Shown here in pieces: positions 1 through 64,000 of a stretch of DNA of 64,000 bases; position 1 is the stretch's first letter; each line of letters opens with the position of its first letter. The stretch comes from Shewanella eurypsychrophilus (lineage in GTDB: Bacteria > Pseudomonadota > Gammaproteobacteria > Enterobacterales > Shewanellaceae): positions 62,001 to 126,000 of the forward strand of contig NZ_CP045503.2 of assembly GCF_007004545.3 (NCBI RefSeq), written 5' to 3'. The position numbers were made by a program, and so were the translations under genes. The notes under the pieces are model-generated. The model saw only the letters and a list, made by a program, of their open reading frames with translations. It had not been told where the DNA came from and ran no database searches.

Positions 1-1
1 T

Positions 2-2071
2 CCACTTAATGCATCAGAAAGCGCAGATATTACCAAGGATGGCAGTATTATTTACTTAGAATACGATGTTTCCCCTCTATTATTAGAGGTTAGAAATGGT
101 GTATTTCAAAGTGCTATGCGATCTTGGTTTGTCAGCCTTATTGGCTTATTCATTTTTCTTGTTTTTCTGCATATTTACTTAATTCGTCCACTGAGACTCA
201 TGGCAATAGCTGCCACCGAGGCGATAACACTTTCTGGTGCAGGCAATTCTAAATGGCAAATGAGCCCCGTAAAAGTAGTATTTAGTGAACTAGAAGCGAT
301 AAATAGTCAGCTTATCAACTTCACAGAAAAGTTAGAGCGCAGTGAAAAGCGCCTCAGTGATAGCCAGCAAAGGTGGTTATTCGCAATTGAAGTATCTAGA
401 AATGGTATTTGGGATTGGAACTTCGTAACAGGTGAGGTATTCCTCTCAGATCGATGGAAAGAGATGCTTGGTTACAGCAATGCTGAGCTAGAAAATAGTT
501 TATCTACTTGGAAAGCCCTCTTACACCCTGAAGATAAATCTGATGCACTAGAAACATTAAACCAATACCTAAATAATGAAGTGGATGAATTTGAAAGTGT
601 TCATCGGCTCAAACATAAGCAAGGCCATTATATTTGGGTGTTAGATCGTGGAATGATTGTCGAGTGGGATGATACAGGTAAGGCGACTCGCATGATTGGT
701 ACTCATGCTGATGTTTCTAGTGAGATGCGAAATAAGCAAGTCATTCAGCATCAGGCTAAGCATGATTTACTGACAGATTTACCAAATCGTAGGAGCTTAC
801 TCGAGTCTCTGTATTCATTGAAAGAAAGCTCTCAAGAGACGGCTGCAGCGCTATTTCTTATCGATCTCGATAACTTTAAAATGATTAATGATGCGTTAGG
901 GCATCATCATGGTGATCGCTTGTTAATTCAGGTTGCTGCACGCCTTACTAGCTATTTCTCTTCTAACTCATTGATCGCTAGGCTTGGTACCGATGAGTTT
1001 GTCGTTTTAATAAAGCAGCTTCCTGTAGAGCATCAGGCAGCAAAACGCCGTGTTCATGCATTAGCGAGCCAAGTTCGCCAAATTATTGGTCGCAGCTTCC
1101 ATATAAATAACCAAACTATCAGTATTTCAGCCAGTGTTGGTGCGTGTTTTATTGAAGATCAAGTAGCCATTGAGCCTGAAAAAATTCTTAATCAGGCTGA
1201 TTTAGCTATGCAACGTGTAAAAGAAAAAGGCAGAGATGGTTACCTTCTTTATAGTGAGGGAATGGAAGAATCTGCTCATCATAGTTTGCACATTAAAAGT
1301 GAACTTAGCGAAGCGATAGCATTGAATCAATTATCTCTTGTATATCAACCTATAGTGGATCGTAATGGCAAGGTGGTATGCGCTGAGGCACTTTTACGTT
1401 GGCAGCACCATGAAATGGGCAACATTCCTCCCTCTAAATTTATTCCGCTTGCTGAGGGGAGTAGTTTAATTGAAGAGCTTGGGGACTGGGTCTTACATGA
1501 GTCATGTAATTTCATTAATCAACTTAAGGCTAAACATGTTTCATTAGATGCAGTTGCCATCAATGTCAGTGCTAGACAGTTCAACCAAGGGGAATTTGCT
1601 AGTAGCTTATTGAAGGTTATTAGTGATCTAGGGATAAAGGCAAGTTCAATAGAGTTAGAGCTTACTGAATATGCTCTCCTTAGCAATCTTGATGTAGCTA
1701 AACAAGCGATGGAACAATTAAAAAGGGCGGGTATTTCTATTGCGGTTGATGACTTTGGTACGGGTTATAGTTCGCTCAGTTATCTACAAAGTATTCCGCT
1801 TTCAAGATTAAAGCTTGATGCAACATTCGTGAGCAAGATTGGTGAAAACAACTCATCAAATGCAATTGTAAAAGCGATCATTGATATGGCACATGGCTTG
1901 AATTTACAGATTGTTGCGGAGGGGGTGGAGACTCAAGAACAGTATGATTTCCTGCTAAAAAATCAATGTGATACATTTCAAGGGTATTTGTTTTCACGAC
2001 CACTTAAAGAGGCTGACTTTATTGAATATATTGAACATTCTCAAATTGGCAGCCTAAAGTCTGTGAGTTAA
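2..2071 (+). CDS. Membrane PAS-GGDEF-EAL cyclic-di-GMP protein (5' truncated by window edge)
   Basis: The frame is open to base 2, so the real start lies outside the window; 689 residues are visible. The part before about base 116 looks like the end of a periplasmic sensor. A membrane helix (FVSLIGLFIFLVFLHIYL) follows, then a HAMP-like linker, a PAS domain (around bases 380-730), GGDEF (about 760-1240) and EAL (about 1290-2040). The GGDEF signature reads GTDEF, with the second Gly replaced by Thr. EAL residues look intact: AEALLRW, INVSARQF, ELTEYALL, DDFGTGYSSL, LKLD, VAEGVET and QGYLFSRPL. Phosphodiesterase activity is therefore likely and cyclase activity uncertain. It lies near the lateral flagellar motor genes and a PilZ gene, which suggests but does not prove a role in motility switching. 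Confidence 0.93.
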   Translation, partial: PLNASESADITKDGSIIYLEYDVSPLLLEVRNGVFQSAMRSWFVSLIGLFIFLVFLHIYLIRPLRLMAIAATEAITLSGAGNSKWQMSPVKVVFSELEAINSQLINFTEKLERSEKRLSDSQQRWLFAIEVSRNGIWDWNFVTGEVFLSDRWKEMLGYSNAELENSLSTWKALLHPEDKSDALETLNQYLNNEVDEFESVHRLKHKQGHYIWVLDRGMIVEWDDTGKATRMIGTHADVSSEMRNKQVIQHQAKHDLLTDLPNRRSLLESLYSLKESSQETAAALFLIDLDNFKMINDALGHHHGDRLLIQVAARLTSYFSSNSLIARLGTDEFVVLIKQLPVEHQAAKRRVHALASQVRQIIGRSFHINNQTISISASVGACFIEDQVAIEPEKILNQADLAMQRVKEKGRDGYLLYSEGMEESAHHSLHIKSELSEAIALNQLSLVYQPIVDRNGKVVCAEALLRWQHHEMGNIPPSKFIPLAEGSSLIEELGDWVLHESCNFINQLKAKHVSLDAVAINVSARQFNQGEFASSLLKVISDLGIKASSIELELTEYALLSNLDVAKQAMEQLKRAGISIAVDDFGTGYSSLSYLQSIPLSRLKLDATFVSKIGENNSSNAIVKAIIDMAHGLNLQIVAEGVETQEQYDFLLKNQCDTFQGYLFSRPLKEADFIEYIEHSQIGSLKSVS

Positions 2072-2352
2072 AAGAAGAAGAAAAAAACCATCAAGATGAA
2101 CGAGAAAAGTGCACCAGCAATCACAGGATAAAGAAGATAACTATCTCCAGAACGTCTTGCCCGTCGTAAGCACAAATTCACTAAGATGAGATTAAACACT
2201 GCCAGCATAAGGGAGGCTAATGCACCATGTCGAAAGGTCATATGTTTTATCTCAGTTGAGATATATAACAAGATAAACCAGTCTAGCAGTATGAGGTACA
2301 GAAAGAGCTTTTGTAGACCATCAGGGCCTTTTCTCCGATAGGTGTATGCCAT
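2068..2352 (-). CDS. Small three-helix membrane protein, unknown function
   Basis: The protein has 94 residues when started at the ATG at 2352 (MAYTYRRKGPDG), which has an AGAGG ribosome site six bases upstream. A longer ATG start at 2379 has no such site. Three hydrophobic stretches are visible, separated by a short RH-containing loop and a basic RRARR loop. The extreme C-terminus is a run of Phe encoded by TTC/TTT repeats. Its stop overlaps the stop of the convergent GGDEF-EAL gene by four bases. I do not recognise the family. Confidence 0.6.
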   Translation of the reverse strand: MAYTYRRKGPDGLQKLFLYLILLDWFILLYISTEIKHMTFRHGALASLMLAVFNLILVNLCLRRARRSGDSYLLYPVIAGALFSFILMVFFFFF

Positions 2353-2415
2353 GGAAACCTCTAAAAAGTCGCAGTTCAATCTTGGGTTGATTGAGTTAGA
2401 TACCAGCTGGGGCGT

Positions 2416-2829
2416 TTACATTTTCTTGGTGATAAGGTTGATCATATTGATGATGTCATTTTCATCTTGAGTAACCCATTTTGCGCCAGCGAAGTGAAGT
2501 CTATTGTTAACAGGCCAGCTTCTCGCTACTTCAAGTTTGAGGCGATGGCCTTGAAACACTATGACTATCAATTGACCTATCTCTAGCTGTGTTGCGGATA
2601 ATAGCCCGACTCCTCCGAGTCCTATATTTTTGATATTAGCGACCCCCAGCTTCTGCTTTCGCCACCAATTACCTACAAACAGCTCAACAGTCACACCATC
2701 GCAGGCAAGTGTTAGACACTCATCACTGCTCTCTCTTAGATTAATGCGTAAATATTGTCGATACTCATGGTTCGACTCAGGCTTTTCTTGTTTTTTCTCG
2801 GCTGGAATATACTCTTCAAATTGATTCAT
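2416..2829 (-). CDS. PilZ-domain-like protein at the end of the lafT-lafU unit
   Basis: The protein has 137 residues from the ATG at 2829, which overlaps the lafU stop (ATGA), so translation is probably coupled. An alternative start 12 bases upstream lies inside lafU. The N-terminal third is charged; a beta-rich PilZ-like core follows with R-Q-Y-L-R-I-N-L near the start and NIGLGGVGL in the middle. PilZ proteins usually bind c-di-GMP with RxxxR and (D/N)xSxxG motifs; here the Ser position is Gly, so binding could be weak or lost. Its position beside the stator genes suggests a YcgR-like brake on lateral motors, which is inference. Confidence 0.75.
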   Translation of the reverse strand: MNQFEEYIPAEKKQEKPESNHEYRQYLRINLRESSDECLTLACDGVTVELFVGNWWRKQKLGVANIKNIGLGGVGLLSATQLEIGQLIVIVFQGHRLKLEVARSWPVNNRLHFAGAKWVTQDENDIINMINLITKKM

Positions 2830-3836
2830 TCGTCTGTCCATAGCTCTGGGTAGCGAGTTCGTGGCTGGTTATCAGTAGCAGCCTCTTGTGCCTGGGTTAG
2901 CCTGGAGTCAACCTTTGCTGGCTTACTTGGTAGCCCAGCCATCTCTCTTATTTGAGTTTCAGCTGTGCTGGTTAGTACCAACATCTCAATACGTCTATTC
3001 GCTGCCGCAGCATGGTCATCTGTAATGTAGGGGACTTGATCCGCCATCCCTGTAACTTGAATGACTTGGTTACGTTTGACACCGCCATATTCCAAGACCC
3101 GTCTTGCAAGTAGTGCTCGTTGGCTAGACAGCTCCCAGTTGGTGAATGTCTTTCCTGCGTAAGGTGTTGAATCAGTGTGACCCGATATACTGATCTTATT
3201 CTCAACTTTTCCCAGAAGAGGACCTAAAGCTAGAAGGAGATCTTCGAAGTATGGCTTCATATCAGCGCTGCCTCGGGTAAACATGAACTGGTGAATATTA
3301 TCGTGTACCAGAATTCTGATCCCTTGGGGCACTACTCTTATCTCAACATTGGCACTGAGGTTTACCTGGTCGATAACTTTATTAACTTCTCTGGCTAGAA
3401 ACTCTAGTTGAGATTGAGTTTCAAACTGTCCTGGTACTAATGAGTTAAGTTCAGGCCCTTTGCCCGCCTTAGCGTTATCTTCTCCTGCTGGAATATGGTT
3501 ATGCATTGCAGGCCCTGCTCTATCGACCCCGGTTCCAGTCGCTGGGATAATGGCTTGTTGCAACGCAACTGAGCCTTGAAAATCTATCATCGATGGCGAT
3601 TGAGAAAGATCGAATGGATTAATTGAGCCTGAAGCAAACATATCGCCATTGAGATACTGAACAATCATGGTTCGCTCCTGTTGATCGGCAATTTGCAGGA
3701 TCCATAGCACCATAAAGAGTGCCATCATGGCTAAAGTGAAGTCGGCAAAAGCAACCTTCCATGCGCCACCGTGGCTACCTTTTGACTTGTTCCGCCTGCG
3801 TCTCTTTATAACTATTGGCTCATTATTAATTGCCAT
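2826..3836 (-). CDS. lafU: Lateral flagellar motor protein LafU (MotB family)
   Basis: The stator B subunit has 336 residues. The start at 3836 shares its A with the lafT stop (TAATG) and has GGAG upstream; a longer start inside lafT is unlikely. A basic N-terminus (RRRRNKSKGSHGG) leads into one membrane helix, WKVAFADFTLAMMALFMVLW, whose Asp matches the proton-binding Asp of MotB. The C-terminal OmpA-like domain carries ISGHTDSTPY and the RALLARRVL helix that bind peptidoglycan. The helix sequence resembles proton-type MotB more than sodium-type PomB. It forms the stator complex with LafT. Confidence 0.95.
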   Translation of the reverse strand: MAINNEPIVIKRRRRNKSKGSHGGAWKVAFADFTLAMMALFMVLWILQIADQQERTMIVQYLNGDMFASGSINPFDLSQSPSMIDFQGSVALQQAIIPATGTGVDRAGPAMHNHIPAGEDNAKAGKGPELNSLVPGQFETQSQLEFLAREVNKVIDQVNLSANVEIRVVPQGIRILVHDNIHQFMFTRGSADMKPYFEDLLLALGPLLGKVENKISISGHTDSTPYAGKTFTNWELSSQRALLARRVLEYGGVKRNQVIQVTGMADQVPYITDDHAAAANRRIEMLVLTSTAETQIREMAGLPSKPAKVDSRLTQAQEAATDNQPRTRYPELWTDE

Positions 3837-4693
3837 TAGCTTTTCTGCTCCACCATCCAACGTTCAAGTTCGACAAAGCTAGGTCTGTTCTCACTCTGTA
3901 TCTGCTTTCTTCCTGCATCTATGGCTAGCATAGGAGGTTTACCTTTCGCGAAGGATGTTAAAATTGCGGCAACACAGCGTAATTGGGCTGACTTTCTCTC
4001 GACCAAGTGCTCAAGCGCCTTAGAGATTGGCTCGAACAAGCAATAACAGGCGAAGATACCTATAAAAGTACCCACTAGAGCAGCAGCCACCTTTACGCCA
4101 ATCATAGTGATGGGACCATCAATACTGGACATGGTGATAATAATCCCCATTACCGCAGCAAGAATACCAAATCCAGGCATAGCCTCTGCTACTCTTGCTA
4201 GTGCATGAGAGGGTCTCATACGGTCCTCTTCGATACGGTAGATCTCCTCTTCCAAGATATGTTCAAGGTCATGAGGAGATATTTTTCCAATAGATTGTAA
4301 ACGCAGGTTATCGATTAAAAACTGCAGTACATTTGGGTGATCAAGCACGGTGGGGTACATCAAAAAGAGTGAACTTTCTCTAGGCTTCTCGACATGCTCA
4401 TCGAGTACCTTTAGTCCTTGTGATTGGATCTGACTCATCAACATTCCCATTAAACCAAAAAGTTGTGGGTAGAGCTCAGGATCCTCTTTCTCGATAGAAA
4501 TAAGTTCTTTTAGTTGGCTGGCCATCTCTTCAAGAACAGGCTTAGGGTTAGCGATGATTAAGGCGCCGGTACCTGCGCCAAAGATGATGAGGAACTCAGC
4601 AGGTTGCCATAGAGAGCTAAGGTTGCCACCTGCCCATACATAGCCTCCAAATACTGACAGTAGAATGATAACTAGCCCTAAAATCTTACTCAT
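3836..4693 (-). CDS. lafT: Lateral flagellar motor protein LafT (MotA family)
   Basis: The stator A subunit has 285 residues, typical for MotA/LafT. Four hydrophobic segments are present, two at the N-terminus and two after a large cytoplasmic loop. MotA hallmarks are MPGFGILAAVMGIIITM, GVKVAAALVGTFIGIFACY and the C-terminal RPSFVELERW. The C-terminal part is of the proton-driven MotA type. It is the gene before lafU in the lafBCDEFSTU order known from Vibrio parahaemolyticus. Confidence 0.95.
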   Translation of the reverse strand: MSKILGLVIILLSVFGGYVWAGGNLSSLWQPAEFLIIFGAGTGALIIANPKPVLEEMASQLKELISIEKEDPELYPQLFGLMGMLMSQIQSQGLKVLDEHVEKPRESSLFLMYPTVLDHPNVLQFLIDNLRLQSIGKISPHDLEHILEEEIYRIEEDRMRPSHALARVAEAMPGFGILAAVMGIIITMSSIDGPITMIGVKVAAALVGTFIGIFACYCLFEPISKALEHLVERKSAQLRCVAAILTSFAKGKPPMLAIDAGRKQIQSENRPSFVELERWMVEQKS

Positions 4694-4708
4694 GTTTCCT
4701 TACCTATA

Positions 4709-5431
4709 TTACCTTTCCCACTGTTGGTAGATCTCCTGAAGGTGTTTTACTGCCAGTTTATGTAGTTGGCAGATCCGCGTTTCAGTTAATCCTAGGGTTC
4801 CGGCAATCTCTTTTAAATTGAGTTCATGTTGATAATAAAGCGACAGGATCACCTGTTCTCTTTTGTTTAATTTTGATATTGCCTTCATTAATGTCTGTTT
4901 GGATGAAAATTGTTCAATAGCATTAACGTTATCGGAAAAGTGACTACCTGCACTGAGCATATCGTCCAGGCTTTTCATCGATTCAGATTGAGAGGCATAG
5001 AGGCGGTCTCTATATTGCTCTCTGTTAATCCCCATTGAGTCTGCTACTTCTATATCTGTTGGGTCCCGCCCCAGTTTACGGGTTAGCTTGCGTACCGAGT
5101 CATTAAGCTCATGGGCTTGTTGTCTAACGGGTCTAGGGCGCCAATCTTGTCGTCTTAACTCATCAAGAATAGCGCCTCGGATCCTCTGACCCGCAAATGA
5201 GATAAAGCCATTATCAAACTCGCCAGGATAGCGTCTTGATGACTCCAGCAGTGCCATCATGCCAATCTGTTCCATGTCTTCAATGGCCAATGCTGCTCCG
5301 CAATGACTACGTAGCTGAGATACTGAGCGCTTTACTAATGGAAGGTACTGCCTCATTAATTGACTCTCGCTGAGTCTGTTAGTTGCTTTCTCTTCGAATG
5401 ATTCTTGATATGCGAGCTGGCCAGAGTTCAT
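4709..5431 (-). CDS. lafS: Lateral flagellar sigma factor LafS (sigma-28/FliA type)
   Basis: The protein has 240 residues. Region 2 includes EDMEQIGMMALLESSRRYPGEF and SFAGQRIRGAILDELRRQDW, the FliA signature. Region 3 is ARDPTDIEVAD-like, and region 4 ends in LNLKEIAGTLGLTETRICQLH, the -35-binding helix-turn-helix. In Vibrio, LafS transcribes late lateral genes such as lafA and is held back by FlgM. The partner flgM candidate is at 21718. It lies between lafF and lafT with short gaps. Confidence 0.95.
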   Translation of the reverse strand: MNSGQLAYQESFEEKATNRLSESQLMRQYLPLVKRSVSQLRSHCGAALAIEDMEQIGMMALLESSRRYPGEFDNGFISFAGQRIRGAILDELRRQDWRPRPVRQQAHELNDSVRKLTRKLGRDPTDIEVADSMGINREQYRDRLYASQSESMKSLDDMLSAGSHFSDNVNAIEQFSSKQTLMKAISKLNKREQVILSLYYQHELNLKEIAGTLGLTETRICQLHKLAVKHLQEIYQQWER

Positions 5432-5442
5432 GTCGTTACTTC

Positions 5443-5901
5443 CTACTGTATAACCATGCGGGTAAATAGAACTTCATCGAGTTCTATTTCATACTTGTTC
5501 TCTTTGAGTACGTCAGAAAGTAGTGCTAACGCCTCCAGTTGTAGTCCTTCTAGTTGATTTGAATCATTCAGTTGATCAAAGTGTTTACGAGAAAACATCT
5601 TCATCAGTGAGTTCCTAACTAGGGGATCCGCCTCACTAAGGGTGCTGGTGACATTAGCTGAACGGCTCTTTAGCGCTAGCTCAAGTAATAAGTAGTGGGG
5701 GAATTTGTCACCAGGTACTGAGATAACAAAGCGATCTAACGGATAAAATTTCGCACTATTGTCCTGCTTTTCTTGCGCTATAAACGGACCGCCAATAATG
5801 CTTGGTGATTGCCAACCAATCCAAAATATTGAGACAGTCCAAAGGATAATCAATAGGGAAATTGTCATTTTTTTGCTGGTACTGGTGTTACCAAAAGCCA
5901 T
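5443..5901 (-). CDS. lafF: Lateral FliL-like protein LafF
   Basis: The protein has 152 residues with one N-terminal membrane helix (MTISLLIILWTVSIFWIGW) and a periplasmic FliL-like domain containing FYPLDRFVISVPG and a C-terminal ELDEVLFTRMVIQ. FliL proteins surround the stator and support high-load rotation and swarming. Identification rests on topology, the C-terminal pattern and its place between the FliK-like lafE and lafS. Confidence 0.85.
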   Translation of the reverse strand: MAFGNTSTSKKMTISLLIILWTVSIFWIGWQSPSIIGGPFIAQEKQDNSAKFYPLDRFVISVPGDKFPHYLLLELALKSRSANVTSTLSEADPLVRNSLMKMFSRKHFDQLNDSNQLEGLQLEALALLSDVLKENKYEIELDEVLFTRMVIQ

Positions 5902-5915
5902 GTGAATACTCCTAG

Positions 5916-7046
5916 TTAGGCTAATAGATCAATGTGATTGTTTAGGTGGCTGTCTTGCTGGGGAAGTTCAGGCTCAAGCATCTCTATTTGATGTTCTGCT
6001 ATCTTGGCTGTATGCCGCTCATCTTGCTGTTCGTGCTTCTCACCCTGACCGATATCCAATTCGATCTGCCCGCCATGATCCATGGCTAGCTCTTCTCTGA
6101 GGCGATCGAGCCCCATCAATAACGAATCTCTTACATTGGCATTGGCAGCGTGCATCTGAATATGTAGACGGTCGCCATCGAGGCGAATACTGAGCTCCAC
6201 TTTTCCAAGTGATGGGGGGTCTAGCCTTAGCTCTGCTTGCTTAATTTTCTGGTCGATCTGAAACCTTAATTGCTCCCTTAGCGGAGTTAACATCTCCTGC
6301 GCTTGTTGGGCTAAAGGTGCTGCGGCAGAGACAGAAACAGGCCCCCACTGGCTCACTGCTGCTTGGGTTCTGTTGGCCACCGTTATCGCTAGCGTAGCAG
6401 GGTCACTTTCTGTAATTTGACTGTTTACATTAAGAATTTGACTCATCATCAAGTTAGCTTGAGGGTTTACTTCTCCTTTTAACGAATGACCCACAGAAGA
6501 GATTAATTGATTAGGCGCTGGCTGCGGCTGAGCTGTGAATTGACTTTGCTTAACTGGATGGAAAATACTTTTTTCACCTTGATTAACCAAAGCTTGTTCA
6601 GTGGTCGCATTTGACTGGTTAAGCCGTATGACTTCAGGTACTCCTCTATCGACTGATTTTGCTAGCCTAGCGTCGATGAACTCTGTTGTCTGACTGTAGC
6701 CAGAGGTAAAAGAACGTTCTGAAGTAAGCTGCAAGGGTAAATCTATATTGATAAATCTTTTGGAGTCATTAGCCTTAGATTCAACATCTATGCTCTGATA
6801 CAGGGTGTTCGTTCTGCCTTCAAATCCAGCGTAATCTGGTAGTTTTTCCGCATGTGTCACAAGTGACTGCGGTGTAAAAGGGGAGTTAGCATTTAGCGCT
6901 TGTAACTGTGGCAGGCTTGCCGATGCATAAACAGAGAAGTCACCTTGTTCCGTCGATAACAGATCCTCTACGGCATCTGTAATATTTTTCTCAAGTTTGT
7001 CAGAGTTATTCGCTGTGGTACGTAGGTCTGCCATACTAGATATCAT
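5916..7046 (-). CDS. lafE: Lateral hook-length control protein LafE (FliK family)
   Basis: The protein has 376 residues from the ATG at 7046, which has GGGGAAAG upstream; a GTG at 7058 is possible. The gene overlaps the end of lafD. The long N-terminus is low in recognisable domains and rich in Gln, Asn and Ser. The C-terminal Flg_hook domain has QIDQKIKQAELRLDPPSLG, KVELSIRLDGDRLHIQMHA and RDSLLMGLDRLREEL, which are typical of FliK. The C-terminal tail is His/Glu/Gln-rich. It probably measures hook length and switches export specificity via FlhB. Confidence 0.88.
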   Translation of the reverse strand: MISSMADLRTTANNSDKLEKNITDAVEDLLSTEQGDFSVYASASLPQLQALNANSPFTPQSLVTHAEKLPDYAGFEGRTNTLYQSIDVESKANDSKRFINIDLPLQLTSERSFTSGYSQTTEFIDARLAKSVDRGVPEVIRLNQSNATTEQALVNQGEKSIFHPVKQSQFTAQPQPAPNQLISSVGHSLKGEVNPQANLMMSQILNVNSQITESDPATLAITVANRTQAAVSQWGPVSVSAAAPLAQQAQEMLTPLREQLRFQIDQKIKQAELRLDPPSLGKVELSIRLDGDRLHIQMHAANANVRDSLLMGLDRLREELAMDHGGQIELDIGQGEKHEQQDERHTAKIAEHQIEMLEPELPQQDSHLNNHIDLLA

Positions 7047-7362
7047 CACTTTCCCCACTGAGACTGGTTAGCTGATAAGCAGCAAGACCATCCTGCTGGT
7101 TTTGGAATTGCTTCATCTCGATTTCCAATTTATCTTTGTCCTGCTTAAGTTGTGCTAAGACCAAAGAATGGGTCTTTGCCAAAGCTTGCCTAGCATTGAA
7201 CTGAGATTTACTCTTGGCTTTCCCTTCACGGGTTAGCGCGCTAATCATCAGTTCATTGACCTTGATAACCTTGTCCCAATCCTTTGATTGAGCGTGTTTT
7301 AACAGGGCATGTTCAAATTGCCCCCACTGCTCAATTGAGATTTGCCCAACCTGCTCTGACAT
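7036..7362 (-). CDS. lafD: Lateral FliT-like chaperone LafD
   Basis: The protein has 108 residues and is all helical by appearance, with a long coiled segment (LAQLKQDKDKLEIEMKQFQN). It starts 32 bases inside the end of lafC. FliT-type proteins chaperone the cap protein FliD; the position after the FliS-like lafC matches lafD in Vibrio. Sequence similarity within this family is low, so the call leans on gene order. Confidence 0.75.
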   Translation of the reverse strand: MSEQVGQISIEQWGQFEHALLKHAQSKDWDKVIKVNELMISALTREGKAKSKSQFNARQALAKTHSLVLAQLKQDKDKLEIEMKQFQNQQDGLAAYQLTSLSGESDDI

Positions 7363-7711
7363 TACTAATTACCTGTATAATGGGATCTAAACTATCTGGG
7401 TTATTCTCGACGCTAGCAGAGACAAGTTGTCTGCTACAGTAGTCATAAAGGCGGTTAAGGCTAGTTGCCACCTCACCGCCATTTTCAAGGTCTAGCATTG
7501 AGTCGAGCCCATGTACTATGTTGAGGCACTTATTGACACTCTTGCCCTTGTCCTCAAAGCTTTTACGCTCCATAAACCCTCGGGTTCGCTCTATCTCCTC
7601 AAGTAGGCCATCGAGTAACATGCGCACCATCTCATGAGGATTTGCCGCTGCTGCTCTGGCATCTAAGGTTGTCTGTTTATAAGCGCTAAAGGGATCATGC
7701 TCATTCAACAT
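7331..7711 (-). CDS. lafC: Lateral flagellin chaperone LafC (FliS family)
   Basis: The protein has 126 residues with the FliS pattern: YKQTTLDARAAAANPHEMVRMLLDGLLEEIERTRGF near the N-terminus (shown here in part by YKQTTLDARAA and HEMVRMLLDGL) and LNRLYDYCSRQL toward the end. FliS binds the flagellin C-terminus and stops it polymerising in the cytoplasm. The gene follows lafB by about 18 bases. Confidence 0.92.
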   Translation of the reverse strand: MLNEHDPFSAYKQTTLDARAAAANPHEMVRMLLDGLLEEIERTRGFMERKSFEDKGKSVNKCLNIVHGLDSMLDLENGGEVATSLNRLYDYCSRQLVSASVENNPDSLDPIIQVISNVRAGWANLN

Positions 7712-7729
7712 AGTGTTAGGTTTCCTTTG

Positions 7730-9088
7730 TTAAAACAGCCCGCTGGCTGCACTCATTTTCATAATATTGGCTTCCATAGCAGTGAATTGAGCCAGATAGA
7801 TCTGATATCTCTGCTGCATCTGGTAGTCATGGCGATCCATATTGTCTTCAACACGAGAAACCTGTTTATCAAGGTTGCCCTGTTTAAGATCTAAGTAGCC
7901 GTTAGATTTTGTGAAAGGATCGATAATGCTATCGAGGCGGTCGACATAACCGCCATCATCGGTAAACATCGCTTTTACTGCAGATGGATCACTCTTGAGG
8001 GCTTCTGAGAGTTTGTCGTCATTGATCTCAAGCTTGCCGTCACGAGTCATCTCAATGCCGATATCTGATAGACGCATGCCATTAGGTGATGGGGCGAAAA
8101 CTGTTTGTCTCATGCTGTTTTGTAGCATGCGAACGCTAGAGTCACCCTTTAGAACGCCTAGCTGCTCCTCGGTGACTGAACCACTGCCAGATGAAGAGTC
8201 ATCATCGTCATCATCGTCATCTTTTTCATCATCGACCTCATCGGCAACTTCACTGCCCATGGAGCGGGTGAGTTTGTTGATCTGATCCATGAGCGTATTG
8301 AAAGCATCGACAAAATCGTTGACCGCTTGCTCGCTGGACTCAAAATCAGTACCTACGGTAATCGTGCTGCTTTCTCCGGCTTGATGAACCTTGTTGAGTT
8401 CGATATTCATGCCATCGACGACATTTTCGAGGTAGTTGCTACTACTCTGAATTGAAATACCGTTGAGTGTTGCCAGTGCATCTTGGGCGGCGCGGGTTGG
8501 CGTCATGCCAAAATCAGCACCGCTATCAAGCACGGTTATCTCACTTGCTGCACCTGTCTCTGTTGAGGTCAACATAAACTCAACGCTGCCACCAGTACGT
8601 ACTAAGGAAGCCTGTACACCAGGGTTGTCAGAGTGATTATTGATATGATCTCTGAACTGGCTGATGGTGATACTGCCATCACTATTGATATCCCCCATAT
8701 CTAGGGTGAGTACTTCGCCAGCAATCTCTATGGTGAAATCACCACTGGTAGGGAGGCCAGTGGCGTCTTCACTGGCAAAGGTTTTAGTTAGCTGGTGTGC
8801 CTGAGCAAGTTGTTTAACTTTGAGGTCATAACTACCTTCAGGCGCATCGGCACCTACTGTGACAGAGGCATTATCATCACTGACAGAAACCGTTTTATTA
8901 TCGAAGGCATCGCCATCAATCTTTTCCAGTTTACTGATCATGTTGTTTAAGCTTTTCTCTAACACACCATAGGCATCAAGCTGGGCTTGATAGCGATCTA
9001 TTTGGTTCTTGTAGAGCTGATCTTTACCCATTCGTTCAGCCATTATCAGCTGTTCGGCGAACTGGGCGGCACTCATACCAGATATCAT
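7730..9088 (-). CDS. lafB: Lateral flagellar cap protein LafB (FliD family)
   Basis: The protein has 452 residues. The ATG at 9088 has a strong AGGAGG site. The N-terminal FliD domain (AAQFAEQLIMAERMGKDQLY) and C-terminal heptad-rich end (NIMKMSAASGLF) are typical of the filament cap. An acidic low-complexity run of eight Asp followed by SSSGSGS sits at about 8183-8235, in the exposed middle of the protein, and is encoded by GAT/GAC triplet repeats. This is the first gene of the lafBCDEFSTU unit. Confidence 0.95.
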   Translation of the reverse strand: MISGMSAAQFAEQLIMAERMGKDQLYKNQIDRYQAQLDAYGVLEKSLNNMISKLEKIDGDAFDNKTVSVSDDNASVTVGADAPEGSYDLKVKQLAQAHQLTKTFASEDATGLPTSGDFTIEIAGEVLTLDMGDINSDGSITISQFRDHINNHSDNPGVQASLVRTGGSVEFMLTSTETGAASEITVLDSGADFGMTPTRAAQDALATLNGISIQSSSNYLENVVDGMNIELNKVHQAGESSTITVGTDFESSEQAVNDFVDAFNTLMDQINKLTRSMGSEVADEVDDEKDDDDDDDDSSSGSGSVTEEQLGVLKGDSSVRMLQNSMRQTVFAPSPNGMRLSDIGIEMTRDGKLEINDDKLSEALKSDPSAVKAMFTDDGGYVDRLDSIIDPFTKSNGYLDLKQGNLDKQVSRVEDNMDRHDYQMQQRYQIYLAQFTAMEANIMKMSAASGLF

Positions 9089-9189
9089 TGTGACTCCTCC
9101 TGTTAAAGGGATATGGCAATCTCCATGCCAATGGTTAACTTGTTGTTTATTAGGTGTATTGTTTGTTTGTTGTTATTCTGTAGGCCTAA

Positions 9190-9225
9190 ATCACTTCCGA
9201 TTCTGGCTGGTGTATAGGAAGTGAT
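9190..9225. promoter_or_regulatory. Inverted repeat upstream of lafB
   Basis: ATCACTTCC (9190-9198) and GGAAGTGAT (9217-9225) form a perfect 9-base inverted repeat with an 18-base spacer, about 100 bases upstream of the lafB start. It could be an operator or an mRNA stem. The 322-base gap between lafA and lafB otherwise holds the lafA terminator; I could not find a convincing sigma-28 promoter. Confidence 0.4.
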
Positions 9226-9353
9226 GCTTCCGCTTAGTTTGTTGAGCGCAAAGCCGCTAGCCGACAACTTTTAAAGGCGACCTTTTGCAGAGGAGATGAA
9301 GTTGCTAGCGATAAATATTGAGGCGTAAGAAGTTATGAAGAGATAAAAGATAT

Positions 9354-9378
9354 AAAAAAGGAGCCATATGGCTCCTTT
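9354..9378 (-). terminator. Intrinsic terminator of lafA
   Basis: On the minus strand a perfect stem AAAGGAGCC / GGCTCCTTT with an ATAT loop is followed by a run of T. It lies about 35 bases after the lafA stop, which fits separate transcription of the abundant flagellin message. Confidence 0.93.
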
Positions 9379-9410
9379 GTGCAAGGTCCCGTTGGTGGGA
9401 GCTTTGATGC

Positions 9411-10217
9411 TTATAGCAGACCCATAACCAAACCAGTGTTCTGGTTGGCAGAAGACAGGATGCTAGTACCTGCTTGAACAAGTAGCTGGTTTTTAGTCAT
9501 GTTTGCTGTTTCTACAGCAAAATCTGCATCCATGATACGGCCTGCAGCGGCTTTAGTATTTTCGGTGACATTGGCTAAGTTAGAAGAGGTATGACCTAGA
9601 CGGTTGATATTTGCACCTAAGTTTGAGCGTTCAACACCGACAGCGTCGATAAAGTCGTCTATGGCGGTAATTGCCTTAGAAGCATCGCCTTTAACACTGA
9701 TATCGGTACCATCACCCTTAAGGTTTGTCACAACATTTGTTTTTACATCTAATGTTTCAGTAGCACCGGCACCAATCTGGAACTTAACCCCACCATCTAA
9801 CGTAGTAAACAGGTTATTACCCGCGTACTCAGTGCTGCCAACGATACGATCAATTTCAGCTGTCAGCTCTTTATATTCGGCATTAAGTGCTTTTAGATCT
9901 TCTCCTGAGTTCACGCCGTTAGCCGCTTGTGTGGCTAGTTCTTTCTGGCGGTTAGCGATAGTGTTTAGCTCATCAAGAGCACCATCGGCAGTCTGTAGCA
10001 TAGAGGTTGCATCTGACACGTTACGGCTAGCGGTTTCCATACCAACGACGTTAGCGTTTAGACGTGAAGCGATCTGTAGGCCAGCTGCATCATCTGAAGC
10101 GCTGTTGATACGAAGGCCAGTAGATAGGCGCTCCATAGAAGTTGTAAGTAAGCTATTATTTTTACCGACCGCATTTTGGGCGACCATAGAAGCGTAGTTA
10201 GTATGAACTGATAACAT
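9411..10217 (-). CDS. lafA: Lateral flagellin LafA
   Basis: The protein has 268 residues, a short flagellin. The N-terminal D0/D1 segment contains SMERLSTGLRINSASDDAAG and LQIASRLNANV. The C-terminal D1/D0 segment contains NLANVTENTKAAAGRIMDADFAVETA and ends LVQAGTSILSSANQNTGLV. The variable middle is only about 60 residues, so there is no large D2/D3 domain. It is the only flagellin in the window and is expected to be LafS-dependent. AATATTTGGAGAAACAGCC precedes the ATG, giving a good ribosome site. Confidence 0.96.
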   Translation of the reverse strand: MLSVHTNYASMVAQNAVGKNNSLLTTSMERLSTGLRINSASDDAAGLQIASRLNANVVGMETASRNVSDATSMLQTADGALDELNTIANRQKELATQAANGVNSGEDLKALNAEYKELTAEIDRIVGSTEYAGNNLFTTLDGGVKFQIGAGATETLDVKTNVVTNLKGDGTDISVKGDASKAITAIDDFIDAVGVERSNLGANINRLGHTSSNLANVTENTKAAAGRIMDADFAVETANMTKNQLLVQAGTSILSSANQNTGLVMGLL

Positions 10218-10628
10218 GGCTGTTTCTCCAAATATTTTAAAAGTTATTCATCTGAGGCTCAGCTAATTCAACAATTTTCAATGAAGAACAGTAAGTCGCA
10301 GTTAAACAATTCGTTGTGTCTCATATTTGATAAAACGACACCCAAATTCGAAACTGAACTCTCGACTAAGAAATAGTTAAAAAAAAGAGAAAATAGATGA
10401 AAAATGAGAGACTAGTTTTAGCTGGCTTGTAACTGGTTGGCACAATGAAGGTAAAAAAAACCGGCACTGGGCCGGTTAAGTGAATCAATCAAATAGGAAG
10501 AGACATGGGAAGTGATTAAGAGAGGCGAATAAGGCTCGCATTTCGCTTAAAAGTTTATCAAGTCTAAGTGCTAATGCGACCGCTTTTGCTAAAACTGAAA
10601 AACATTATTAGTGCATAATGCACAAGCA
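10218..10628. other. Gene-free stretch upstream of lafA
   Basis: This stretch of about 410 bases separates lafA from the last gene of the flgB operon. It contains the operon terminator at 10453-10477 and, closer to lafA, an AT-rich region that must hold the lafA promoter. I could not pick a convincing TAAA-N15-GCCGATAA sigma-28 match. No coding potential seen. Confidence 0.6.
10453..10477 (-). terminator. Intrinsic terminator ending the flgB-L operon
   Basis: On the minus strand AACCGGC, a five-base loop and GCCGGTT are followed by eight T. It lies about 150 bases after the stop of the 347-residue gene and insulates lafA from the hook-basal-body operon. Confidence 0.9.
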
Positions 10629-11672
10629 TTACTTTAGTAACGAAGATACATGAGAACGGGTGATATTAGCCTGAGCCATAATGGATGTAACCTTTTTATA
10701 TAAGGGGTTAGCCTGCATTTGACTATCTAGCTGATAGAGTGTCTCCTCGATCACTTTACTGTCACTTTGGCTACGATTTAGTTTATCGATCTGCCGTTGT
10801 AATTTTAACTTAGCTTCACTGATCTCCCTGAGTTGCTGATCGACTTTATGCAGCGACTTATTGATCTTAGCGATAGCCTGTTTCAGCTCCTCATTACTGC
10901 TAAAGCGCCACTCTCTGGGATCTTGCCATGACAGTTGTTCATGAACTTTTATTGTTCTAGCCTCCCCAGCAGGGAGCCGCTGACCCTGTCCGGTCATCAA
11001 AATTCCTGATTTTAACGTTTGCCAGTGACTCTTATTGGCTGTGTATATTGTCTCTGTGCTAACTGCCAAACCCACTGATTTTAATACCCCGATCCCGAGA
11101 CTATCCATCTGCTTTGCTATTTTAGTCTTAAGTTGTGGGGAGCTGTCGTTAGCGGGTAAAAAAAGGCTCGCCGTTTTTTGGGCTAACTGAACCACAATCA
11201 TCTCATCTCTTGGCTTAGTGCTGGCAAGGTCTACAGACTTTAGTTTGAACTCATATAACGCAGCAGGTCGCTTGGGTGAGATGAGGTTGAGTTGATGATC
11301 AACCAGTGGGGTATTTTGATACTCAAGCTTAAGACTTGAGAGCTGGTTTTGCATCTTTTTAGCTAGGCTGATCTTTTCTGCTTGTGCTGCGCCTTCTGTG
11401 CTCAAGGCTTTTTGGCTCTGTTTTTTTAACTGCTTTAACAGATGACTGACCTGCCTTAGCCCTTGCTCAGCGACCTGAGAAGCTGAAATCTTGTGTTGGC
11501 CCTGAGTGACTTTGGCCCAACGGGAATAGCTTTCTAACCTGTGGGTGGGAATGTCTGATCTTTGCTTGGTTTCTGCTTGCTTGAGAGCCGGTTGCTCACC
11601 AACAGGGGCACTGACAGTTTGGCTACGGTGCTGAACACTCAGCGCATCAGAAACTCCACTAACCATAGCCAT
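10629..11672 (-). CDS. Uncharacterised lateral flagellar protein in the lafW position
   Basis: The protein has 347 residues; the start has an AAGGAAG site. There is no signal peptide or membrane helix. The N-terminus is polar and low in order. The last third is a long coiled coil (about residues 255-315: ELKQAIAKINKSLHKVDQQ and LQRQIDKLNRSQSD). It follows flgL by 14 bases and precedes the operon terminator, the position held in some lateral clusters (E. coli Flag-2) by lafW, a putative hook-associated protein. I cannot show homology by eye. A secreted or export-linked role is inference from position. Confidence 0.75.
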   Translation of the reverse strand: MAMVSGVSDALSVQHRSQTVSAPVGEQPALKQAETKQRSDIPTHRLESYSRWAKVTQGQHKISASQVAEQGLRQVSHLLKQLKKQSQKALSTEGAAQAEKISLAKKMQNQLSSLKLEYQNTPLVDHQLNLISPKRPAALYEFKLKSVDLASTKPRDEMIVVQLAQKTASLFLPANDSSPQLKTKIAKQMDSLGIGVLKSVGLAVSTETIYTANKSHWQTLKSGILMTGQGQRLPAGEARTIKVHEQLSWQDPREWRFSSNEELKQAIAKINKSLHKVDQQLREISEAKLKLQRQIDKLNRSQSDSKVIEETLYQLDSQMQANPLYKKVTSIMAQANITRSHVSSLLK

Positions 11673-11686
11673 GCTGTGCTTCCTTG

Positions 11687-12604
11687 TTAAAGTTGGTTAA
11701 ACAGAGTGAGTTGACTGATCTGTACAAAAGTCTGTTGGGTGATCTTCAATGTGGTGAGCTTAAGGTTAAACTCGGCGGTTGCTTGGGCATAGTCTAGCCC
11801 TTCAGTGTCACCAATGACCTCTTGGTTAAATAGGATCATCTCTTCATGAGACTCCTCCATCAGCATCAGACTCTTTTGCTTTCCACCTATATCAGTTATC
11901 GCGCCACTGACACTCGAAAGCGTGTCGTCAAGTGTAGCCATCATGGCATCTGCCACGTTATCAAACCCAGGTGCACCGGGTGCTAAGTTTGGATCTTTAA
12001 GCACATCGATAAAATCCTGAGTTTGATTCAGTATATCCGCGCTACCGTTGGAGAAGATAAACTGCTCTGCGGTGACATTGGCTGTCATCCAAGATGAACC
12101 TGAGGTTTGCACCTCTCTTTGGTTATTATCACCCTGATAGATGTAGTTGCCGCTAGCATCTTGGGCTATCGGTACAGTGCCAGTCTCGTTGCCTGAGAAG
12201 ATATAGTTACCTGCATCATCTTGTGCATTTACGGCCCCAACGAATGCTTCTAACAGTTCTTCAAGCTCTGATGCGTAGGCGGCTCTGTCTTCTGCTGAGA
12301 GTGAACCGTTTCGAGTTGAAAGAGTGATTTCACGCATACGAGACTCTATCTCTACCATAGAGGATAGATAGGTCTCGGCGCGACCAAAGCTTGAGCTTAG
12401 TGAACCTATATTTTTTAGATATTGCTCCGTTGCAGCCACATCACGTTGGCTTGAGATCACTTTCACTGAGCCGATAGGATCATCTGACGGGCGCAGAATT
12501 GACTTGCCTGTTGCCATCATTTGATTTAATCGAGCAATATCGGCGGTAGAGTTTTGCAGGCTGTTAAGGTTACTGGCGTATAAATTGTAGGTACTGACTC
12601 TCAT
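11687..12604 (-). CDS. flgL: Lateral hook-filament junction protein FlgL
   Basis: The protein has 305 residues. The flagellin-like N-terminus has RVSTYNLYASNLNSLQNSTAD and MMATGKSILRPSDDPIGSVK; the C-terminus has DYAQATAEFNLKLTTLKITQQTF. It joins hook to filament with FlgK. Last recognisable structural gene of the flgB-L operon. Confidence 0.95.
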   Translation of the reverse strand: MRVSTYNLYASNLNSLQNSTADIARLNQMMATGKSILRPSDDPIGSVKVISSQRDVAATEQYLKNIGSLSSSFGRAETYLSSMVEIESRMREITLSTRNGSLSAEDRAAYASELEELLEAFVGAVNAQDDAGNYIFSGNETGTVPIAQDASGNYIYQGDNNQREVQTSGSSWMTANVTAEQFIFSNGSADILNQTQDFIDVLKDPNLAPGAPGFDNVADAMMATLDDTLSSVSGAITDIGGKQKSLMLMEESHEEMILFNQEVIGDTEGLDYAQATAEFNLKLTTLKITQQTFVQISQLTLFNQL

Positions 12605-12681
12605 TGTTTATTCCTCTAATCTGTAAAGCTAGCTCATCTACTCAGGGACTCTTGCAGCAGGTTATTGGTTAGCAGTAGCCG

Positions 12682-14046
12682 CTATATGTTGAGTATGGTT
12701 TGAAAGAGTTGATCGGCGGTAGAGATCACCTTGGCATTAGCTTGGTAGCTTTGTTGATAGATGATTAAATTCACCGCTTCTTCATCCATGTTGACTCCGC
12801 TGGTGCTGGCCCATTGTGATTGAGCCTCTCTTTGTAGACTAAGTGCCGTATCTTCGCTGACTTGGGCTTGTCTTGATTCAGAACCGAGTTTACCCACTAT
12901 GCTTGAGTAAGCATCGCCCATGGAGGCTGTTACTCCGATAGAGTCGAAGGTAAATTCGGTATTAGCCAGCTCAATCAGTTCTTTTAGGTTGCTGTTATCA
13001 CCAGGGGCGCCACTTTGGCCAAAGGCGAGCATCTCAGCAGTAAAGCCATCGGTGACCTTGATGCTGCCGGCTGGGTTTGTTGGGTCGTAGATGAACAGGT
13101 CTTGGGTTGGCGTGTTGCCACCTAGGTCGGTACCGCCTGCTAGAATGGCATTAAATTCATCGGCAAAAGTCATCGCCATTTCATTGGTAAATGCCATCGA
13201 TTCCATCAAGCTATTATCACGATAATCAAGCAATGCGCCTAAGCTGCCTCCAGCGGTTTCATCTAATGGAAAGCTTGAGTCGCCAAACTTTATGGTGATA
13301 GTACTCAGCGCTGGGTTACTAGGATCTGGCTTCACCTCTAATGTGGATGCAGTCGTACCTGAAAGTAGGGGTTGGCCTTGTGCGAGAGAGATATTAACCA
13401 TGCCGTTAGCATCTTCGGTGACTCGAATATCGACCAGTTGAGATAGGTCATCGATGGCGGCATCTCTGGCATCTAGCAGTGAGGCGGGAACATCGGCTCC
13501 GGACCTCTGGATCTCCTCATTGAACTGAGCAATGGTTTCTAGCTGAGAGTTTATCTCTTTCGCAGAGGCGCCAATCTGTCCCTCTATTTGTGTCAGTTGG
13601 GAGTTAAGTGACTGGCTAATTGAGTTAAACCTTTGGCCCATCGCCTTAGCTTCACTTAGGACGCCTTGGCGATAGGCAATGTCACTCGGCTGCTCGAGTG
13701 CAGAGTTGAGTGAAGCGAACAGCTGATCGAGTCCGAAAGAGATGTTGTTGCCTTTCGAACCAAAAATTTGTTCAACCTGACCATAATAACTACTCTTAAC
13801 TTTGGCATAGCCCACGCCGCTGGTGGTGTTCCATAGCTGAGCTACCTCGTACTGATCTGAGATGCGACGAACGCCATCGATCTGAACCCCAGCACCACTG
13901 CCATAGATCCCACCACCCACAGAGCTCAGCATCACTTGCTGACGAGAGTAGCCAGGTACCATGGCATTAGCGACATTATTTGAGGTTGCATTCAGGGCTG
14001 CCATACTCGATGTAAGTCCTGACATGCCGATATTGAGCATGCTCAT
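12682..14046 (-). CDS. flgK: Lateral hook-associated protein FlgK
   Basis: The protein has 454 residues, on the short side for FlgK. It opens with MSMLNIGMSGLTSSMAALNA and NNVANAMVPGYSRQQV, the rod/hook-family signature, and ends with VNLIIYQQSYQANAKVISTADQLFQTIL. It forms the first hook-filament junction layer. A 77-base gap separates it from flgL. Confidence 0.95.
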   Translation of the reverse strand: MSMLNIGMSGLTSSMAALNATSNNVANAMVPGYSRQQVMLSSVGGGIYGSGAGVQIDGVRRISDQYEVAQLWNTTSGVGYAKVKSSYYGQVEQIFGSKGNNISFGLDQLFASLNSALEQPSDIAYRQGVLSEAKAMGQRFNSISQSLNSQLTQIEGQIGASAKEINSQLETIAQFNEEIQRSGADVPASLLDARDAAIDDLSQLVDIRVTEDANGMVNISLAQGQPLLSGTTASTLEVKPDPSNPALSTITIKFGDSSFPLDETAGGSLGALLDYRDNSLMESMAFTNEMAMTFADEFNAILAGGTDLGGNTPTQDLFIYDPTNPAGSIKVTDGFTAEMLAFGQSGAPGDNSNLKELIELANTEFTFDSIGVTASMGDAYSSIVGKLGSESRQAQVSEDTALSLQREAQSQWASTSGVNMDEEAVNLIIYQQSYQANAKVISTADQLFQTILNI

Positions 14047-14102
14047 AACGTTTCCTTATCTCTGTTATTCGTGTCGGTAGAGTTCGCAGCTCGTTGGAGT
14101 AT

Positions 14103-14555
14103 TCACTCTGTGTTTGCTTGGTTAAATAGTGGCGCTATCAGGGCGGGTTGCATCGCCTTGGTCCCACTATTTATCCCGTTAGACTGGGGAGCGTTAACTG
14201 CATTACCCTGTTGGGTATGTTCAGTAGAAGCGACCGTGTCAGGCTGTGACTTAAGGGCGGCACTTAATTGTTTTGTCATTACACTCGCAAGCCCAGTGCT
14301 TTGCATCTGGCTTAGTCGACCCGCCAGTTCGGCATCATGCCAGTCGCGATACATGCCATCATTTTGTGAAGAGAGTGGACTGTCACTGTCAGCCATCACA
14401 TCTGAAGCGCTGCGCATCTGTTTTAAGACCGTTTGTAGAAACAGGGCCTCAAACTGCTGACTGACTAATTTCAGTGCGCCATGTTCACCGTTAGCCTTAA
14501 TAAGCTCGCCAGCACTCAGGTTATTAAGGTAGCCGTGGGAGTTTTCTAGTTTCAT
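14103..14555 (-). CDS. flgJ: Lateral rod-assembly protein FlgJ, rod-binding domain only
   Basis: The protein has 150 residues. The Rod-binding domain is visible (LKLVSQQFEALFLQTVLKQM, then SSQNDGMYRDWHDAELAGRL). The C-terminal peptidoglycan hydrolase domain found in many polar FlgJ proteins is absent, as is common for lateral systems. Its ATG shares the A of the flgI stop (TAATG). Cell-wall clearance for the rod must come from another enzyme. Confidence 0.9.
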   Translation of the reverse strand: MKLENSHGYLNNLSAGELIKANGEHGALKLVSQQFEALFLQTVLKQMRSASDVMADSDSPLSSQNDGMYRDWHDAELAGRLSQMQSTGLASVMTKQLSAALKSQPDTVASTEHTQQGNAVNAPQSNGINSGTKAMQPALIAPLFNQANTE

Positions 14556-15688
14556 TAGATCACCACCAATTCAGCTTCCAGCGCTCCGGCCTCATCAAGC
14601 GCCTGTAAAATTGCCATCAGATCCATAGGCGAAGCGCCCAAGCTGTTGACTGCCCGAACGACCTCCTCTAGAGCGATCCCTTCTGGCCAAACGAACATAT
14701 GGCCATCTCCGGTATCAATATCGACTTGGCTATCTGAAATAACCACGGTTTCTCCCTGCCCCTGACCCCACATGGGTGCATTGGGCTGGCTGACAAACTC
14801 TTGTTCAGTAATGGAAATCGTGAGGTTTCCATGACTAACAGCTGCTTTCCTAACGACCACATCACCGCCCATAACCACAGTGCCTGTGCGACTGTTGAAT
14901 ACGACTCGTGGGGATTTGCGGCCTTGCTCTATCTGCAACTCCTCAAGCATAGACATAAAGGTGACTCGCTCGCGGTTGCTTTTGGGGGCGCGAACTAGCA
15001 CCTTGGCGCTGCTATCGGCCTGAGCGACATCCGGGCCGAAGAGGGCATTGACCTGACGCTCAATATTGCGAGCCGTCATAAAGCTGGGGTCTCTTAGGTT
15101 AAGTACAATCTCCTCATTGTCGTTGAAGTCACTTTCCATGGGAGCTTCGAGGAGGGCGCCGTTAGGAATGCTACCCACGGTAGGTACATTAATGGTGACT
15201 GATGTGCCGTTACGACCTTGAGCAGAGACGCCACCGACGACTAAGTTACCCTGAGCCACAGCATATATCTCACCATCAACGGCCCTTAAAGGGGTCATTA
15301 GCAGGGTACCGCCACGTAGACTCTTTGCATCACCTAGGGATGAGACGGTGATATCGAGTGTTTGACCCGGGCTGGCTAAAGGCGGCACGGTAGCGTGGAC
15401 TGCGACTGCTGCAACATTTTTCAGTTTTGGATCGGTTCTGCCATCTAACTGAACGCCAAATTGCTTGAGCATGTTTACAACAGATTGGCTGGTAAATCTA
15501 ACCTGGGTTCTATCACCAGTGCCATCGAGTCCGACAACCAGACCATAACCGACTAACTGATTATCACGGATCCCTTGAACATCGACGATATCCATCAAGT
15601 AGCGGCTCTGAACCTTGGCCTGAGCAGGAGTATGAGTGATAGAAAAAATGAGAATTGCACTCGCAATTAATAGACTGAACTGTCTCAT
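14555..15688 (-). CDS. flgI: Lateral flagellar P-ring protein FlgI
   Basis: The protein has 377 residues with a signal peptide ([21 protein letters not shown]). Family motifs include [45 protein letters not shown] and the C-terminal [16 protein letters not shown]. It forms the P-ring in the peptidoglycan layer. About 90 bases separate it from flgH. Confidence 0.96.
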
Positions 15689-15779
15689 TGACTGACCTTT
15701 GCTGTCGATGAAAGTGATAAGTAAGACATGGGTTTAAACTTTATCTTATTCGCTGACAAAAGCTGGATATCTATTAGCA

Positions 15780-16442
15780 TCATAGTGGGAACCAAGGACT
15801 GTTGAAGTAACGTGCAGCCCAGCCCATAGCATTGCTGTCAGCGATTGCACCTTGGCCACCATAGATGATGCGCGCATCGGCAATTCGTTGTGAGGATATG
15901 GTGTTATCGTTACCGATGTCGTCGGTGCGAATGAGTCCTAATAGACGCAGGTACTCATCCCCCTGATTGAGTCTTAACCACTTTTCACCGCGAATAAGCA
16001 GGGCACCATTAGGCAGAACTTTAGCGACCGTGACAGTGATGGAACCTGAAAGCTGGTTCTGTTGTGTGCTAGAGCCTGACCCCTTAAACCCTCGCGATGC
16101 ATTGCCGCTACCACTGCCACTAAAGCTGTCACTACCTGTGGAGGCCTGTCCACCAAGTGACATATCTTGGGCTTTATTGGCTTTAGTATCTGCGCGTTTG
16201 CTGGAGTAGGTTTTTTCATCCAGAGCAACGGTGAGAATATCTCCCTCCCTAAAGGCTCGCTTATCCTTAAACAGAGTTAACATGTAACCCTGCCGATATA
16301 CGCTGCCATTTTTTGCATCAGGTAGGCTGTAGTCTATCTCTGGTGGTGCCCACTCAGGCTGCCCCGGCTTAGTTTCTGCCTCGGGGAAGTGAGAGATACA
16401 TCCAGATAACAGTAATAGCATTCCTATCCATATGTGGCGCAT
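15780..16442 (-). CDS. flgH: Lateral flagellar L-ring lipoprotein FlgH
   Basis: The protein has 220 residues. The lipoprotein signal ends at the lipobox LLSGC (Cys at about residue 15). The L-ring core has FREGDILTVALDEKTYSSKRAD and the Gly/Ser-rich loop SGSGSGNASRGFKGSGSS, then GALLIRGEKWLRLNQGDEYLRL. It sits in the outer membrane. Confidence 0.95.
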   Translation of the reverse strand: MRHIWIGMLLLLSGCISHFPEAETKPGQPEWAPPEIDYSLPDAKNGSVYRQGYMLTLFKDKRAFREGDILTVALDEKTYSSKRADTKANKAQDMSLGGQASTGSDSFSGSGSGNASRGFKGSGSSTQQNQLSGSITVTVAKVLPNGALLIRGEKWLRLNQGDEYLRLLGLIRTDDIGNDNTISSQRIADARIIYGGQGAIADSNAMGWAARYFNSPWFPL

Positions 16443-16477
16443 CTGGTTTCCTTATCTGATTATCAAAGAGTAAAGGC

Positions 16478-17263
16478 TTAAAGTGCCTGGTTGAGGAACT
16501 TGAGCATGTCATCCGATGCTGATACCACCTTGGCATTCATCTCATAGGCACGCTGTGTCGAGATCATCTCAACCATCTCCTCAACCACGTTAACATTGGC
16601 GCCTTCGAGTGCACCTTGGCGAAGCTGACCGATGGCCATATCACCAGCGACTCCTTCCATGGCTGCCCCTGAAGCACCAGTCTCGCGATAAAGGTTGTCA
16701 CCACGGGCCTCTAAACCTGCCGGATTGGTGAAGTTTGCTAAGGTGATCTGTCCCAGTTCTTGAGCTTCAGCCTGTCCGGAGATCTGTGCTGTAACCACAC
16801 CATCAGTCGCGATAGTGATGGTTTGCGCATCTTCAGGGATCTCGATATTAGGCACTAAGGGGAGCCCTTGCGATGTCACCATCATGCCATCGCTATTGCG
16901 GTAGAACTGGCCATCACGAGTGAAGGCCAACTCGCCATTCGCCTCCTCTATCTGAAAGAAACCCTGGCCTTCAATAGCGAGATCGAGTTGCTGGTTAGTG
17001 GTGAGTAGATCGCCGGTGGTAAATACTTTCTGGGTACCCGCAACTCGTGTGCCTGTACCAAGTTGCAGGCCAGATGGTAGCTCATTGAGCTCATCGACCT
17101 GACCACCAGGTTGGCGCTGTGTCTGGTAGAAAAGGTCATTAAATGCAACGCGGTCACGTTTAAAGCCTGTGGTATTCACGTTTGCCAGGTTATTGGCAAT
17201 GGTGGTCATCTTTATATCTTGAGCCGTGAGGCCAGTTTTACTTACCCATAACGAGGATTGCAT
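16478..17263 (-). CDS. flgG: Lateral distal rod protein FlgG
   Basis: The protein has 261 residues, the usual FlgG length. MQSSLWVSKTGLTAQDIKM and NNLANVNTTGFKRDRVAF are the rod signature; the C-terminus has VNVVEEMVEMISTQRAYEMNAKVV. It builds the distal rod. Confidence 0.96.
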   Translation of the reverse strand: MQSSLWVSKTGLTAQDIKMTTIANNLANVNTTGFKRDRVAFNDLFYQTQRQPGGQVDELNELPSGLQLGTGTRVAGTQKVFTTGDLLTTNQQLDLAIEGQGFFQIEEANGELAFTRDGQFYRNSDGMMVTSQGLPLVPNIEIPEDAQTITIATDGVVTAQISGQAEAQELGQITLANFTNPAGLEARGDNLYRETGASGAAMEGVAGDMAIGQLRQGALEGANVNVVEEMVEMISTQRAYEMNAKVVSASDDMLKFLNQAL

Positions 17264-17310
17264 CTCAACTCCATAATTCTGTTAACTGTTCTAGTGAATA
17301 TGCCTATCAA

Positions 17311-18045
17311 TTAGGCGTTGCGGATAAGCCTATTACCGGCTTCAGCCAGTTTTTCAGCACTTTTCATCAGCTTTACCTGGATCTCAAACTGTCGGCTAAG
17401 GTCCATGGAGGCGATAAGCTCATTGACCGCTTTGACGTTGCTTGATTCCAGAAAACCGCTATCGACACGTACCTCATTGTTTATCGGAAGTATCTCTCCG
17501 TCACGGCTATAGAGCAGTCCATCAAGCCCTTTATCTAAGGTGCTGAGATCAGGGTTGACCAGCTTAAGTCGGCCAACTTCTTCAATAATTCCACCTTCAG
17601 CAGCGATAACGCTGATCCTTCCATCATCACCGACAAAGAGCTCGCGGTACTCAGGCAGCACGATTGGACCATCAATACCTGAGACTGGGCGACCATCGAT
17701 GGTGAGTTGCCCATTGGTGTCAGGCGTGATATTTCCTGAGCGGGTATAACCCTCTCCCTGCTCAGTCATCACGGTAAACAGTCCCTGCTCTTGAATGGCA
17801 AGATCTAAGCTTCTTCCTGTTGGATTTAGTGCCCCGCTTTGCTGACTAAAACCGCTGCTTTCGGTTTGTGCCATCACGCGTGTCTGTAGGCTATTACCTG
17901 TTGCTGCAACCACTCTGGCATTAACCCGCTCAAGATCGGCTTTAAAACCGGTCGTTTCAGCATTTGCCAGGTTATGCGCACGTATGGTTTGTGCCTCCAT
18001 CACTCGAGCTGCTCCGCTTGCGGCGGTATAAAGCATCTTATCCAT
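17311..18045 (-). CDS. flgF: Lateral proximal rod protein FlgF
   Basis: The protein has 244 residues. MDKMLYTAASGAARVMEAQ and HNLANAETTGFKADLERV open it; a C-terminal VKAVNELIASMDLSRQFEIQ closes it. It is distinguished from FlgG by the N-terminus and by gene order. Confidence 0.94.
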   Translation of the reverse strand: MDKMLYTAASGAARVMEAQTIRAHNLANAETTGFKADLERVNARVVAATGNSLQTRVMAQTESSGFSQQSGALNPTGRSLDLAIQEQGLFTVMTEQGEGYTRSGNITPDTNGQLTIDGRPVSGIDGPIVLPEYRELFVGDDGRISVIAAEGGIIEEVGRLKLVNPDLSTLDKGLDGLLYSRDGEILPINNEVRVDSGFLESSNVKAVNELIASMDLSRQFEIQVKLMKSAEKLAEAGNRLIRNA

Positions 18046-18056
18046 GACTCAATTCC

Positions 18057-19247
18057 TTAGATGGCGTTCAGCAGAGACTGCTGCATGCTGGCATTGGTTT
18101 GCAGTACCTTGGCATTAGATTGATAGTTGCGCTGGGCAGTCATCAAGTTGACCATCTCGGCAGTTTGGTCGACATTAGAGCCCTCAAGATAGCCCCCAGC
18201 GACAGCGCCAAATGTGCCCGTTCCAGGCGTTCCTACCACAGGCTGTCCAGCGGCATTGGTGGCTGTCCAGGCATTCTGGCTGACAGGGGTTAGACCATTA
18301 GGGTTGTTGAATGAAGCGAGTACGACTTGGCCTTGGACCTGCTCCTGACCATTCGTGTATGTTCCATAGAGCATGCCATCATCATCGATGCGGATGCCGT
18401 TAAGCTCACCTGAGGTGTAACCATTTTGAACTAAGCTAGAGTTGTTATAGGCAGAGGCATATTGGGTACTGTTCTTGTAGCTAAGATCTATGCTAAAAGC
18501 GGAAGCACCACCTTGTGCTACTATGTCTAACTTCAATGTTTCACCCTGAGTAAGATTACCATCAGAGTCAAACTCGAGTGAATGACCCCCAGCAGGACCC
18601 ACATCATTACCATCCATTCTGTAATGAACCTGCCACTCATTATCTGCAGTTTTGACATAATATTGGGTCATAGCATGCTCTTTACCCAGCGAATCATAGA
18701 CAGTGACTGTGCCAGAAGAGTGGTAAGTGGAAGAGTCATCAGGGTCAAAGGCGTCAGTTATCGGGTCAACACTGGCATCTAGGTTAGAGACCTGACCGAC
18801 ACTGGTGGTTGCCTTAGCGGGCAGAGAGCCTGATTGGATCTGTAAGTCGCTGACGTTACCGTTTTGCAGCTGACCATTTGGGCCAACAGTGTAACCCTGA
18901 ACTCGGTTACCCGCGGGGTCTGTCACATAGCCATTAGCGTCTTGATTAAACATACCCGCTCGAGAGTAGAGGGTGCTGCCATCACTTGCTGAAAGCATAA
19001 AGAAGCCATCACCTTCGATACCCATATCTAGCTCTCGGCCGGTATAAGCCAAGCTGCCACCCATGGAGAAATTTTGGCTGGTGGACATCACGTTGACACC
19101 GCCAGCCTGACCGCCATTATAGATTGCAGAGAACTCACTGCGACCACCTCTGAATCCTACGGTTGATGAGTTGGCAATATTGTTACTGATGGTATTGAGA
19201 TCTTGGGTGGTTGCTTGCAGTCCACTAAGGGCAATATTAAATGACAT
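18057..19247 (-). CDS. flgE: Lateral flagellar hook protein FlgE
   Basis: The protein has 396 residues. MSFNIALSGLQATTQDLNT and NNIANSSTVGFRGGRSEF are hook-family motifs. FlgE core motifs include YDSLGKEHAMTQYYVKTADN and the C-terminal GSNVDQTAEMVNLMTAQRNYQ. It polymerises into the hook; LafE should set its length. Confidence 0.96.
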   Translation of the reverse strand: MSFNIALSGLQATTQDLNTISNNIANSSTVGFRGGRSEFSAIYNGGQAGGVNVMSTSQNFSMGGSLAYTGRELDMGIEGDGFFMLSASDGSTLYSRAGMFNQDANGYVTDPAGNRVQGYTVGPNGQLQNGNVSDLQIQSGSLPAKATTSVGQVSNLDASVDPITDAFDPDDSSTYHSSGTVTVYDSLGKEHAMTQYYVKTADNEWQVHYRMDGNDVGPAGGHSLEFDSDGNLTQGETLKLDIVAQGGASAFSIDLSYKNSTQYASAYNNSSLVQNGYTSGELNGIRIDDDGMLYGTYTNGQEQVQGQVVLASFNNPNGLTPVSQNAWTATNAAGQPVVGTPGTGTFGAVAGGYLEGSNVDQTAEMVNLMTAQRNYQSNAKVLQTNASMQQSLLNAI

Positions 19248-19287
19248 TGGTGTATCCTTTATTTGATGTTTTAAATCTTAAATAAGC

Positions 19288-19998
19288 TTATGAAACTTCG
19301 GAAATATCCAGCACAGATACTGTGCCAAGACCGTTACCCAGCTCTGCCATCATCACGCCGGATGCACTGATAAAGTGGACCTTTTCGATAGGCGCCTTGA
19401 TAAAAGTATCGGCGGTCAGTGTCTCTTCCCCTGCAGATGCCTTAGCGGTGATCTCATACTCTCCAGGAGGCAGAGCTAAGTCTTCTGGGTCGATAGTAAA
19501 GGCTACATCCCCCGGCTCCTGCGCACCTAGATTGATGGTCGCGACAACTTCACCATTTTCATCGGTGATCTCAAGGCTTAGCTCCTCGGCTGCATTCTCC
19601 AGGTAAATTTTTCCATCAATCGCTTCAGCATCTAGCTCAAACTCTGAGGCGGGAACCATGGCACTCTTACCGATTAACTGCGCCGACTGCACGATGCCTA
19701 GATTCTCCATCATGATCATGCTCATCGTCTGATTGGCTCGCATCATCTCTAAACTTTCTACTTGAGAGATCTGTGCCATCTGAGTGACAAAGTCATTACT
19801 GTCGATGGGATTGGTGGGATCTTGATTCTGGATCGATGCCAACATCAAGGTCATAAAATCATTTTTTATGGTGCTAGCATTTCCTCCGGCAGAAGAGGTG
19901 GCTTCCGGTGAGCTTGCACTACTACCAGCTGATGCCATGATCTCCGGTGAGCTTGCTGGATTAGTTTCATTCTGATTGGAAACAGTATTCACACTCAT
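19288..19998 (-). CDS. flgD: Lateral hook cap protein FlgD
   Basis: The protein has 236 residues. After a Ser/Ala-rich N-terminus comes the FlgD export/cap motif NDFMTLMLASIQNQDPTNPI and DSNDFVTQMAQISQVESLE. The middle contains an FlgD Ig-like region with LPPGEYEITAKA. It caps the growing hook and is later lost. Confidence 0.94.
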   Translation of the reverse strand: MSVNTVSNQNETNPASSPEIMASAGSSASSPEATSSAGGNASTIKNDFMTLMLASIQNQDPTNPIDSNDFVTQMAQISQVESLEMMRANQTMSMIMMENLGIVQSAQLIGKSAMVPASEFELDAEAIDGKIYLENAAEELSLEITDENGEVVATINLGAQEPGDVAFTIDPEDLALPPGEYEITAKASAGEETLTADTFIKAPIEKVHFISASGVMMAELGNGLGTVSVLDISEVS

Positions 19999-20418
19999 TT
20001 ATTTAGCTCCTAGCTGGAGTAAACCTTGCTGCATGGAGCGGGCGCGATTCATCACTTCGACATTAGTTTCAAAGGAGCGGCTTGCAGCCATCATGTCTGC
20101 CATCTCTTCAATGGTGTTAACATTGGAGTAAGCCACGTAGCCCTGTTCATCGGCGTAGGGATGATCGGGTTCATAGCGCATATCGAGTGGCGCATCTGCC
20201 TCAACAATAGCCGATACTTCAATCTGAGCACCTGAAAGTTGGCCATCTTGGGTTTGATTGTAGATAGTTGAGAACACTGGTTTTAATGCACGAAAAGCTG
20301 TTTCTGGGCTTTCGGCAGCCGCACCGGCATTGGCTAAGTTACTGGCTACTGTGTTGAGACGTATTGTTTGGGCATGCATTCCAGAACCTGCAATATCGTA
20401 GATCTCTCCAAAAGACAT
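19999..20418 (-). CDS. flgC: Lateral proximal rod protein FlgC
   Basis: The protein has 139 residues. SFGEIYDIAGSGMHAQTIRL and VASNLANAGAAAESPETAF are FlgC motifs; the C-terminus has YSNVNTIEEMADMMAASRSFETN. It abuts flgD with no gap and follows flgB by eight bases. Confidence 0.95.
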   Translation of the reverse strand: MSFGEIYDIAGSGMHAQTIRLNTVASNLANAGAAAESPETAFRALKPVFSTIYNQTQDGQLSGAQIEVSAIVEADAPLDMRYEPDHPYADEQGYVAYSNVNTIEEMADMMAASRSFETNVEVMNRARSMQQGLLQLGAK

Positions 20419-20426
20419 ATTTGCTC

Positions 20427-20777
20427 CTACTGACCTTCGATTGCAGACTTGAGTCCGGCAATCTTCATATTGAGAAATGTGAGACTGGTTTGGTAGTCCA
20501 TCGCATTTTGTGAGTATCTAGCCTGCTCTTTTCCTAGCTCAACGGTATTTTGATCGCTAGAGGTCTGGTATGGCACTCGATAGGCGGCTTGGTAGCTTCT
20601 GTCTTGGCCCATTCCTGCATTTATTTGGGTCATGACAGTTTTGAAATCGAGATCTCTCGCCTTATAGCCTGGTGTCTCAGCATTAGCGAGGTTGCCCGCC
20701 AGCATCTTGCTGCGCTCGACCCGAAAATCGAGCGTTTGTGGATGTATGCCAAGTGCGGCATCGAGGTTGATAGCCAT
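20427..20777 (-). CDS. flgB: Lateral proximal rod protein FlgB
   Basis: The protein has 116 residues. The N-terminus (DAALGIHPQTLDFRVERSKM) and LAGNLANAETPGYKARDLDF are typical. It is the first gene of the leftward flgBCDEFGHIJKL unit. AGGAG precedes the ATG. A sigma-54 promoter match lies about 50 bases upstream, divergent from flgA. Confidence 0.95.
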   Translation of the reverse strand: MAINLDAALGIHPQTLDFRVERSKMLAGNLANAETPGYKARDLDFKTVMTQINAGMGQDRSYQAAYRVPYQTSSDQNTVELGKEQARYSQNAMDYQTSLTFLNMKIAGLKSAIEGQ

Positions 20778-20827
20778 CGCGACTCCTAGTAGTGTATGTT
20801 CGGTTTCAGTCTTACTGCGGCTACTAA

Positions 20828-20843
20828 TTCAAGTTACGTGCCA
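20828..20843 (-). promoter_or_regulatory. Probable sigma-54 promoter of the flgB-L operon
   Basis: On the minus strand TGGCACGTAACTTGAA matches the -24/-12 consensus TGGCAYR-N4-TTGCW at all but the last C of the -12 element (TTGAA instead of TTGCA). A start site near 20816 would give a leader of about 40 bases before flgB. LafK, a sigma-54 activator, is encoded in the same cluster. Confidence 0.65.
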
Positions 20844-20866
20844 ATAAATAAAGTTGAGGTTTATTA

Positions 20867-21613
20867 ATGAGTTGCTGTAAATGTTGGGCAGGGTACGGAA
20901 CTGTTATTTCCTACTTGCTGATTCTGTTGTCCTCTCTGCTTCCGCTATCGGTTTCCTATGGCGAAAGCATATCGGTCAATAAACAAATTGAGACAGAGTT
21001 ACGCCAGCTTATCTCGAAAGAGCTAAAGCAGTGGCAGCATCAATCAGGGGTTAAATCATTAAAATATGAGGCTAAGGTTAGAGTGCCATCAGGGGCTAAA
21101 AACTTGCAGGCTTGTTCTGAGCCATTAACCATAGATGCTGCATCAGGCTTAGTATTTGGCAATATTCAACGGCGAGTTCAATGTGAGTCTCAGGGCTGGT
21201 CTATGTTTGTACGCGCTAGAGTAAAGGTATCAGCCAGTATTCCTGTTGCTAACCGGGCGATGAAGCGGGGAGAGTTGGTGAGTCGGCAAGATATTGAGTG
21301 GCAATCCATCACGTTAACGTCATCAGATAGACATTTGATGACTAAAATTGATGAAATTGTCGGGCGACAGGTCATTCGCGGGCTGCGTCGTCATAAACCG
21401 ATACAAGTTCAGCAGTTAAGTGCTCCTCAATGGGTCAATATTGGTGACAAGGTCATCATTGAGGCTCGCAGTAATGGGTTTTATGCCAACATGCAGGGTG
21501 AGGCACTTGAGTCAGGTGGTGAGGGGCAAGCTATTCGCGTGAAAAACCTAAGTTCTGGCAAGGTGATCACTGCTTACCCAACAGCAAAGGGACGAGTAGT
21601 AACTCAGTTTTAG
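20867..21613 (+). CDS. flgA: Lateral P-ring chaperone FlgA
   Basis: The protein has 248 residues with an N-terminal signal segment (VISYLLILLSSLLPLSVSYG). The C-terminal SAF-type domain has IPVANRAMKRGELVSRQDIEW and VRGLRRHKPI-like and VIIEARSNGFYANMQGEAL segments. It is divergent from flgB; GAGG is upstream of the ATG. It helps FlgI assemble in the periplasm. Confidence 0.93.
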   Translation: MSCCKCWAGYGTVISYLLILLSSLLPLSVSYGESISVNKQIETELRQLISKELKQWQHQSGVKSLKYEAKVRVPSGAKNLQACSEPLTIDAASGLVFGNIQRRVQCESQGWSMFVRARVKVSASIPVANRAMKRGELVSRQDIEWQSITLTSSDRHLMTKIDEIVGRQVIRGLRRHKPIQVQQLSAPQWVNIGDKVIIEARSNGFYANMQGEALESGGEGQAIRVKNLSSGKVITAYPTAKGRVVTQF

Positions 21614-21717
21614 TTGTTAGATTAACTCACTTATTTATGAGTCTTTCCTTTTTACTTTAGTCTTGTTCATTTTGGGTCGCTTTAAGAGAGTAACGGCAGA
21701 TACTTTCGGTGAAGCAG

Positions 21718-22002
21718 ATGGAAATCCAAAAGATAAATAGTGCGATTAGCACTGAAATAAGCACTAAGAAGGAGCAGACTCAAACGCCGATTCAAGCAGA
21801 TAAAAATGAGAGAACTGAGATCCCTACACAAAAAACAGTCAGTGATGACTGGCAGCTAATGTCTCGGTCTCAGCCTGAACTTCAGCAGCTTGATGAGGTG
21901 GATCAAACAAAGATTGATGAATTACGTCAATCACTGAAAACAGGTACATTTAAGCTAGATTTGGATGCCATCTCAGAGGCAATGTTGCAGCAACACGGCT
22001 AA
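21718..22002 (+). CDS. flgM: Lateral anti-sigma-28 factor FlgM
   Basis: The protein has 94 residues from the ATG at 21718 (a GTG nine bases earlier is possible). The N-terminal half is polar and Thr/Gln-rich, as expected for a disordered FlgM. The C-terminus has TKIDELRQSLKTGTFKLDLD and AISEAMLQ, the sigma-binding helices. Its presence next to flgA and flgN supports a private FlgM-LafS checkpoint. Confidence 0.88.
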   Translation: MEIQKINSAISTEISTKKEQTQTPIQADKNERTEIPTQKTVSDDWQLMSRSQPELQQLDEVDQTKIDELRQSLKTGTFKLDLDAISEAMLQQHG

Positions 22003-22012
22003 AGAGAGCAAT

Positions 22013-22462
22013 ATGATGACTTCTAAAAAAGAGATAGTTCAAACTTTAGTTCGCGGCATTCGTCAAGATATCGAAAGCTACAAACAGCTAAAAAGCCTGC
22101 TAAAACGCCAGCGAGAATTGATGCAGCGACGAGATAATGCTGGTTTACAATATCATAATGATCACCAGACTTGCCTGTGTGATGAGTTGATGATAAAGGC
22201 TAAAAAACGCAGTGATAGTTTACAGCAACTAGGTTTCTCTGGTGATGCAAAAGGCATGGAGAGGCTTATTTCAAAATTGCCAAAACAGAGTGGGATCCAA
22301 GTGAGCTTACTGTGGGACAACCTCCTCGCAGTGGTTAGGGAGAGCCAACAAGCCAATGAAGCCAATGGCAACCTGCTTGTTTCTCAACAGACAGTGATCA
22401 ACAGTTTACTCAATAGCGGATCCGACACCGTGACTGACTATGGAGAGAAAAGAGGGATATAG
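22013..22462 (+). CDS. flgN: Lateral FlgN-like export chaperone
   Basis: The protein has 149 residues from the ATG at 22013, preceded by AAGAGAG; a longer start would overlap flgM. It is helical, with a basic first half (KSLLKRQRELMQRRDNAG) and a C-terminal NGNLLVSQQTVINSLL typical of FlgN. It chaperones FlgK and FlgL. It ends three bases before the convergent fliJ stop. Confidence 0.85.
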   Translation: MMTSKKEIVQTLVRGIRQDIESYKQLKSLLKRQRELMQRRDNAGLQYHNDHQTCLCDELMIKAKKRSDSLQQLGFSGDAKGMERLISKLPKQSGIQVSLLWDNLLAVVRESQQANEANGNLLVSQQTVINSLLNSGSDTVTDYGEKRGI

Positions 22463-22465
22463 ACC

Positions 22466-22882
22466 TTATTTTCTGCCTTGGTACCGTGAAGAGAGATCGT
22501 CTAATTGTTTTTGTTCCAATCTATCTAGAGCCCTAAGTTGCTCAGATTTTCGTTGTTCATAGAGCCAGCTTAGCCCCTGTTGTCGCCCCAACTGTTTGCG
22601 CCATAACCCATCCATTCTTTGATGTTCATGTTGTAGGAGTACCTCCTGCTTCTTGAGCTTTTTTTGTAGCGGTTTTAACGTACTCAGTATGTTGGCGTTA
22701 TTTTGCAGCAGCAATGGACTCGTCGTATGGCTACTGGTTTGATGGTATTCATTAAGCATCTGAGTCAGCGCTTCTTTCTGCTTTAGGTTTGCTAAGACTC
22801 GACGTTGAGCATCGGCTCGCTGTTTGCTTAACTGAGAGAGTTTTTTCTCCTCCTGCTGACAGAGAATTAATAGTTGCTTCAT
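22466..22882 (-). CDS. fliJ: Lateral flagellar export protein FliJ
   Basis: The protein has 138 residues, a charged coiled coil (QEEKKLSQLSKQRADAQRRV and LQKKLKKQEVLLQHEHQRMD), matching FliJ size and composition. It is the last gene of the fliEFGHIJ unit, right after fliI. FliJ fits into the FliI hexamer and contacts FlhA. Confidence 0.85.
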   Translation of the reverse strand: MKQLLILCQQEEKKLSQLSKQRADAQRRVLANLKQKEALTQMLNEYHQTSSHTTSPLLLQNNANILSTLKPLQKKLKKQEVLLQHEHQRMDGLWRKQLGRQQGLSWLYEQRKSEQLRALDRLEQKQLDDLSSRYQGRK

Positions 22883-22891
22883 CGCTCTCCT

Positions 22892-24223
22892 TTAACGCGA
22901 AATTGAATCAATGAGCTGCTCGAGTTCATCAAGGCTTTGGTTTAGATCAGATTTTATCTTTGTATTTTGCTGAAGAAACTTGGCCATTTTGGGGTAGGTT
23001 TGAACGGCGAGATCCATTTGGGGATCGTGACCAGCCTGATATCCTCCAAGCGGTAGTAAGTCTCGGACTTCGTTGTAGCGACTGTTTAGCTGTTTAAAAA
23101 AGTGACCGCGTGCTATGACTTCTGCTGAGCTTACTTGTGTCGCTAAGCGGCTGACTGAGCAGGCGATATCAATGGCGGGAAAGTGCCCCTGCTCTGCAAG
23201 CTTACGGCTCAGTACGATATGACCATCTAAGATCGCTCGAGCGGAGTCGGCGATAGGATCTTGTTGATCATCACCTTCAGTCAACACGGTATAAAAGGCG
23301 GTTAGCGTTCCGTCTGGGTGTTTACCATTACCTGCGAGCTCAACGAGGCTAGGCAATTGAGCAAATGCCGATGGTGGATAGCCTTTGGTCGCTGGTGGCT
23401 CACCTAAACTAAGCGCTATTTCACGTTGTGCCTGGGCAAAACGTGTCAATGAGTCAACTAAAAGTAGCACCTGTTTACCCTGATCACGAAAGGCGGCGGC
23501 AATATGGTGGCTTAACCGCATAGCTCTTAATCGCATTAGTGGGGTCGTGTCGGCAGGCGCTGCAATAACAACGGCTCTACGGCGACCCTCTTCGCCTAAT
23601 GACTCTTCAATAAACTCTCTGACCTCACGGCCACGCTCACCAATAAGCGCAACTACAACAACATCGGCCTCGGTAAATCGAGTCATCATGCCTAGTAGTA
23701 CACTTTTACCTACGCCGGAGCCTGCAAATAAGCCTAAGCGTTGTCCGCGCCCTATGGGGAGCAGGGCATTGATGGCTCTGATACCTACATCGAGTGGTTC
23801 GCGGATGGGTTGACGCTGAAGTGGGTTGATCGTATCTGTAGAGGGGGTCACTTTCTCGGCGCTAGTCAGCTTGCCTAAGCTATCTAGCGGCTGGCCAGTC
23901 CCATCTAATACTCTGCCTAGAAGACTAGGGCCTATCGGGATCTGTGATTGTCCGGCAACCGGCATAACCCTAGAGCCAGGCATAAGACCTGAGGTGTGTT
24001 CGATAGGCATCAAGCATAGGGTTTCTTTGTTGAAACCGACAACTTCTGCCTCAACTAGGCGTCCATTGCGGCACTCTATATTACAACGATCGCCCATGCC
24101 TAACTGACAGCCTACGGCTTCGAGTAATAAACCATTGACCCGAGTTAATCGGCCATAGACTTGTGCGACTGGCACCGTTGGCCAGTCAAAGATCTCGGCA
24201 CTATTTAATTGAGGATCAGGCAT
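22892..24223 (-). CDS. fliI: Lateral flagellar export ATPase FliI
   Basis: The protein has 443 residues from the ATG at 24223, which overlaps the fliH stop by eight bases; a 42-residue upstream extension would lie inside fliH and is unlikely. Walker A GLFAGSGVGKS, GERGREVREFIEESLG, Walker B VLLLVDSLTRFAQAQREIA and GYPPSAFAQLPSLVE are intact. It energises export with FliH and FliJ. Confidence 0.96.
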   Translation of the reverse strand: MPDPQLNSAEIFDWPTVPVAQVYGRLTRVNGLLLEAVGCQLGMGDRCNIECRNGRLVEAEVVGFNKETLCLMPIEHTSGLMPGSRVMPVAGQSQIPIGPSLLGRVLDGTGQPLDSLGKLTSAEKVTPSTDTINPLQRQPIREPLDVGIRAINALLPIGRGQRLGLFAGSGVGKSVLLGMMTRFTEADVVVVALIGERGREVREFIEESLGEEGRRRAVVIAAPADTTPLMRLRAMRLSHHIAAAFRDQGKQVLLLVDSLTRFAQAQREIALSLGEPPATKGYPPSAFAQLPSLVELAGNGKHPDGTLTAFYTVLTEGDDQQDPIADSARAILDGHIVLSRKLAEQGHFPAIDIACSVSRLATQVSSAEVIARGHFFKQLNSRYNEVRDLLPLGGYQAGHDPQMDLAVQTYPKMAKFLQQNTKIKSDLNQSLDELEQLIDSISR

Positions 24224-24986
24224 TACAAGGCTCAATCTCAGCTTGTGATTGCTCAACCGAGTTGCCTTTTGATGGGCTACTTGAGTAGAGTTTAGCCTCA
24301 ACTTGGTCCATGCAGGCGTTAAGTCTGGTTTCAACCGATGCATCGGCATCTGAGTTATCGCTGACTATGCGACAACCGCCGGGCGAAATACTGCTATCTT
24401 CGACCAGTGTCCAATTTTGTATCTTGTCTGCGGCTAGCTCCCTTAATCGTTCGACCGCTGTCGGTTCCAGATGGATCTTAATTTCCGAGCGGGTATCAGG
24501 TAAGGATGCCACTGTTTCTTCCACTAAAGATAATATCTGTTGAGGTTGAAGAGTCAGTTCACAGCGAATAACCTGCTGCGCAACGCGGCGAACGAGATCT
24601 AAGATAAGTTGCTGTTGCTCATTGATCTGACTTAGGTGTCCATCTTCGAGCAGAGACTTTAGAGCACCAAGGGGGGCAAGTAAGTTGTTGAACTGCTCAT
24701 CTATTCCCTCTTTGCCTTTTAGTTGGCCTTCGATACGCCCCTGGTTAAATCCACTGGCATGCCCACTGCGTCGTCCCTCTTCTGCGCCTGATTCAAATCC
24801 CTCTTGATGCCCTTTGACAACACCTTCATCATAGCCTTTGTCAAAAGCCTCCTGGTAGTCTTGCCAGCCAGGCTCTGCGCTATTTTCGGTTGCATTAACT
24901 GGGATGAGCGGGCTAAATCTGTGTCGTCTGGCAAGGTCGCCTTTCAAGCGCCACTTAGGGTCAAAATTGTTCTGTGTAGATTTCAT
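24216..24986 (-). CDS. fliH: Lateral FliI regulator FliH
   Basis: The protein has 256 residues. It contains the FliH GxxxG-like repeats (GYDEGVVKGHQEGFESGAEE, then GRRSGHASGFNQGRIEGQLKG) and a C-terminal V-ATPase-E-like domain (LILDLVRRVAQQVIRCELTL and PGGCRIVSD). Its ATG shares the A of the TAA of the preceding 34-codon ORF. Confidence 0.93.
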   Translation of the reverse strand: MKSTQNNFDPKWRLKGDLARRHRFSPLIPVNATENSAEPGWQDYQEAFDKGYDEGVVKGHQEGFESGAEEGRRSGHASGFNQGRIEGQLKGKEGIDEQFNNLLAPLGALKSLLEDGHLSQINEQQQLILDLVRRVAQQVIRCELTLQPQQILSLVEETVASLPDTRSEIKIHLEPTAVERLRELAADKIQNWTLVEDSSISPGGCRIVSDNSDADASVETRLNACMDQVEAKLYSSSPSKGNSVEQSQAEIEPCNA

Positions 24987-25090
24987 TATTCGAACACCTG
25001 CTTTGCGAATCGTTGCAGTTTAATGGCACCGTTATTCATCATCGGCTTTATTAGCTCTATATATCTAATGGAATAGTCAATTAACTTCAT
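24986..25090 (-). CDS. 34-residue small ORF between fliG and fliH
   Basis: ATG at 25090 overlaps the fliG stop (TAATG) and its own TAA overlaps the fliH ATG (TAATG), so the frame fills the gap exactly. The peptide begins MKLIDYSIRYIELIKPMMNN and ends in a basic QRFAKQVFE. It has no clear membrane helix and may form one amphipathic helix. I recognise no family. It may be a true small protein or a translational-coupling leader for fliH. Confidence 0.5.
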   Translation of the reverse strand: MKLIDYSIRYIELIKPMMNNGAIKLQRFAKQVFE

Positions 25091-26103
25091 TACTCTACGA
25101 CTTGCTCTTCAAATAGTTGTAGCTCAATGTCACCGTCATCCATCATCTGTTTGGCAAGCTCCATGATCTCTTTGCGCGCAGCGATTGCTTGGCTGAGAGG
25201 CACTGCACCAATGGCATCCACTTGAGTTTCGATGGCTGAAGACATGCGTTTTGGCAGAGCGTCGAGTAGGGTGCCCTTAAGATCTTGATCTATGCCTTTG
25301 AGCGCAAGTGCCAGCATCTCTGGCGGAACGATTGCCATAATTTCTTGCAGGGTCTCGGGCTTTTGGCGACCCAAAATAATGAAGTCGAACATGTTATCGG
25401 CTACATTGCTGGCGAGTTGTCGGTCGTGGAGTTTGATCATCTCCATTAACTGCTCTCGATCGCCTTCGTATCGATTGAGAATATCCGCAACTTGACGGAT
25501 ACCTGCCACCTGAGTGTGACTCTTTTCCATGGCAATTAACATGCAGCGCTCGACGAGTTGCCTTAGCTCATCAACCACATCGCGATCTAACTCACCTAGC
25601 TGAGCGATGCGCACTAAGACTTCATCTTGTCCGTCTTCTGGAAGACTGTGGAGCACCTGGGCTGCGCTTTCAGGAGGAAGCAAACCTAGAAGTACGGCTT
25701 GAAGCTGGCTATGTTCGTTAGTGATCTCTCTAGCCAACAGTTGTGGCTCAACCCATTCAAGGCGCTTGACTAAGGTTTTGATCTCATCACCATAGATACT
25801 GTCGATCAGGCTTTTTGCTACCTGATCACCCAGTGCCATATCTAAGGTTTTTTGCAGATAGGAACGTGACGCTCTAGCGATGCCGGATTGCTCTTGATAT
25901 CGCATAAAGAAGCGACCAAGTACCGCTTCAGCTTCTTGCTGAGTAATACTCGATAGGCGAGCCATCTTATGACTTAAGTGTTGGACATCATTTCTATCAA
26001 GGTGAGCCATCACCTGCGCAGCACCTTTTTCTCCCATGCTAAGCAGTAGCATGGCTGCCTGATCTAGGTTATCCATTTTTATTCCGAGTTCACTCATATT
26101 CAC
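25090..26103 (-). CDS. fliG: Lateral motor switch protein FliG
   Basis: The protein has 337 residues from a GTG at 26103 with AGGA upstream; ATG codons at 26097 and 26076 are alternatives. The N-terminal domain has LDQAAMLLLSMGEKGAAQVM, the middle has AAQVLHSLPEDGQDEVLVRIA, and the C-terminal torque domain has LALKGIDQDLKGTLLDALPKRM. The Arg before the torque helix is kept, but two Asp positions that matter in E. coli appear as Thr-Gln with a Glu just before (by-eye alignment). Confidence 0.94.
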   Translation of the reverse strand: MNMSELGIKMDNLDQAAMLLLSMGEKGAAQVMAHLDRNDVQHLSHKMARLSSITQQEAEAVLGRFFMRYQEQSGIARASRSYLQKTLDMALGDQVAKSLIDSIYGDEIKTLVKRLEWVEPQLLAREITNEHSQLQAVLLGLLPPESAAQVLHSLPEDGQDEVLVRIAQLGELDRDVVDELRQLVERCMLIAMEKSHTQVAGIRQVADILNRYEGDREQLMEMIKLHDRQLASNVADNMFDFIILGRQKPETLQEIMAIVPPEMLALALKGIDQDLKGTLLDALPKRMSSAIETQVDAIGAVPLSQAIAARKEIMELAKQMMDDGDIELQLFEEQVVE

Positions 26104-26160
26104 AACGTCTATCCTGTCAATTTATCTATTGGCTTAGCTTTTTCAGATTCTTGCTTAGTC

Positions 26161-26175
26161 ATACCAATCGGTATA
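26161..26175. repeat. Short palindrome ATACC..GGTAT (copy 1)
   Basis: ATACCAATCGGTAT lies between fliF and fliG. A near-identical palindrome, ATACCAGTTGGTAT, occurs at about 38800-38813. Short elements of this form look like dispersed repeats, or possibly operators. Confidence 0.4.
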
Positions 26176-26193
26176 AGAAGATGGTTAGCTCAG

Positions 26194-27900
26194 TTACTTT
26201 TCATTTTCGTTATCACCAATCCAGTGAGCGATGACTTCAGCTACGCGAGCTGGTTCCTGGTTGGCTAATAAACTCAGGTGTTCCATCTTCACAGTGAGCG
26301 GTGATTCTGGTGCCGGTAAACCTTGATTACTGAGCCAATCACTGTTGGAAGTTTCATTACCTAGCCCCATTAGCTGATCGGCTAGAGCTTGTGAATTGCC
26401 TGATTGGACAGTGTTAGTTAGCTGTTCAGCCATAGGGGCGTCCAGTTCAGCAACTGGTGACTCCTCATTACTGCTGTGCTCTGTTGTTCGGGTGAGATGT
26501 GATACTAGTGGTCTTAATACAAAAAGGATTAAGCCAAACCCGAGTAACCCGCCGATAAAGTACCTAAGGTATGCTTGGTAGCCTTCGGTTTGCCACCATG
26601 GCATAGGTTCAAATACAGCGGTATGAACAGGCACAAAGTCGAAGCTGTTGATACTGAATTGATCACCACGGGCAGCGGTAAAGCCGATAGCATCTTTTAC
26701 CATAATACCGAGTTGTGATACTTGAGTTTCACTCCAGCCAGTTTCACCGGCAGCTTGATTATTGAGTAGCACCGAGACAGACAGGTTTTCGAGCTGCATC
26801 TGCTGATAACGGGTATGCCTGACCGAACGGCCAATTTCAAACTGCCGACTTTCCTGCTGGTTCAGATTACGGCGAGCGTTGTCGTTATCCTCAGCATTTG
26901 CGGTAGGTGGCTGATTGCTTAGCGCACCAGGAATGCCCATTGCCATACTTGAATTGGTCTCATTAGAGCTTTGTTTCTCTTGAGACATAACAGTTTGGGG
27001 ATCGAGAGACTCTCGGGTCTCTTCGACCTGATTAAAATTAACTTGAGCGGCAATTTGTACCTGAAAGTTATCCTGTCCAAGTACTGGAGATAGCATGCTG
27101 GAGGCTCTATTAATTAAGCTTTGCTCTAGCTCTTGCGTATATTTGAGTTGCCTGTCTCTGGCTTGAGTGATGTCTTGATTCATCGCAATACCAGAGCTGA
27201 GGTGGTTACCCTCCTGGTCGACAATCTGTACACGCTCAGGTGTCATACCTGTTACGCTGCTGGCAACAAGATTTGCTATAGCTTCTATCTGATTTGCTTG
27301 AATGTTACTGCCTGCATAAAGGTCCAGCATGACAGAGGCTGAAGGAAGCTCTGGTTGTTGACGAATAAATAGCGTCCGCTTAGGAATGGCAAGATGTACT
27401 CTGGCTGTTCGTACAGTATTTAGCGCCATAATGGTTCTTGATAACTCCCCCTCAAGGCTATGGCGATACTTTGCTTGTTCCATAAACTGGCTGGTGCCGA
27501 TGGTTGAGTTATCGAGTGATTCCATTCCAGATGGTACGCGCGCTTTCACGCCCCGGGCTGCGAGTACCATACGTGCTTTACCTAGTTTATCCTCTTGAAC
27601 TAAAACCAGTCCCGTGTTGGCCTCTAAGCGATACTTTATTCCTTCTGCTTCTAGCACTTCGATGATCTGAGAGGTTTCAACTTTTTCCTGATGACCATAG
27701 AGTGGGCGATATCCTTGGCTAGCCGTCCAGAGTAGAAGTACGATGACACAGGCTACGGCACTGGCAAGAATTGCCAAAATTAGCACTTGCTTATCGCCCT
27801 GATTAAACTGCTTCCACTTAGCCTTCAGGTCTGAAAGTATGTCATTTTTTTCGCTGACATCTGTGATAGCTGGGCTCGGTTGAGCAAGAGTTGTAGACAT
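26194..27900 (-). CDS. fliF: Lateral MS-ring protein FliF
   Basis: The protein has 568 residues. The first membrane helix is at about residues 38-60 (VLILAILASAVACVIVLLLW) and the second near residue 445-465 (YFIGGLLGFGLILFVLRPLV). Between them are the YscJ-like ring-building motifs RYRLEANTGLVLVQEDKLG-type and SASVMLDLYAGSNIQ. The C-terminus binds FliG. It forms the MS-ring in the inner membrane. Confidence 0.96.
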   Translation of the reverse strand: MSTTLAQPSPAITDVSEKNDILSDLKAKWKQFNQGDKQVLILAILASAVACVIVLLLWTASQGYRPLYGHQEKVETSQIIEVLEAEGIKYRLEANTGLVLVQEDKLGKARMVLAARGVKARVPSGMESLDNSTIGTSQFMEQAKYRHSLEGELSRTIMALNTVRTARVHLAIPKRTLFIRQQPELPSASVMLDLYAGSNIQANQIEAIANLVASSVTGMTPERVQIVDQEGNHLSSGIAMNQDITQARDRQLKYTQELEQSLINRASSMLSPVLGQDNFQVQIAAQVNFNQVEETRESLDPQTVMSQEKQSSNETNSSMAMGIPGALSNQPPTANAEDNDNARRNLNQQESRQFEIGRSVRHTRYQQMQLENLSVSVLLNNQAAGETGWSETQVSQLGIMVKDAIGFTAARGDQFSINSFDFVPVHTAVFEPMPWWQTEGYQAYLRYFIGGLLGFGLILFVLRPLVSHLTRTTEHSSNEESPVAELDAPMAEQLTNTVQSGNSQALADQLMGLGNETSNSDWLSNQGLPAPESPLTVKMEHLSLLANQEPARVAEVIAHWIGDNENEK

Positions 27901-27915
27901 TATTTCATCCTTATT

Positions 27916-27939
27916 GAAAGCATGTCACATTATGCTTTC
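27916..27939. repeat. Hairpin between fliE and fliF
   Basis: GAAAGCAT and ATGCTTTC form a perfect 8-base stem with an 8-base loop, without a T run on either side. It may be a processing or attenuation stem inside the fliE operon. Confidence 0.4.
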
Positions 27940-27987
27940 TCGATCTTATTAACTGGTTAGTGATTTTTGTTATGTTAATGTCTGCGA

Positions 27988-28326
27988 TTAAACGGGCATC
28001 TTCATGACCTCATCGAAGGCTTGAACCAGTCGATTTCTTATCTGAATCATGGTGGAAAAAGAGAGGCTAGCTTTTTGTGAAGCAACCATAGCACCCACCA
28101 GATCGTCACTTTCCCCTCCATCGACGGCACGCATTAGCGCAGAGGAATGATTTTGATCTGTATTCACTGCCGCGACCTTGCTCTCCATTAGTTCTGTGAA
28201 GGAGGGAGAGTGCACACCAAGATCTCTGGGATTTTGAGGGATCTTAATGGCACCTTTGGCCATTTCAGTATGAATACTTAAGGTACTCATCATCGACTGA
28301 GGGCTAATCATGGTCGAGTTCGACAT
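27988..28326 (-). CDS. fliE: Lateral MS-ring/rod adapter FliE
   Basis: The protein has 112 residues. The C-terminal FliE motif is DLVGAMVASQKASLSFSTMI followed by QIRNRLVQAFDEVMKMPV. It is the first structural gene of fliEFGHIJ and follows lafK by 38 bases. Confidence 0.94.
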   Translation of the reverse strand: MSNSTMISPQSMMSTLSIHTEMAKGAIKIPQNPRDLGVHSPSFTELMESKVAAVNTDQNHSSALMRAVDGGESDDLVGAMVASQKASLSFSTMIQIRNRLVQAFDEVMKMPV

Positions 28327-28364
28327 CTGGTTTTCCTATCTAAGATAAATGTTGATTGGAATAT

Positions 28365-29666
28365 TTATGCTGCTTTGCCTAGTGCCTGCTCTATATCAAT
28401 TCCCTCTTCTCTCATTTGAGCTAGCTTGTATCTCAAGGCTCTGGTTGTCATACCAAGTGCTTGGGCACTTTGACTACGATGACCATTGAACTTTCTCAGG
28501 GTATCTAAGATATATTGGAACTCTGCGTGTTTCTTTGAGGCTTTTAAGCCATGTTCACTCTGAACTCGAGTCTCATCGATAAGGCTGGGCTCTCCCTCAA
28601 TACCGAGCTCACAAGCTTGAAGTGCTTGCCCTCTTCTCATGACTAATGCTCTTTGAATGGTATTTTCAAGCTCTCGAACGTTACCCGGCCAGCAGTGAGA
28701 GGTCAGTCGTAGCTTAGCTTGATCACTGAAATAGCAAGATTGCCCGGCTGCCAGATGTTGGTATCTCAGTAAGAAATGAGCAGCTAAGGGCAGAATATCT
28801 TCGCGCCGCTCTCTAAGTGGCAATATTTTCAGTGGGAGCACATCGAGTCGATAGAAAAGGTCTTCTCGGAAATTACCGGATTGAACCGCTTTCCTCAGAT
28901 CTCGATTGGTTGAGGCTATAATACGAATATCCAGAGGAATAGACTTGTGACCCCCTAAACGTTCAACTTCTCTCTCCTGTAAGACCCTTAGCAGTTTCGC
29001 TTGTACCTGTACTGGCATCTCGCCAATCTCATCGAGTAGTAGTGTGCCGCCATTAGCGAGTTCAAACTTTCCAGGTTGATCGCTAGTGGCTCCGGTAAAT
29101 GCGCCCTTGTTATGGCCAAATAAAATTGACTCAAGAATACTCTCAGGAATTGCCGCGCAGTTGACTGCGATAAACGGCTTGGTTGCGCGTGTAGAGTGGC
29201 GGTGAATATAGCGAGCTAAAGGCTCTTTCCCTGTGCCGCTTTCGCCAGTTAGCAATACGGTAGCTTCTGTTGATGCTGCTCTGTGGGCAAGCATCATGAG
29301 TTGGCGACTGACAGGAGAGACAACGACCAGCTCGGCATCGGGCTGCTCTAAGCGCCTAAGTCTTTGAACAAGTGAACAGATCTGTTCGTTTTCAAGAGGG
29401 AGCAGCAAATAGTCTTGTACACCTAACTGCATCGCTGTGGTTGCTAGCTCAGTCTGTTCCGGTGCTAACAAAGCAACCTGATTTTTCCCGGGAAATTGAG
29501 ACAACCTAGCTGCAACCTCTGAGTTTTTACAATCAGATAGATTAATCATGGTAAGCCAGGGAGTGGTGGCACCTGAGTGCCAAGTCTCAAAACCCAGAAG
29601 TGTTAATTGAGAGAGACTGTTGTCAGGTAGGCTTGCATCGATCAGCCTGATGTCATTAGAAGTCAT
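28365..29666 (-). CDS. lafK: Sigma-54-dependent lateral flagellar activator LafK
   Basis: The protein has 433 residues. The N-terminal ~120 residues resemble a degenerate receiver. The AAA+ domain has Walker A GESGTGKEPLARYIH, the sigma-54 contact loop GAFTGA, and Walker B GGTLLLDEIGEMP. A Fis-type helix-turn-helix ends it (NGHRSQSAQALGMTTRALRYK). LafK in Vibrio switches on the early lateral operons with RpoN. It starts inside the end of motY (11-base overlap), with AGAGG upstream. Confidence 0.95.
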   Translation of the reverse strand: MTSNDIRLIDASLPDNSLSQLTLLGFETWHSGATTPWLTMINLSDCKNSEVAARLSQFPGKNQVALLAPEQTELATTAMQLGVQDYLLLPLENEQICSLVQRLRRLEQPDAELVVVSPVSRQLMMLAHRAASTEATVLLTGESGTGKEPLARYIHRHSTRATKPFIAVNCAAIPESILESILFGHNKGAFTGATSDQPGKFELANGGTLLLDEIGEMPVQVQAKLLRVLQEREVERLGGHKSIPLDIRIIASTNRDLRKAVQSGNFREDLFYRLDVLPLKILPLRERREDILPLAAHFLLRYQHLAAGQSCYFSDQAKLRLTSHCWPGNVRELENTIQRALVMRRGQALQACELGIEGEPSLIDETRVQSEHGLKASKKHAEFQYILDTLRKFNGHRSQSAQALGMTTRALRYKLAQMREEGIDIEQALGKAA

Positions 29667-30567
29667 GCTTAACCTCTTTCTTGGACTCTGCCACTCTGTT
29701 TGGGGATGACTTGATCAGGCGTACTGTGACACGTCGATTTTTGTCTCTACCTGCTAGGGTATTATTTGACACATTTGGAGAGCGAGCACCATGGTGACGA
29801 GGCTGGACCATTTTCACTGAGAGCCCCATCTCTACAAGTCGAGAAGCAACTTCATCGGCCCTGTCCTTACTTAACACTAGGTTAGCTAACCGCTCACCTG
29901 TGTTATCGGAGTGGGCATCAACCAGTATTTGGGTAATTGATGGATCGGCATGAACGTATCTCACTATCGCATTGAGATCGGCTTCATGGTTAACCGTTAC
30001 CTGGCTGGAACCCGATGGAAAATAGAGGTCAACACGACGTACATATGAAAACGGTTTAGGTAAGAGTTGGTATCTGCATTGTTTAAATTTATTAGCGACC
30101 TGTTTGGTGTTAACTGGGCTGCTATTCACTTGATAACTATGTCCGTGTTCTGTGTTGATCTCTGTTTGCCAAGCTAACCCTTGTTCAAGGGCTTCTAAAA
30201 ATGGATCTATATTTAGCTGGCTGGTGGCTTTGTTCCCATGCCAGAGCAACTTAGCTTCAGCAAAAATAGTATCACCTGTGCTCTTCCACGAAGGTGATAC
30301 TACGTGAAAATCTGTGGTGATCCCGTCGGCGTCTAGCCAGTCTGCGTTAAGCTCAATGCTCAGCTTTTCGCCTGGAAGCGCTTTCAATTTTATGTTCCCG
30401 AATCCATCGATATTATGTTCTATCTGACAAGAGAATAGATCCCCTTCAAAGCTCCAATGGGCTTGCTCAAATGGTGTTTGATAGCGAGTAGTATTTGCTA
30501 TTGCACTATTAGAAATGACAAGGCTAATCAACAGTGAAAAGATTAATATATGAGCTGGTGATTTCAA
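29656..30567 (-). CDS. motY: Lateral MotY-like T-ring/stator anchoring protein
   Basis: The protein has 303 residues from a TTG at 30567, preceded by AAGGGA; this start yields a normal signal peptide (KSPAHILIFSLLISLVISNS, then AIA). An upstream ATG at 30684 lacks a ribosome site and adds 39 polar residues. The C-terminal OmpA-like domain contains VDLYFPSGSSQV, DAHSDNTGERLANLVLSKDRA and RDKNRRVTVRL. MotY proteins anchor stators around the motor. It is followed by lafK. Confidence 0.88.
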   Translation of the reverse strand: MKSPAHILIFSLLISLVISNSAIANTTRYQTPFEQAHWSFEGDLFSCQIEHNIDGFGNIKLKALPGEKLSIELNADWLDADGITTDFHVVSPSWKSTGDTIFAEAKLLWHGNKATSQLNIDPFLEALEQGLAWQTEINTEHGHSYQVNSSPVNTKQVANKFKQCRYQLLPKPFSYVRRVDLYFPSGSSQVTVNHEADLNAIVRYVHADPSITQILVDAHSDNTGERLANLVLSKDRADEVASRLVEMGLSVKMVQPRHHGARSPNVSNNTLAGRDKNRRVTVRLIKSSPNRVAESKKEVKHDF

Positions 30568-31163
30568 TGAATGTACTTCCCTTAATTTACATAACTTAAC
30601 GTTATTAAATATTTGAGCTTTTGTTTTTGTGTATTGTTTGAGTGAGTTTTTTTTGGAGTTCGATTGCGGGCTATAATTAAACATTAATAAAAGGATATGT
30701 AAAATGTTTTTTGATATTTATTTATTTTGTGATAACTGGCTAATTGAAATAATAATGTTTTAAGTGATACGTTTTAAATATATTTTTCAATGTTTGATAT
30801 ATTGGCTGGATTGAGGTTATATTATCTAGCTTGATTTGAAAGCAATTGAAACATATTGATGCAATAACCATCACCTGCATAACTAGTTGAATTTAATTGT
30901 TATTTTTAGATGGTAATTGTCTTTTTGTTTTTTCTTAAATTTAAATTAAAAATTAATTAAAGAAATTTGAATTCCGGTCGCTTTATATGTTTTTTTGCTC
31001 ATTAAAATTCGTCGACACACTTTAATATACAGTTGTCTTGATGGTTTTATTTCTTTATTTAAGTTAAGCGCTATTAAGCGTCATATTTATGGCGATAGTC
31101 ATTTTTCTAAATTTATAATGTTAAATATATTGTATTTCACTATTTTTATATTGGTTGGTCAAA
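30568..31163. other. AT-rich divergent region between motY and fliM
   Basis: About 600 bases, very AT-rich compared with the flanks. It must hold the divergent promoters of motY-lafK-fliE and of fliMNPQR-flhBA. I found no convincing sigma-54 or sigma-70 match and no credible gene; a 66-codon frame at 30995-31195 runs into fliM and looks spurious. Confidence 0.5.
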
Positions 31164-32045
31164 ATGAAAACAACTTCGAAGGCAAGGTTACTTAAGTTTA
31201 GTCAGTGTAAAAAAGTGAGACCTGTTGCTTTAATTCAGGAGAAACTTGCGAGAAGCCGCTTATTGATACAAGTTGAATCTTGTCAGAGAACAGTTTTAGA
31301 TGCGGTTAATTGTGTGCTTAACCCAATAATTCGCCAAGGTCACCATGCTTTAACCTGCATTTCACAGCAAGAAGCCAGCGTGCCCATTGAGCCTGATGGA
31401 AATCATGCTTGGTTTAGACTTAGTTACCATGGAACTATGTTGGCTTGGTGGCGAATTGACCGCTGTACATTAGATCAATTAGCGAGTGGTTACTACGGCA
31501 GTTTAGCCACCCCACTCAAGTCGCCACTGCGTTCACCTAGTCAGTCAGAGTTTAGATTAGCTAGAAAGCTGATGCTTGCAGCCCTCAAGGTGCTACCAAT
31601 TACCGAATTGGATGAGGAGGCGATAGAATTAGAACTCGTTTTCAATAACACGCCCATTGATGCACCTATTAATTGGTCTCTCAGTTTTGCCAAAGGGCAG
31701 ATGACTTCGCCAATTCTATTCTGCATGACTGAGTATCTGCTTGGACTCATGTCTGAGCAGCCTAGCCTCTATCTGGCTACCCCCGAACTCTCTGAACAAT
31801 TGGCGCAAAGGCTAAAACAGATCCCACTGAAAATTTCACTCGAGCTTGGACGGCAAAACACGCCTGTCAACTCACTTAATGGATTGAAAGTAGGAGATGT
31901 TCTGCCAATGAATCTTCATTCTAGATGCCCGGTGACCGTTGGGAAAAGGCCACTTTTTTATGCTGCAGTGCATACCCATGAGGGGCAGATGGTGGCTAAG
32001 TTAACCCAAGATATTTTCGTGCAAGATGATGGCGGTAGCTGCTGA
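31164..32045 (+). CDS. fliM: Lateral motor switch protein FliM
   Basis: The protein has 293 residues from the ATG at 31164 (a TTG nine bases earlier is possible); polar FliM is usually about 340. The C-terminal SpoA-like part has IPLKISLELGRQNTPVN and LKVGDVLPMNLHSRCPVTVG. The N-terminus (MKTTSKARLLKFSQCKKVRP) lacks the conserved EIDALL CheY-binding motif. It is divergent overall. First gene of the rightward export/switch unit. Confidence 0.85.
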   Translation: MKTTSKARLLKFSQCKKVRPVALIQEKLARSRLLIQVESCQRTVLDAVNCVLNPIIRQGHHALTCISQQEASVPIEPDGNHAWFRLSYHGTMLAWWRIDRCTLDQLASGYYGSLATPLKSPLRSPSQSEFRLARKLMLAALKVLPITELDEEAIELELVFNNTPIDAPINWSLSFAKGQMTSPILFCMTEYLLGLMSEQPSLYLATPELSEQLAQRLKQIPLKISLELGRQNTPVNSLNGLKVGDVLPMNLHSRCPVTVGKRPLFYAAVHTHEGQMVAKLTQDIFVQDDGGSC

Positions 32046-32127
32046 GAGCACGGTGAGGAGACTCCTGACGGAGCACTCTCCAGTTTAATAATAAATTGAA
32101 ATTTAATGATTTTTAAGGAATGGCGAC

Positions 32128-32484
32128 ATGTCAGAACAAACACTGCTTCAAGATGAAGATTTTTTATTGGATGACAACCTGTTTGATGAGGGGTTTAAGG
32201 AAGAGGAGATTGTAAAGGCTAAGCCAATTAAAGATATCTCGTTTTTTCATCAGTTGCCTGTTCAAGTTACCTTGGAACTAGCTAGCGCTGAGATGTCATT
32301 AGGCGAGCTGTCGCGAATGGGAGAGGGAGATGTTGTTGCACTCGATCGTATGGTCGGAGAGCCTTTAGATATTCGGGTGAATGGTGCGCTGCTTGGAAGG
32401 GGGGAGGTCGTTGAAGTTAATGGCCGTTATGGTGTCCGCCTGCTAGAGGTCGAAGCGATCAGTCTTACCGGAGCGAATGACTGA
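32128..32484 (+). CDS. fliN: Lateral motor switch protein FliN
   Basis: The protein has 118 residues. An acidic N-terminus is followed by the SpoA domain: LPVQVTLELASAEMSLGELS, EGDVVALDRMVGEPLDIRVN and RGEVVEVNGRYGVRL. It forms the C-ring with FliM. AAGGAA precedes the ATG. Confidence 0.95.
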   Translation: MSEQTLLQDEDFLLDDNLFDEGFKEEEIVKAKPIKDISFFHQLPVQVTLELASAEMSLGELSRMGEGDVVALDRMVGEPLDIRVNGALLGRGEVVEVNGRYGVRLLEVEAISLTGAND

Positions 32485-33214
32485 TATGTTCCGTGCCTTG
32501 CTGCTTATTGCATTACTTTTTGTCCCAGCGGCTTTTGCCAATGATGGGCTTACACTGTTCACCCTTAATGATGGCGATCAGAGTCAGACTGTCAATATCA
32601 AGCTAGAGATACTGGCGCTAATGACAGTGCTCAGTTTCTTACCTGCTTTACTGATGATGCTAACCAGCTTTACTCGAATTATTATCGTGTTGGGTATTTT
32701 ACGTCAGGCGCTTGGTTTGCAGCAGAGCCCGCCAAATAAGGTGCTAGTGGGACTCACCTTAGTGCTCACCATTTTCATCATGAGACCGGTTGGTCAAGAC
32801 ATCTATGACCAGGCTTATCTTCCTTACGACCAAGGAGTGATAGAGCTCAATGAGGCAGTTGCCATTGGCGAGAAGCCACTGAGAAAGTTCATGCTGGCAC
32901 AAACTCGTGAGACAGATCTTGAGCAGATGCTAAAAATAGCCGATGAGCCAGTGACCTTAACTGCCGATGAGGTGCCCTTCTTTGTACTTATGCCAGCGTT
33001 TGTTTTAAGCGAGCTTAAAACGGCATTCCAGATTGGCTTTTTACTCTTCTTACCATTCTTGGTGATCGACTTAGTGGTAGCCAGTGTGTTGATGTCTATG
33101 GGAATGATGATGTTATCGCCCTTGATTATCTCTTTGCCGTTCAAATTGATGGTATTTGTGCTTGTTGATGGCTGGTCTATGACGGTAGGCACTTTAGTGT
33201 CTAGCTTTGGTTAG
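32477..33214 (+). CDS. fliP: Lateral flagellar export gate protein FliP
   Basis: The protein has 245 residues with a cleavable signal (FRALLLIALLFVPAAFA). Family motifs include LTSFTRIIIVLGILRQALGL, QQSPPNKVLVGLTLVLTIFI and FLLFLPFLVIDLVVASVLMS. It overlaps fliN by eight bases. FliP with FliQ and FliR forms the export channel. No fliO precedes it. Confidence 0.96.
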   Translation: MTDMFRALLLIALLFVPAAFANDGLTLFTLNDGDQSQTVNIKLEILALMTVLSFLPALLMMLTSFTRIIIVLGILRQALGLQQSPPNKVLVGLTLVLTIFIMRPVGQDIYDQAYLPYDQGVIELNEAVAIGEKPLRKFMLAQTRETDLEQMLKIADEPVTLTADEVPFFVLMPAFVLSELKTAFQIGFLLFLPFLVIDLVVASVLMSMGMMMLSPLIISLPFKLMVFVLVDGWSMTVGTLVSSFG

Positions 33215-33251
33215 CTGGCGTTCTTGCTGCCTCTTTAACGTGTTAGGTGAA

Positions 33252-33395
33252 ATGATGGAAATATTAAGAAAGCTAGGGAATGAGTTCAGTGTGAGTGACA
33301 TCATCTATTTGATCTTTTGTCTGCTGAGTTGCGTGATCGTTGCCTTCAATGGCTGGGAGTTTATCATCAGCTCAGTGACTGGGATTTTAAGGTAG
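33252..33395 (+). CDS. 47-residue single-helix membrane ORF between fliP and fliQ
   Basis: The ATG at 33252 has AGGTGA just upstream, and the stop is four bases before the fliQ ATG. The peptide begins MMEILRKLGNEFSVSDII and has one membrane helix (YLIFCLLSCVIVAFNGW) and a short tail ending GILR. It does not resemble FliQ, which follows intact. FliO, a small single-helix FliP helper, is missing from the cluster, so a FliO-like role is a tempting inference, not shown by similarity. Confidence 0.6.
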   Translation: MMEILRKLGNEFSVSDIIYLIFCLLSCVIVAFNGWEFIISSVTGILR

Positions 33396-33399
33396 AGAT

Positions 33400-33669
33400 A
33401 TGGATGTCAATGAACTGACCTCTCTGTTTGCCGATGCGATATTTTTAGTGGTCTCTATGGTGGCGGTACTTGTGGTGCCAAGCTTGTTAGTGGGTTTATT
33501 GATTGCTGTCTTTCAAGCGGCGACTCAGGTCAATGAACAGACGTTAAGTTTCTTGCCTAGATTAGTGCTTACATTATTGATGGTGCTGTTTGCAGGTCCC
33601 TGGATTTTGCAGCAGATTTCCGATCTGTTTAACCGACTGTTTATGAACATTCCCCATATTATTGGTTAG
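33400..33669 (+). CDS. fliQ: Lateral flagellar export gate protein FliQ
   Basis: The protein has 89 residues, the exact family length, with two membrane helices. LLIAVFQAATQVNEQTLSFL and the terminal NIPHIIG are FliQ hallmarks. AAGGTAGAG precedes the ATG. Confidence 0.96.
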   Translation: MDVNELTSLFADAIFLVVSMVAVLVVPSLLVGLLIAVFQAATQVNEQTLSFLPRLVLTLLMVLFAGPWILQQISDLFNRLFMNIPHIIG

Positions 33670-33671
33670 CC

Positions 33672-34451
33672 ATGCTCTCTCTTACTTCCGTCCAGATAAG
33701 TAGTTTTATCGGTACCTTTTGGTGGCCATTCTGCCGCATTATGGGGGCATTTATTGTGATGCCTTTTTTGAGTAGCTCCTATATTCCTGCCATGGTGAGA
33801 ATATTACTCGCGGTATTAATCTCTGCTCTGATCGCGCCTATGTTACCCGCGGTTCCCTCTGTGGACGCCATCTCTATTGCAGCGCTTTTCATTGCCATAG
33901 AGCAGTTACTAATTGGTTTTATGCTAGCCATGTTTCTCTACATCTTAATTCATGTGATGACCCTGTTCGGTGCCATGATGTCGATGCAGATGGGGCTAGC
34001 AATGGCGATTATGAATGATCCTGCAAATGGTAGCTCTAACCCTATTCTAAGTCAGTGGTTTCTACTTTATGGGACGCTGTTATTTTTATCTTTGGATGGT
34101 CATCTGGTTGCGCTGGGGATCATAGTAGATAGCTTCAGATTATGGCCGATAGGTACGGGGGTTTTTGATCTGCCTCTTATGGGCTTAGTGGCTCGTTATG
34201 CCTGGTTGTTTGCGTCGGCATTTATGCTAGCAATACCTGCAATTCTTGCCATGTTAATGGTCAATATTACCTTTGGTGTATTGAGCCGGGCTGCACCCTC
34301 CTTAAACGTATTTGCCTTAGGTTTTCCTATGTCTATGCTGATGGGGTTGCTGTGCGTATTCTTCTCATTTAGTGGCTTACCGACCCGCTATAGCGATCTG
34401 TGTTTGGATGCGCTTTCTGCCATGTATCAGTTTATTGGCGGGATCACATGA
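33672..34451 (+). CDS. fliR: Lateral flagellar export gate protein FliR
   Basis: The protein has 259 residues with several membrane helices. FWWPFCRIMGAFIVMPFL, the MQMGLAMAIMNDPANGSSNP loop and LSRAAPSLNVFALGFPMSML are typical of FliR. It begins two bases after fliQ and overlaps flhB by four. Confidence 0.95.
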   Translation: MLSLTSVQISSFIGTFWWPFCRIMGAFIVMPFLSSSYIPAMVRILLAVLISALIAPMLPAVPSVDAISIAALFIAIEQLLIGFMLAMFLYILIHVMTLFGAMMSMQMGLAMAIMNDPANGSSNPILSQWFLLYGTLLFLSLDGHLVALGIIVDSFRLWPIGTGVFDLPLMGLVARYAWLFASAFMLAIPAILAMLMVNITFGVLSRAAPSLNVFALGFPMSMLMGLLCVFFSFSGLPTRYSDLCLDALSAMYQFIGGIT

Positions 34452-35581
34452 GTAATAAAGACTCTGGGCAGAGTAAGACCGAGAAGGCGACGCCACAAAA
34501 GTTAAAAAAAGCGAGAGATGAGGGACAGGTTCCTCGCTCAAAAGATCTGGCTTCTACTGCGCTTATTATTGGTTGTTCTCTGATGCTGTTCTTGAGTGCC
34601 GATTGGTTTGCTGCGCGAGTCGCTCAGTTGACGCGATTCAATATGTCTATTACCAAAGAGGAGTTAGATCGTCCCGGTATGATGCTAGAGCACCTTGGCA
34701 CCTCGCTGGTTGAGATGCTCAATATTCTAGGCCCCTTGTTCATCATGGTTGCCATCATTGCCATGATAGCGGGTGCAATGCCGGGTGGACCGGTATTTAG
34801 TTTCAAAAATGCTCAGTTTAAATATAGCCGTATCGATCCAATTGCTGGAATAGGGCGTATGTTCTCGGTTAAGTCACTGGTTGAACTGATTAAGTCTATT
34901 CTTAAAATCACTTTACTTATCAGCATCATGTTTGTTTTTCTAGAAACTAACTTGCAGACATTACTCACCTACAACCAGCTGCCTATTGATGAGGCGGTCA
35001 GTAATGGAATTAATATGCTCGCAGAAGGTGTGCTTTACCTAGGTCTGGGTTTATTGGTGATCACATTTATCGATGTGCCATACCAATACTGGCATCACCA
35101 TAAAGAGCTTAGAATGTCGCGGCAGGATGTTAAAGATGAACATAAACAACAAGATGGTAAGCCAGAGGTTAAAGCTAAAATCCGTCAGTTACAGCAACGT
35201 ATGGGCCGTTCTAGAGCTGAAATTGCAGTGCCGCAGGCAGACGTTTTAATCGTTAATCCAACACATTATGCGGTAGCACTTAAATATGATGTTGAAAAGG
35301 CGGACGCTCCCTATGTGTTGACCAAGGGGGCTGATGATGTTGCCCTTTATATGCGCCAAATAGCTCAGCGAAATGACATTGAAGTCATAGAGTTGCCACC
35401 TCTTACCCGAGCTATCTACTATTCAACCAAAGTTGAACAGCAGATCCCTGCGGCGCTATTTATCGCTATCGCCCATGTATTGAGTTATGTGTTGCAGATA
35501 AAGGCTGCTAGAGAGGGTAAGAAGAAAAGACCTGATCCATTACCAAACTTTTTTATTCCGAAACATTTGAGACACGATTAA
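34448..35581 (+). CDS. flhB: Lateral export specificity switch protein FlhB
   Basis: The protein has 377 residues from the ATG at 34448, overlapping the fliR stop (ATGA). The N-terminus has KTEKATPQKLKKARDEGQVP; four membrane helices follow. The cytoplasmic domain has the self-cleaving NPTH motif in DVLIVNPTHYAVALKYD. It interacts with LafE to switch from hook to filament export. Confidence 0.96.
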   Translation: MSNKDSGQSKTEKATPQKLKKARDEGQVPRSKDLASTALIIGCSLMLFLSADWFAARVAQLTRFNMSITKEELDRPGMMLEHLGTSLVEMLNILGPLFIMVAIIAMIAGAMPGGPVFSFKNAQFKYSRIDPIAGIGRMFSVKSLVELIKSILKITLLISIMFVFLETNLQTLLTYNQLPIDEAVSNGINMLAEGVLYLGLGLLVITFIDVPYQYWHHHKELRMSRQDVKDEHKQQDGKPEVKAKIRQLQQRMGRSRAEIAVPQADVLIVNPTHYAVALKYDVEKADAPYVLTKGADDVALYMRQIAQRNDIEVIELPPLTRAIYYSTKVEQQIPAALFIAIAHVLSYVLQIKAAREGKKKRPDPLPNFFIPKHLRHD

Positions 35582-35592
35582 AGGTACTTCCC

Positions 35593-37674
35593 ATGAACTG
35601 GTTATCTCGTACGTTTGCTGGAAATCGTAGCTATATAGGTATACCTATCATGCTACTGACTATTCTTGCCATGATCATACTTCCACTGCCACCTTGGCTG
35701 TTGGATATTTTATTTACTTTCAATATTGTTTTAGCTGTGATGGTTTTGCTGGTGGCGGTTTCTATCAGGCGGCCTTTAGAGTTCTCAGTGTTTCCAACTG
35801 TGCTGCTATTGGCAACGCTGATGCGGTTAACCCTAAACGTCGCCTCAACCCGAGTTGTTCTGATTGAGGGACATCAGGGAGGAGATGCTGCAGGTCGTGT
35901 GATCCAAGCGTTTGGTGAAGTGGTTATCGATGGCAATTATGTGGTCGGTGCGGTGATATTTCTCATCTTGATGATCATTAACTTTGTGGTTATCACTAAA
36001 GGGGGTGAGCGCATCTCCGAGGTATCGGCTCGCTTTACACTCGATGCTTTACCCGGTAAGCAGATGGCTATCGATGCAGATCTTAATGCTGGGGTGCTAA
36101 GCCAAGATCAGGCCAGGCTTCGCCGTCAGGAAGTGGCTAGAGAAGCTGATTTCTATGGCTCGATGGATGGCGCCTCTAAGTTTGTTCGTGGTGATGCCAT
36201 TGCTGGCATATTGATCTTGGCGATCAATATTCTCGGTGGTATTGCCATTGGCGTGTTTATGCATGATTTAAGCGCAGGGGAGGCCTTTAAGACCTATGCA
36301 TTGTTGACGATTGGTGATGGCTTAGTTGCCCAGATCCCCTCTTTGTTACTCGCAACTGCTGCCGCAATTATTGTCACCCGTGTCTCCGATGCGGAGGAGA
36401 TGCCGGCTCAACTTAGTAAGCAGTTATTAGCAAACCCAAGAACCTTAGCCACAGCCTCTGTGATCATGATGATCCTTGGTATAGTCCCAGGGATGCCAGC
36501 CTTGGTATTTCTCTCCTTTGCTGCGGTTTTGGGCTTTTCTGCCTGGAAGTTGAGCCAACGAGTAGAGGTGCTACCGGAAGACAAGGTTGAAGATAAACTT
36601 GAAAAAAGTCTCTCCGAGACATCGGCACCCAGCTGGGAAGCGTTGCCATTTACTGACCTTATCGAAGTAAGGCTCGGCTATCGCCTCGTTCACTTAGTGG
36701 AGCGTAGCAAAGGGGCTGAGCTACAGAAGCGACTAACAGGTATTAGGCGGACCTTATCTGAACAAGCGGGTTTTCTGTTATCTGAGGTGCGAGTGCGCGA
36801 CAACTTAGCCTTGGCGCCGAATGCTTATCAGATAAACTTAATGGGTAACCCAGTTGTAACGGCTGAACTTGAGCCTGAAAAGTTGATGGCGATTAAGAGT
36901 GGGCCCGTTTTTGGTGACATTGATGGCATTATCACTAAGGAACCAGCCTATCAGATGGACGCACTGTGGATTGAACCTGACTCAAAGGCTAAAGCACTAA
37001 ATTTAGGTTATTCAGTTGTCGATAATGCGACTGTAATAGCAACTCATGTGAGCAAGCTTATTCGAGAGTCATTGCCGGATATGTTACAGCACGATGATGT
37101 GATGGCGCTGAGTGACCGCTTAGCGAAACAGTCGCCCAAGCTAGCTGAGTCTCTATCGACAGCCTTAACGCCAATTCAACAGCTCAAGGTCTATCGATTA
37201 TTGCTGAAGGAGCAGGTGTCTCTTAAAGACATTCGTACCATAGCGACGACTTTACTTGATTGCAGTGAAAATAGTAAAGATCCAGTATTGTTAGCAGCAG
37301 ATGTGCGTTGTGCGCTGCGGAGCAGTATTTTGCACACCATAGCGGGTCAGTCGCAACAGTTGAATGTATTGACCTTAGCGCCAGAGCTTGAACAGACCTT
37401 GATGACGGCGCTTAATCAGTCTCAACAACAGGGTAAGGTGTCACTGGATAGCTTTCCTGTTGAACCTCAGCTGCTTGCTCAGCTACAGCAGAAGATGCCA
37501 CTGTTATTAGCTCAGGCAAAAGAGCAAGGCCATAGCCCTATGTTGTTAGTTTCGCCTCAATTAAGACCCATTCTAGCTAGATATGCCTTGGCTTTCGCAA
37601 GAGGCTTACATGTACTTTCCTATAATGAGATCCCTGAAAGTCGAGAGCTAATGGTGGCAGGACAGTTAGGCTAG
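35593..37674 (+). CDS. flhA: Lateral flagellar export protein FlhA
   Basis: The protein has 693 residues, normal for FlhA. The FHIPEP signature is visible around RPLEFSVFPTVLLLATLMR. About eight membrane helices precede the cytoplasmic domain, which docks chaperone-substrate complexes. It closes the fliM-flhA unit and is followed by a terminator. Confidence 0.97.
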   Translation: MNWLSRTFAGNRSYIGIPIMLLTILAMIILPLPPWLLDILFTFNIVLAVMVLLVAVSIRRPLEFSVFPTVLLLATLMRLTLNVASTRVVLIEGHQGGDAAGRVIQAFGEVVIDGNYVVGAVIFLILMIINFVVITKGGERISEVSARFTLDALPGKQMAIDADLNAGVLSQDQARLRRQEVAREADFYGSMDGASKFVRGDAIAGILILAINILGGIAIGVFMHDLSAGEAFKTYALLTIGDGLVAQIPSLLLATAAAIIVTRVSDAEEMPAQLSKQLLANPRTLATASVIMMILGIVPGMPALVFLSFAAVLGFSAWKLSQRVEVLPEDKVEDKLEKSLSETSAPSWEALPFTDLIEVRLGYRLVHLVERSKGAELQKRLTGIRRTLSEQAGFLLSEVRVRDNLALAPNAYQINLMGNPVVTAELEPEKLMAIKSGPVFGDIDGIITKEPAYQMDALWIEPDSKAKALNLGYSVVDNATVIATHVSKLIRESLPDMLQHDDVMALSDRLAKQSPKLAESLSTALTPIQQLKVYRLLLKEQVSLKDIRTIATTLLDCSENSKDPVLLAADVRCALRSSILHTIAGQSQQLNVLTLAPELEQTLMTALNQSQQQGKVSLDSFPVEPQLLAQLQQKMPLLLAQAKEQGHSPMLLVSPQLRPILARYALAFARGLHVLSYNEIPESRELMVAGQLG

Positions 37675-37697
37675 TTCTTCGGTAGGCCAGAGGCTGT

Positions 37698-37724
37698 AAA
37701 AATAGGGAGCTAAGCTCCCTTTTT
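37698..37724 (+). terminator. Intrinsic terminator after flhA
   Basis: AGGGAGC, a TAA loop and GCTCCCT are followed by TTTT. It marks the right end of the lateral flagellar cluster and may also serve the convergent hydrolase gene. Confidence 0.9.
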
Positions 37725-37748
37725 CATGCCATTAATATCAATTGTGGC

Positions 37749-38741
37749 TTAATCTGAATGGTATGAGGCAAGGAACTTAAGCATTGCCTTAAGTGCAAAA
37801 TTACGACTCTCATCTTGCTCCATAAAGATTTCGTGGCGAGCATCAGGGATATTGAGCAGTTCGCAAAAGCCACCCACAGCGTGGTATTGGGCAAAATTGT
37901 CAACGATAGTATCTTCATCAGCTTGAAGGATTAGAATGGGTGTTTTAGTGGTTTTAGCTGCGCCAATTGTTCTTTCTCCCACATCAATAGACTCGACGAG
38001 CCAATGATTGGTAGGAGAGCCGAGCTGTAGCTCTGGACGCTGCTGGTAAAGCTGACGATAATCCTCGTAACGTGCCTGGCTTTTCGTGAGATCATTCTTA
38101 GCAAAGTCATCACCGTGGTAGTCTTTGCCACCGAGAATATAGTTGGGTTTTTTAGCATTCTTATTATCTAGCAAATTTGCCAGCCAACGAATAAAGCGCT
38201 TACTTATGGGGAGCTTGATACCGTACATAGGGGCAGAGAAAACAGCAGCCTTGAAAGTGTCAGGGTACTTGTCCATGTAAAGAGTACCGATAGCCCCGCC
38301 CATTGAATGGCCTACAAGAAACAGATCTTGATATTGCTTAGGCTTTACCGCTGCATCGATAAAACACGCGAAATCTTCGATATAGGTATCAAACTTATCT
38401 ATATGCCCATTATGTGGGTTGGTTGTGGTGCGGGATGAAAGGCCTTGGCCACGATGGTCTAAGGCGTAAATACTGTAGCCTTGATGATAGAGATCGAAGA
38501 TAAGTTCTTTGTATTTAAAGTAAGATTCGACTCTGCCATTGCTGATCACAATCGCTTTTTGACTGTTTGGGTGCTCGAAATAGCAATAAGCTAAGCGATA
38601 ACCATCTCTCTCTATGACAGATTCAGTGATGTTTTGCCAAAAAGTATTTTGTTCATCTGTATTAAGGTTTAACTCAGATGAGAGGGGCTTTATTGGGGTG
38701 CTATCTGGAGTATCTAGCTGAGGTTCGACCGCTAATGACAT
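37749..38741 (-). CDS. Alpha/beta hydrolase, lysophospholipase (PldB-like)
   Basis: The protein has 330 residues from the ATG at 38741; an upstream GTG would add 14 residues. The catalytic triad candidates are Ser in GHSMGG, Asp in QADEDTIVD and His in DARHEIFME. ALDHRGQGLSSR is the typical segment of the monoglyceride lipase/lysophospholipase L2 group. The substrate is not settled by sequence. It is a single gene convergent with flhA. Confidence 0.85.
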   Translation of the reverse strand: MSLAVEPQLDTPDSTPIKPLSSELNLNTDEQNTFWQNITESVIERDGYRLAYCYFEHPNSQKAIVISNGRVESYFKYKELIFDLYHQGYSIYALDHRGQGLSSRTTTNPHNGHIDKFDTYIEDFACFIDAAVKPKQYQDLFLVGHSMGGAIGTLYMDKYPDTFKAAVFSAPMYGIKLPISKRFIRWLANLLDNKNAKKPNYILGGKDYHGDDFAKNDLTKSQARYEDYRQLYQQRPELQLGSPTNHWLVESIDVGERTIGAAKTTKTPILILQADEDTIVDNFAQYHAVGGFCELLNIPDARHEIFMEQDESRNFALKAMLKFLASYHSD

Positions 38742-38799
38742 AATGTCTACTGAATTTATGTATGCTGTTTGCCAGTGTAGCACAGTCTAAAACTGGGCT

Positions 38800-38813
38800 T
38801 ATACCAGTTGGTA
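38800..38813. repeat. Short palindrome ATACC..GGTAT (copy 2)
   Basis: ATACCAGTTGGTAT lies upstream of the hydrolase gene and resembles the element at 26161-26175. Confidence 0.4.
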
Positions 38814-38845
38814 TTAGATTAGCCTTATAGCCATAGGGAAGTAGT

Positions 38846-38887
38846 CGTGAGTTTCGAGAGCTTGATTACCAAGGCCAGAAACTCACG
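38846..38887. repeat. Inverted repeat after the DUF885 gene
   Basis: CGTGAGTTTC and GAAACTCACG form a perfect 10-base stem with a 22-base loop just past the DUF885 stop. There is no T run, so it is at best a weak or Rho-assisted end signal. Confidence 0.45.
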
Positions 38888-38896
38888 GTATAGACG

Positions 38897-40702
38897 TTAA
38901 TTCAGTTGTTTTTGTGCACTAATAAAGTCGGCTATCTGTTGCTCGAGGATCAGCATTGGGACTGAACCATTTTCTAAAATGGCATCATGAAACGCCCTGA
39001 TATCGAATTTTTCTCCTAACTCACGTTCCGCCTGAGCGCGCAGACGTTTTATGGTGAGTTCTCCGATTTTGTACGACAGAGCTTGGCCCGGCCATGAGAT
39101 ATAGCGGTCGATTTCTGTGGTGACGTTATGCATTGAAAGAGCGGTATTGCTAGCCATAAAATCCATGGCTTGCTGTCTACTCCAGCCCTTCGCGTGCATG
39201 CCCGTATCGACAACTAGGCGAGCCGCCCGCCACATCTCATAGGTTAATCGGCCAAAGTTACTGTATGGGTCTTGATAGAAACCAGCCTCTAAACCTAGAT
39301 ACTCAGAGTAAAGTCCCCATCCCTCACCAAAGGCGGAGATATAACTGTAACGGCGAAAGTTAGGTAGCTTGGTAAGCTCTTTATTGAGTGAAATCTGCAG
39401 ATGATGCCCAGGTACTGCTTCATGTAGGGTCAGAGCTTCCATCTCATAGAAGGGACGCTTATCCAGTGCATAGGTATTTACCCAGTAATAGCCAGGCTCA
39501 TCGTCTCGATTGGATCCTGAGTAGCGTCCAGTGGTGTACTTCGGCGCGATTTCAGCTGGTACGGGCTGAATACCGTATGGGGTTCTAGGTAGCTTGCCGA
39601 AGTATTTAGGTAACATGGCATCGGCTTTCTTAGCGATAAACGCCGCTTCTTTCAATAGTTCTTCGGCCGTCTTAGGGTAGAACTGAGGATCGGTACGCAA
39701 AAAATGCAAGAAGTCGGCGAAACTGCCTTGGAAACCGAGATCGTTAATAATGATCTGCATCTCGGCGCGGATACGCTTTACTTCTTTAAGGCCAAGCTGG
39801 TGTACTTCATCGGATGTCATATCGAGCGTGGTGTAATAACGGACTCGGTTTTCATAGAAGGCGACGCCGTTGGGGAGGCTAGCACTGGCGATCTCTACTC
39901 GAGCCCCAGGAATGTACTCCTTAGTCATAAAGTCATAGAAGGCTTGATAAAGTGGCAGAACTTTTTGTTCGACTAATGCTTTTCCCTGCGCAGTCAGTTT
40001 GTCTTGCTGCGCTTGAGTAAAATGCTTGGGGTAATGTGTGAAGGGCTTAAAGTAGCCACTATCTTCTACCGGTACCATAAAGGCGCTAATGCTGTCTTCA
40101 AAGCCCTTAAGCGTGACCTTTGGAGGGGTTATTCCTGCCGATAGTCCCTGTTTTAACCAATGGGTCTGTTGTGCGAAATAATGAGGCAGGGCATTAAGCT
40201 TAGCTATGTATTGCTGGTAATCAGCTTGGGTAGCAAATTTAGCCTTAGCAATAGATGAGATATAGGCGTGAAATCCACTCTCGGCTGTGATGGGGAGGTA
40301 GTGATCCTTGTATTGATATAAATCGACACTATTCTGTAGCTGCCCCTGGAGGATCTGCGCGTTAATCTTATCTTCTTTAGAGAGTGAGGCTATATCTAAC
40401 GCCTTAAGCGTGCTGAGCAGAGCTTGCTGGCGCTTATTTAGTGCATTTAGGTTCTCGGGTGATAAGTCGGCTAGTTTACCCGCTGCGTTAGTATCACCTT
40501 CGGAAAACGCTTGTGAAGGATTGCTATCGAGTTGAATCTGCCAGTCAGCTTCTATAATGGATTTGAGCCTAAAATCACTGACTCCAATGGTGAGTGGGTC
40601 TTCTGCGGCTGGCGTTGGTTGAGTCTGTGGTGTCGATATGGGGTTTAGTTGGCAAGCGCTGAGGGATACAGCGAGTAAACCGGGTAGCAAGAGCTTATGC
40701 AT
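38897..40702 (-). CDS. DUF885 family lipoprotein, putative metallopeptidase
   Basis: The protein has 601 residues. The lipoprotein signal ends at LSAC (Cys about residue 17), so it is an envelope lipoprotein. The DUF885 core carries LTLHEAVPGHHLQ at about residues 425-437, a metal-binding-like HExxPGHH motif, and EGWGLYSEYLG downstream. The family is thought to be peptidase-like; no substrate can be named. Confidence 0.88.
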   Translation of the reverse strand: MHKLLLPGLLAVSLSACQLNPISTPQTQPTPAAEDPLTIGVSDFRLKSIIEADWQIQLDSNPSQAFSEGDTNAAGKLADLSPENLNALNKRQQALLSTLKALDIASLSKEDKINAQILQGQLQNSVDLYQYKDHYLPITAESGFHAYISSIAKAKFATQADYQQYIAKLNALPHYFAQQTHWLKQGLSAGITPPKVTLKGFEDSISAFMVPVEDSGYFKPFTHYPKHFTQAQQDKLTAQGKALVEQKVLPLYQAFYDFMTKEYIPGARVEIASASLPNGVAFYENRVRYYTTLDMTSDEVHQLGLKEVKRIRAEMQIIINDLGFQGSFADFLHFLRTDPQFYPKTAEELLKEAAFIAKKADAMLPKYFGKLPRTPYGIQPVPAEIAPKYTTGRYSGSNRDDEPGYYWVNTYALDKRPFYEMEALTLHEAVPGHHLQISLNKELTKLPNFRRYSYISAFGEGWGLYSEYLGLEAGFYQDPYSNFGRLTYEMWRAARLVVDTGMHAKGWSRQQAMDFMASNTALSMHNVTTEIDRYISWPGQALSYKIGELTIKRLRAQAERELGEKFDIRAFHDAILENGSVPMLILEQQIADFISAQKQLN

Positions 40703-40798
40703 TACAGAGGACCTTTTTATTAATTATTATGCCTCGATTATGCCTCAGTCTGACTAAAGATAAAAAGTGTATGCAAAAAGAATGGTGAAAAAGGGAGA

Positions 40799-40826
40799 CA
40801 AAAAAGCCGACATAAGGTCGGCTTTG
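40799..40826 (-). terminator. Intrinsic terminator of hemN
   Basis: On the minus strand AAAGCCGAC, a five-base loop and GTCGGCTTT are followed by T's, 25 bases after the hemN stop. Confidence 0.92.
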
Positions 40827-40850
40827 GGATTATCTATCTAGTGATAGAGT

Positions 40851-42227
40851 TTAGATCACACGAGAGAACTGCTGTTGACGAGCCTTCTCACGATAATAAA
40901 CATCGAAACAGATACAGATATTACGGATCAATAATCGGCCTGTAGGGCTGATGGTGATCTTTCTATCTGTAATATTAACCAACTCGTCATCGATGAATGT
41001 CTGTAGAAGTTTAAGGTCTTCAACAAAGTACTCTTCGAAGTTAATACCAAGCTTCTCATCAATTTGTGCCATATCTAATTCAAAATGACAGATAAGCTGC
41101 TTGATCACTACGCGGCGGATTTCATCGTCACGATTTAGGCCACAACCTTTCCATAACGCATGACCATTAGCATCGATAGACTCGAAGTAGGGGCGGATAT
41201 CTTTTTGATTCTGAGCATAGCAGTCGCCAATCTGGCTGATTGATGATACGCCTAAACCTAATAGATCACATTCTTCTTGAGTGGTGTAACCCTGGAAGTT
41301 TCTATGGAGTCTGCCTTCGTTTTGCAAAATAGACAGTTCATCATCAGGCTTTGCGAAGTGATCCATGCCGATATATTGATAACCAGCTCCCGTTAGGGTT
41401 TCGATGGTCTGATGTAACATATCCAGTTTTTGTTGAGGCGATGCTAAATCTTCATCTTTAATTTTACGCTGAGCCGCAAAACGTGAAGGCAGGTGAGCAT
41501 AGTTGAATACTGATAAACGATCAGGATCTAAATCTAATACGCGCTGCATTGTCTCGGCGAAGGTTTCTGGGGTCTGGTGAGGCAGACCATAGATAAGATC
41601 TATGTTGGTTGAGACAAAGCCCAACTCTTTAGCCTTGGCCATAAGATCGAAGATGAACTGCTCATCTTGCTCACGGTTAACGGCAATCTGCACCTTCTTG
41701 TTGAAGTCCTGAACGCCGATAGAGATGCGGTTAAAGCCAGCCTCTTTTAGCGTATCGAGCATGGTGAGTTCGATTTCACGGGGATCGACTTCAATGGAGT
41801 ATTCACCGACTTCGGCAACATTGAAATTAGCTCTGATCAGCTCAGATAGTTTAAGGATCTGATCTGGACGCAAGAAGGTCGGCGTTCCGCCACCCCAATG
41901 AATTTGGGTGACGAGGTAGTTCTTAAACAGAGGTGAACGTTTGATTATTTCTGCGGCTAGATACTCTAAGTACTGATCGGCTTTATGCTGATGGCGAGTG
42001 ATGACCTTATTACAGCCACAGTAGTAACACAGCTTGGCGCAGTATGGTATATGGATATAGAGTGAAAGCTTATCACTCTTGCTGTTCTTAATCGAAGTCA
42101 GCAGTTGGTCTTCGGTGAATGAGTCATCGAACTCAAGCGCCGTTGGGTAAGAGGTATAACGGGGACCGCTGTAATTGTATTTTTCGATCATTGACTGATC
42201 CCAACTAATTTGGGTGGGCTGCTTCAA
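40851..42227 (-). CDS. hemN: Oxygen-independent coproporphyrinogen III dehydrogenase HemN
   Basis: The protein has 458 residues, normal for HemN. The radical-SAM motif is in YIHIPYCAKLCYYCGC (about residues 57-72), with the extra Cys of HemN. HWGGGTPTFL and NIDLIYGLPHQT follow. It converts coproporphyrinogen III to protoporphyrinogen IX without oxygen. Its place near yihI and polA matches the E. coli gene order. Confidence 0.97.
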   Translation of the reverse strand: MKQPTQISWDQSMIEKYNYSGPRYTSYPTALEFDDSFTEDQLLTSIKNSKSDKLSLYIHIPYCAKLCYYCGCNKVITRHQHKADQYLEYLAAEIIKRSPLFKNYLVTQIHWGGGTPTFLRPDQILKLSELIRANFNVAEVGEYSIEVDPREIELTMLDTLKEAGFNRISIGVQDFNKKVQIAVNREQDEQFIFDLMAKAKELGFVSTNIDLIYGLPHQTPETFAETMQRVLDLDPDRLSVFNYAHLPSRFAAQRKIKDEDLASPQQKLDMLHQTIETLTGAGYQYIGMDHFAKPDDELSILQNEGRLHRNFQGYTTQEECDLLGLGVSSISQIGDCYAQNQKDIRPYFESIDANGHALWKGCGLNRDDEIRRVVIKQLICHFELDMAQIDEKLGINFEEYFVEDLKLLQTFIDDELVNITDRKITISPTGRLLIRNICICFDVYYREKARQQQFSRVI

Positions 42228-42476
42228 GGCGTGTCCTCCGAGGTATTAGATTAGCAACTTGTAAAGTATGCATGGTAATTGGTTAAATAACCTTGATCCA
42301 TGTTGTAAAAATACAAGCCGAATCATTAAAGTGATAATTTTAGCTGGGCAATATCCATGAAAATTGAGTGATTGTCTGTGTCTTTATGGAGAATTTGTGC
42401 ACAGACTCACGTGATATAGCAATAATCGCTAAACTAATGTTAGCTAGCGCTTATATCTTCCCGTTTAAATATCTGG

Positions 42477-42944
42477 CTAGTGAAGAGGGTTTGGTGCAAA
42501 GCTGGTTAGCTTCTTGGCTTCTTCAAGAATTTTTGCTTCAAGTTCTGCTTCTGAACGCATACGAGCGAAATCGAATCTCATGCGTTGCTTTTTCTCAAGA
42601 CTTTTACGTTGTTCCATGATTGGGTGATCTTGGATAACGTTAAAGTGTTTGAATATAGCTGGGTATTCAGGTTCTACTTGCTCAGACATAGATAAGATAC
42701 TGAATAATTTGGCTATTCTCATTACACCCTCAGAAATTTCACAACGGTCCTCCAGCATCGCAGTCGCAATATAACGTATGCTGCTTAAGTGTTCATCAAG
42801 ACGGGCTTGATTAATATCTTGGAGTTCCTGCTGATGCTTTGCTTTTTGACTGGCTTGTTTACGCAGCTTGAGTAACAAAAACGTTGCATAGCTGGCTAGA
42901 AGGCTAATGATGATAAAACCAGAAAGTAGAAGCACTGTTGTCAT
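42477..42944 (-). CDS. DUF2489 membrane-anchored protein
   Basis: The protein has 155 residues with one N-terminal membrane helix (VLLLSGFIIISLLASYATFL) followed by a charged helical cytoplasmic part. It resembles the DUF2489 family found next to yihI/hemN in gammaproteobacteria. Function unknown. The 249-base gap to hemN holds no gene I accept. Confidence 0.75.
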   Translation of the reverse strand: MTTVLLLSGFIIISLLASYATFLLLKLRKQASQKAKHQQELQDINQARLDEHLSSIRYIATAMLEDRCEISEGVMRIAKLFSILSMSEQVEPEYPAIFKHFNVIQDHPIMEQRKSLEKKQRMRFDFARMRSEAELEAKILEEAKKLTSFAPNPLH

Positions 42945-43015
42945 GATCTGTCCTGTCTGAATATATGACTAGTCGATGGCACTCATTAACGTGCCATCGA
43001 CTAGAGTATTAAGCA

Positions 43016-43552
43016 TTAATCTTTATTCTGATAATCTTTTAACAGGTCAGCACCAGATTCAAATTTGTCGAACAGGTCATCATCGCTAGTTGCAGTCGTT
43101 TGTACTACATGATCTAGATCGTCTTCCTCGCTTATCCCTAAACGCTCCATCAGGGCTTCAATTTGGCTAAGCATCTTTTCGAGCCACTTTTGATCGTTTG
43201 GACCAAGTTCTTTGCCTTCTTCAAGCATATCTAGAAGTTGGTTGAGTCTTGGATCTTCCTCGAGCTTAAGTAATTTCTGCTCTTCGGTTAATTTCGGGCC
43301 CTGCTCTTTCTTAGGCGCTATAACCTTATTGGGTAGGTCGAGAGCAATGGCTTTCTTGCTGCCATGTCGTGGATCTTTTTTAGTGGCTGCAGATCCGCTT
43401 TTTCCACCAACAAGGTTGGTATTGTGACGGCTACCAGCTTTATTGCCTGTGTTTTGCTTCTTTCCTTCAAGAACACGATCACTCTTCTTTGTTCTTGGAG
43501 CTAGCTTAGGCGCATTTTCATTGCTTTTACGGGACTTCTTAGAGTGTGACAT
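43016..43552 (-). CDS. yihI: Der GTPase-activating protein YihI
   Basis: The protein has 178 residues from the ATG at 43552 (MSHSKKSRKSNENAP); a longer start at 43582 is possible. The N-terminal half is very basic and disordered-looking; the C-terminal half is acidic, with LEEDPRLNQLLDMLEEGKEL. YihI stimulates the ribosome-assembly GTPase Der. Its place beside a Csr RNA and engB matches E. coli. Confidence 0.9.
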   Translation of the reverse strand: MSHSKKSRKSNENAPKLAPRTKKSDRVLEGKKQNTGNKAGSRHNTNLVGGKSGSAATKKDPRHGSKKAIALDLPNKVIAPKKEQGPKLTEEQKLLKLEEDPRLNQLLDMLEEGKELGPNDQKWLEKMLSQIEALMERLGISEEDDLDHVVQTTATSDDDLFDKFESGADLLKDYQNKD

Positions 43553-43601
43553 GGCTTTTCTCAATAACTGTAATACGAACAATATCTATAAAATGCGCTG
43601 A

Positions 43602-44297
43602 CTAAACTTCAATTAGCGAACTTTGGGCGCGTTTTATACCAGATCCTGATGGTTTTTGCACCAAAATGAGATCATTAGTTGCGAATAATAGCTTAAAACC
43701 TGCCTGTTCTGCTAGAAACTCGAACGTTGCTCTCTGGTAAAAGCTCACATGGCTAAGGTTATTCTTGTGGTGCCACTTACCAAAACCATTCAGATCCGTG
43801 AGTAATTTGGTATTTATTGCCAGCCAGGCTCCAGGTTTTAGCAGCTGACACAAGAGTGACCACTCTCTCGAAGGAAAGCGAAAGTGCTCAAAGACTCGAT
43901 AGCAGCTGATGAAATCATATTCTTGTTTTAGCAGGCTATGGTCAGGAGCGAAGAAAGGATCATATTGGTTCAATTTATGGCCATAGATATTAATAGCCTC
44001 TAAAGTGTCAGCATTTGCTAAGCGACCAAAATTTAGCCCCGTTAAAGGCTGCTCTTTTTGCTGGGCACATTCTTGTATCAAGCTGAGTAAGAATTGGTAT
44101 AGAGGCTTTTGGTATTTATCCGGTTTTTGTCGGTATCTTTGTTTTTCTATGTGAGGTGGCAGGTGGCTGTTAGCATCAGAAAACACCAGATGACAGCGTG
44201 AACAAGTATATAAGGTGCGTTTTTTGTCTTGGTAAAATAGTGAAGTGTGTTCATCGTGACAAAGAGGGCATCTAAGCATTTTTACATCAGATCTCAC
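43602..44297 (-). CDS. Class I SAM-dependent methyltransferase with zinc-ribbon N-terminus
   Basis: The protein has 231 residues from a GTG at 44297, or 225 from the ATG at 44279. Two CxxC pairs (CPLC and CSRC) form a zinc ribbon at the N-terminus. The methyltransferase part has DFISCYRVFEHFRFPSREWS and LLCQLLKPGAWLAINTKLL, of the SAM-methyltransferase 'type 23' sort. Substrate unknown. Confidence 0.8.
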   Translation of the reverse strand: MRSDVKMLRCPLCHDEHTSLFYQDKKRTLYTCSRCHLVFSDANSHLPPHIEKQRYRQKPDKYQKPLYQFLLSLIQECAQQKEQPLTGLNFGRLANADTLEAINIYGHKLNQYDPFFAPDHSLLKQEYDFISCYRVFEHFRFPSREWSLLCQLLKPGAWLAINTKLLTDLNGFGKWHHKNNLSHVSFYQRATFEFLAEQAGFKLLFATNDLILVQKPSGSGIKRAQSSLIEV

Positions 44298-44323
44298 AAA
44301 TGAATGACAGTATATTGTGACAT

Positions 44324-44352
44324 AAAAAAAGGCGACAGTATTACTGTCGCCT
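44324..44352 (-). terminator. Intrinsic terminator of the Csr RNA
   Basis: GGCGACAGTA pairs perfectly with TACTGTCGCC and is followed on the minus strand by seven T. Confidence 0.93.
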
Positions 44353-44630
44353 TACAAAAAGTGCCAAAGGCACCAATTCTTATTTCAAGTATCCATACTT
44401 GCTATGCGACTTTCCCGGTCAATATCCATCTTTTTTTAGTCTGCTTTCCATGCATGTTTTTTAGTTGTCGGTCTTCCAGACACTTTCTTAATATTCCTGA
44501 GTCATCCTGACCACAGCTTCCGTAGATGGTCTCCATGACACATCACTATCCTATCGTCATCTTTGACGCCTAATATAACCATCCATGTTAAGGTTTTTCA
44601 TTTGTTCAGTGATTGAGTGTTCGAAAACTG
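44324..44630 (-). ncRNA. csrC: CsrB/CsrC-family regulatory RNA
   Basis: There is no credible protein here, but the minus strand carries 11 GGA motifs between about 44584 and 44392, many in hairpin loops: CAAGTAT-GG-ATACTTG, GTCT-GGA-AGAC and GTC-AGGAT-GAC. It ends in a strong intrinsic terminator. Such RNAs sequester the translational regulator CsrA/RsmA. E. coli csrC occupies the same place between yihA (engB) and yihI on the same relative strand. The 5' end is not fixed; a GATACT -10 candidate (44637-44642) would give a start near 44630. The symbol rests on synteny. Confidence 0.85.
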
Positions 44631-44665
44631 ATACTGAGTATCGGCGGAACAACTGTCTCTGAACT

Positions 44666-44685
44666 TGTAAGGGAGTGCTATTACA
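44666..44685 (-). promoter_or_regulatory. Candidate GacA/UvrY binding site upstream of the Csr RNA
   Basis: On the minus strand TGTAAT, eight bases, then CTTACA resembles the GacA/UvrY box TGTAAG-N6-CTTACA, but with a spacer two bases longer and one mismatch. Another half site CTTACA (plus strand) is at 44712-44717. GacA-type regulators activate Csr RNAs in relatives. Confidence 0.4.
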
Positions 44686-44973
44686 GCTAAATGGCCTTCC
44701 TAACCAAGTTCCTTACAAATATTGTTCTGACCTGGACTTCAATTGAAATCACGACTCTTTATTATTTTTAGAGAGTGGTCTTAATTATATTATTGTTATT
44801 GAGTCTATTTATTCTTATATCTTAAATGTAATGAATACCGAAAACTGTACGTTATTATTAAATATTTTATACGAACAGATGGGTTCATCTCGGTACGGGG
44901 CTAATTAAACCTAAAACTGTGATCACTGTCAAGTATGTTTTTGGTGTTAGTTTACGTAAAGGTAAAGCTTGGT

Positions 44974-45007
44974 GTGTAAAAAAAGGTGGCATTGCCACCT
45001 TTTTTTA
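44974..45007. terminator. Bidirectional terminator at the end of cytochrome c4
   Basis: AAAGGTGGCA and TGCCACCTTT form a perfect stem flanked by A's on one side and T's on the other, so it can act in both directions. It ends the minus-strand cytochrome gene. Confidence 0.92.
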
Positions 45008-45019
45008 TAAGCTAAAGTA

Positions 45020-45640
45020 TTACTTAAGGCTTGATATATATTTAGATAATGCCTCTATGTCATCACTATTAAGCTTGTTAGCAATGTCTTGCATCATACC
45101 GTTCAAGTCGTTGTTACGATTTGTATCGCTAAACTTGTTCAGTTGAATTTTGAGGTAGTTTGCATGTTGGCCAGCAATTGCTGGGAAGCCTGCAAGCTCC
45201 ATCCCTTTACCTTCAGGGCCGTGACATGCGATACAGGCAGTGATGCCGCGAGTCATGTCTCCGCCTTTGTAGAGTTGCTCTCCTAAGGCTGGAATATCTT
45301 TTACTTCAGCTACAGTTTGAGCTTGTGAAGAGTAGTAAGCAGCAACATTTTCAATATCTTGGTCGCTAAGCATTACTGCCATACCGCCCATAATTGGATC
45401 GTTACGACCTTCTTTACCACCTGTTTTAGCCGCGCTACGAAAATCATGTAGCTGCTTGATTAGGTAAGTTGCTTGCTGACCCGCAAGCTTTGGGTACATG
45501 TCTATCATGCTGTTACCATCAACACCGTGACAGGCAGAACAAACAATTGCTTTAGTTTTTCCCGCTTCAGCATCACCTTCAGCCATTGCTGGAGAAGAGA
45601 TTGAGGCTAATACTGATAGCGCAAGAGCTAACTTTTTCAT
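45020..45640 (-). CDS. Cytochrome c4, diheme
   Basis: The protein has 206 residues from the ATG at 45640, giving the signal peptide KKLALALSVLASISSPAMA; an upstream extension is not credible. Two heme-binding sites are CSACH and CIACH, each in one of two similar domains (YPKLAGQQATYLIKQL and FPAIAGQHANYLKIQL). It is a periplasmic electron carrier feeding terminal oxidases or reductases. Confidence 0.95.
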   Translation of the reverse strand: MKKLALALSVLASISSPAMAEGDAEAGKTKAIVCSACHGVDGNSMIDMYPKLAGQQATYLIKQLHDFRSAAKTGGKEGRNDPIMGGMAVMLSDQDIENVAAYYSSQAQTVAEVKDIPALGEQLYKGGDMTRGITACIACHGPEGKGMELAGFPAIAGQHANYLKIQLNKFSDTNRNNDLNGMMQDIANKLNSDDIEALSKYISSLK

Positions 45641-45809
45641 GGCGTTCCAACTTATTGTTAAATTTTTTTGTCCTGAGCTTACTAGCTGAGCCCGCAAGCG
45701 TGATAAAATGTAACTTATGTGATCGGGGTAATATTTTACACGAAATTGTGAAAATGTAAGCAACTCTTCGATATTTATAGTGCAAAACCTAATATTTTTG
45801 GAGTGAGTA

Positions 45810-46490
45810 GTGACTGAATCTCGTATTGATTTTCGTAAAGCTAAGTTTTTAATCAGTGCCCCGGATATCGCGCATCTAGATGAATACCTACCTGGTGATG
45901 CTGGTATCGAAATCGCCTTTGCCGGTCGTTCAAATGCAGGTAAGTCGAGTGCGTTGAACGTACTTACTGATCAGAAAAGCCTAGCTAGGACAAGTAAAAC
46001 CCCAGGAAGAACGCAATTAATTAACGTTTTTGAACTCGATGAGCATCGTCGCTTAGTCGATTTACCGGGTTATGGTTTTGCCCAAGTGCCGTTAGCCTTG
46101 AAGAAAAAATGGCAACAGGCAATCGGCGAGTACTTCCAGGAACGTAAGTGTTTAGGCGGTATGGTTGTTCTAATGGATATTAGACATCCACTGAAAGATC
46201 TTGATATGCAGATGATCGAATGGGCTATAGATAGTGACATTCCGGTACTAGCGTTACTCACTAAAGCTGACAAGATGAAGCAAAGTGAGCGCATGAAGAT
46301 GGTCAACGAAGTCAGAAAACACCTTGGTGAGTTTGATGGTCGAGTCAAAGTCGAGCCATTTTCATCACTTAAAGGTATTGGTAAGGCAAAGGTGTTGGGT
46401 ATTTTAAATGATTGGTGCCATCCGCAATGGTTAGTTGATGCGTTAGCTGAAGAAGCCGCTAGTGAGGAAGGAGATTTAAGCCAAACCTGA
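45810..46490 (+). CDS. engB: Ribosome-assembly GTPase EngB (YihA/YsxC)
   Basis: The protein has 226 residues from a GTG at 45810 with GGAG upstream. G1 is [10 protein letters not shown]3 is VDLPGYGFA and G4 is LLTKADK. It acts late in large-subunit assembly. Convergent with spf-polA, as in E. coli. Confidence 0.96.
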
Positions 46491-46512
46491 ATAGCTTAAG
46501 CCACGCACAAAA

Positions 46513-46551
46513 ATGACGTCTTCCATATCTAATATGTGAGGCGTTTTTTTT
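46513..46551 (+). terminator. Probable terminator of engB
   Basis: An imperfect stem (ACGTCTTCCATAT with ATATGTGAGGCGT, including G-T pairs) is followed by eight T. Confidence 0.6.
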
Positions 46552-46596
46552 GAGTTATTCTCGAAGATGTATGGAATAGCTTGTTGAAATTAAGAT

Positions 46597-46626
46597 AAAA
46601 AAATAGCCGACGGAATAACCATCGGC
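46597..46626 (-). terminator. Orphan minus-strand terminator between spf and engB
   Basis: On the minus strand GCCGATGG, TTATT and CCGTCGGC are followed by TATTTTTTT. It lies about 140 bases beyond the Spot 42 terminator, with a second stem (TTAGCT..AGCTAA) just before it. It is either a backup for spf or the end of another small RNA. Confidence 0.7.
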
Positions 46627-46764
46627 CCAATTAGCTCTTTTGGGGAGAAGCTAAATTCAACAAGACTCAAGTGCCATCCAGTTAGACTCGATGACTCTCA
46701 ATAACGACAGCATACCGTGAATTTTAATTTAATTAAAGTAAATACTCTAAAATAAATTTTAGAC

Positions 46765-46876
46765 GAAAAAAAGCCCCAGCAACTTACATTGCTGAGGCGC
46801 CATAATTTGGCTATTCACTTAAACAGTGAATTTAAAAAGGTTTGAAAGATAGAACATCTTAACCTCTGTACCCTAC
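46765..46876 (-). ncRNA. spf: Spot 42 regulatory RNA
   Basis: The minus strand begins GTAGGGTACAGAGGTTAAGA and continues TGTTCTATCTTTCA, almost the same as E. coli Spot 42. It ends with the stem GCCTCAGCAA / TTGCTGGGGC and seven T; length about 112. It lies downstream of polA on the same strand, as in E. coli. Spot 42 is an Hfq-dependent regulator of carbon metabolism genes. Confidence 0.97.
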
Positions 46877-46912
46877 GCCGAGAATAATACGCCATTGACC
46901 GTAATTTGGGAA
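46877..46912 (-). promoter_or_regulatory. Promoter of spf
   Basis: TATTAT (46884-46889, minus strand) sits at -13 to -8 relative to the Spot 42 5' end, an ideal -10 element. The -35 is poorly matched, as expected for a regulated promoter. Confidence 0.7.
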
Positions 46913-46939
46913 ACTGTTTTTTATAAAAGACGGCAATAT

Positions 46940-46955
46940 TGTGATGTAGATCTAA
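46940..46955. promoter_or_regulatory. Candidate CRP half-site upstream of spf
   Basis: On the plus strand TGTGATGTAGATCTAA has a perfect TGTGA half and a weak second half, about 70 bases before the Spot 42 start. CRP controls spf in E. coli. The remaining gene-free sequence to 47231 shows only a weak inverted repeat (AAATGTTG / CAACATTT at 46970 and 46994). Confidence 0.4.
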
Positions 46956-47231
46956 AGATTTAGTGTTCTAAATGTTGATTTATGATCGTAAACCAACATT
47001 TATTTGACTGTAAAAGAATCACTTAGGTGTTAAAGAGTACAAAGTCAGCATTTAGTGATCTTTTATCTACATTTAGAGTATTTACTTGAGTGAGCTGGGT
47101 GGTTTCACTGCTTTCTTAGTTGGGCTCTCATCTCATATTATTGATCTTGGAGTTTCGGTTGCCTACTTCTGTATTGAATGAGGCCGCCAAAAATAACTCT
47201 GAACTGACCATTTTCTTTTACTGATTGATAT

Positions 47232-47261
47232 AAAAAAGCCTTCGATTATCTCGAAGGCTTT
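47232..47261 (-). terminator. Intrinsic terminator of polA
   Basis: On the minus strand AAAGCCTTCGA, a short loop and TCGAAGGCTTT are followed by T's, 28 bases after the polA stop. Confidence 0.93.
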
Positions 47262-47289
47262 TAGTGAAATTTAATGACTGGCAAAGGTC

Positions 47290-50040
47290 CTAATGGGCTT
47301 GTTCCCAGTTATCTCCAATACCGCCTTCTGCAAGTAAATTGACATCTAAGCTGACGGCATCGGCCATGAGTTGGCAAACCTTCTCTTGCATCATTTCAGC
47401 CTTATCGATATCGACCTCGAATACCAGTTCATCGTGAACTTGCATGATCATGATTATTTCGCCATTTGTTTCAGCTTCAATCCAATTGGCTATGTTAATC
47501 ATGGCCTTCTTGATGATGTCAGCGGCAGTGCCTTGCATTGGCGCGTTAATCGCCGCCCGTTCAGCTGCCTGACGTCTCATGGCATTCCTGTCTTTAATGG
47601 CTGGTAGATAGAGTCGGCGGCCGTAAAGGGTTGTCACATAGCCAAGATCGGCTGCTTCGGCGCGGGTCTCTTCCATGTACTTAAGCACACCGGGATAGCG
47701 CTTAAAGTAAGTGTCTATATACTTTTGAGCCTCTGCACGAGGGATATCTAACTGCTTAGCAAGCCCAAATGCCGACATGCCATAAATTAGGCCAAAGTTT
47801 ACAGCCTTAGCGCGACGTCTCTGCTCTGTGGTGACTTCGCTGAAATCAACACCAAAGACTTCTGCTGCGGTCGCTTTATGAATATCCTTGCCTTGGGCAA
47901 ACGCCGTCAGTAAGCCTTTATCTTGAGAAAGGTGGGCCATGATACGAAGCTCAATTTGTGAGTAATCCGCTGCTAATACCTTTTTGCCTTCTTGGGCAAT
48001 AAAGGCGTGGCGAATTCTGCGACCTTCCTCTGTACGGATCGGAATATTTTGTAAGTTTGGTTCACTCGATGACAGTCTTCCGGTTGCCGTATTCGCCTGA
48101 TGATAGCTAGTATGAACTCGACCACTCTGGGCATTGACCATTAACGGAAGCTTATCGGTATAGGTACTCTTTAGCTTAGCTAAGCTTCTGTGCTGGAGTA
48201 TAATCTTAGGCAGTGGGTAGTCTAACGCTAATTCAACTAATACTTCTTCTGCAGTTGAAGGTGCACCTTTAGGCGTCTTCTTGATGATAGGGTAGCCTAA
48301 CTTTTCAAAAAACAGTGCCTGCAGCTGTTTAGGTGAGCTTAAGTTAAATTTTTCACCTGCTATTTCGTAAGCTTTTTGCTCTAACTCATCTATGGTTCGG
48401 GCGAGTTCTTCACTCTGCTGCCCTAGCATCATGCTATCGATCAATACACCTTGTCGTTCAATATCAGACAGTACTTGAATGAGTGGCAGCTCAATTTCGG
48501 TAAACACAGAGGCTAGCTCTGGTTCCTTTTCGAGTCTTGCCCATAAGTGTTGATGTAATCTTAGTGTTATATCGGCATCTTCTGCGGCGTAGGGAGCCGC
48601 TGTTTCCAGATCAATTTGATTGAAAGTGAGCTGTTTGACACCTTTCCCGGCAATTTCTTCGAAGCTAATATTCTTATGGCCGAGATACTTAAGAGCTAAG
48701 TCATCCATATTGTGCTTAGTGGCCACAGAGTTGAATACATAGGACTCGAGCATAGTATCGAACGCAATACCTTGGAGCTTTATGCCGACATTGGCAAAGA
48801 TACTGATATCGTACTTTAGATTCTGGCCGACCTTTTTAAGTTCTGCATCTTCCAGTAAGGGTTTGAGTTTCGCTAAGGCTTCAGCCTGATCAAGCTGCTC
48901 TGGCGCATCTAGATAGTCGTGTCCTAATGGAAGGTAGGCAGCTTTTCCTGCTTCTACTGCGAAGGAGATACCAACCAACTTTGCATCCATGTAATTGAGG
49001 CTCGTTGTCTCGGTATCTATGGCTATAAGCTCGGCACTTTTAAGTATATCTATCCAGGCATCTAACTCTTCATGAGTTAATATCGTGGCGTATTCAGTTT
49101 GAATATCTTGCTTGATGACTTCTTCGTCAGTGTCAGCGTTCTTGCTTGAGCCTGTTTTGTTGTCGAGGATTTCGGCTAACCAACGTTTAAACTCCATTTC
49201 ACCGAAGCATTTAATTAATTCATCTTTATCTGCAGGAGTAATATTGAGGTCTTGCCAGTTTTGTTCTAGCTCAACGTCCAATTTAATGGTTGCTAACTCA
49301 TACGAAAGTTTGAGTAATTCACCATGTTCGGCAAGCTTAGCCGGCATGGTTTTAGAGCCTCTAAAGCCGAGTTCGGGCATTTTTTCAGGATTAGCCAGAA
49401 TCTTCTCTACGCTACCGGCCCCCGTCAGCATTGCTACTGCAGTTTTTTCTCCGACCCCAGGAAGGCCTGGAATATTATCGGATTTATCTCCCTGCAATGC
49501 TAAGAAATCAATGATAAGTTCAGGGCCAACACCAAACTTCACTTTGACCTCTTCAGGCCCCATTATGGTATTGGTCATTGTGTTGATAAGGGTGACATTT
49601 TCATCGACTAGCTGTGCCATATCTTTATCGCCAGTGCTGATAAGAACGGCTCTGCCTTCTTTGCTCGCTTGGGTTGATATGGTGCCGATGACATCATCGG
49701 CTTCAACACCAGGGATACAAACTAGTGGTAACCCCATAGCCCGGATAATCTGATGCAGTGGCGCTATCTGAGTGCGAAGGTCATCAGGCATTGGCGGTCG
49801 ATTAGCCTTATAATCTTCGTACATGTCGTTACGGAAGGTTTTGCCTTTTGCATCGAAAACAACCGCCATTTGGCTAGGCTCATATTGGTTAAGCAAGCTA
49901 CGTAGCATATTAATGACGCCATAGACTGCACCCGTGGCTTCGCCTTTAGAGTTAGTGAGATGAGGAGGAGAATAATAGGCACGATAAAGGTATGAGGAAC
50001 CATCTACTAGAACTAAAGGGTTTTCGGCAATTTTTGGCAT
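47290..50040 (-). CDS. polA: DNA polymerase I
   Basis: The protein has 916 residues. The N-terminal 5'-3' exonuclease has [26 protein letters not shown] and [10 protein letters not shown]. The 3'-5' proofreading domain is intact ([14 protein letters not shown]). The polymerase motifs are [31 protein letters not shown] and [11 protein letters not shown]. It removes RNA primers and fills repair gaps. Confidence 0.98.
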
Positions 50041-50149
50041 AATATTAGTATTCGATGTCGGTTTAGAGGGTGATTTTGAGTGTGTTTTCGAGCTTGATGC
50101 TAGGATGCCACATAAGCAAGATTTCAGCCACGCATAATAACTCTCAGCC

Positions 50150-50158
50150 TGTGGATAA
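50150..50158 (-). promoter_or_regulatory. DnaA-box match upstream of polA
   Basis: TTATCCACA on the minus strand is an exact DnaA box, about 110 bases before polA. One exact 9-base match is not surprising in 64 kb, so its role is open. The rest of the 410-base gap between polA and elbB shows no gene. Confidence 0.4.
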
Positions 50159-50452
50159 GTCTGTGAGTTAAAAGATTACTTCTAAGGGGGTAATAGCAAT
50201 GCGTTTAGAACTCCATGTCCATAACGTACTGATTTAAAGCTGAAATATAAAAAAGTGTGAACTAGATATAAGTTTCTTGAAATTCATTCAAAATTGTGGA
50301 CTTAATTATTTTCTTATTGTTACCGACTTAGCTCTTGGCTAAATAATAAGCGCCTGATAAAGTCGATGCACTAACTTAGCACGAAAAATAATCGAATCAA
50401 GCTGTTTGTTGGTATCTTGTTAAAACAAAATAATATATGGAGACCGTTTTTA

Positions 50453-51106
50453 ATGAAAAAAATTGCAGTTTTGCTGAGCGGATCGGGTGTATTTGACGGT
50501 AGTGAGATCCACGAGTCGGTTTTAACACTACTGGCGCTTTCAAAATTGGAAGTGGAATATCAGTGTTTCGCGCCCAATATTGAGCAGATGCATGTGGTTA
50601 ATCACTTAACTGGTGAGGTTGAGTCGGGTGAGAGTAGGAATGTTTTAGTGGAGTCTGCTCGTATTGCCCGTGGGGAAATTTTACCAACTGACGCCTTATT
50701 GATAGAGGAGTTTGATGCCTTAATCATTCCTGGTGGTTTTGGTGCAGCCAAGAATTTATGCAATTTTGCTACTAATGGTAGCGATTGCGAGATCTCACCA
50801 TTGGTTTCTGAATTTGTGGCAGAGTTTGCAACAACGAATAAGCCTGTAGGTTTCATCTGTATCGCACCGATAATGATCCCACGTCTGTATGGTGAGGGAG
50901 TTATAGCGACGATAGGTAATGATAGTGAAACTGCCCAAGCATTTAATCTAATGGGTGGCTGTCATCAAGATGCCATAGTGGAGGACATTGTGGTGGATGA
51001 AAAAAATAAGATTGTGAGCACACCTGCGTACATGCTGGCCGGGAATATTGCCGAAGCGAGTATTGGGATAGAGAAGTTGGTGAAGAAAGTGGTGGAGATG
51101 GTATAA
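50453..51106 (+). CDS. elbB: DJ-1/PfpI family protein ElbB
   Basis: The protein has 217 residues from the ATG at 50453 (GGAGA upstream), equal to E. coli ElbB. The glutamine-amidotransferase-like fold shows LLSGSGVFDGSEIHESV, ALIIPGGFGAAKNL and GFICIAPIMIP with the nucleophile-elbow Cys. ElbB is linked to glyoxalase-like activity and isoprenoid metabolism; the physiological role is uncertain. Confidence 0.95.
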   Translation: MKKIAVLLSGSGVFDGSEIHESVLTLLALSKLEVEYQCFAPNIEQMHVVNHLTGEVESGESRNVLVESARIARGEILPTDALLIEEFDALIIPGGFGAAKNLCNFATNGSDCEISPLVSEFVAEFATTNKPVGFICIAPIMIPRLYGEGVIATIGNDSETAQAFNLMGGCHQDAIVEDIVVDEKNKIVSTPAYMLAGNIAEASIGIEKLVKKVVEMV

Positions 51107-51110
51107 GGCT

Positions 51111-51140
51111 CTAGATCCTAGGAACTAGAACCTAGGATCT
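51111..51140. repeat. CTAG-rich hairpin between elbB and glpG
   Basis: AGATCCTAGG (51113-51122) pairs with CCTAGGATCT (51131-51140) around an 8-base loop. Four CTAG sites fall in about 25 bases, although CTAG is usually rare in bacteria. No T run follows. Confidence 0.5.
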
Positions 51141-51141
51141 G

Positions 51142-51981
51142 CTAACGGTTTATTCTTTTACTGTCAATCATGCCTTGTGCCAGCCCAACGAGTAAGCCAC
51201 CGACATGAGCACCATTGGCTATCGATAGCCCAAACATATCGGTAAAACCAAATACTAGCCAAAGTAACATGAAGCCCATATAAGCAGGCGGTAAACCTAT
51301 TCCGAGCTCGGGGCGCTTAGTGCCTATGATCCAAGTGTAACCAACAACAGCATAGACGACACCGGATAAGCCGCCGAACTGAGGGCCGGCGACAAAGTAC
51401 TGTAAGATATTAGGTAAGGTTCCTGCTACTAGTAATAGAGTCAGTAAGGGGGTTAAACCTATTTTATTTTCAATTTTTCCGCCCAGATACCACCACCATA
51501 ACAAGTTAAAAATAATATGCATTGCGGAAAAATGAAGTAGGCTGGGGGTGAAAAGACGCCAAAAATCGCTGAGTCCTGAGCCTGGAACTGCATTGAAAAA
51601 CGATAGGTATTGGTAAATAGGATCGGCAAAGCCTAAGTTAAAGCCAGCAAAAATAGCGATACATAGAGCCATAATGCCTAAGGTTAAAGGGCCAGCACCT
51701 GTGATAAATTGACTAAAGAGTTGCAGTACTGGTGCGCCGTAGTCGAGCTTTAGATTACTATCACCATTATCCCATGAGGCTTGTAGGTATTTAGGATCAT
51801 GAGGGTTTTGAATAAAGTGCTCAAACTCTTGGCTGGCCTTTAGACTATTATAATCATGCATTACAACAATACTGACACCTTGTTCTGCAGGCATGATCTT
51901 ACAATCTATGTTCTGACCTTTTAGATAATCGATCAATGCCTGAGCGGCACGGTTATTGGGTAATTTACCTATTTCAATCAT
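51142..51981 (-). CDS. glpG: Rhomboid intramembrane protease GlpG
   Basis: The protein has 279 residues. A small N-terminal cytoplasmic domain is followed by six membrane helices. The catalytic Ser is in GGLSGVVYAV (about residue 205) and the His in NGAHVGGLLVG (about 257), matching E. coli Ser201/His254. It is paired with glpE. Confidence 0.96.
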   Translation of the reverse strand: MIEIGKLPNNRAAQALIDYLKGQNIDCKIMPAEQGVSIVVMHDYNSLKASQEFEHFIQNPHDPKYLQASWDNGDSNLKLDYGAPVLQLFSQFITGAGPLTLGIMALCIAIFAGFNLGFADPIYQYLSFFNAVPGSGLSDFWRLFTPSLLHFSAMHIIFNLLWWWYLGGKIENKIGLTPLLTLLLVAGTLPNILQYFVAGPQFGGLSGVVYAVVGYTWIIGTKRPELGIGLPPAYMGFMLLWLVFGFTDMFGLSIANGAHVGGLLVGLAQGMIDSKRINR

Positions 51982-52019
51982 CGAGCATCCTCAATAACTT
52001 ATCTAATTTTTATAGAGGC

Positions 52020-52328
52020 TCAGGCGTGGGCTTCACGCCAAGCTTGATAGCCGCCATCTAGGCTATACACATCATCGAAACCTTGTTCGACTAAATACTG
52101 TGCAGCGCCTTGGCTGCTTATGCCGTGATAGCAAACAACAATAAGTGGTTTATCCATATCAGCATCAGCAATGAAATCAGCGAGATTTTCATTGTTAATA
52201 TTGATTGAAGCTTTGATATGACCCGCTTGGAAGCTGGCAGCATCGCGTATATCTGCGATCTGAATATCAGGATCACTTTCTACTAATTGGATGAGTTGAT
52301 TAACACTAAAGTGTTGGAAGTTAGACAT
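52020..52328 (-). CDS. glpE: Thiosulfate sulfurtransferase GlpE
   Basis: The protein has 102 residues, a single rhodanese domain. The active Cys is in [16 protein letters not shown] (about residue 66); [13 protein letters not shown] is the other rhodanese mark. It lies 38 bases before glpG. Confidence 0.95.
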
Positions 52329-52372
52329 AGAAGCTTACTGCTAAAAATTGGGTACTCAATAGATTGTGCGAT

Positions 52373-52398
52373 AAGGGGCTACAATAGTACAGCCCCTT
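52373..52398. terminator. Hairpin after tdh, probable weak terminator
   Basis: AAGGGGCT and AGCCCCTT form a perfect 8-base stem with a 10-base loop in the gap after tdh. No clear T run follows on either strand. Confidence 0.45.
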
Positions 52399-52426
52399 AG
52401 AACACAATCATCACGCAGAGGGTAAA

Positions 52427-53452
52427 TTAATCCCAGTTTAAGATCACTTTACCTGACTGACCTGAGCGCATGGCATCGAAGCCTTGCTGGAAGTCATCGA
52501 TCTTATAATGGTGAGTGATGATAGGGGAAATATCTAATCCTGATTGAATCAAGCTTGCCATCTTGTACCAGGTCTCGAACATCTCACGACCATAGATACC
52601 TTTAATGATCAGCCCTTTAAAGATTATTTTGCTCCAGTCGATGGCCATATTGTCACCAGGAATACCTAGCATGGCAATTTTTCCACCATGATTCATGGTA
52701 TCTAGCATAGAGTGGAAGGCGCTAGGAACGCCTGACATCTCAAGACCTACATCAAACCCTTCGGTCATGCCGAGTTCATTCATGACATCTTCAAGGCTTT
52801 CTTTTGCGACATTGACTGCGCGTGTAGCCCCCATCTTCTCAGCAAGTTCGAGTCTATATTCGTTGACGTCGGTGATCACTACATGGCGAGCACCCACATG
52901 ACGACATACAGCAGCAGCCATAATTCCAATTGGACCCGCACCTGTGATTAGTACATCTTCACCGACTAGGTCAAAAGAAAGTGCAGTGTGCACTGCATTG
53001 CCGAACGGGTCGAAGATAGAAGCTAGATCATCAGAAATATCATCAGGGATCTTAAAAGCATTAAATGCCGGGATGACAAGATACTCTGCAAATGCACCAT
53101 CTCGGTTAACGCCCACACCTGAAGTATTACGACAAAGATGCGTGCGACCACCACGACAGTTACGACAGTGACCACAGGTAATATGGCCTTCACCAGATAC
53201 ACGGTCGCCTATAGTAAAGCCACGGACTTCCTGACCCATATCGACGACTTCACCGACATATTCATGCCCTACAACCATAGGAACTGGAATGGTATTTTGC
53301 GACCAGGTATCCCAGTTATAAATATGGACATCGGTGCCACAAATTGCCGTCTTGCGGATCTTGATTAGCAGGTCGTTATGGCCAACTTCTGGTTTAGGTG
53401 CATCCACCATCCAGATACCTTCTTCAGGCTTCAACTTACTTAACGCTTTCAT
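52427..53452 (-). CDS. tdh: L-threonine 3-dehydrogenase
   Basis: The protein has 341 residues, the E. coli Tdh length. The catalytic zinc site includes CGTDVHIY and GHEYVGEV; the structural zinc lobe is [15 protein letters not shown]. The NAD fold has [20 protein letters not shown]. It oxidises threonine to 2-amino-3-ketobutyrate, used by Kbl. Confidence 0.97.
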
Positions 53453-53547
53453 TTGGTAACCTTAATTTCTCTGGTATGAAACTAAGTAATCCAATTAGTT
53501 CAAAACTAGGCTTTGGATTACTTATCGCTTCAGGCTATAACTGGTCG

Positions 53548-54741
53548 TTAAATGATACCCATCTCTTTTGCGATACGGGTGAATGACTCGATAGCTATAT
53601 CTAATTGTTTTTTGGTGTGAGCGGCCGACATCTGAGTACGGATACGCGCCTGACCTTTTGGCACTACAGGGAAGGAGAAACCAACCACATAGATGTTTTC
53701 TTCTAGTAGACGGTTAGCAAAGTCGCCAGCTATCTTAGCGTCGCCTATCATCACAGGTATGATGGCGTGATCGGCACCGCCTAATGTAAAGCCAGCTTGA
53801 GTCATTTGCTCGCGGAAGTAACGGCTATTTTCCCAAACCGCTTCACGTAGTGCTTGACCCGATTTCAGCATCTCAAGTACATGAATTGAAGCCGTGACAA
53901 TTGAAGGCGCCAATGAGTTAGAGAACAAGTATGGGCGTGAGCGTTGGCGTAACCAGTCGACAACTTCTTTCTTTGCTGATGTGAAACCGCCAGATGCCCC
54001 GCCGAGTGCCTTGCCTAAAGTGCCTGTGATTATGTCTACACGATCCATCACTTCACAGTATTCATGGGTTCCACGGCCATTTTGACCGATGAAGCCTACT
54101 GCGTGAGAGTCGTCGACCATGACGAGTGCGCCGTATTGGTCGGCAAGATCACACACACCTTTGAGGTTGGCGATAACACCGTCCATAGAGAACACACCAT
54201 CGGTAGCGATCATGATGTTGCGTGCACCCGCTTCTTTAGCTGCTTTAAGCTGCTCTTCGAGAGCAGTCATATCATTGTTGGCATAACGGAAGCGCATCGC
54301 TTTACATAAACGTACACCATCGATGATGGATGCATGGTTTAACGCGTCAGAGATGATAGCGTCTTCTTTGCTAAGTAAGGTTTCGAACAGACCCGCATTG
54401 GCATCGAAACATGAAGAGTAAAGTATGGTGTCTTCCATACCTAAAAACTCGCTAAGACTAGATTCAAGTTGCTTGTGAATATCTTGGGTACCGCAGATAA
54501 ATCTAACTGACGCCATACCGAAGCCATGATCGTTTAAACCGCCTTGAGCTGCCTTGATAAGCTCAGGATTATTAGCTAGGCCCAGGTAGTTGTTGGCACA
54601 AAAGTTCATCACTTCTTTACCGTTGACTTGAATTTCAGTTTGCTGAGGCGAGACGATGATGCGCTCACTCTTATATAAGCCTTCGGCTTTAACTTCAGCA
54701 ATTTGTTGATTGATCTGGTCGTAGAATGAGGTCGTTGCCAC
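53548..54741 (-). CDS. kbl: 2-amino-3-ketobutyrate CoA ligase (glycine C-acetyltransferase)
   Basis: The protein has 397 residues. [19 protein letters not shown] and the PLP-binding Lys in [14 protein letters not shown] (about residue 244) mark the family. It cleaves 2-amino-3-ketobutyrate to glycine and acetyl-CoA. It is upstream of tdh on the same strand (95-base gap). The 298-base gap upstream shows no gene. Confidence 0.97.
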
Positions 54742-54993
54742 CTGAATTCTCCTTAATTAGCATTATTTTGAGTATTGGAGTGGCGGCATTTTAACCTTAA
54801 ACTTCTCCGCCCTACAGCCTTTTTTTTATCAGTAATAGCTATATGAATTAGTTTAGGGCTAGAGTGGTTTTCACATAAATAAAACTAATCAATAACAAGC
54901 AGGGTGGTTTGTTGTTGATTAACTTCTATAGAGCTTGATTGTAGAAGGTATTTACGTTTGCTGGAGGTGAGAATATTTAACACTTTAAAGCAA

Positions 54994-55023
54994 ACTATCG
55001 CCTTTTAGGATACCGGCGATAGT
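54994..55023 (-). terminator. Probable terminator of the TetR gene
   Basis: On the minus strand ACTATCGCC, 12 bases and GGCGATAGT form a perfect 9-base stem followed by a short T-rich stretch, 17 bases after the TetR stop. Confidence 0.5.
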
Positions 55024-55039
55024 AGCTGTCGCATGTAAT

Positions 55040-55702
55040 TTAAGCGGTTAGTTCGTTCGGCGATGTGGCTAATTCTTTATAGTGCAGCTCTAAACGTTCA
55101 AATGTTGCTCTAGAAGTTGCTGTCGAATAAGCTTTAGAAAGCATTAAGATACGTAGAAGGCCTTCATAGAGCGAGCATTTGGTTATCTTGATATCAGGTG
55201 AGTGGGTCTGTTTATAGCTTATCCAGAAACAAACAATCATCCTGATTGTTTCGGCAAGAGGGGGGATTTCGTCTTGTTCTATCTCTATCACACCGTCTTG
55301 GTTGAGTTTCATTAATATCTGATTACAGCGATTGAGAACTTGCTGCTGGGTATTGAGATAATGGGCTTTCAGCTCTTCATCACGAGTGAGTATGTCCGTG
55401 AGATTAGCGTACATAAACCTAAATTCCCACATGGCATAAAATATGGCATCAAAATAACCGATTAATAGATCGATATTGACGGGTTCGCCTTCATAAGGAT
55501 GGAAACTGGCTTCTAAGTGGCTCTCATAAAGAGAGAAGATAGATCGTATGATGTCTTCTTTATTACGGAAATGGTAATAAAGATTACCCGGACTTATCCC
55601 CAGATGTGCTGCGATATGATTAGTAGTGATAGTCCTTTCACCATGCTGGTTAAACAGCTCCAAGCTGGCATGAATAATTTTATCGCGGGTTTTCATCTTC
55701 AT
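55040..55702 (-). CDS. TetR-family transcriptional regulator
   Basis: The protein has 220 residues. The N-terminal helix-turn-helix is typical: TITTNHIAAHLGISPGNLYY then HFRNKEDIIRSIF. The C-terminal domain matches TetR_C-type ligand domains (AMWEFRFMYANLTDIL). The target is not evident; it is divergent from waaA, and I found no clear operator palindrome. The 330-base gap has only a small stem (ATGAC..GTCAT). Confidence 0.9.
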   Translation of the reverse strand: MKMKTRDKIIHASLELFNQHGERTITTNHIAAHLGISPGNLYYHFRNKEDIIRSIFSLYESHLEASFHPYEGEPVNIDLLIGYFDAIFYAMWEFRFMYANLTDILTRDEELKAHYLNTQQQVLNRCNQILMKLNQDGVIEIEQDEIPPLAETIRMIVCFWISYKQTHSPDIKITKCSLYEGLLRILMLSKAYSTATSRATFERLELHYKELATSPNELTA

Positions 55703-56036
55703 CCTAATGGCATTTAGCCTGGTAATTTGGGCTTATTTCCCTAAATAGGTATAGGTACATGGCCTTTACTGAGAAACATACTAGCACTGACATAATTCAA
55801 CAGGCAAAATTGATTTGAACTTGAGAGAGAGTTTATCGTTATACCTGTTTTTGATATTCAAGATACTAGATGAAAACAGCAGAAATGCAGAACTGACCAG
55901 TCATTTTTCCTATTCATTTCTGAAGCTAAGTTGATAATAATGACGGATGGCAATTGTCATAGGAGGTTATCGCTATTTTAGGTGCTGTGGTAGCATGGCA
56001 CATTCAGCTGTTCAGTATATTTAAGTGTATGATCTT

Positions 56037-57302
56037 ATGACCCGTTTTGTTTATTCAGCTTTACTTTACCTGCTACTGCCACTTTTGGTTTTGTATCTAA
56101 GCTTCCGTGGGATTAAAAGCCCTGATTATCGAAGAAGATGGAGTGAGAGGTTTGGTTTAGCGTCACTGAGCAAGAGTGATCTGTTGATCCACAGTGTCTC
56201 CATGGGAGAAACAATAGCTGCAATTCCGCTAATTAAAACGATTCAGCATGCATTTCCTCAGTTAACAATAACGGTAACAACCACTAGCCCCACAGGGTCT
56301 GCTGAAGTCGTAAAGGCTTTTGGTGATAGCGTACAGCATTGTTATCTTCCCTTCGATATTGCTGTTTGTGTGCAGCGTTTCTTGAAGCAGGTATCACCTA
56401 AAAGCATCATCATCATGGAAACTGAACTTTGGCCTAACCTTATTCATTATGCATCGACTTCAGGCGCTAAGCTGATGTTGGCCAATGCGCGTTTATCTGA
56501 GAAGTCAGCTGAAAAATATCGAAATAAAGCAAAACTGACCCAGCCCATGTTACAAAGCCTCAATTTGATAGCGGCTCAATCGCAGCAGACAGCAGAGCGA
56601 TTTATTGAGCTAGGTGTCGACCCTGCGAAAGTCATAGTGACCGGCAGTTTAAAATTCGATCTGACGATATCGAAAGATAAAATAAAACAAGCAAAGACAT
56701 TACGCGCACAATGGCAAAGAGTGGACAGCCCTGTGTGGGTAGCGGGTAGTGTGCATCCTGGTGAGTTTGAAGCTATGTTGCAAGCTCATCGAAAGCTCTT
56801 ATTGGTGAGACCAGACGCCTTGCTCATTGTGGTACCTAGACACCCTGAGCAGTTTAATGCGGCTGCGAGTAAGGTAGCCGAGAGTGGATTCATCTTGTCT
56901 CGTCGTAGCTTAAATGAAGCCATTCAACCAGATACTCAAGTGCTACTCGGTGACACCATGGGCGAGCTACTGATCTTCTATGGCGCTGCAGATCAAGCCT
57001 TTGTCGGTGGTACTTTAATTGATAACGGTGGTCACAATCCGCTAGAACCCGCAGCCTTAGGCTTACCTGTATTTGTTGGCCCTCATCATTGGGATTTTTT
57101 GGAAATTACAGGTTTACTCAAAGATGCTGGTGCACTACAAGTGATAGATTCTGCTGATGAATTGGCCGAAGCGTTAATCGTTAAGTTTAACAATGAAGAT
57201 GCATATAAAGCTGCTAGTGCAGCAGGACTAGAAGTCGTTTCCACCAATAGAGGCGCGCTGCAACATCAATTTGAGCTAGCGAAGCGTTTGATAGAAGGCT
57301 AA
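56037..57302 (+). CDS. waaA: Kdo transferase WaaA
   Basis: The protein has 421 residues from the ATG at 56037, which aligns with the E. coli start (MTRFVYSALLYLLLPL); a GTG 12 bases upstream is less likely. An N-terminal membrane anchor is followed by DYRRRWSERFGL, HSVSMGETIAAIPLI and the GT30 C-terminal FVGGTLIDNGGHNPLEPAAL. It adds Kdo to lipid A precursor at the inner membrane. Confidence 0.95.
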   Translation: MTRFVYSALLYLLLPLLVLYLSFRGIKSPDYRRRWSERFGLASLSKSDLLIHSVSMGETIAAIPLIKTIQHAFPQLTITVTTTSPTGSAEVVKAFGDSVQHCYLPFDIAVCVQRFLKQVSPKSIIIMETELWPNLIHYASTSGAKLMLANARLSEKSAEKYRNKAKLTQPMLQSLNLIAAQSQQTAERFIELGVDPAKVIVTGSLKFDLTISKDKIKQAKTLRAQWQRVDSPVWVAGSVHPGEFEAMLQAHRKLLLVRPDALLIVVPRHPEQFNAAASKVAESGFILSRRSLNEAIQPDTQVLLGDTMGELLIFYGAADQAFVGGTLIDNGGHNPLEPAALGLPVFVGPHHWDFLEITGLLKDAGALQVIDSADELAEALIVKFNNEDAYKAASAAGLEVVSTNRGALQHQFELAKRLIEG

Positions 57303-57339
57303 TGACATTTATCTTTTGGCTCATTGGGTATCAAATTTG

Positions 57340-57600
57340 GCCTAACGGCGGGAGCCTCTAATCAAGCTCCGCTTGATAAACGTCGCGGGTCTCCAACCCG
57401 CACCCGGGCAAGGAGGACTGCTCGTCCTTATCCTCCTTGCATCCTCCATGACGCCCCGGCGAAGTTATGCTCCTCAGGACTTATGGATAAATCGATAACA
57501 CTTCCGATGGGGCATCCTGCCCCCCGAAAGCTAGTCCGACATCCATGTCGCTCTCACCCGATTTATTCCAACGCTCTTCGGTAACTTCCAACGGGGATTA
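57340..57600. repeat. GC-rich array of small hairpins with GGA loops (minus strand)
   Basis: At least five perfect stems occur in about 190 bases: ATCAAGC-TCC-GCTTGAT (57361-57377), GCGGGT-CTCCA-ACCCGC (57385-57401), GCAAGGAGGA with TCCTCCTTGC (57408-57440), GGGGCA-TCC-TGCCCC (57509-57523) and CGACAT-CC-ATGTCG (57537-57550). Read on the minus strand most loops show GGA. It is richer in GC than its surroundings and looks like a dispersed repeat or structured RNA. Proteins read from it are not convincing. Confidence 0.6.
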
Positions 57601-57964
57601 TTATCGCAACAAGTTATTCAAGTAATCGAAGCCTTTATGAATGCGTCGGCGGGAGTAGTAAAAGAGAGGGTACCTGTTGGGCTCGTGTCAAAATGAAGTC
57701 GGAGCTGAATGTGTTCGATGGAAACATTTGCTTGTAAAAAATTATATCGATTTGTAATTCAGTGGCTAGAGTAAGGTAGTGCGAGGTGGCTCCCTTACAC
57801 TACTGTTTTTGCTTTAACACCTTGATAAGTGCATGCATGCATTTATTATTTCTCTGAGCTTCTAGCAAACAACTTCTCCTTCTTGCTGTTCCTGAACTTT
57901 CTTTAAAATTGGAATTGGCGCTTCAACTTTACTGATGTAGTCGCCTATTAAGGCTATAATCCAA
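57601..57964. other. Gene-free stretch between the two hairpin blocks
   Basis: No credible ORF or RNA seen. It includes a short GCATGCATGC palindrome-like run near 57832. Confidence 0.5.
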
Positions 57965-58054
57965 GTGTAGGTACGGCTGTGAGCTTCGGTTTCAGGGATG
58001 AAACCGCAGAGCGCCCAGGGAAGGGTTTACAGCGTCTCACAGAAGCACCTGCAC
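57965..58054 (+). repeat. Branched structured element with GGA hairpins (plus strand)
   Basis: Nested stems: GTGTAGGT (57965-57972) with ACCTGCAC (58047-58054, one G-T pair); CTGTGAG (57977-57983) with CTCACAG (58036-58042). Inside them are the hairpin CGGTTTC-AGGGAT-GAAACCG (57987-58006) and a CCC-AGGGAA-GGG stem. It could be a repeat element or a structured RNA. A 66-codon frame across it is probably spurious. Confidence 0.6.
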
Positions 58055-58175
58055 ATAAGCCTGCAGCAAGCAATAAACACCAATATAGCTATGGTTTATC
58101 AAAAACAATCAAATACCAAACCTGTCAGGTGAGCCCAACTCAGAAAGATACTTCAAACTTGTTATCAGACAAGTT

Positions 58176-58958
58176 CTAAGGTTTCGAGTAACCTTTCATC
58201 AAGCTTTGCCAGTTAGACTCACTGAATGCCAAGGAAGGAAGCTTTGCCTTCTCTTTATTGAATGAGCGTAGCAAGCGCTCTAAATTAGCACCCTGCCATT
58301 TCGCATTCGGTTGACGAAACTCACCTCTGTCGAAATCAATTAGATGGAATTTATCCTCTGTGATGAGGATATTTTTAGCATTAAGATCTGCGTGGTAAAC
58401 CCCGCGCTGGTGGAATGCTGCAATGCAATGACCCAGTTGTTGCCATTGGACTGTCGACATAGGCTCTTTGCTTAGTTTAGCGACGAGATCTTGCGCGCCT
58501 TCAACCCGCTCGATGATGATGTCTGCACGATATTGCAGTCCACGGCGTTCAACATTGGCTGCGATTGGTTTAGGAACGGCGAAGCCTTCATTATAAAGCT
58601 GTGTCAGTAGCGCTAACTCAGCCACTGCGCGTGTGTTATGAAGACCAGTGTATAGGTATTTGTCTTTGCTGATCTTTTCTACTAGGCCGCCGCGATAGTA
58701 ATGACGTAGCACCCACTCACTCTCTTTATTGGTTTGAGCTTCATTCTGCGATGAATCGAGGCAAGGTTTAACAAACCAGGTGGTATAGCGGCCCTCAGAA
58801 GAGCCCGTTACTGCCGATAGCTTGTTCCAATGTTCGACATCAAACCACTCTGGAGTGATATCTGCAGCTGAGGCTAGGCAGTATGCGATAGCACCTTGGC
58901 TGGTCTGTTTTATCTGCATGGTCATCATGGGTTGATCTGAATGAGCGTTAGCTGGCAT
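58176..58958 (-). CDS. kdkA: Kdo kinase KdkA
   Basis: The protein has 260 residues from 58958; internal ATGs at 58928, 58925 and 58919 could be the true start, and none has a clear ribosome site. Kinase-like motifs are GVYHADLNAKNILI (catalytic loop) and HLIDFDRGEFR (metal binding). KdkA phosphorylates Kdo of the LPS inner core, fitting the nearby waaA. Confidence 0.92.
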   Translation of the reverse strand: MPANAHSDQPMMTMQIKQTSQGAIAYCLASAADITPEWFDVEHWNKLSAVTGSSEGRYTTWFVKPCLDSSQNEAQTNKESEWVLRHYYRGGLVEKISKDKYLYTGLHNTRAVAELALLTQLYNEGFAVPKPIAANVERRGLQYRADIIIERVEGAQDLVAKLSKEPMSTVQWQQLGHCIAAFHQRGVYHADLNAKNILITEDKFHLIDFDRGEFRQPNAKWQGANLERLLRSFNKEKAKLPSLAFSESNWQSLMKGYSKP

Positions 58959-59045
58959 AAAGTCTGACTTAAGTTATGAAAAGTGGGGCCAAGAAAAGAT
59001 TTCTGGCTGTGTATATTCTACATCAAGTTTGAAGATTCGAAAAAA

Positions 59046-59933
59046 CTAAAGCGTTTTTATGAGGCTACGAAGATTTTGTTGCCAAGGTCTAGGCGTCATA
59101 ATTTGTGCAGAAACACTAATATCGAGTAAGCTGAATTTAGGTCGTTTCGCTGGAGTTGGGAACTGTTCTGAACTCACCGGAGCGATAGGAATACGCCGGG
59201 TTAGTTTGCCTAAATCAATCGCCAGGTTTTGTATCTCCAAAGCAAACTGATACCAAGTTGCTCGACCCGTATCGCTCCAATGATAGACCTGTTGCCATTT
59301 TTTTTGTTGGCTCAACAGCCAAATAAACTGTCCCAGTGCAATTGCCGATGTCGGGCAAGCGGTTTGATCATTGATTACGCTAAGTGTATCTCTACTCTGC
59401 ATCAATTTGAGCATGGTTTTGACGAAGTTATTGCCGAAGCGAGAGTAAAGCCATGAAGTTCGAACTATGCAGCAATCTGGGTTAGCAGCTAGCACAGCTT
59501 GCTCACCCGCTAGCTTAGATTTGCCATAAATATTTACCGCACCAGCAGCATCGGTCACTAAGTAGGGGCTATGCTTTTCACCGCTAAAAATATAGTCAGT
59601 TGAAAGATGAATAAACCGTGTGTGAGTGATTTTGCTTGCTGCTGCAATATTGGCAGCAGCTTGTTCATTTAAAAAAAATGCTTCCTCGGGATGTGATTCA
59701 GCATTATCGACATGGGTATAAGCGGCGGTATTAATCACTATATCGGCACTATGTTTTTTAACAGCTTCGATAATAGAGTCAATGTTATGGATATCGATCT
59801 CTTGGCGTCCAACTGCCTTAACCTGTATATGTTCAGGCTTAGTTGCCAGTAGAGCTTGAGCGACTTGCCCATGCTTACCTATTACGAGCGCATTTAAGCC
59901 TGCGCCACCAGTGACTAGAATTTTTTTATTCAT
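59046..59933 (-). CDS. rmlD: dTDP-4-dehydrorhamnose reductase RmlD with hybrid N-terminus
   Basis: The protein has 295 residues. The RmlD body has IGKHGQVAQALL, INTAAYTHVDNAESHPEEAF, STDYIFSGEK and YGKSKLAGEQAV (YxxxK catalytic pair). Before it are about 13 extra residues, MNKKILVTGGAGL, that look like the start of an RmlB-type epimerase/dehydratase. The start overlaps the rmlC stop by eight bases and has GGAAG upstream. It completes dTDP-L-rhamnose synthesis; rmlA and rmlB are not in the window. Confidence 0.92.
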   Translation of the reverse strand: MNKKILVTGGAGLNALVIGKHGQVAQALLATKPEHIQVKAVGRQEIDIHNIDSIIEAVKKHSADIVINTAAYTHVDNAESHPEEAFFLNEQAAANIAAASKITHTRFIHLSTDYIFSGEKHSPYLVTDAAGAVNIYGKSKLAGEQAVLAANPDCCIVRTSWLYSRFGNNFVKTMLKLMQSRDTLSVINDQTACPTSAIALGQFIWLLSQQKKWQQVYHWSDTGRATWYQFALEIQNLAIDLGKLTRRIPIAPVSSEQFPTPAKRPKFSLLDISVSAQIMTPRPWQQNLRSLIKTL

Positions 59934-60483
59934 AATATCTTCCGGCTACGCCGGTTTGAAACTTGGATGCAGCTAGATCTTTAGGTGATAACTTAGGTGG
60001 CATATTGGCTATTAATGGCCAGTCGATATTGAGAGTATGGTCATTCCAAACTAATGAATTCTCGAATTCAGGCGCATAGTAGTCGGTGCATTTATAGTGA
60101 CAATCAGCACTTTTTGAAATGACATAAAACCCATGAGCAAATCCCTCTGGAACCCATAACTGGCGGTGATTAAATTCAGAAAGATAAGTACCAACCCATT
60201 GACCAAAAGTGGGACTGGAATGACGCAGGTCGACGACAACATCATATATTTCACCAGAAGTTACACGGATCAGCTTCCCCTGAGGTTGAGCACTCTGATA
60301 GTGCAATCCTCTAAGCGTTCCTTGAACAGAGTGGCTATGATTTTCCTGTAAAAAACTTATTTTAGCGATATGTTGCTTAAACCAGTCATCGCGGAATGTT
60401 TCTAAGAAGTAACCTCTATCATCTTTGTAAACTTGAGGTTCGAGAAGTTTTACATCCGTGATCTGAGTATTGATGATCTTCAT
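59926..60483 (-). CDS. rmlC: dTDP-4-dehydrorhamnose 3,5-epimerase
   Basis: The protein has 185 residues, the usual RmlC length. The catalytic His is in GTLRGLHYQ; VVDLRHSSPTFG and WVPEGFAHGFYV complete the cupin motifs. It is the first gene of an rmlC-rmlD pair, divergent from the GT9 gene. Confidence 0.96.
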   Translation of the reverse strand: MKIINTQITDVKLLEPQVYKDDRGYFLETFRDDWFKQHIAKISFLQENHSHSVQGTLRGLHYQSAQPQGKLIRVTSGEIYDVVVDLRHSSPTFGQWVGTYLSEFNHRQLWVPEGFAHGFYVISKSADCHYKCTDYYAPEFENSLVWNDHTLNIDWPLIANMPPKLSPKDLAASKFQTGVAGRYYE

Positions 60484-60601
60484 AAGAGGTTATTGATTAG
60501 TTGAAAGCAGACAAATGCTGCAGTATTTATTGGTATAAGAATGGAACCTAAGATCATTCTACATTAAAATCGGCTTGGTTCCCCAATAAGATCCGGACTG
60601 T

Positions 60602-61639
60602 ATGAGCTTAAACCTAACTAATATTCACTCTCTATGTTTACTTCGACTCTCTGCAATTGGAGATGTATGTCATGCGGTCGCTATGGTGCAGGCGATTCAA
60701 CGCCAGTATCCAAAGCTTAAGATCACTTGGGTGATTGGCAAGGTAGAGTATCAACTGCTTAAGCATCTGGATGGTATTGAGTTTGTTATCTTTGATAAGT
60801 CTCAAGGTTGGAAAAGCTATTTTCAACTGCGCTCCGACTTGGCAGGCCAAAAATTTGATGTGTTATTGCATATGCAGCTAGCGCTCAGAGCAACAATAGC
60901 GTCATTAGCTATCTCAGCCAAGGCGCGTATTGGCTTCGACCGAGCACGCGCGAAAGAGGGGCAGTGGTTAGTGACTAATCATAGCGTTGAGCCATTAGCG
61001 ACACCTCATGTACTCGAAGGATTTATGGGTTTTGCCAAGGCTATTGGAGTGACAGATTTATCACTAAAGTGGAATATTCCAGTACCTTCTACCGATACCG
61101 AATTTGCTCAGCAGCTTATACCGGATGATGACACCACATTGGTTATCTGCGCCGCAGCGAGTAAGGCAGAGCGAAATTGGCTACCAGAACGCTATGCCGC
61201 AGTGGCTGAGCATGCGATAGCAAAAGGTTTTAGAGTCCTCCTTTGTGGTGGGCCCGCGCCCCTAGAAGTGGCGCTAGCTGACGCTATTGAACAAGCTTGT
61301 TCACAGCCGCTTGAAAACCAAGTCGGCAAGACCTCACTGACTCAGCTATTAGCTGTGTTAAAGCAGGCATCTATTGTGCTTGCTCCCGATACTGGTCCAG
61401 CGCATATGGCTGTGACTCAAGGGACACCTGTTATTGGGCTTTATGCTCATTCTAATCCAGGGCGAACCGGCCCTTATACTTGCTTAGATTCGGTCGTGAG
61501 TGTTTATGATGAGATCATTCAATCTCAGCATGCAGGGGATATTCCCTGGGGTAAGCGAGCTAAGGGTGCAGACCTAATGGCGTTGATACCAGTTAATGCG
61601 GTTGTTTCGGTGTTTGACTCCATCTCGCAACGGCAGTAG
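60602..61639 (+). CDS. Glycosyltransferase family 9 (heptosyltransferase-like)
   Basis: The protein has 345 residues. LLRLSAIGDVCHAVAMVQAI is the GT9 N-terminus, and CAAASKAERNWLPERYA and LAPDTGPAHMAVTQGTPVIG the C-terminal donor site. It may add heptose or another sugar to the LPS inner core; the exact acceptor cannot be read from sequence. Confidence 0.9.
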   Translation: MSLNLTNIHSLCLLRLSAIGDVCHAVAMVQAIQRQYPKLKITWVIGKVEYQLLKHLDGIEFVIFDKSQGWKSYFQLRSDLAGQKFDVLLHMQLALRATIASLAISAKARIGFDRARAKEGQWLVTNHSVEPLATPHVLEGFMGFAKAIGVTDLSLKWNIPVPSTDTEFAQQLIPDDDTTLVICAAASKAERNWLPERYAAVAEHAIAKGFRVLLCGGPAPLEVALADAIEQACSQPLENQVGKTSLTQLLAVLKQASIVLAPDTGPAHMAVTQGTPVIGLYAHSNPGRTGPYTCLDSVVSVYDEIIQSQHAGDIPWGKRAKGADLMALIPVNAVVSVFDSISQRQ

Positions 61640-61754
61640 ATCTGATGGTACAATGTCTGGTTAGTTTTATTACTCGTATGAAGTTAGCAGTCTTCTTAAT
61701 CGTCTTCAGGGATAGTGAGACGTTAGGTGTATTTAATTGTAGGGATAGTCATTG

Positions 61755-62822
61755 ATGTTATCAGCGCCCAAATTTTTGTTTATTCCAGTCTCTACTCCTC
61801 AGGGGATTGGCGAGTATATGCGCTCTAAAATCATTGCCGATGAGGTGGTGAGTCGTTGGCCGAATGCCCAAATTGATTTTGTACTTAATAGACATGTTTC
61901 ATATATTGATGACTGCCCTTATTCAACTCATCTTGTCGACGATACACCGACCAAAAAGATCCGTGAAGTTAACCAGCTAATTACAGATCTTAAGCCTGAT
62001 GTGGTGATTTTTGATGCTGCTGGTCGAAAAGCTCAGCTTAAGCATGCTCATCGCATGGGGGCCAAGGTTATCTTTATAAGCCAACATAGAAGAAAGCGCT
62101 CTCGGGGCATGAAAATTGAGCGAGCATTAGTGACTGACAGCCATTGGGTCGTGCAACCCGAATTTGTGATTGGTGACATTACTCGTCTCGATAAGTTTAA
62201 GCTCAATTTGATTAAACGTCCTCCCCCTATATTTACTGGCAGCATCTTTACTTCCCCAACGCCTGATAGAAAACAATCACTTTTTGATAAGTATGATATA
62301 AGCCAAGGGGAATACCTGCTGTATAGCGCGGGTTCAGGCGGCCATTACTTGAATCAAGAGTTGGCTGCAGATCGGTTTGCTCAAGTTGCTAAAAAAATCT
62401 TCCTGGAGACAGGGATCCCTAGCTTAATGGTTTTTGGTCCTAACTATCCTACGCGTTTACCTGATATGGAAGGTGTACAAGCCATTGCTCATTTGGATAG
62501 CAGTGAGTTTATCAATCTGCTTGACGGTGCTAAGGCGGCTATTTTGAGTGGCGGAGATACCCTGTTGCAGGCTATTGCATTGAAGACTCCTACACTTGCG
62601 GTTGCGATATCTAAAGACCAACCTAGCCGTATTAATCGCTGTGCAACTGCAAATTTGATTTTGTCATGTGGCAGCAACAAGCAAGAGATGCTGACAAAAG
62701 TGCGCGAACTGGTTGAAATCGATGCTGCTGAAAGTTTACATAAAACCATGGCGGCGTTAAACGAGGTTCATGGTTTAGAGATTGGCATGGCGGAAATTGA
62801 GCGTTTGATAGGTAAGAATTAA
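61755..62822 (+). CDS. Putative glycosyltransferase (GT-B-like), unassigned
   Basis: The protein has 355 residues from the ATG at 61755 with AGGGA upstream (a TTG three bases earlier is possible). The N-terminal half has KPDVVIFDAAGRKAQLKHAH, the C-terminal half YLLYSAGSGGHYLNQEL and AKAAILSGGDTLLQAIALKT, resembling the nucleotide-sugar half of GT-B/GT28 enzymes. I do not recognise a named family. It lies among LPS core genes. Confidence 0.75.
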   Translation: MLSAPKFLFIPVSTPQGIGEYMRSKIIADEVVSRWPNAQIDFVLNRHVSYIDDCPYSTHLVDDTPTKKIREVNQLITDLKPDVVIFDAAGRKAQLKHAHRMGAKVIFISQHRRKRSRGMKIERALVTDSHWVVQPEFVIGDITRLDKFKLNLIKRPPPIFTGSIFTSPTPDRKQSLFDKYDISQGEYLLYSAGSGGHYLNQELAADRFAQVAKKIFLETGIPSLMVFGPNYPTRLPDMEGVQAIAHLDSSEFINLLDGAKAAILSGGDTLLQAIALKTPTLAVAISKDQPSRINRCATANLILSCGSNKQEMLTKVRELVEIDAAESLHKTMAALNEVHGLEIGMAEIERLIGKN

Positions 62823-62873
62823 ACACCCAAACACCGGATATGTTTAAATAGCCGGTATTTGGGAGAGGCAATG

Positions 62874-63722
62874 TTAGTGCTTATGAGAAGGGTGGAGCAA
62901 GCCAAAGACAAAGCTTAAAAAGCTAATCGGTAGTTTAGTTTTACGGTATTGTTTTAGCATATACCAATGCCAAGATTGCTGCTTATATTCTAGTATCTCG
63001 GATTCCGACAGTGAGCCTGCAAACAATTCACAATAATCAATAATATACTTCAGTTCACGCATTGGTACTTTTTGGCGATAGCCTCGACCAGAGTAATGGA
63101 TGAAGTCGGCGTCTTGATAATTATCGTGACCAAGCAGCTGCATACGATTAAAGTTAGACTCTACAGCAACACTCTTAATACCGTCTCTTCTGATTAGGTA
63201 ATTGATGTAAGTTTGATCATAAAACTTAACTTCATTACAGATGGCTTGCATCTCTTCGATGTTGGCATTATCAAACAGACCCGTTTCTTTAGACAGCAGA
63301 AACATGCCCGAGTTGTAGTAGACGACTTGGTCATTCTCTTTGGGCCAGTCTACTGCGCCAAGTACAGTGTTTATCTGTTCAGCTTGTTGGCTTCGATCTC
63401 TATGCAAGCCTTCATTAAACATGTATACCGTATCAAGCTCTGGATACAGCTCGAAAACATCTCTGGCGTCAGGAGTGACGATAATATCAGCATCCAAGTA
63501 TAATACTCGATCGTATTCTTTTAGCAGTTCAGTGATATAGAGCTTTTCAGACCAAGCAGGACTGGCATCAAATTTAGGATTGTTGATATCAATTTTATAG
63601 TGGAGTTGATCTGAGACGATCACATCGGCACCCACTTTTTTACCGTATGCTTTAAAGCTATCTACTGCAGCTCTATACATCGGGTTATCGCCTATGGCGA
63701 GAGTGAAAATAGCTTTTTTCAT
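62874..63722 (-). CDS. Glycosyltransferase family 8-like protein
   Basis: The protein has 282 residues. The DxD motif is in RVLYLDADIIVTPDARDVF; VVYYNSGMFLLSKETGLFD and QTYINYLIRRDG match GT8-like nucleotide-sugar transferases. No membrane segment seen. Probably an LPS or capsule sugar transferase. Confidence 0.82.
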   Translation of the reverse strand: MKKAIFTLAIGDNPMYRAAVDSFKAYGKKVGADVIVSDQLHYKIDINNPKFDASPAWSEKLYITELLKEYDRVLYLDADIIVTPDARDVFELYPELDTVYMFNEGLHRDRSQQAEQINTVLGAVDWPKENDQVVYYNSGMFLLSKETGLFDNANIEEMQAICNEVKFYDQTYINYLIRRDGIKSVAVESNFNRMQLLGHDNYQDADFIHYSGRGYRQKVPMRELKYIIDYCELFAGSLSESEILEYKQQSWHWYMLKQYRKTKLPISFLSFVFGLLHPSHKH

Positions 63723-63735
63723 TGGAATACCTTAA

Positions 63736-64000
63736 TTAGCAATCTTGAGTCATCTGTTGATATTTTTTAAATACCGTATCAACAGAGATATCAGAAATGT
63801 GTCCCTTTCCTTCAGTAGCATATAGCACATGTGACTGCTTGCTTGCTGGAGGAGCCCAGTAGGGCTTCTTTTGTCGCATCATAGAAAGTAAAGGTCGTTT
63901 GGCTGCAAATGCAAAGTGCAAAATTGCGGTATCTACTGTGATCACAAAATCAGCTTTTGCAATCAGTGATGGCAATTCGAAAAAGTGCTCCTGTACAGTA
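63736..64000 (-). CDS. Glycosyltransferase family 9, C-terminal fragment (cut by window edge)
   Basis: The frame is open to the right edge, so the start is outside. The visible 87 residues include ADFVITVDTAILHFAFAAKRP, the GT9 donor-site pattern. It is 13 bases upstream of the GT8 gene on the same strand. Confidence 0.75.
   Translation of the reverse strand, partial: TVQEHFFELPSLIAKADFVITVDTAILHFAFAAKRPLLSMMRQKKPYWAPPASKQSHVLYATEGKGHISDISVDTVFKKYQQMTQDC

Follow-up and report, generated by a model that had tools for sequence, protein, structure and literature searches.

A small gene in the lateral export-gate operon

What is the short open reading frame (ORF) lodged between fliP and fliQ in the lateral flagellar cluster of Shewanella eurypsychrophilus, and could it encode a part of the export gate? 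Few bacterial membrane machines are as conserved as the FliP-FliQ-FliR gate. A genus that, with no FliO, encodes a constrained additional membrane protein between fliP and fliQ would constitute a natural test of what gate assembly needs, and the same case bears on the birth of accessory gate subunits. In the window (the whole stretch of 64,000 nucleotides that was analyzed), the lateral export-gate operon runs in the order fliM, fliN, fliP, the microprotein ORF, fliQ, fliR, flhB and flhA, with the following features:

31155..32045, + strand: lateral fliM (C-terminal PF01052 match; named from its position)
32128..32484, + strand: lateral fliN (PF01052), overlapping fliP by 8 nt
32477..33214, + strand: lateral fliP (PF00813, E 3e-79)
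33113-33205, + strand: tail of fliP, the part of the window that the microprotein family profile matches best, self excluded (profile scan)
33245..33250, + strand: AGGTGA, ribosome-binding-like (sequence and family-wide Shine-Dalgarno (SD) excess)
33252..33395, + strand: membrane microprotein gene, 47 codons, TAG stop at 33393-33395 (ORF, homologues and constraint)
33294..33386, + strand: conserved core comprising D16, the membrane helix, V30, [ND]xW35 and the column seven residues after the tryptophan (W+7) (alignment and AF2 helices)
33389..33392, + strand: AAGG within the final ORF codons, probable ribosome site of fliQ (from the sequence)
33400..33669, + strand: lateral fliQ (PF01313, E 2e-24)
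33672..34451, + strand: lateral fliR (PF01311)
34445..35581, + strand: lateral flhB (PF01312)
35593..37674, + strand: lateral flhA (PF00771)

The flanking PF00813 and PF01313 matches bear out an earlier note on this DNA, which had placed an ORF, described there as unannotated, between fliP and fliQ and credited it with a good ribosome site and an end four bases ahead of fliQ. Both of the latter claims also hold: the TAG is followed by 4 nt and then by the fliQ ATG at 33400, and AGGTGA precedes the ORF, and upstream of 25 of the 29 family members described below there is an SD-like match 4 nt or more in length, as against 49% of shuffles. AGGTGA ends 1 nt before the ATG at 33252 and 4 nt before the ATG at 33255; since the latter is better spaced, it may be the true start, giving a protein of 46 aa. 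The AAGG in the last codons of the microprotein gene probably serves as the ribosome site of fliQ.

We surveyed the 52 best lateral-like FliP matches from 129 same-genus genomes (lower rows, including G129 and G047 (275 bits), and rows not listed were left out), choosing gap ORFs by a loose tryptophan motif in fliP-fliQ gaps of 120 nt or more. In 29 of these 52 lateral clusters the gap contains a homologous ORF of 44-49 aa, while the remaining 23 lack it and have a fliP-fliQ gap of either at most 5 nt (15/52) or 37-100 nt (8/52). A family profile search of the 129 genomes returned 29 matches below E 1e-14, in the same 29 places as the gap ORFs, and nothing beyond these gate-operon places below E 0.02. 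The alignment shows D16, V30 and W35 to be invariant; the W+7 column is leucine in 90% or more of the members, the window's own protein having valine (V42) there. The number of residues after the tryptophan is 12 in 24/29 members, 10 in four and 13 in one.

Substitution patterns point to selection on the encoded protein. Pooled over ten sister pairs, pN/pS of the microprotein gene is 0.31, with dN/dS below 0.39 in each pair, whereas its other reading frames give 0.95 and 1.57. None of 2000 neutral simulations was as low as the observed value; their mean was 0.74 and their minimum 0.48. Differences by codon position number 60/46/123, and the constraint is weaker in the first 18 alignment columns (0.47) than in the remainder (0.24). 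It is about 10-fold weaker than that of FliP: in the same pairs pN/pS is 0.027 for FliP and 0.026 for FliQ. Thus, neither an unconserved frame nor a lack of coding constraint, which the earlier note had named as grounds for giving the ORF up, was found. Purifying selection has preserved both the frame and the sequence, so that the ORF cannot be put down to chance. It is almost certainly a genuine coding gene, and we predict that it is translated in the cell.

Resemblance to the tail of FliP

The AF2 model of the microprotein (mean pLDDT 75.7, pTM 0.40) has helices at 3-11, 14-31 and 35-46, the last two separated by a break at 32-34, and thus predicts a single membrane-length helix with short helices on either side, in agreement with the one membrane helix previously read from the sequence. 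In an AF2 model of FliP, the tail was poorly predicted (pLDDT <50). Searches of Pfam, NCBIfam and PDB gave nothing convincing for the family, with a few single-member matches at a best E of 0.018; the sequence search of PDB chains gave no match at E<=10, and the microprotein matched neither PF00813 (FliP) nor PF01313 (FliQ). No such protein was apparent among the titles and abstract beginnings listed by searches of the open-licence literature.

We then scanned the family profile against 23,715 windows from those open frames of the 64 kb that are 60 aa or longer. Its best non-self match is the tail of the adjacent FliP, at 6.2 bits, with the next window, an unrelated one, at 5.9. The match is in register, having the same distance to the stop as in the microprotein. 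Only 3 of 500 column-shuffled profiles rank the FliP tail second or better (median rank 2328). With the four subclade profiles its ranks are 1, 2, 7 and 14, or 1, 2, 5 and 8 with heavier pseudocounts; the largest subclade alone places it 14th, or 8th with heavier pseudocounts. The family's V30 (W-5), W35 and L (W+7) correspond in letter and spacing to V228, W233 and L240 of FliP, and the conserved V228, D231, W233 and L240 of FliP align with V30, the [ND] of most members, W35 and the W+7 column. V-5, [ND]-2 and L+7 occur together in 26/29 members as against 2/421 tryptophan-containing control membrane windows (L043 excluded from the controls); the window's own microprotein has two of these three neighbors, with V rather than L at W+7. 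The two share the pattern V-x2-[ND]-x-W-x6-L with about 12 residues from the tryptophan to the stop (the window's FliP has 12, as do 24/29 microproteins). They also share their setting: the microprotein stop often lies 4 nt before fliQ, and in the ORF-less clusters fliP itself is often 4 nt from fliQ, the spacing seen in 17/29 microprotein genes. The microprotein differs from the FliP tail in being a separate protein under about 10-fold weaker constraint and without a Pfam match.

A precedent for such a tail copy is seen in a relative. In genome G057 (L239; also L008 1-460), the 3' end of fliR has been copied four times in tandem between fliR and flhB, in units of about 110 bp, each forming its own small ORF with overlapping stop and start; of 10 loci looked at, this array was seen at one. 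A single remnant-like FliR-tail copy was found in G161 (L241). As in the microprotein gene, the 3' tail of a gate gene stands in the same operon as an ORF of its own; however, the G057 mini-ORFs are near-identical repeats, occur in one genome and derive from FliR rather than FliP. A tail-copy origin is plausible, and the proposal that the microprotein was born as a duplicate of the fliP 3' end stays suggestive. As a separate observation, the same genome carries a 93-bp tandem repeat of 4.2 copies between fliP and the microprotein gene (L045 / L008 1757-2142).

We tentatively favor a microprotein of 46-47 aa that serves the FliP-FliQ-FliR gate as a dispensable accessory or as an assembly subunit, was gained once and derives from a copy of the fliP 3' end; the gate role is suggested by position, coupling and conservation. 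In this scenario, a tandem copy of the fliP 3' end, retaining the FliP stop and the 4-nt spacing to fliQ, would have acquired its own start in the lateral flagellar system of the genus, and would later have been lost in some lineages. Coupled translation would produce the microprotein next to FliP and FliQ; its single membrane helix would be followed by a break at [ND]xW and then by a short helix. The short helix might pack on the gate as the FliP tail does, during or after assembly. A comparable mode of action might be that of SwrB of Bacillus subtilis, described as a monotopic membrane protein with an accessory role in activating the flagellar export apparatus (PMC4526659); this is a different protein from other bacteria, adduced for how it may act and not as a relative. 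If the tail-copy origin is true, tandem duplication of a 3' end followed by reinitiation would be a simple way for a universal subunit to give rise to a new small protein. The broader proposition that export-gate operons give birth to subunits by copying their own 3' tails, with the microprotein as a detached, diverged terminal helix of FliP that would dock in the lateral FliP-FliQ-FliR ring or around it, and G057 as an early stage, is in our estimate rather doubtful.

Several points weigh against the favored reading. The FliP-tail or [ND]xW idea is post hoc, having been noticed after the sequences were read. hhalign gives P 0.0038 for the family against FliP, as compared to 0.0071 against the start of FliQ, and the unrelated window at 5.9 bits follows the FliP tail closely. 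[ND]xW accounts for most of the signal: with those three columns removed, 5% of the control membrane windows (including L043) score as high. The weak profile-profile score and the concentration of the likeness in [ND]xW favor instead a real microprotein that arose de novo or from elsewhere, is unrelated to FliP and resembles it by chance or convergence, with a role in the gate or elsewhere in the membrane. We regard this as a real possibility, if not the one we would choose, given that the tail of the adjacent gene ranks first among the 23,715 windows, in register with the stop, and that duplicates of the FliR tail exist in a relative.

FliO and other readings

The canonical place of fliO is between fliN and fliP. 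The earlier note held that the cluster lacks it, and it is indeed absent from that place: the 8-nt overlap of fliN and fliP leaves no room for fliO between them. The only FliO match of the genome (PF04347, E<=0.001) is in its other flagellar cluster, where a second set of FliN, FliP, FliQ and part of FliR is encoded as well. The absence of fliO from lateral systems is already published (PMC12403147; PMC2276687): the former states that FliO is often absent from them, naming Vibrio parahaemolyticus and Aeromonas hydrophila, and the latter describes the flagella II system of Shewanella piezotolerans, which has similar gene content, with a MotY-like gene in the cluster and no fliO. As a side observation, the lateral cluster of the window includes a sigma-54 type regulator adjoining a MotY-like protein (28365-30684, - strand).

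That the ORF might be FliO, or a functional replacement stabilizing FliP, is invited by its being a single-helix protein adjoining fliP in a cluster without fliO. FliO (PF04347), a flagellar gate chaperone, is likewise a small bitopic membrane protein encoded beside fliP, and according to the available portion of PMC5542435 it stabilizes FliP and aids assembly of the FliP-FliR core. However, none of the 29 members matches the FliO profile at E<=1, and hhalign gives a probability of 0.7% for the family against 68 FliO-position proteins. The latter were obtained, by position between fliN and fliP, from 68/81 loci (L001 and 80 relatives; these 80 were retained from among 578, none is titled Shewanella, and only L062 among them entered the gap measurement below). 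The FliO core, as outlined in the accessible text of PMC12403147, combines one TM helix with a cytoplasmic beta-sheet domain in lengths from about 80 aa; the microprotein has 44-49 aa, is modeled as all helix with no such domain, and its gene follows fliP rather than preceding it. Nor does it fill a gap peculiar to ORF-bearing clusters. fliN and fliP overlap in 51/52 genus clusters (the fliN-fliP gap of L162 is not measurable), and the usual place of fliO is just as empty of it in 22/23 ORF-less genus clusters and in 26/26 lateral-like loci outside the genus (L194-L218, L062), where the fliN-fliP gap is at most 63 nt and too small for fliO. Since its usual place has no fliO whether the ORF is there or not, no FliO replacement needs to be invoked. 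Thus, we reject identity with FliO and consider the wider FliO reading improbable; of the earlier proposal of a FliO-like or new export-gate helper, the second half is still plausible.

A role of the ORF as an RNA element or translational coupler setting the FliP:FliQ ratio, rather than as a protein, could account for gap-ORF stops lying exactly 4 nt (17/29) or 3 nt (3/29) before fliQ, but appears highly improbable in light of the amino acid constraint at a pS like that of fliP (0.346 and 0.335) and of the 9/29 members that end 12-69 nt before fliQ and are still conserved. There is an equally slim chance that this small hydrophobic peptide is a partial fliQ duplicate, as the weak hhalign match might hint (probability 5.4%, FliQ start only), or a toxic or stress peptide present by accident: the best FliQ window scores -0.4 (11th, self included) as against 6.2 for the FliP tail, on which grounds a half-duplicate of FliQ was dropped, and across the 129 genomes the family was seen in the gate operon alone.

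Distribution, gain and loss

Outside the genus, we found no convincing homologue in 369 genomes of the class (best match E 0.006) or 394 of the order (best E 6e-4, in G556 (L184)); the two samples overlap, and the order sample includes some genus members. The family therefore appears, in these samples, to be genus-restricted so far. In the same 26 lateral-like loci outside the genus, the fliP-fliQ gap is -4 to 12 nt in all 26; in the match list that includes L194, 24 rows have no locus, and of these the analysis covered G125 (as L161). On a tree of FliP, FliQ and FliR with 56 rows, presence of the ORF needs at least 5 changes, of which 3 are forced by strong branches, and the backbone is unresolved. 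As the ORF is missing from the outgroups, a single gain in the genus followed by two or more losses would be the natural reading. Separately, comparison of L042 with L043 shows common flanks in the fliP-fliQ gap with the ORF missing from L042, resembling a clean deletion.

In the 8 gapped ORF-less clusters, seven lateral genes showed no stop codons over their aligned parts; the ORF is therefore dispensable for keeping the system. The 23/52 lateral clusters without it also count against the favored gate-subunit reading, as does the lack of FliP-specific change in the loss lineages. A compensatory change of FliP after loss of the ORF was considered, as a first count was FliP-heavy in three loss lineages, and was rejected on seven genes: the other genes are in excess too (77:43, 75:39 and 155:76 in the main triples), and Fisher tests of FliP against the other lateral genes all gave values above 0.2. 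Hence, there is no support for a tight co-dependence of the microprotein with FliP.

Two further observations concern the lateral systems themselves. Among the loss lineages, the three closest to the window (L219-L221, the lineages of L042, L044 and L054) have lateral genes that jointly evolve faster than those of the ORF-keeping sisters, with FliM changing fastest and not FliP alone; the three other loss rows tested are less clear. In L194 (G831), from another genus of the same family, the lateral-like fliP has one TGA within the matched stretch, which perhaps marks a decaying lateral system.
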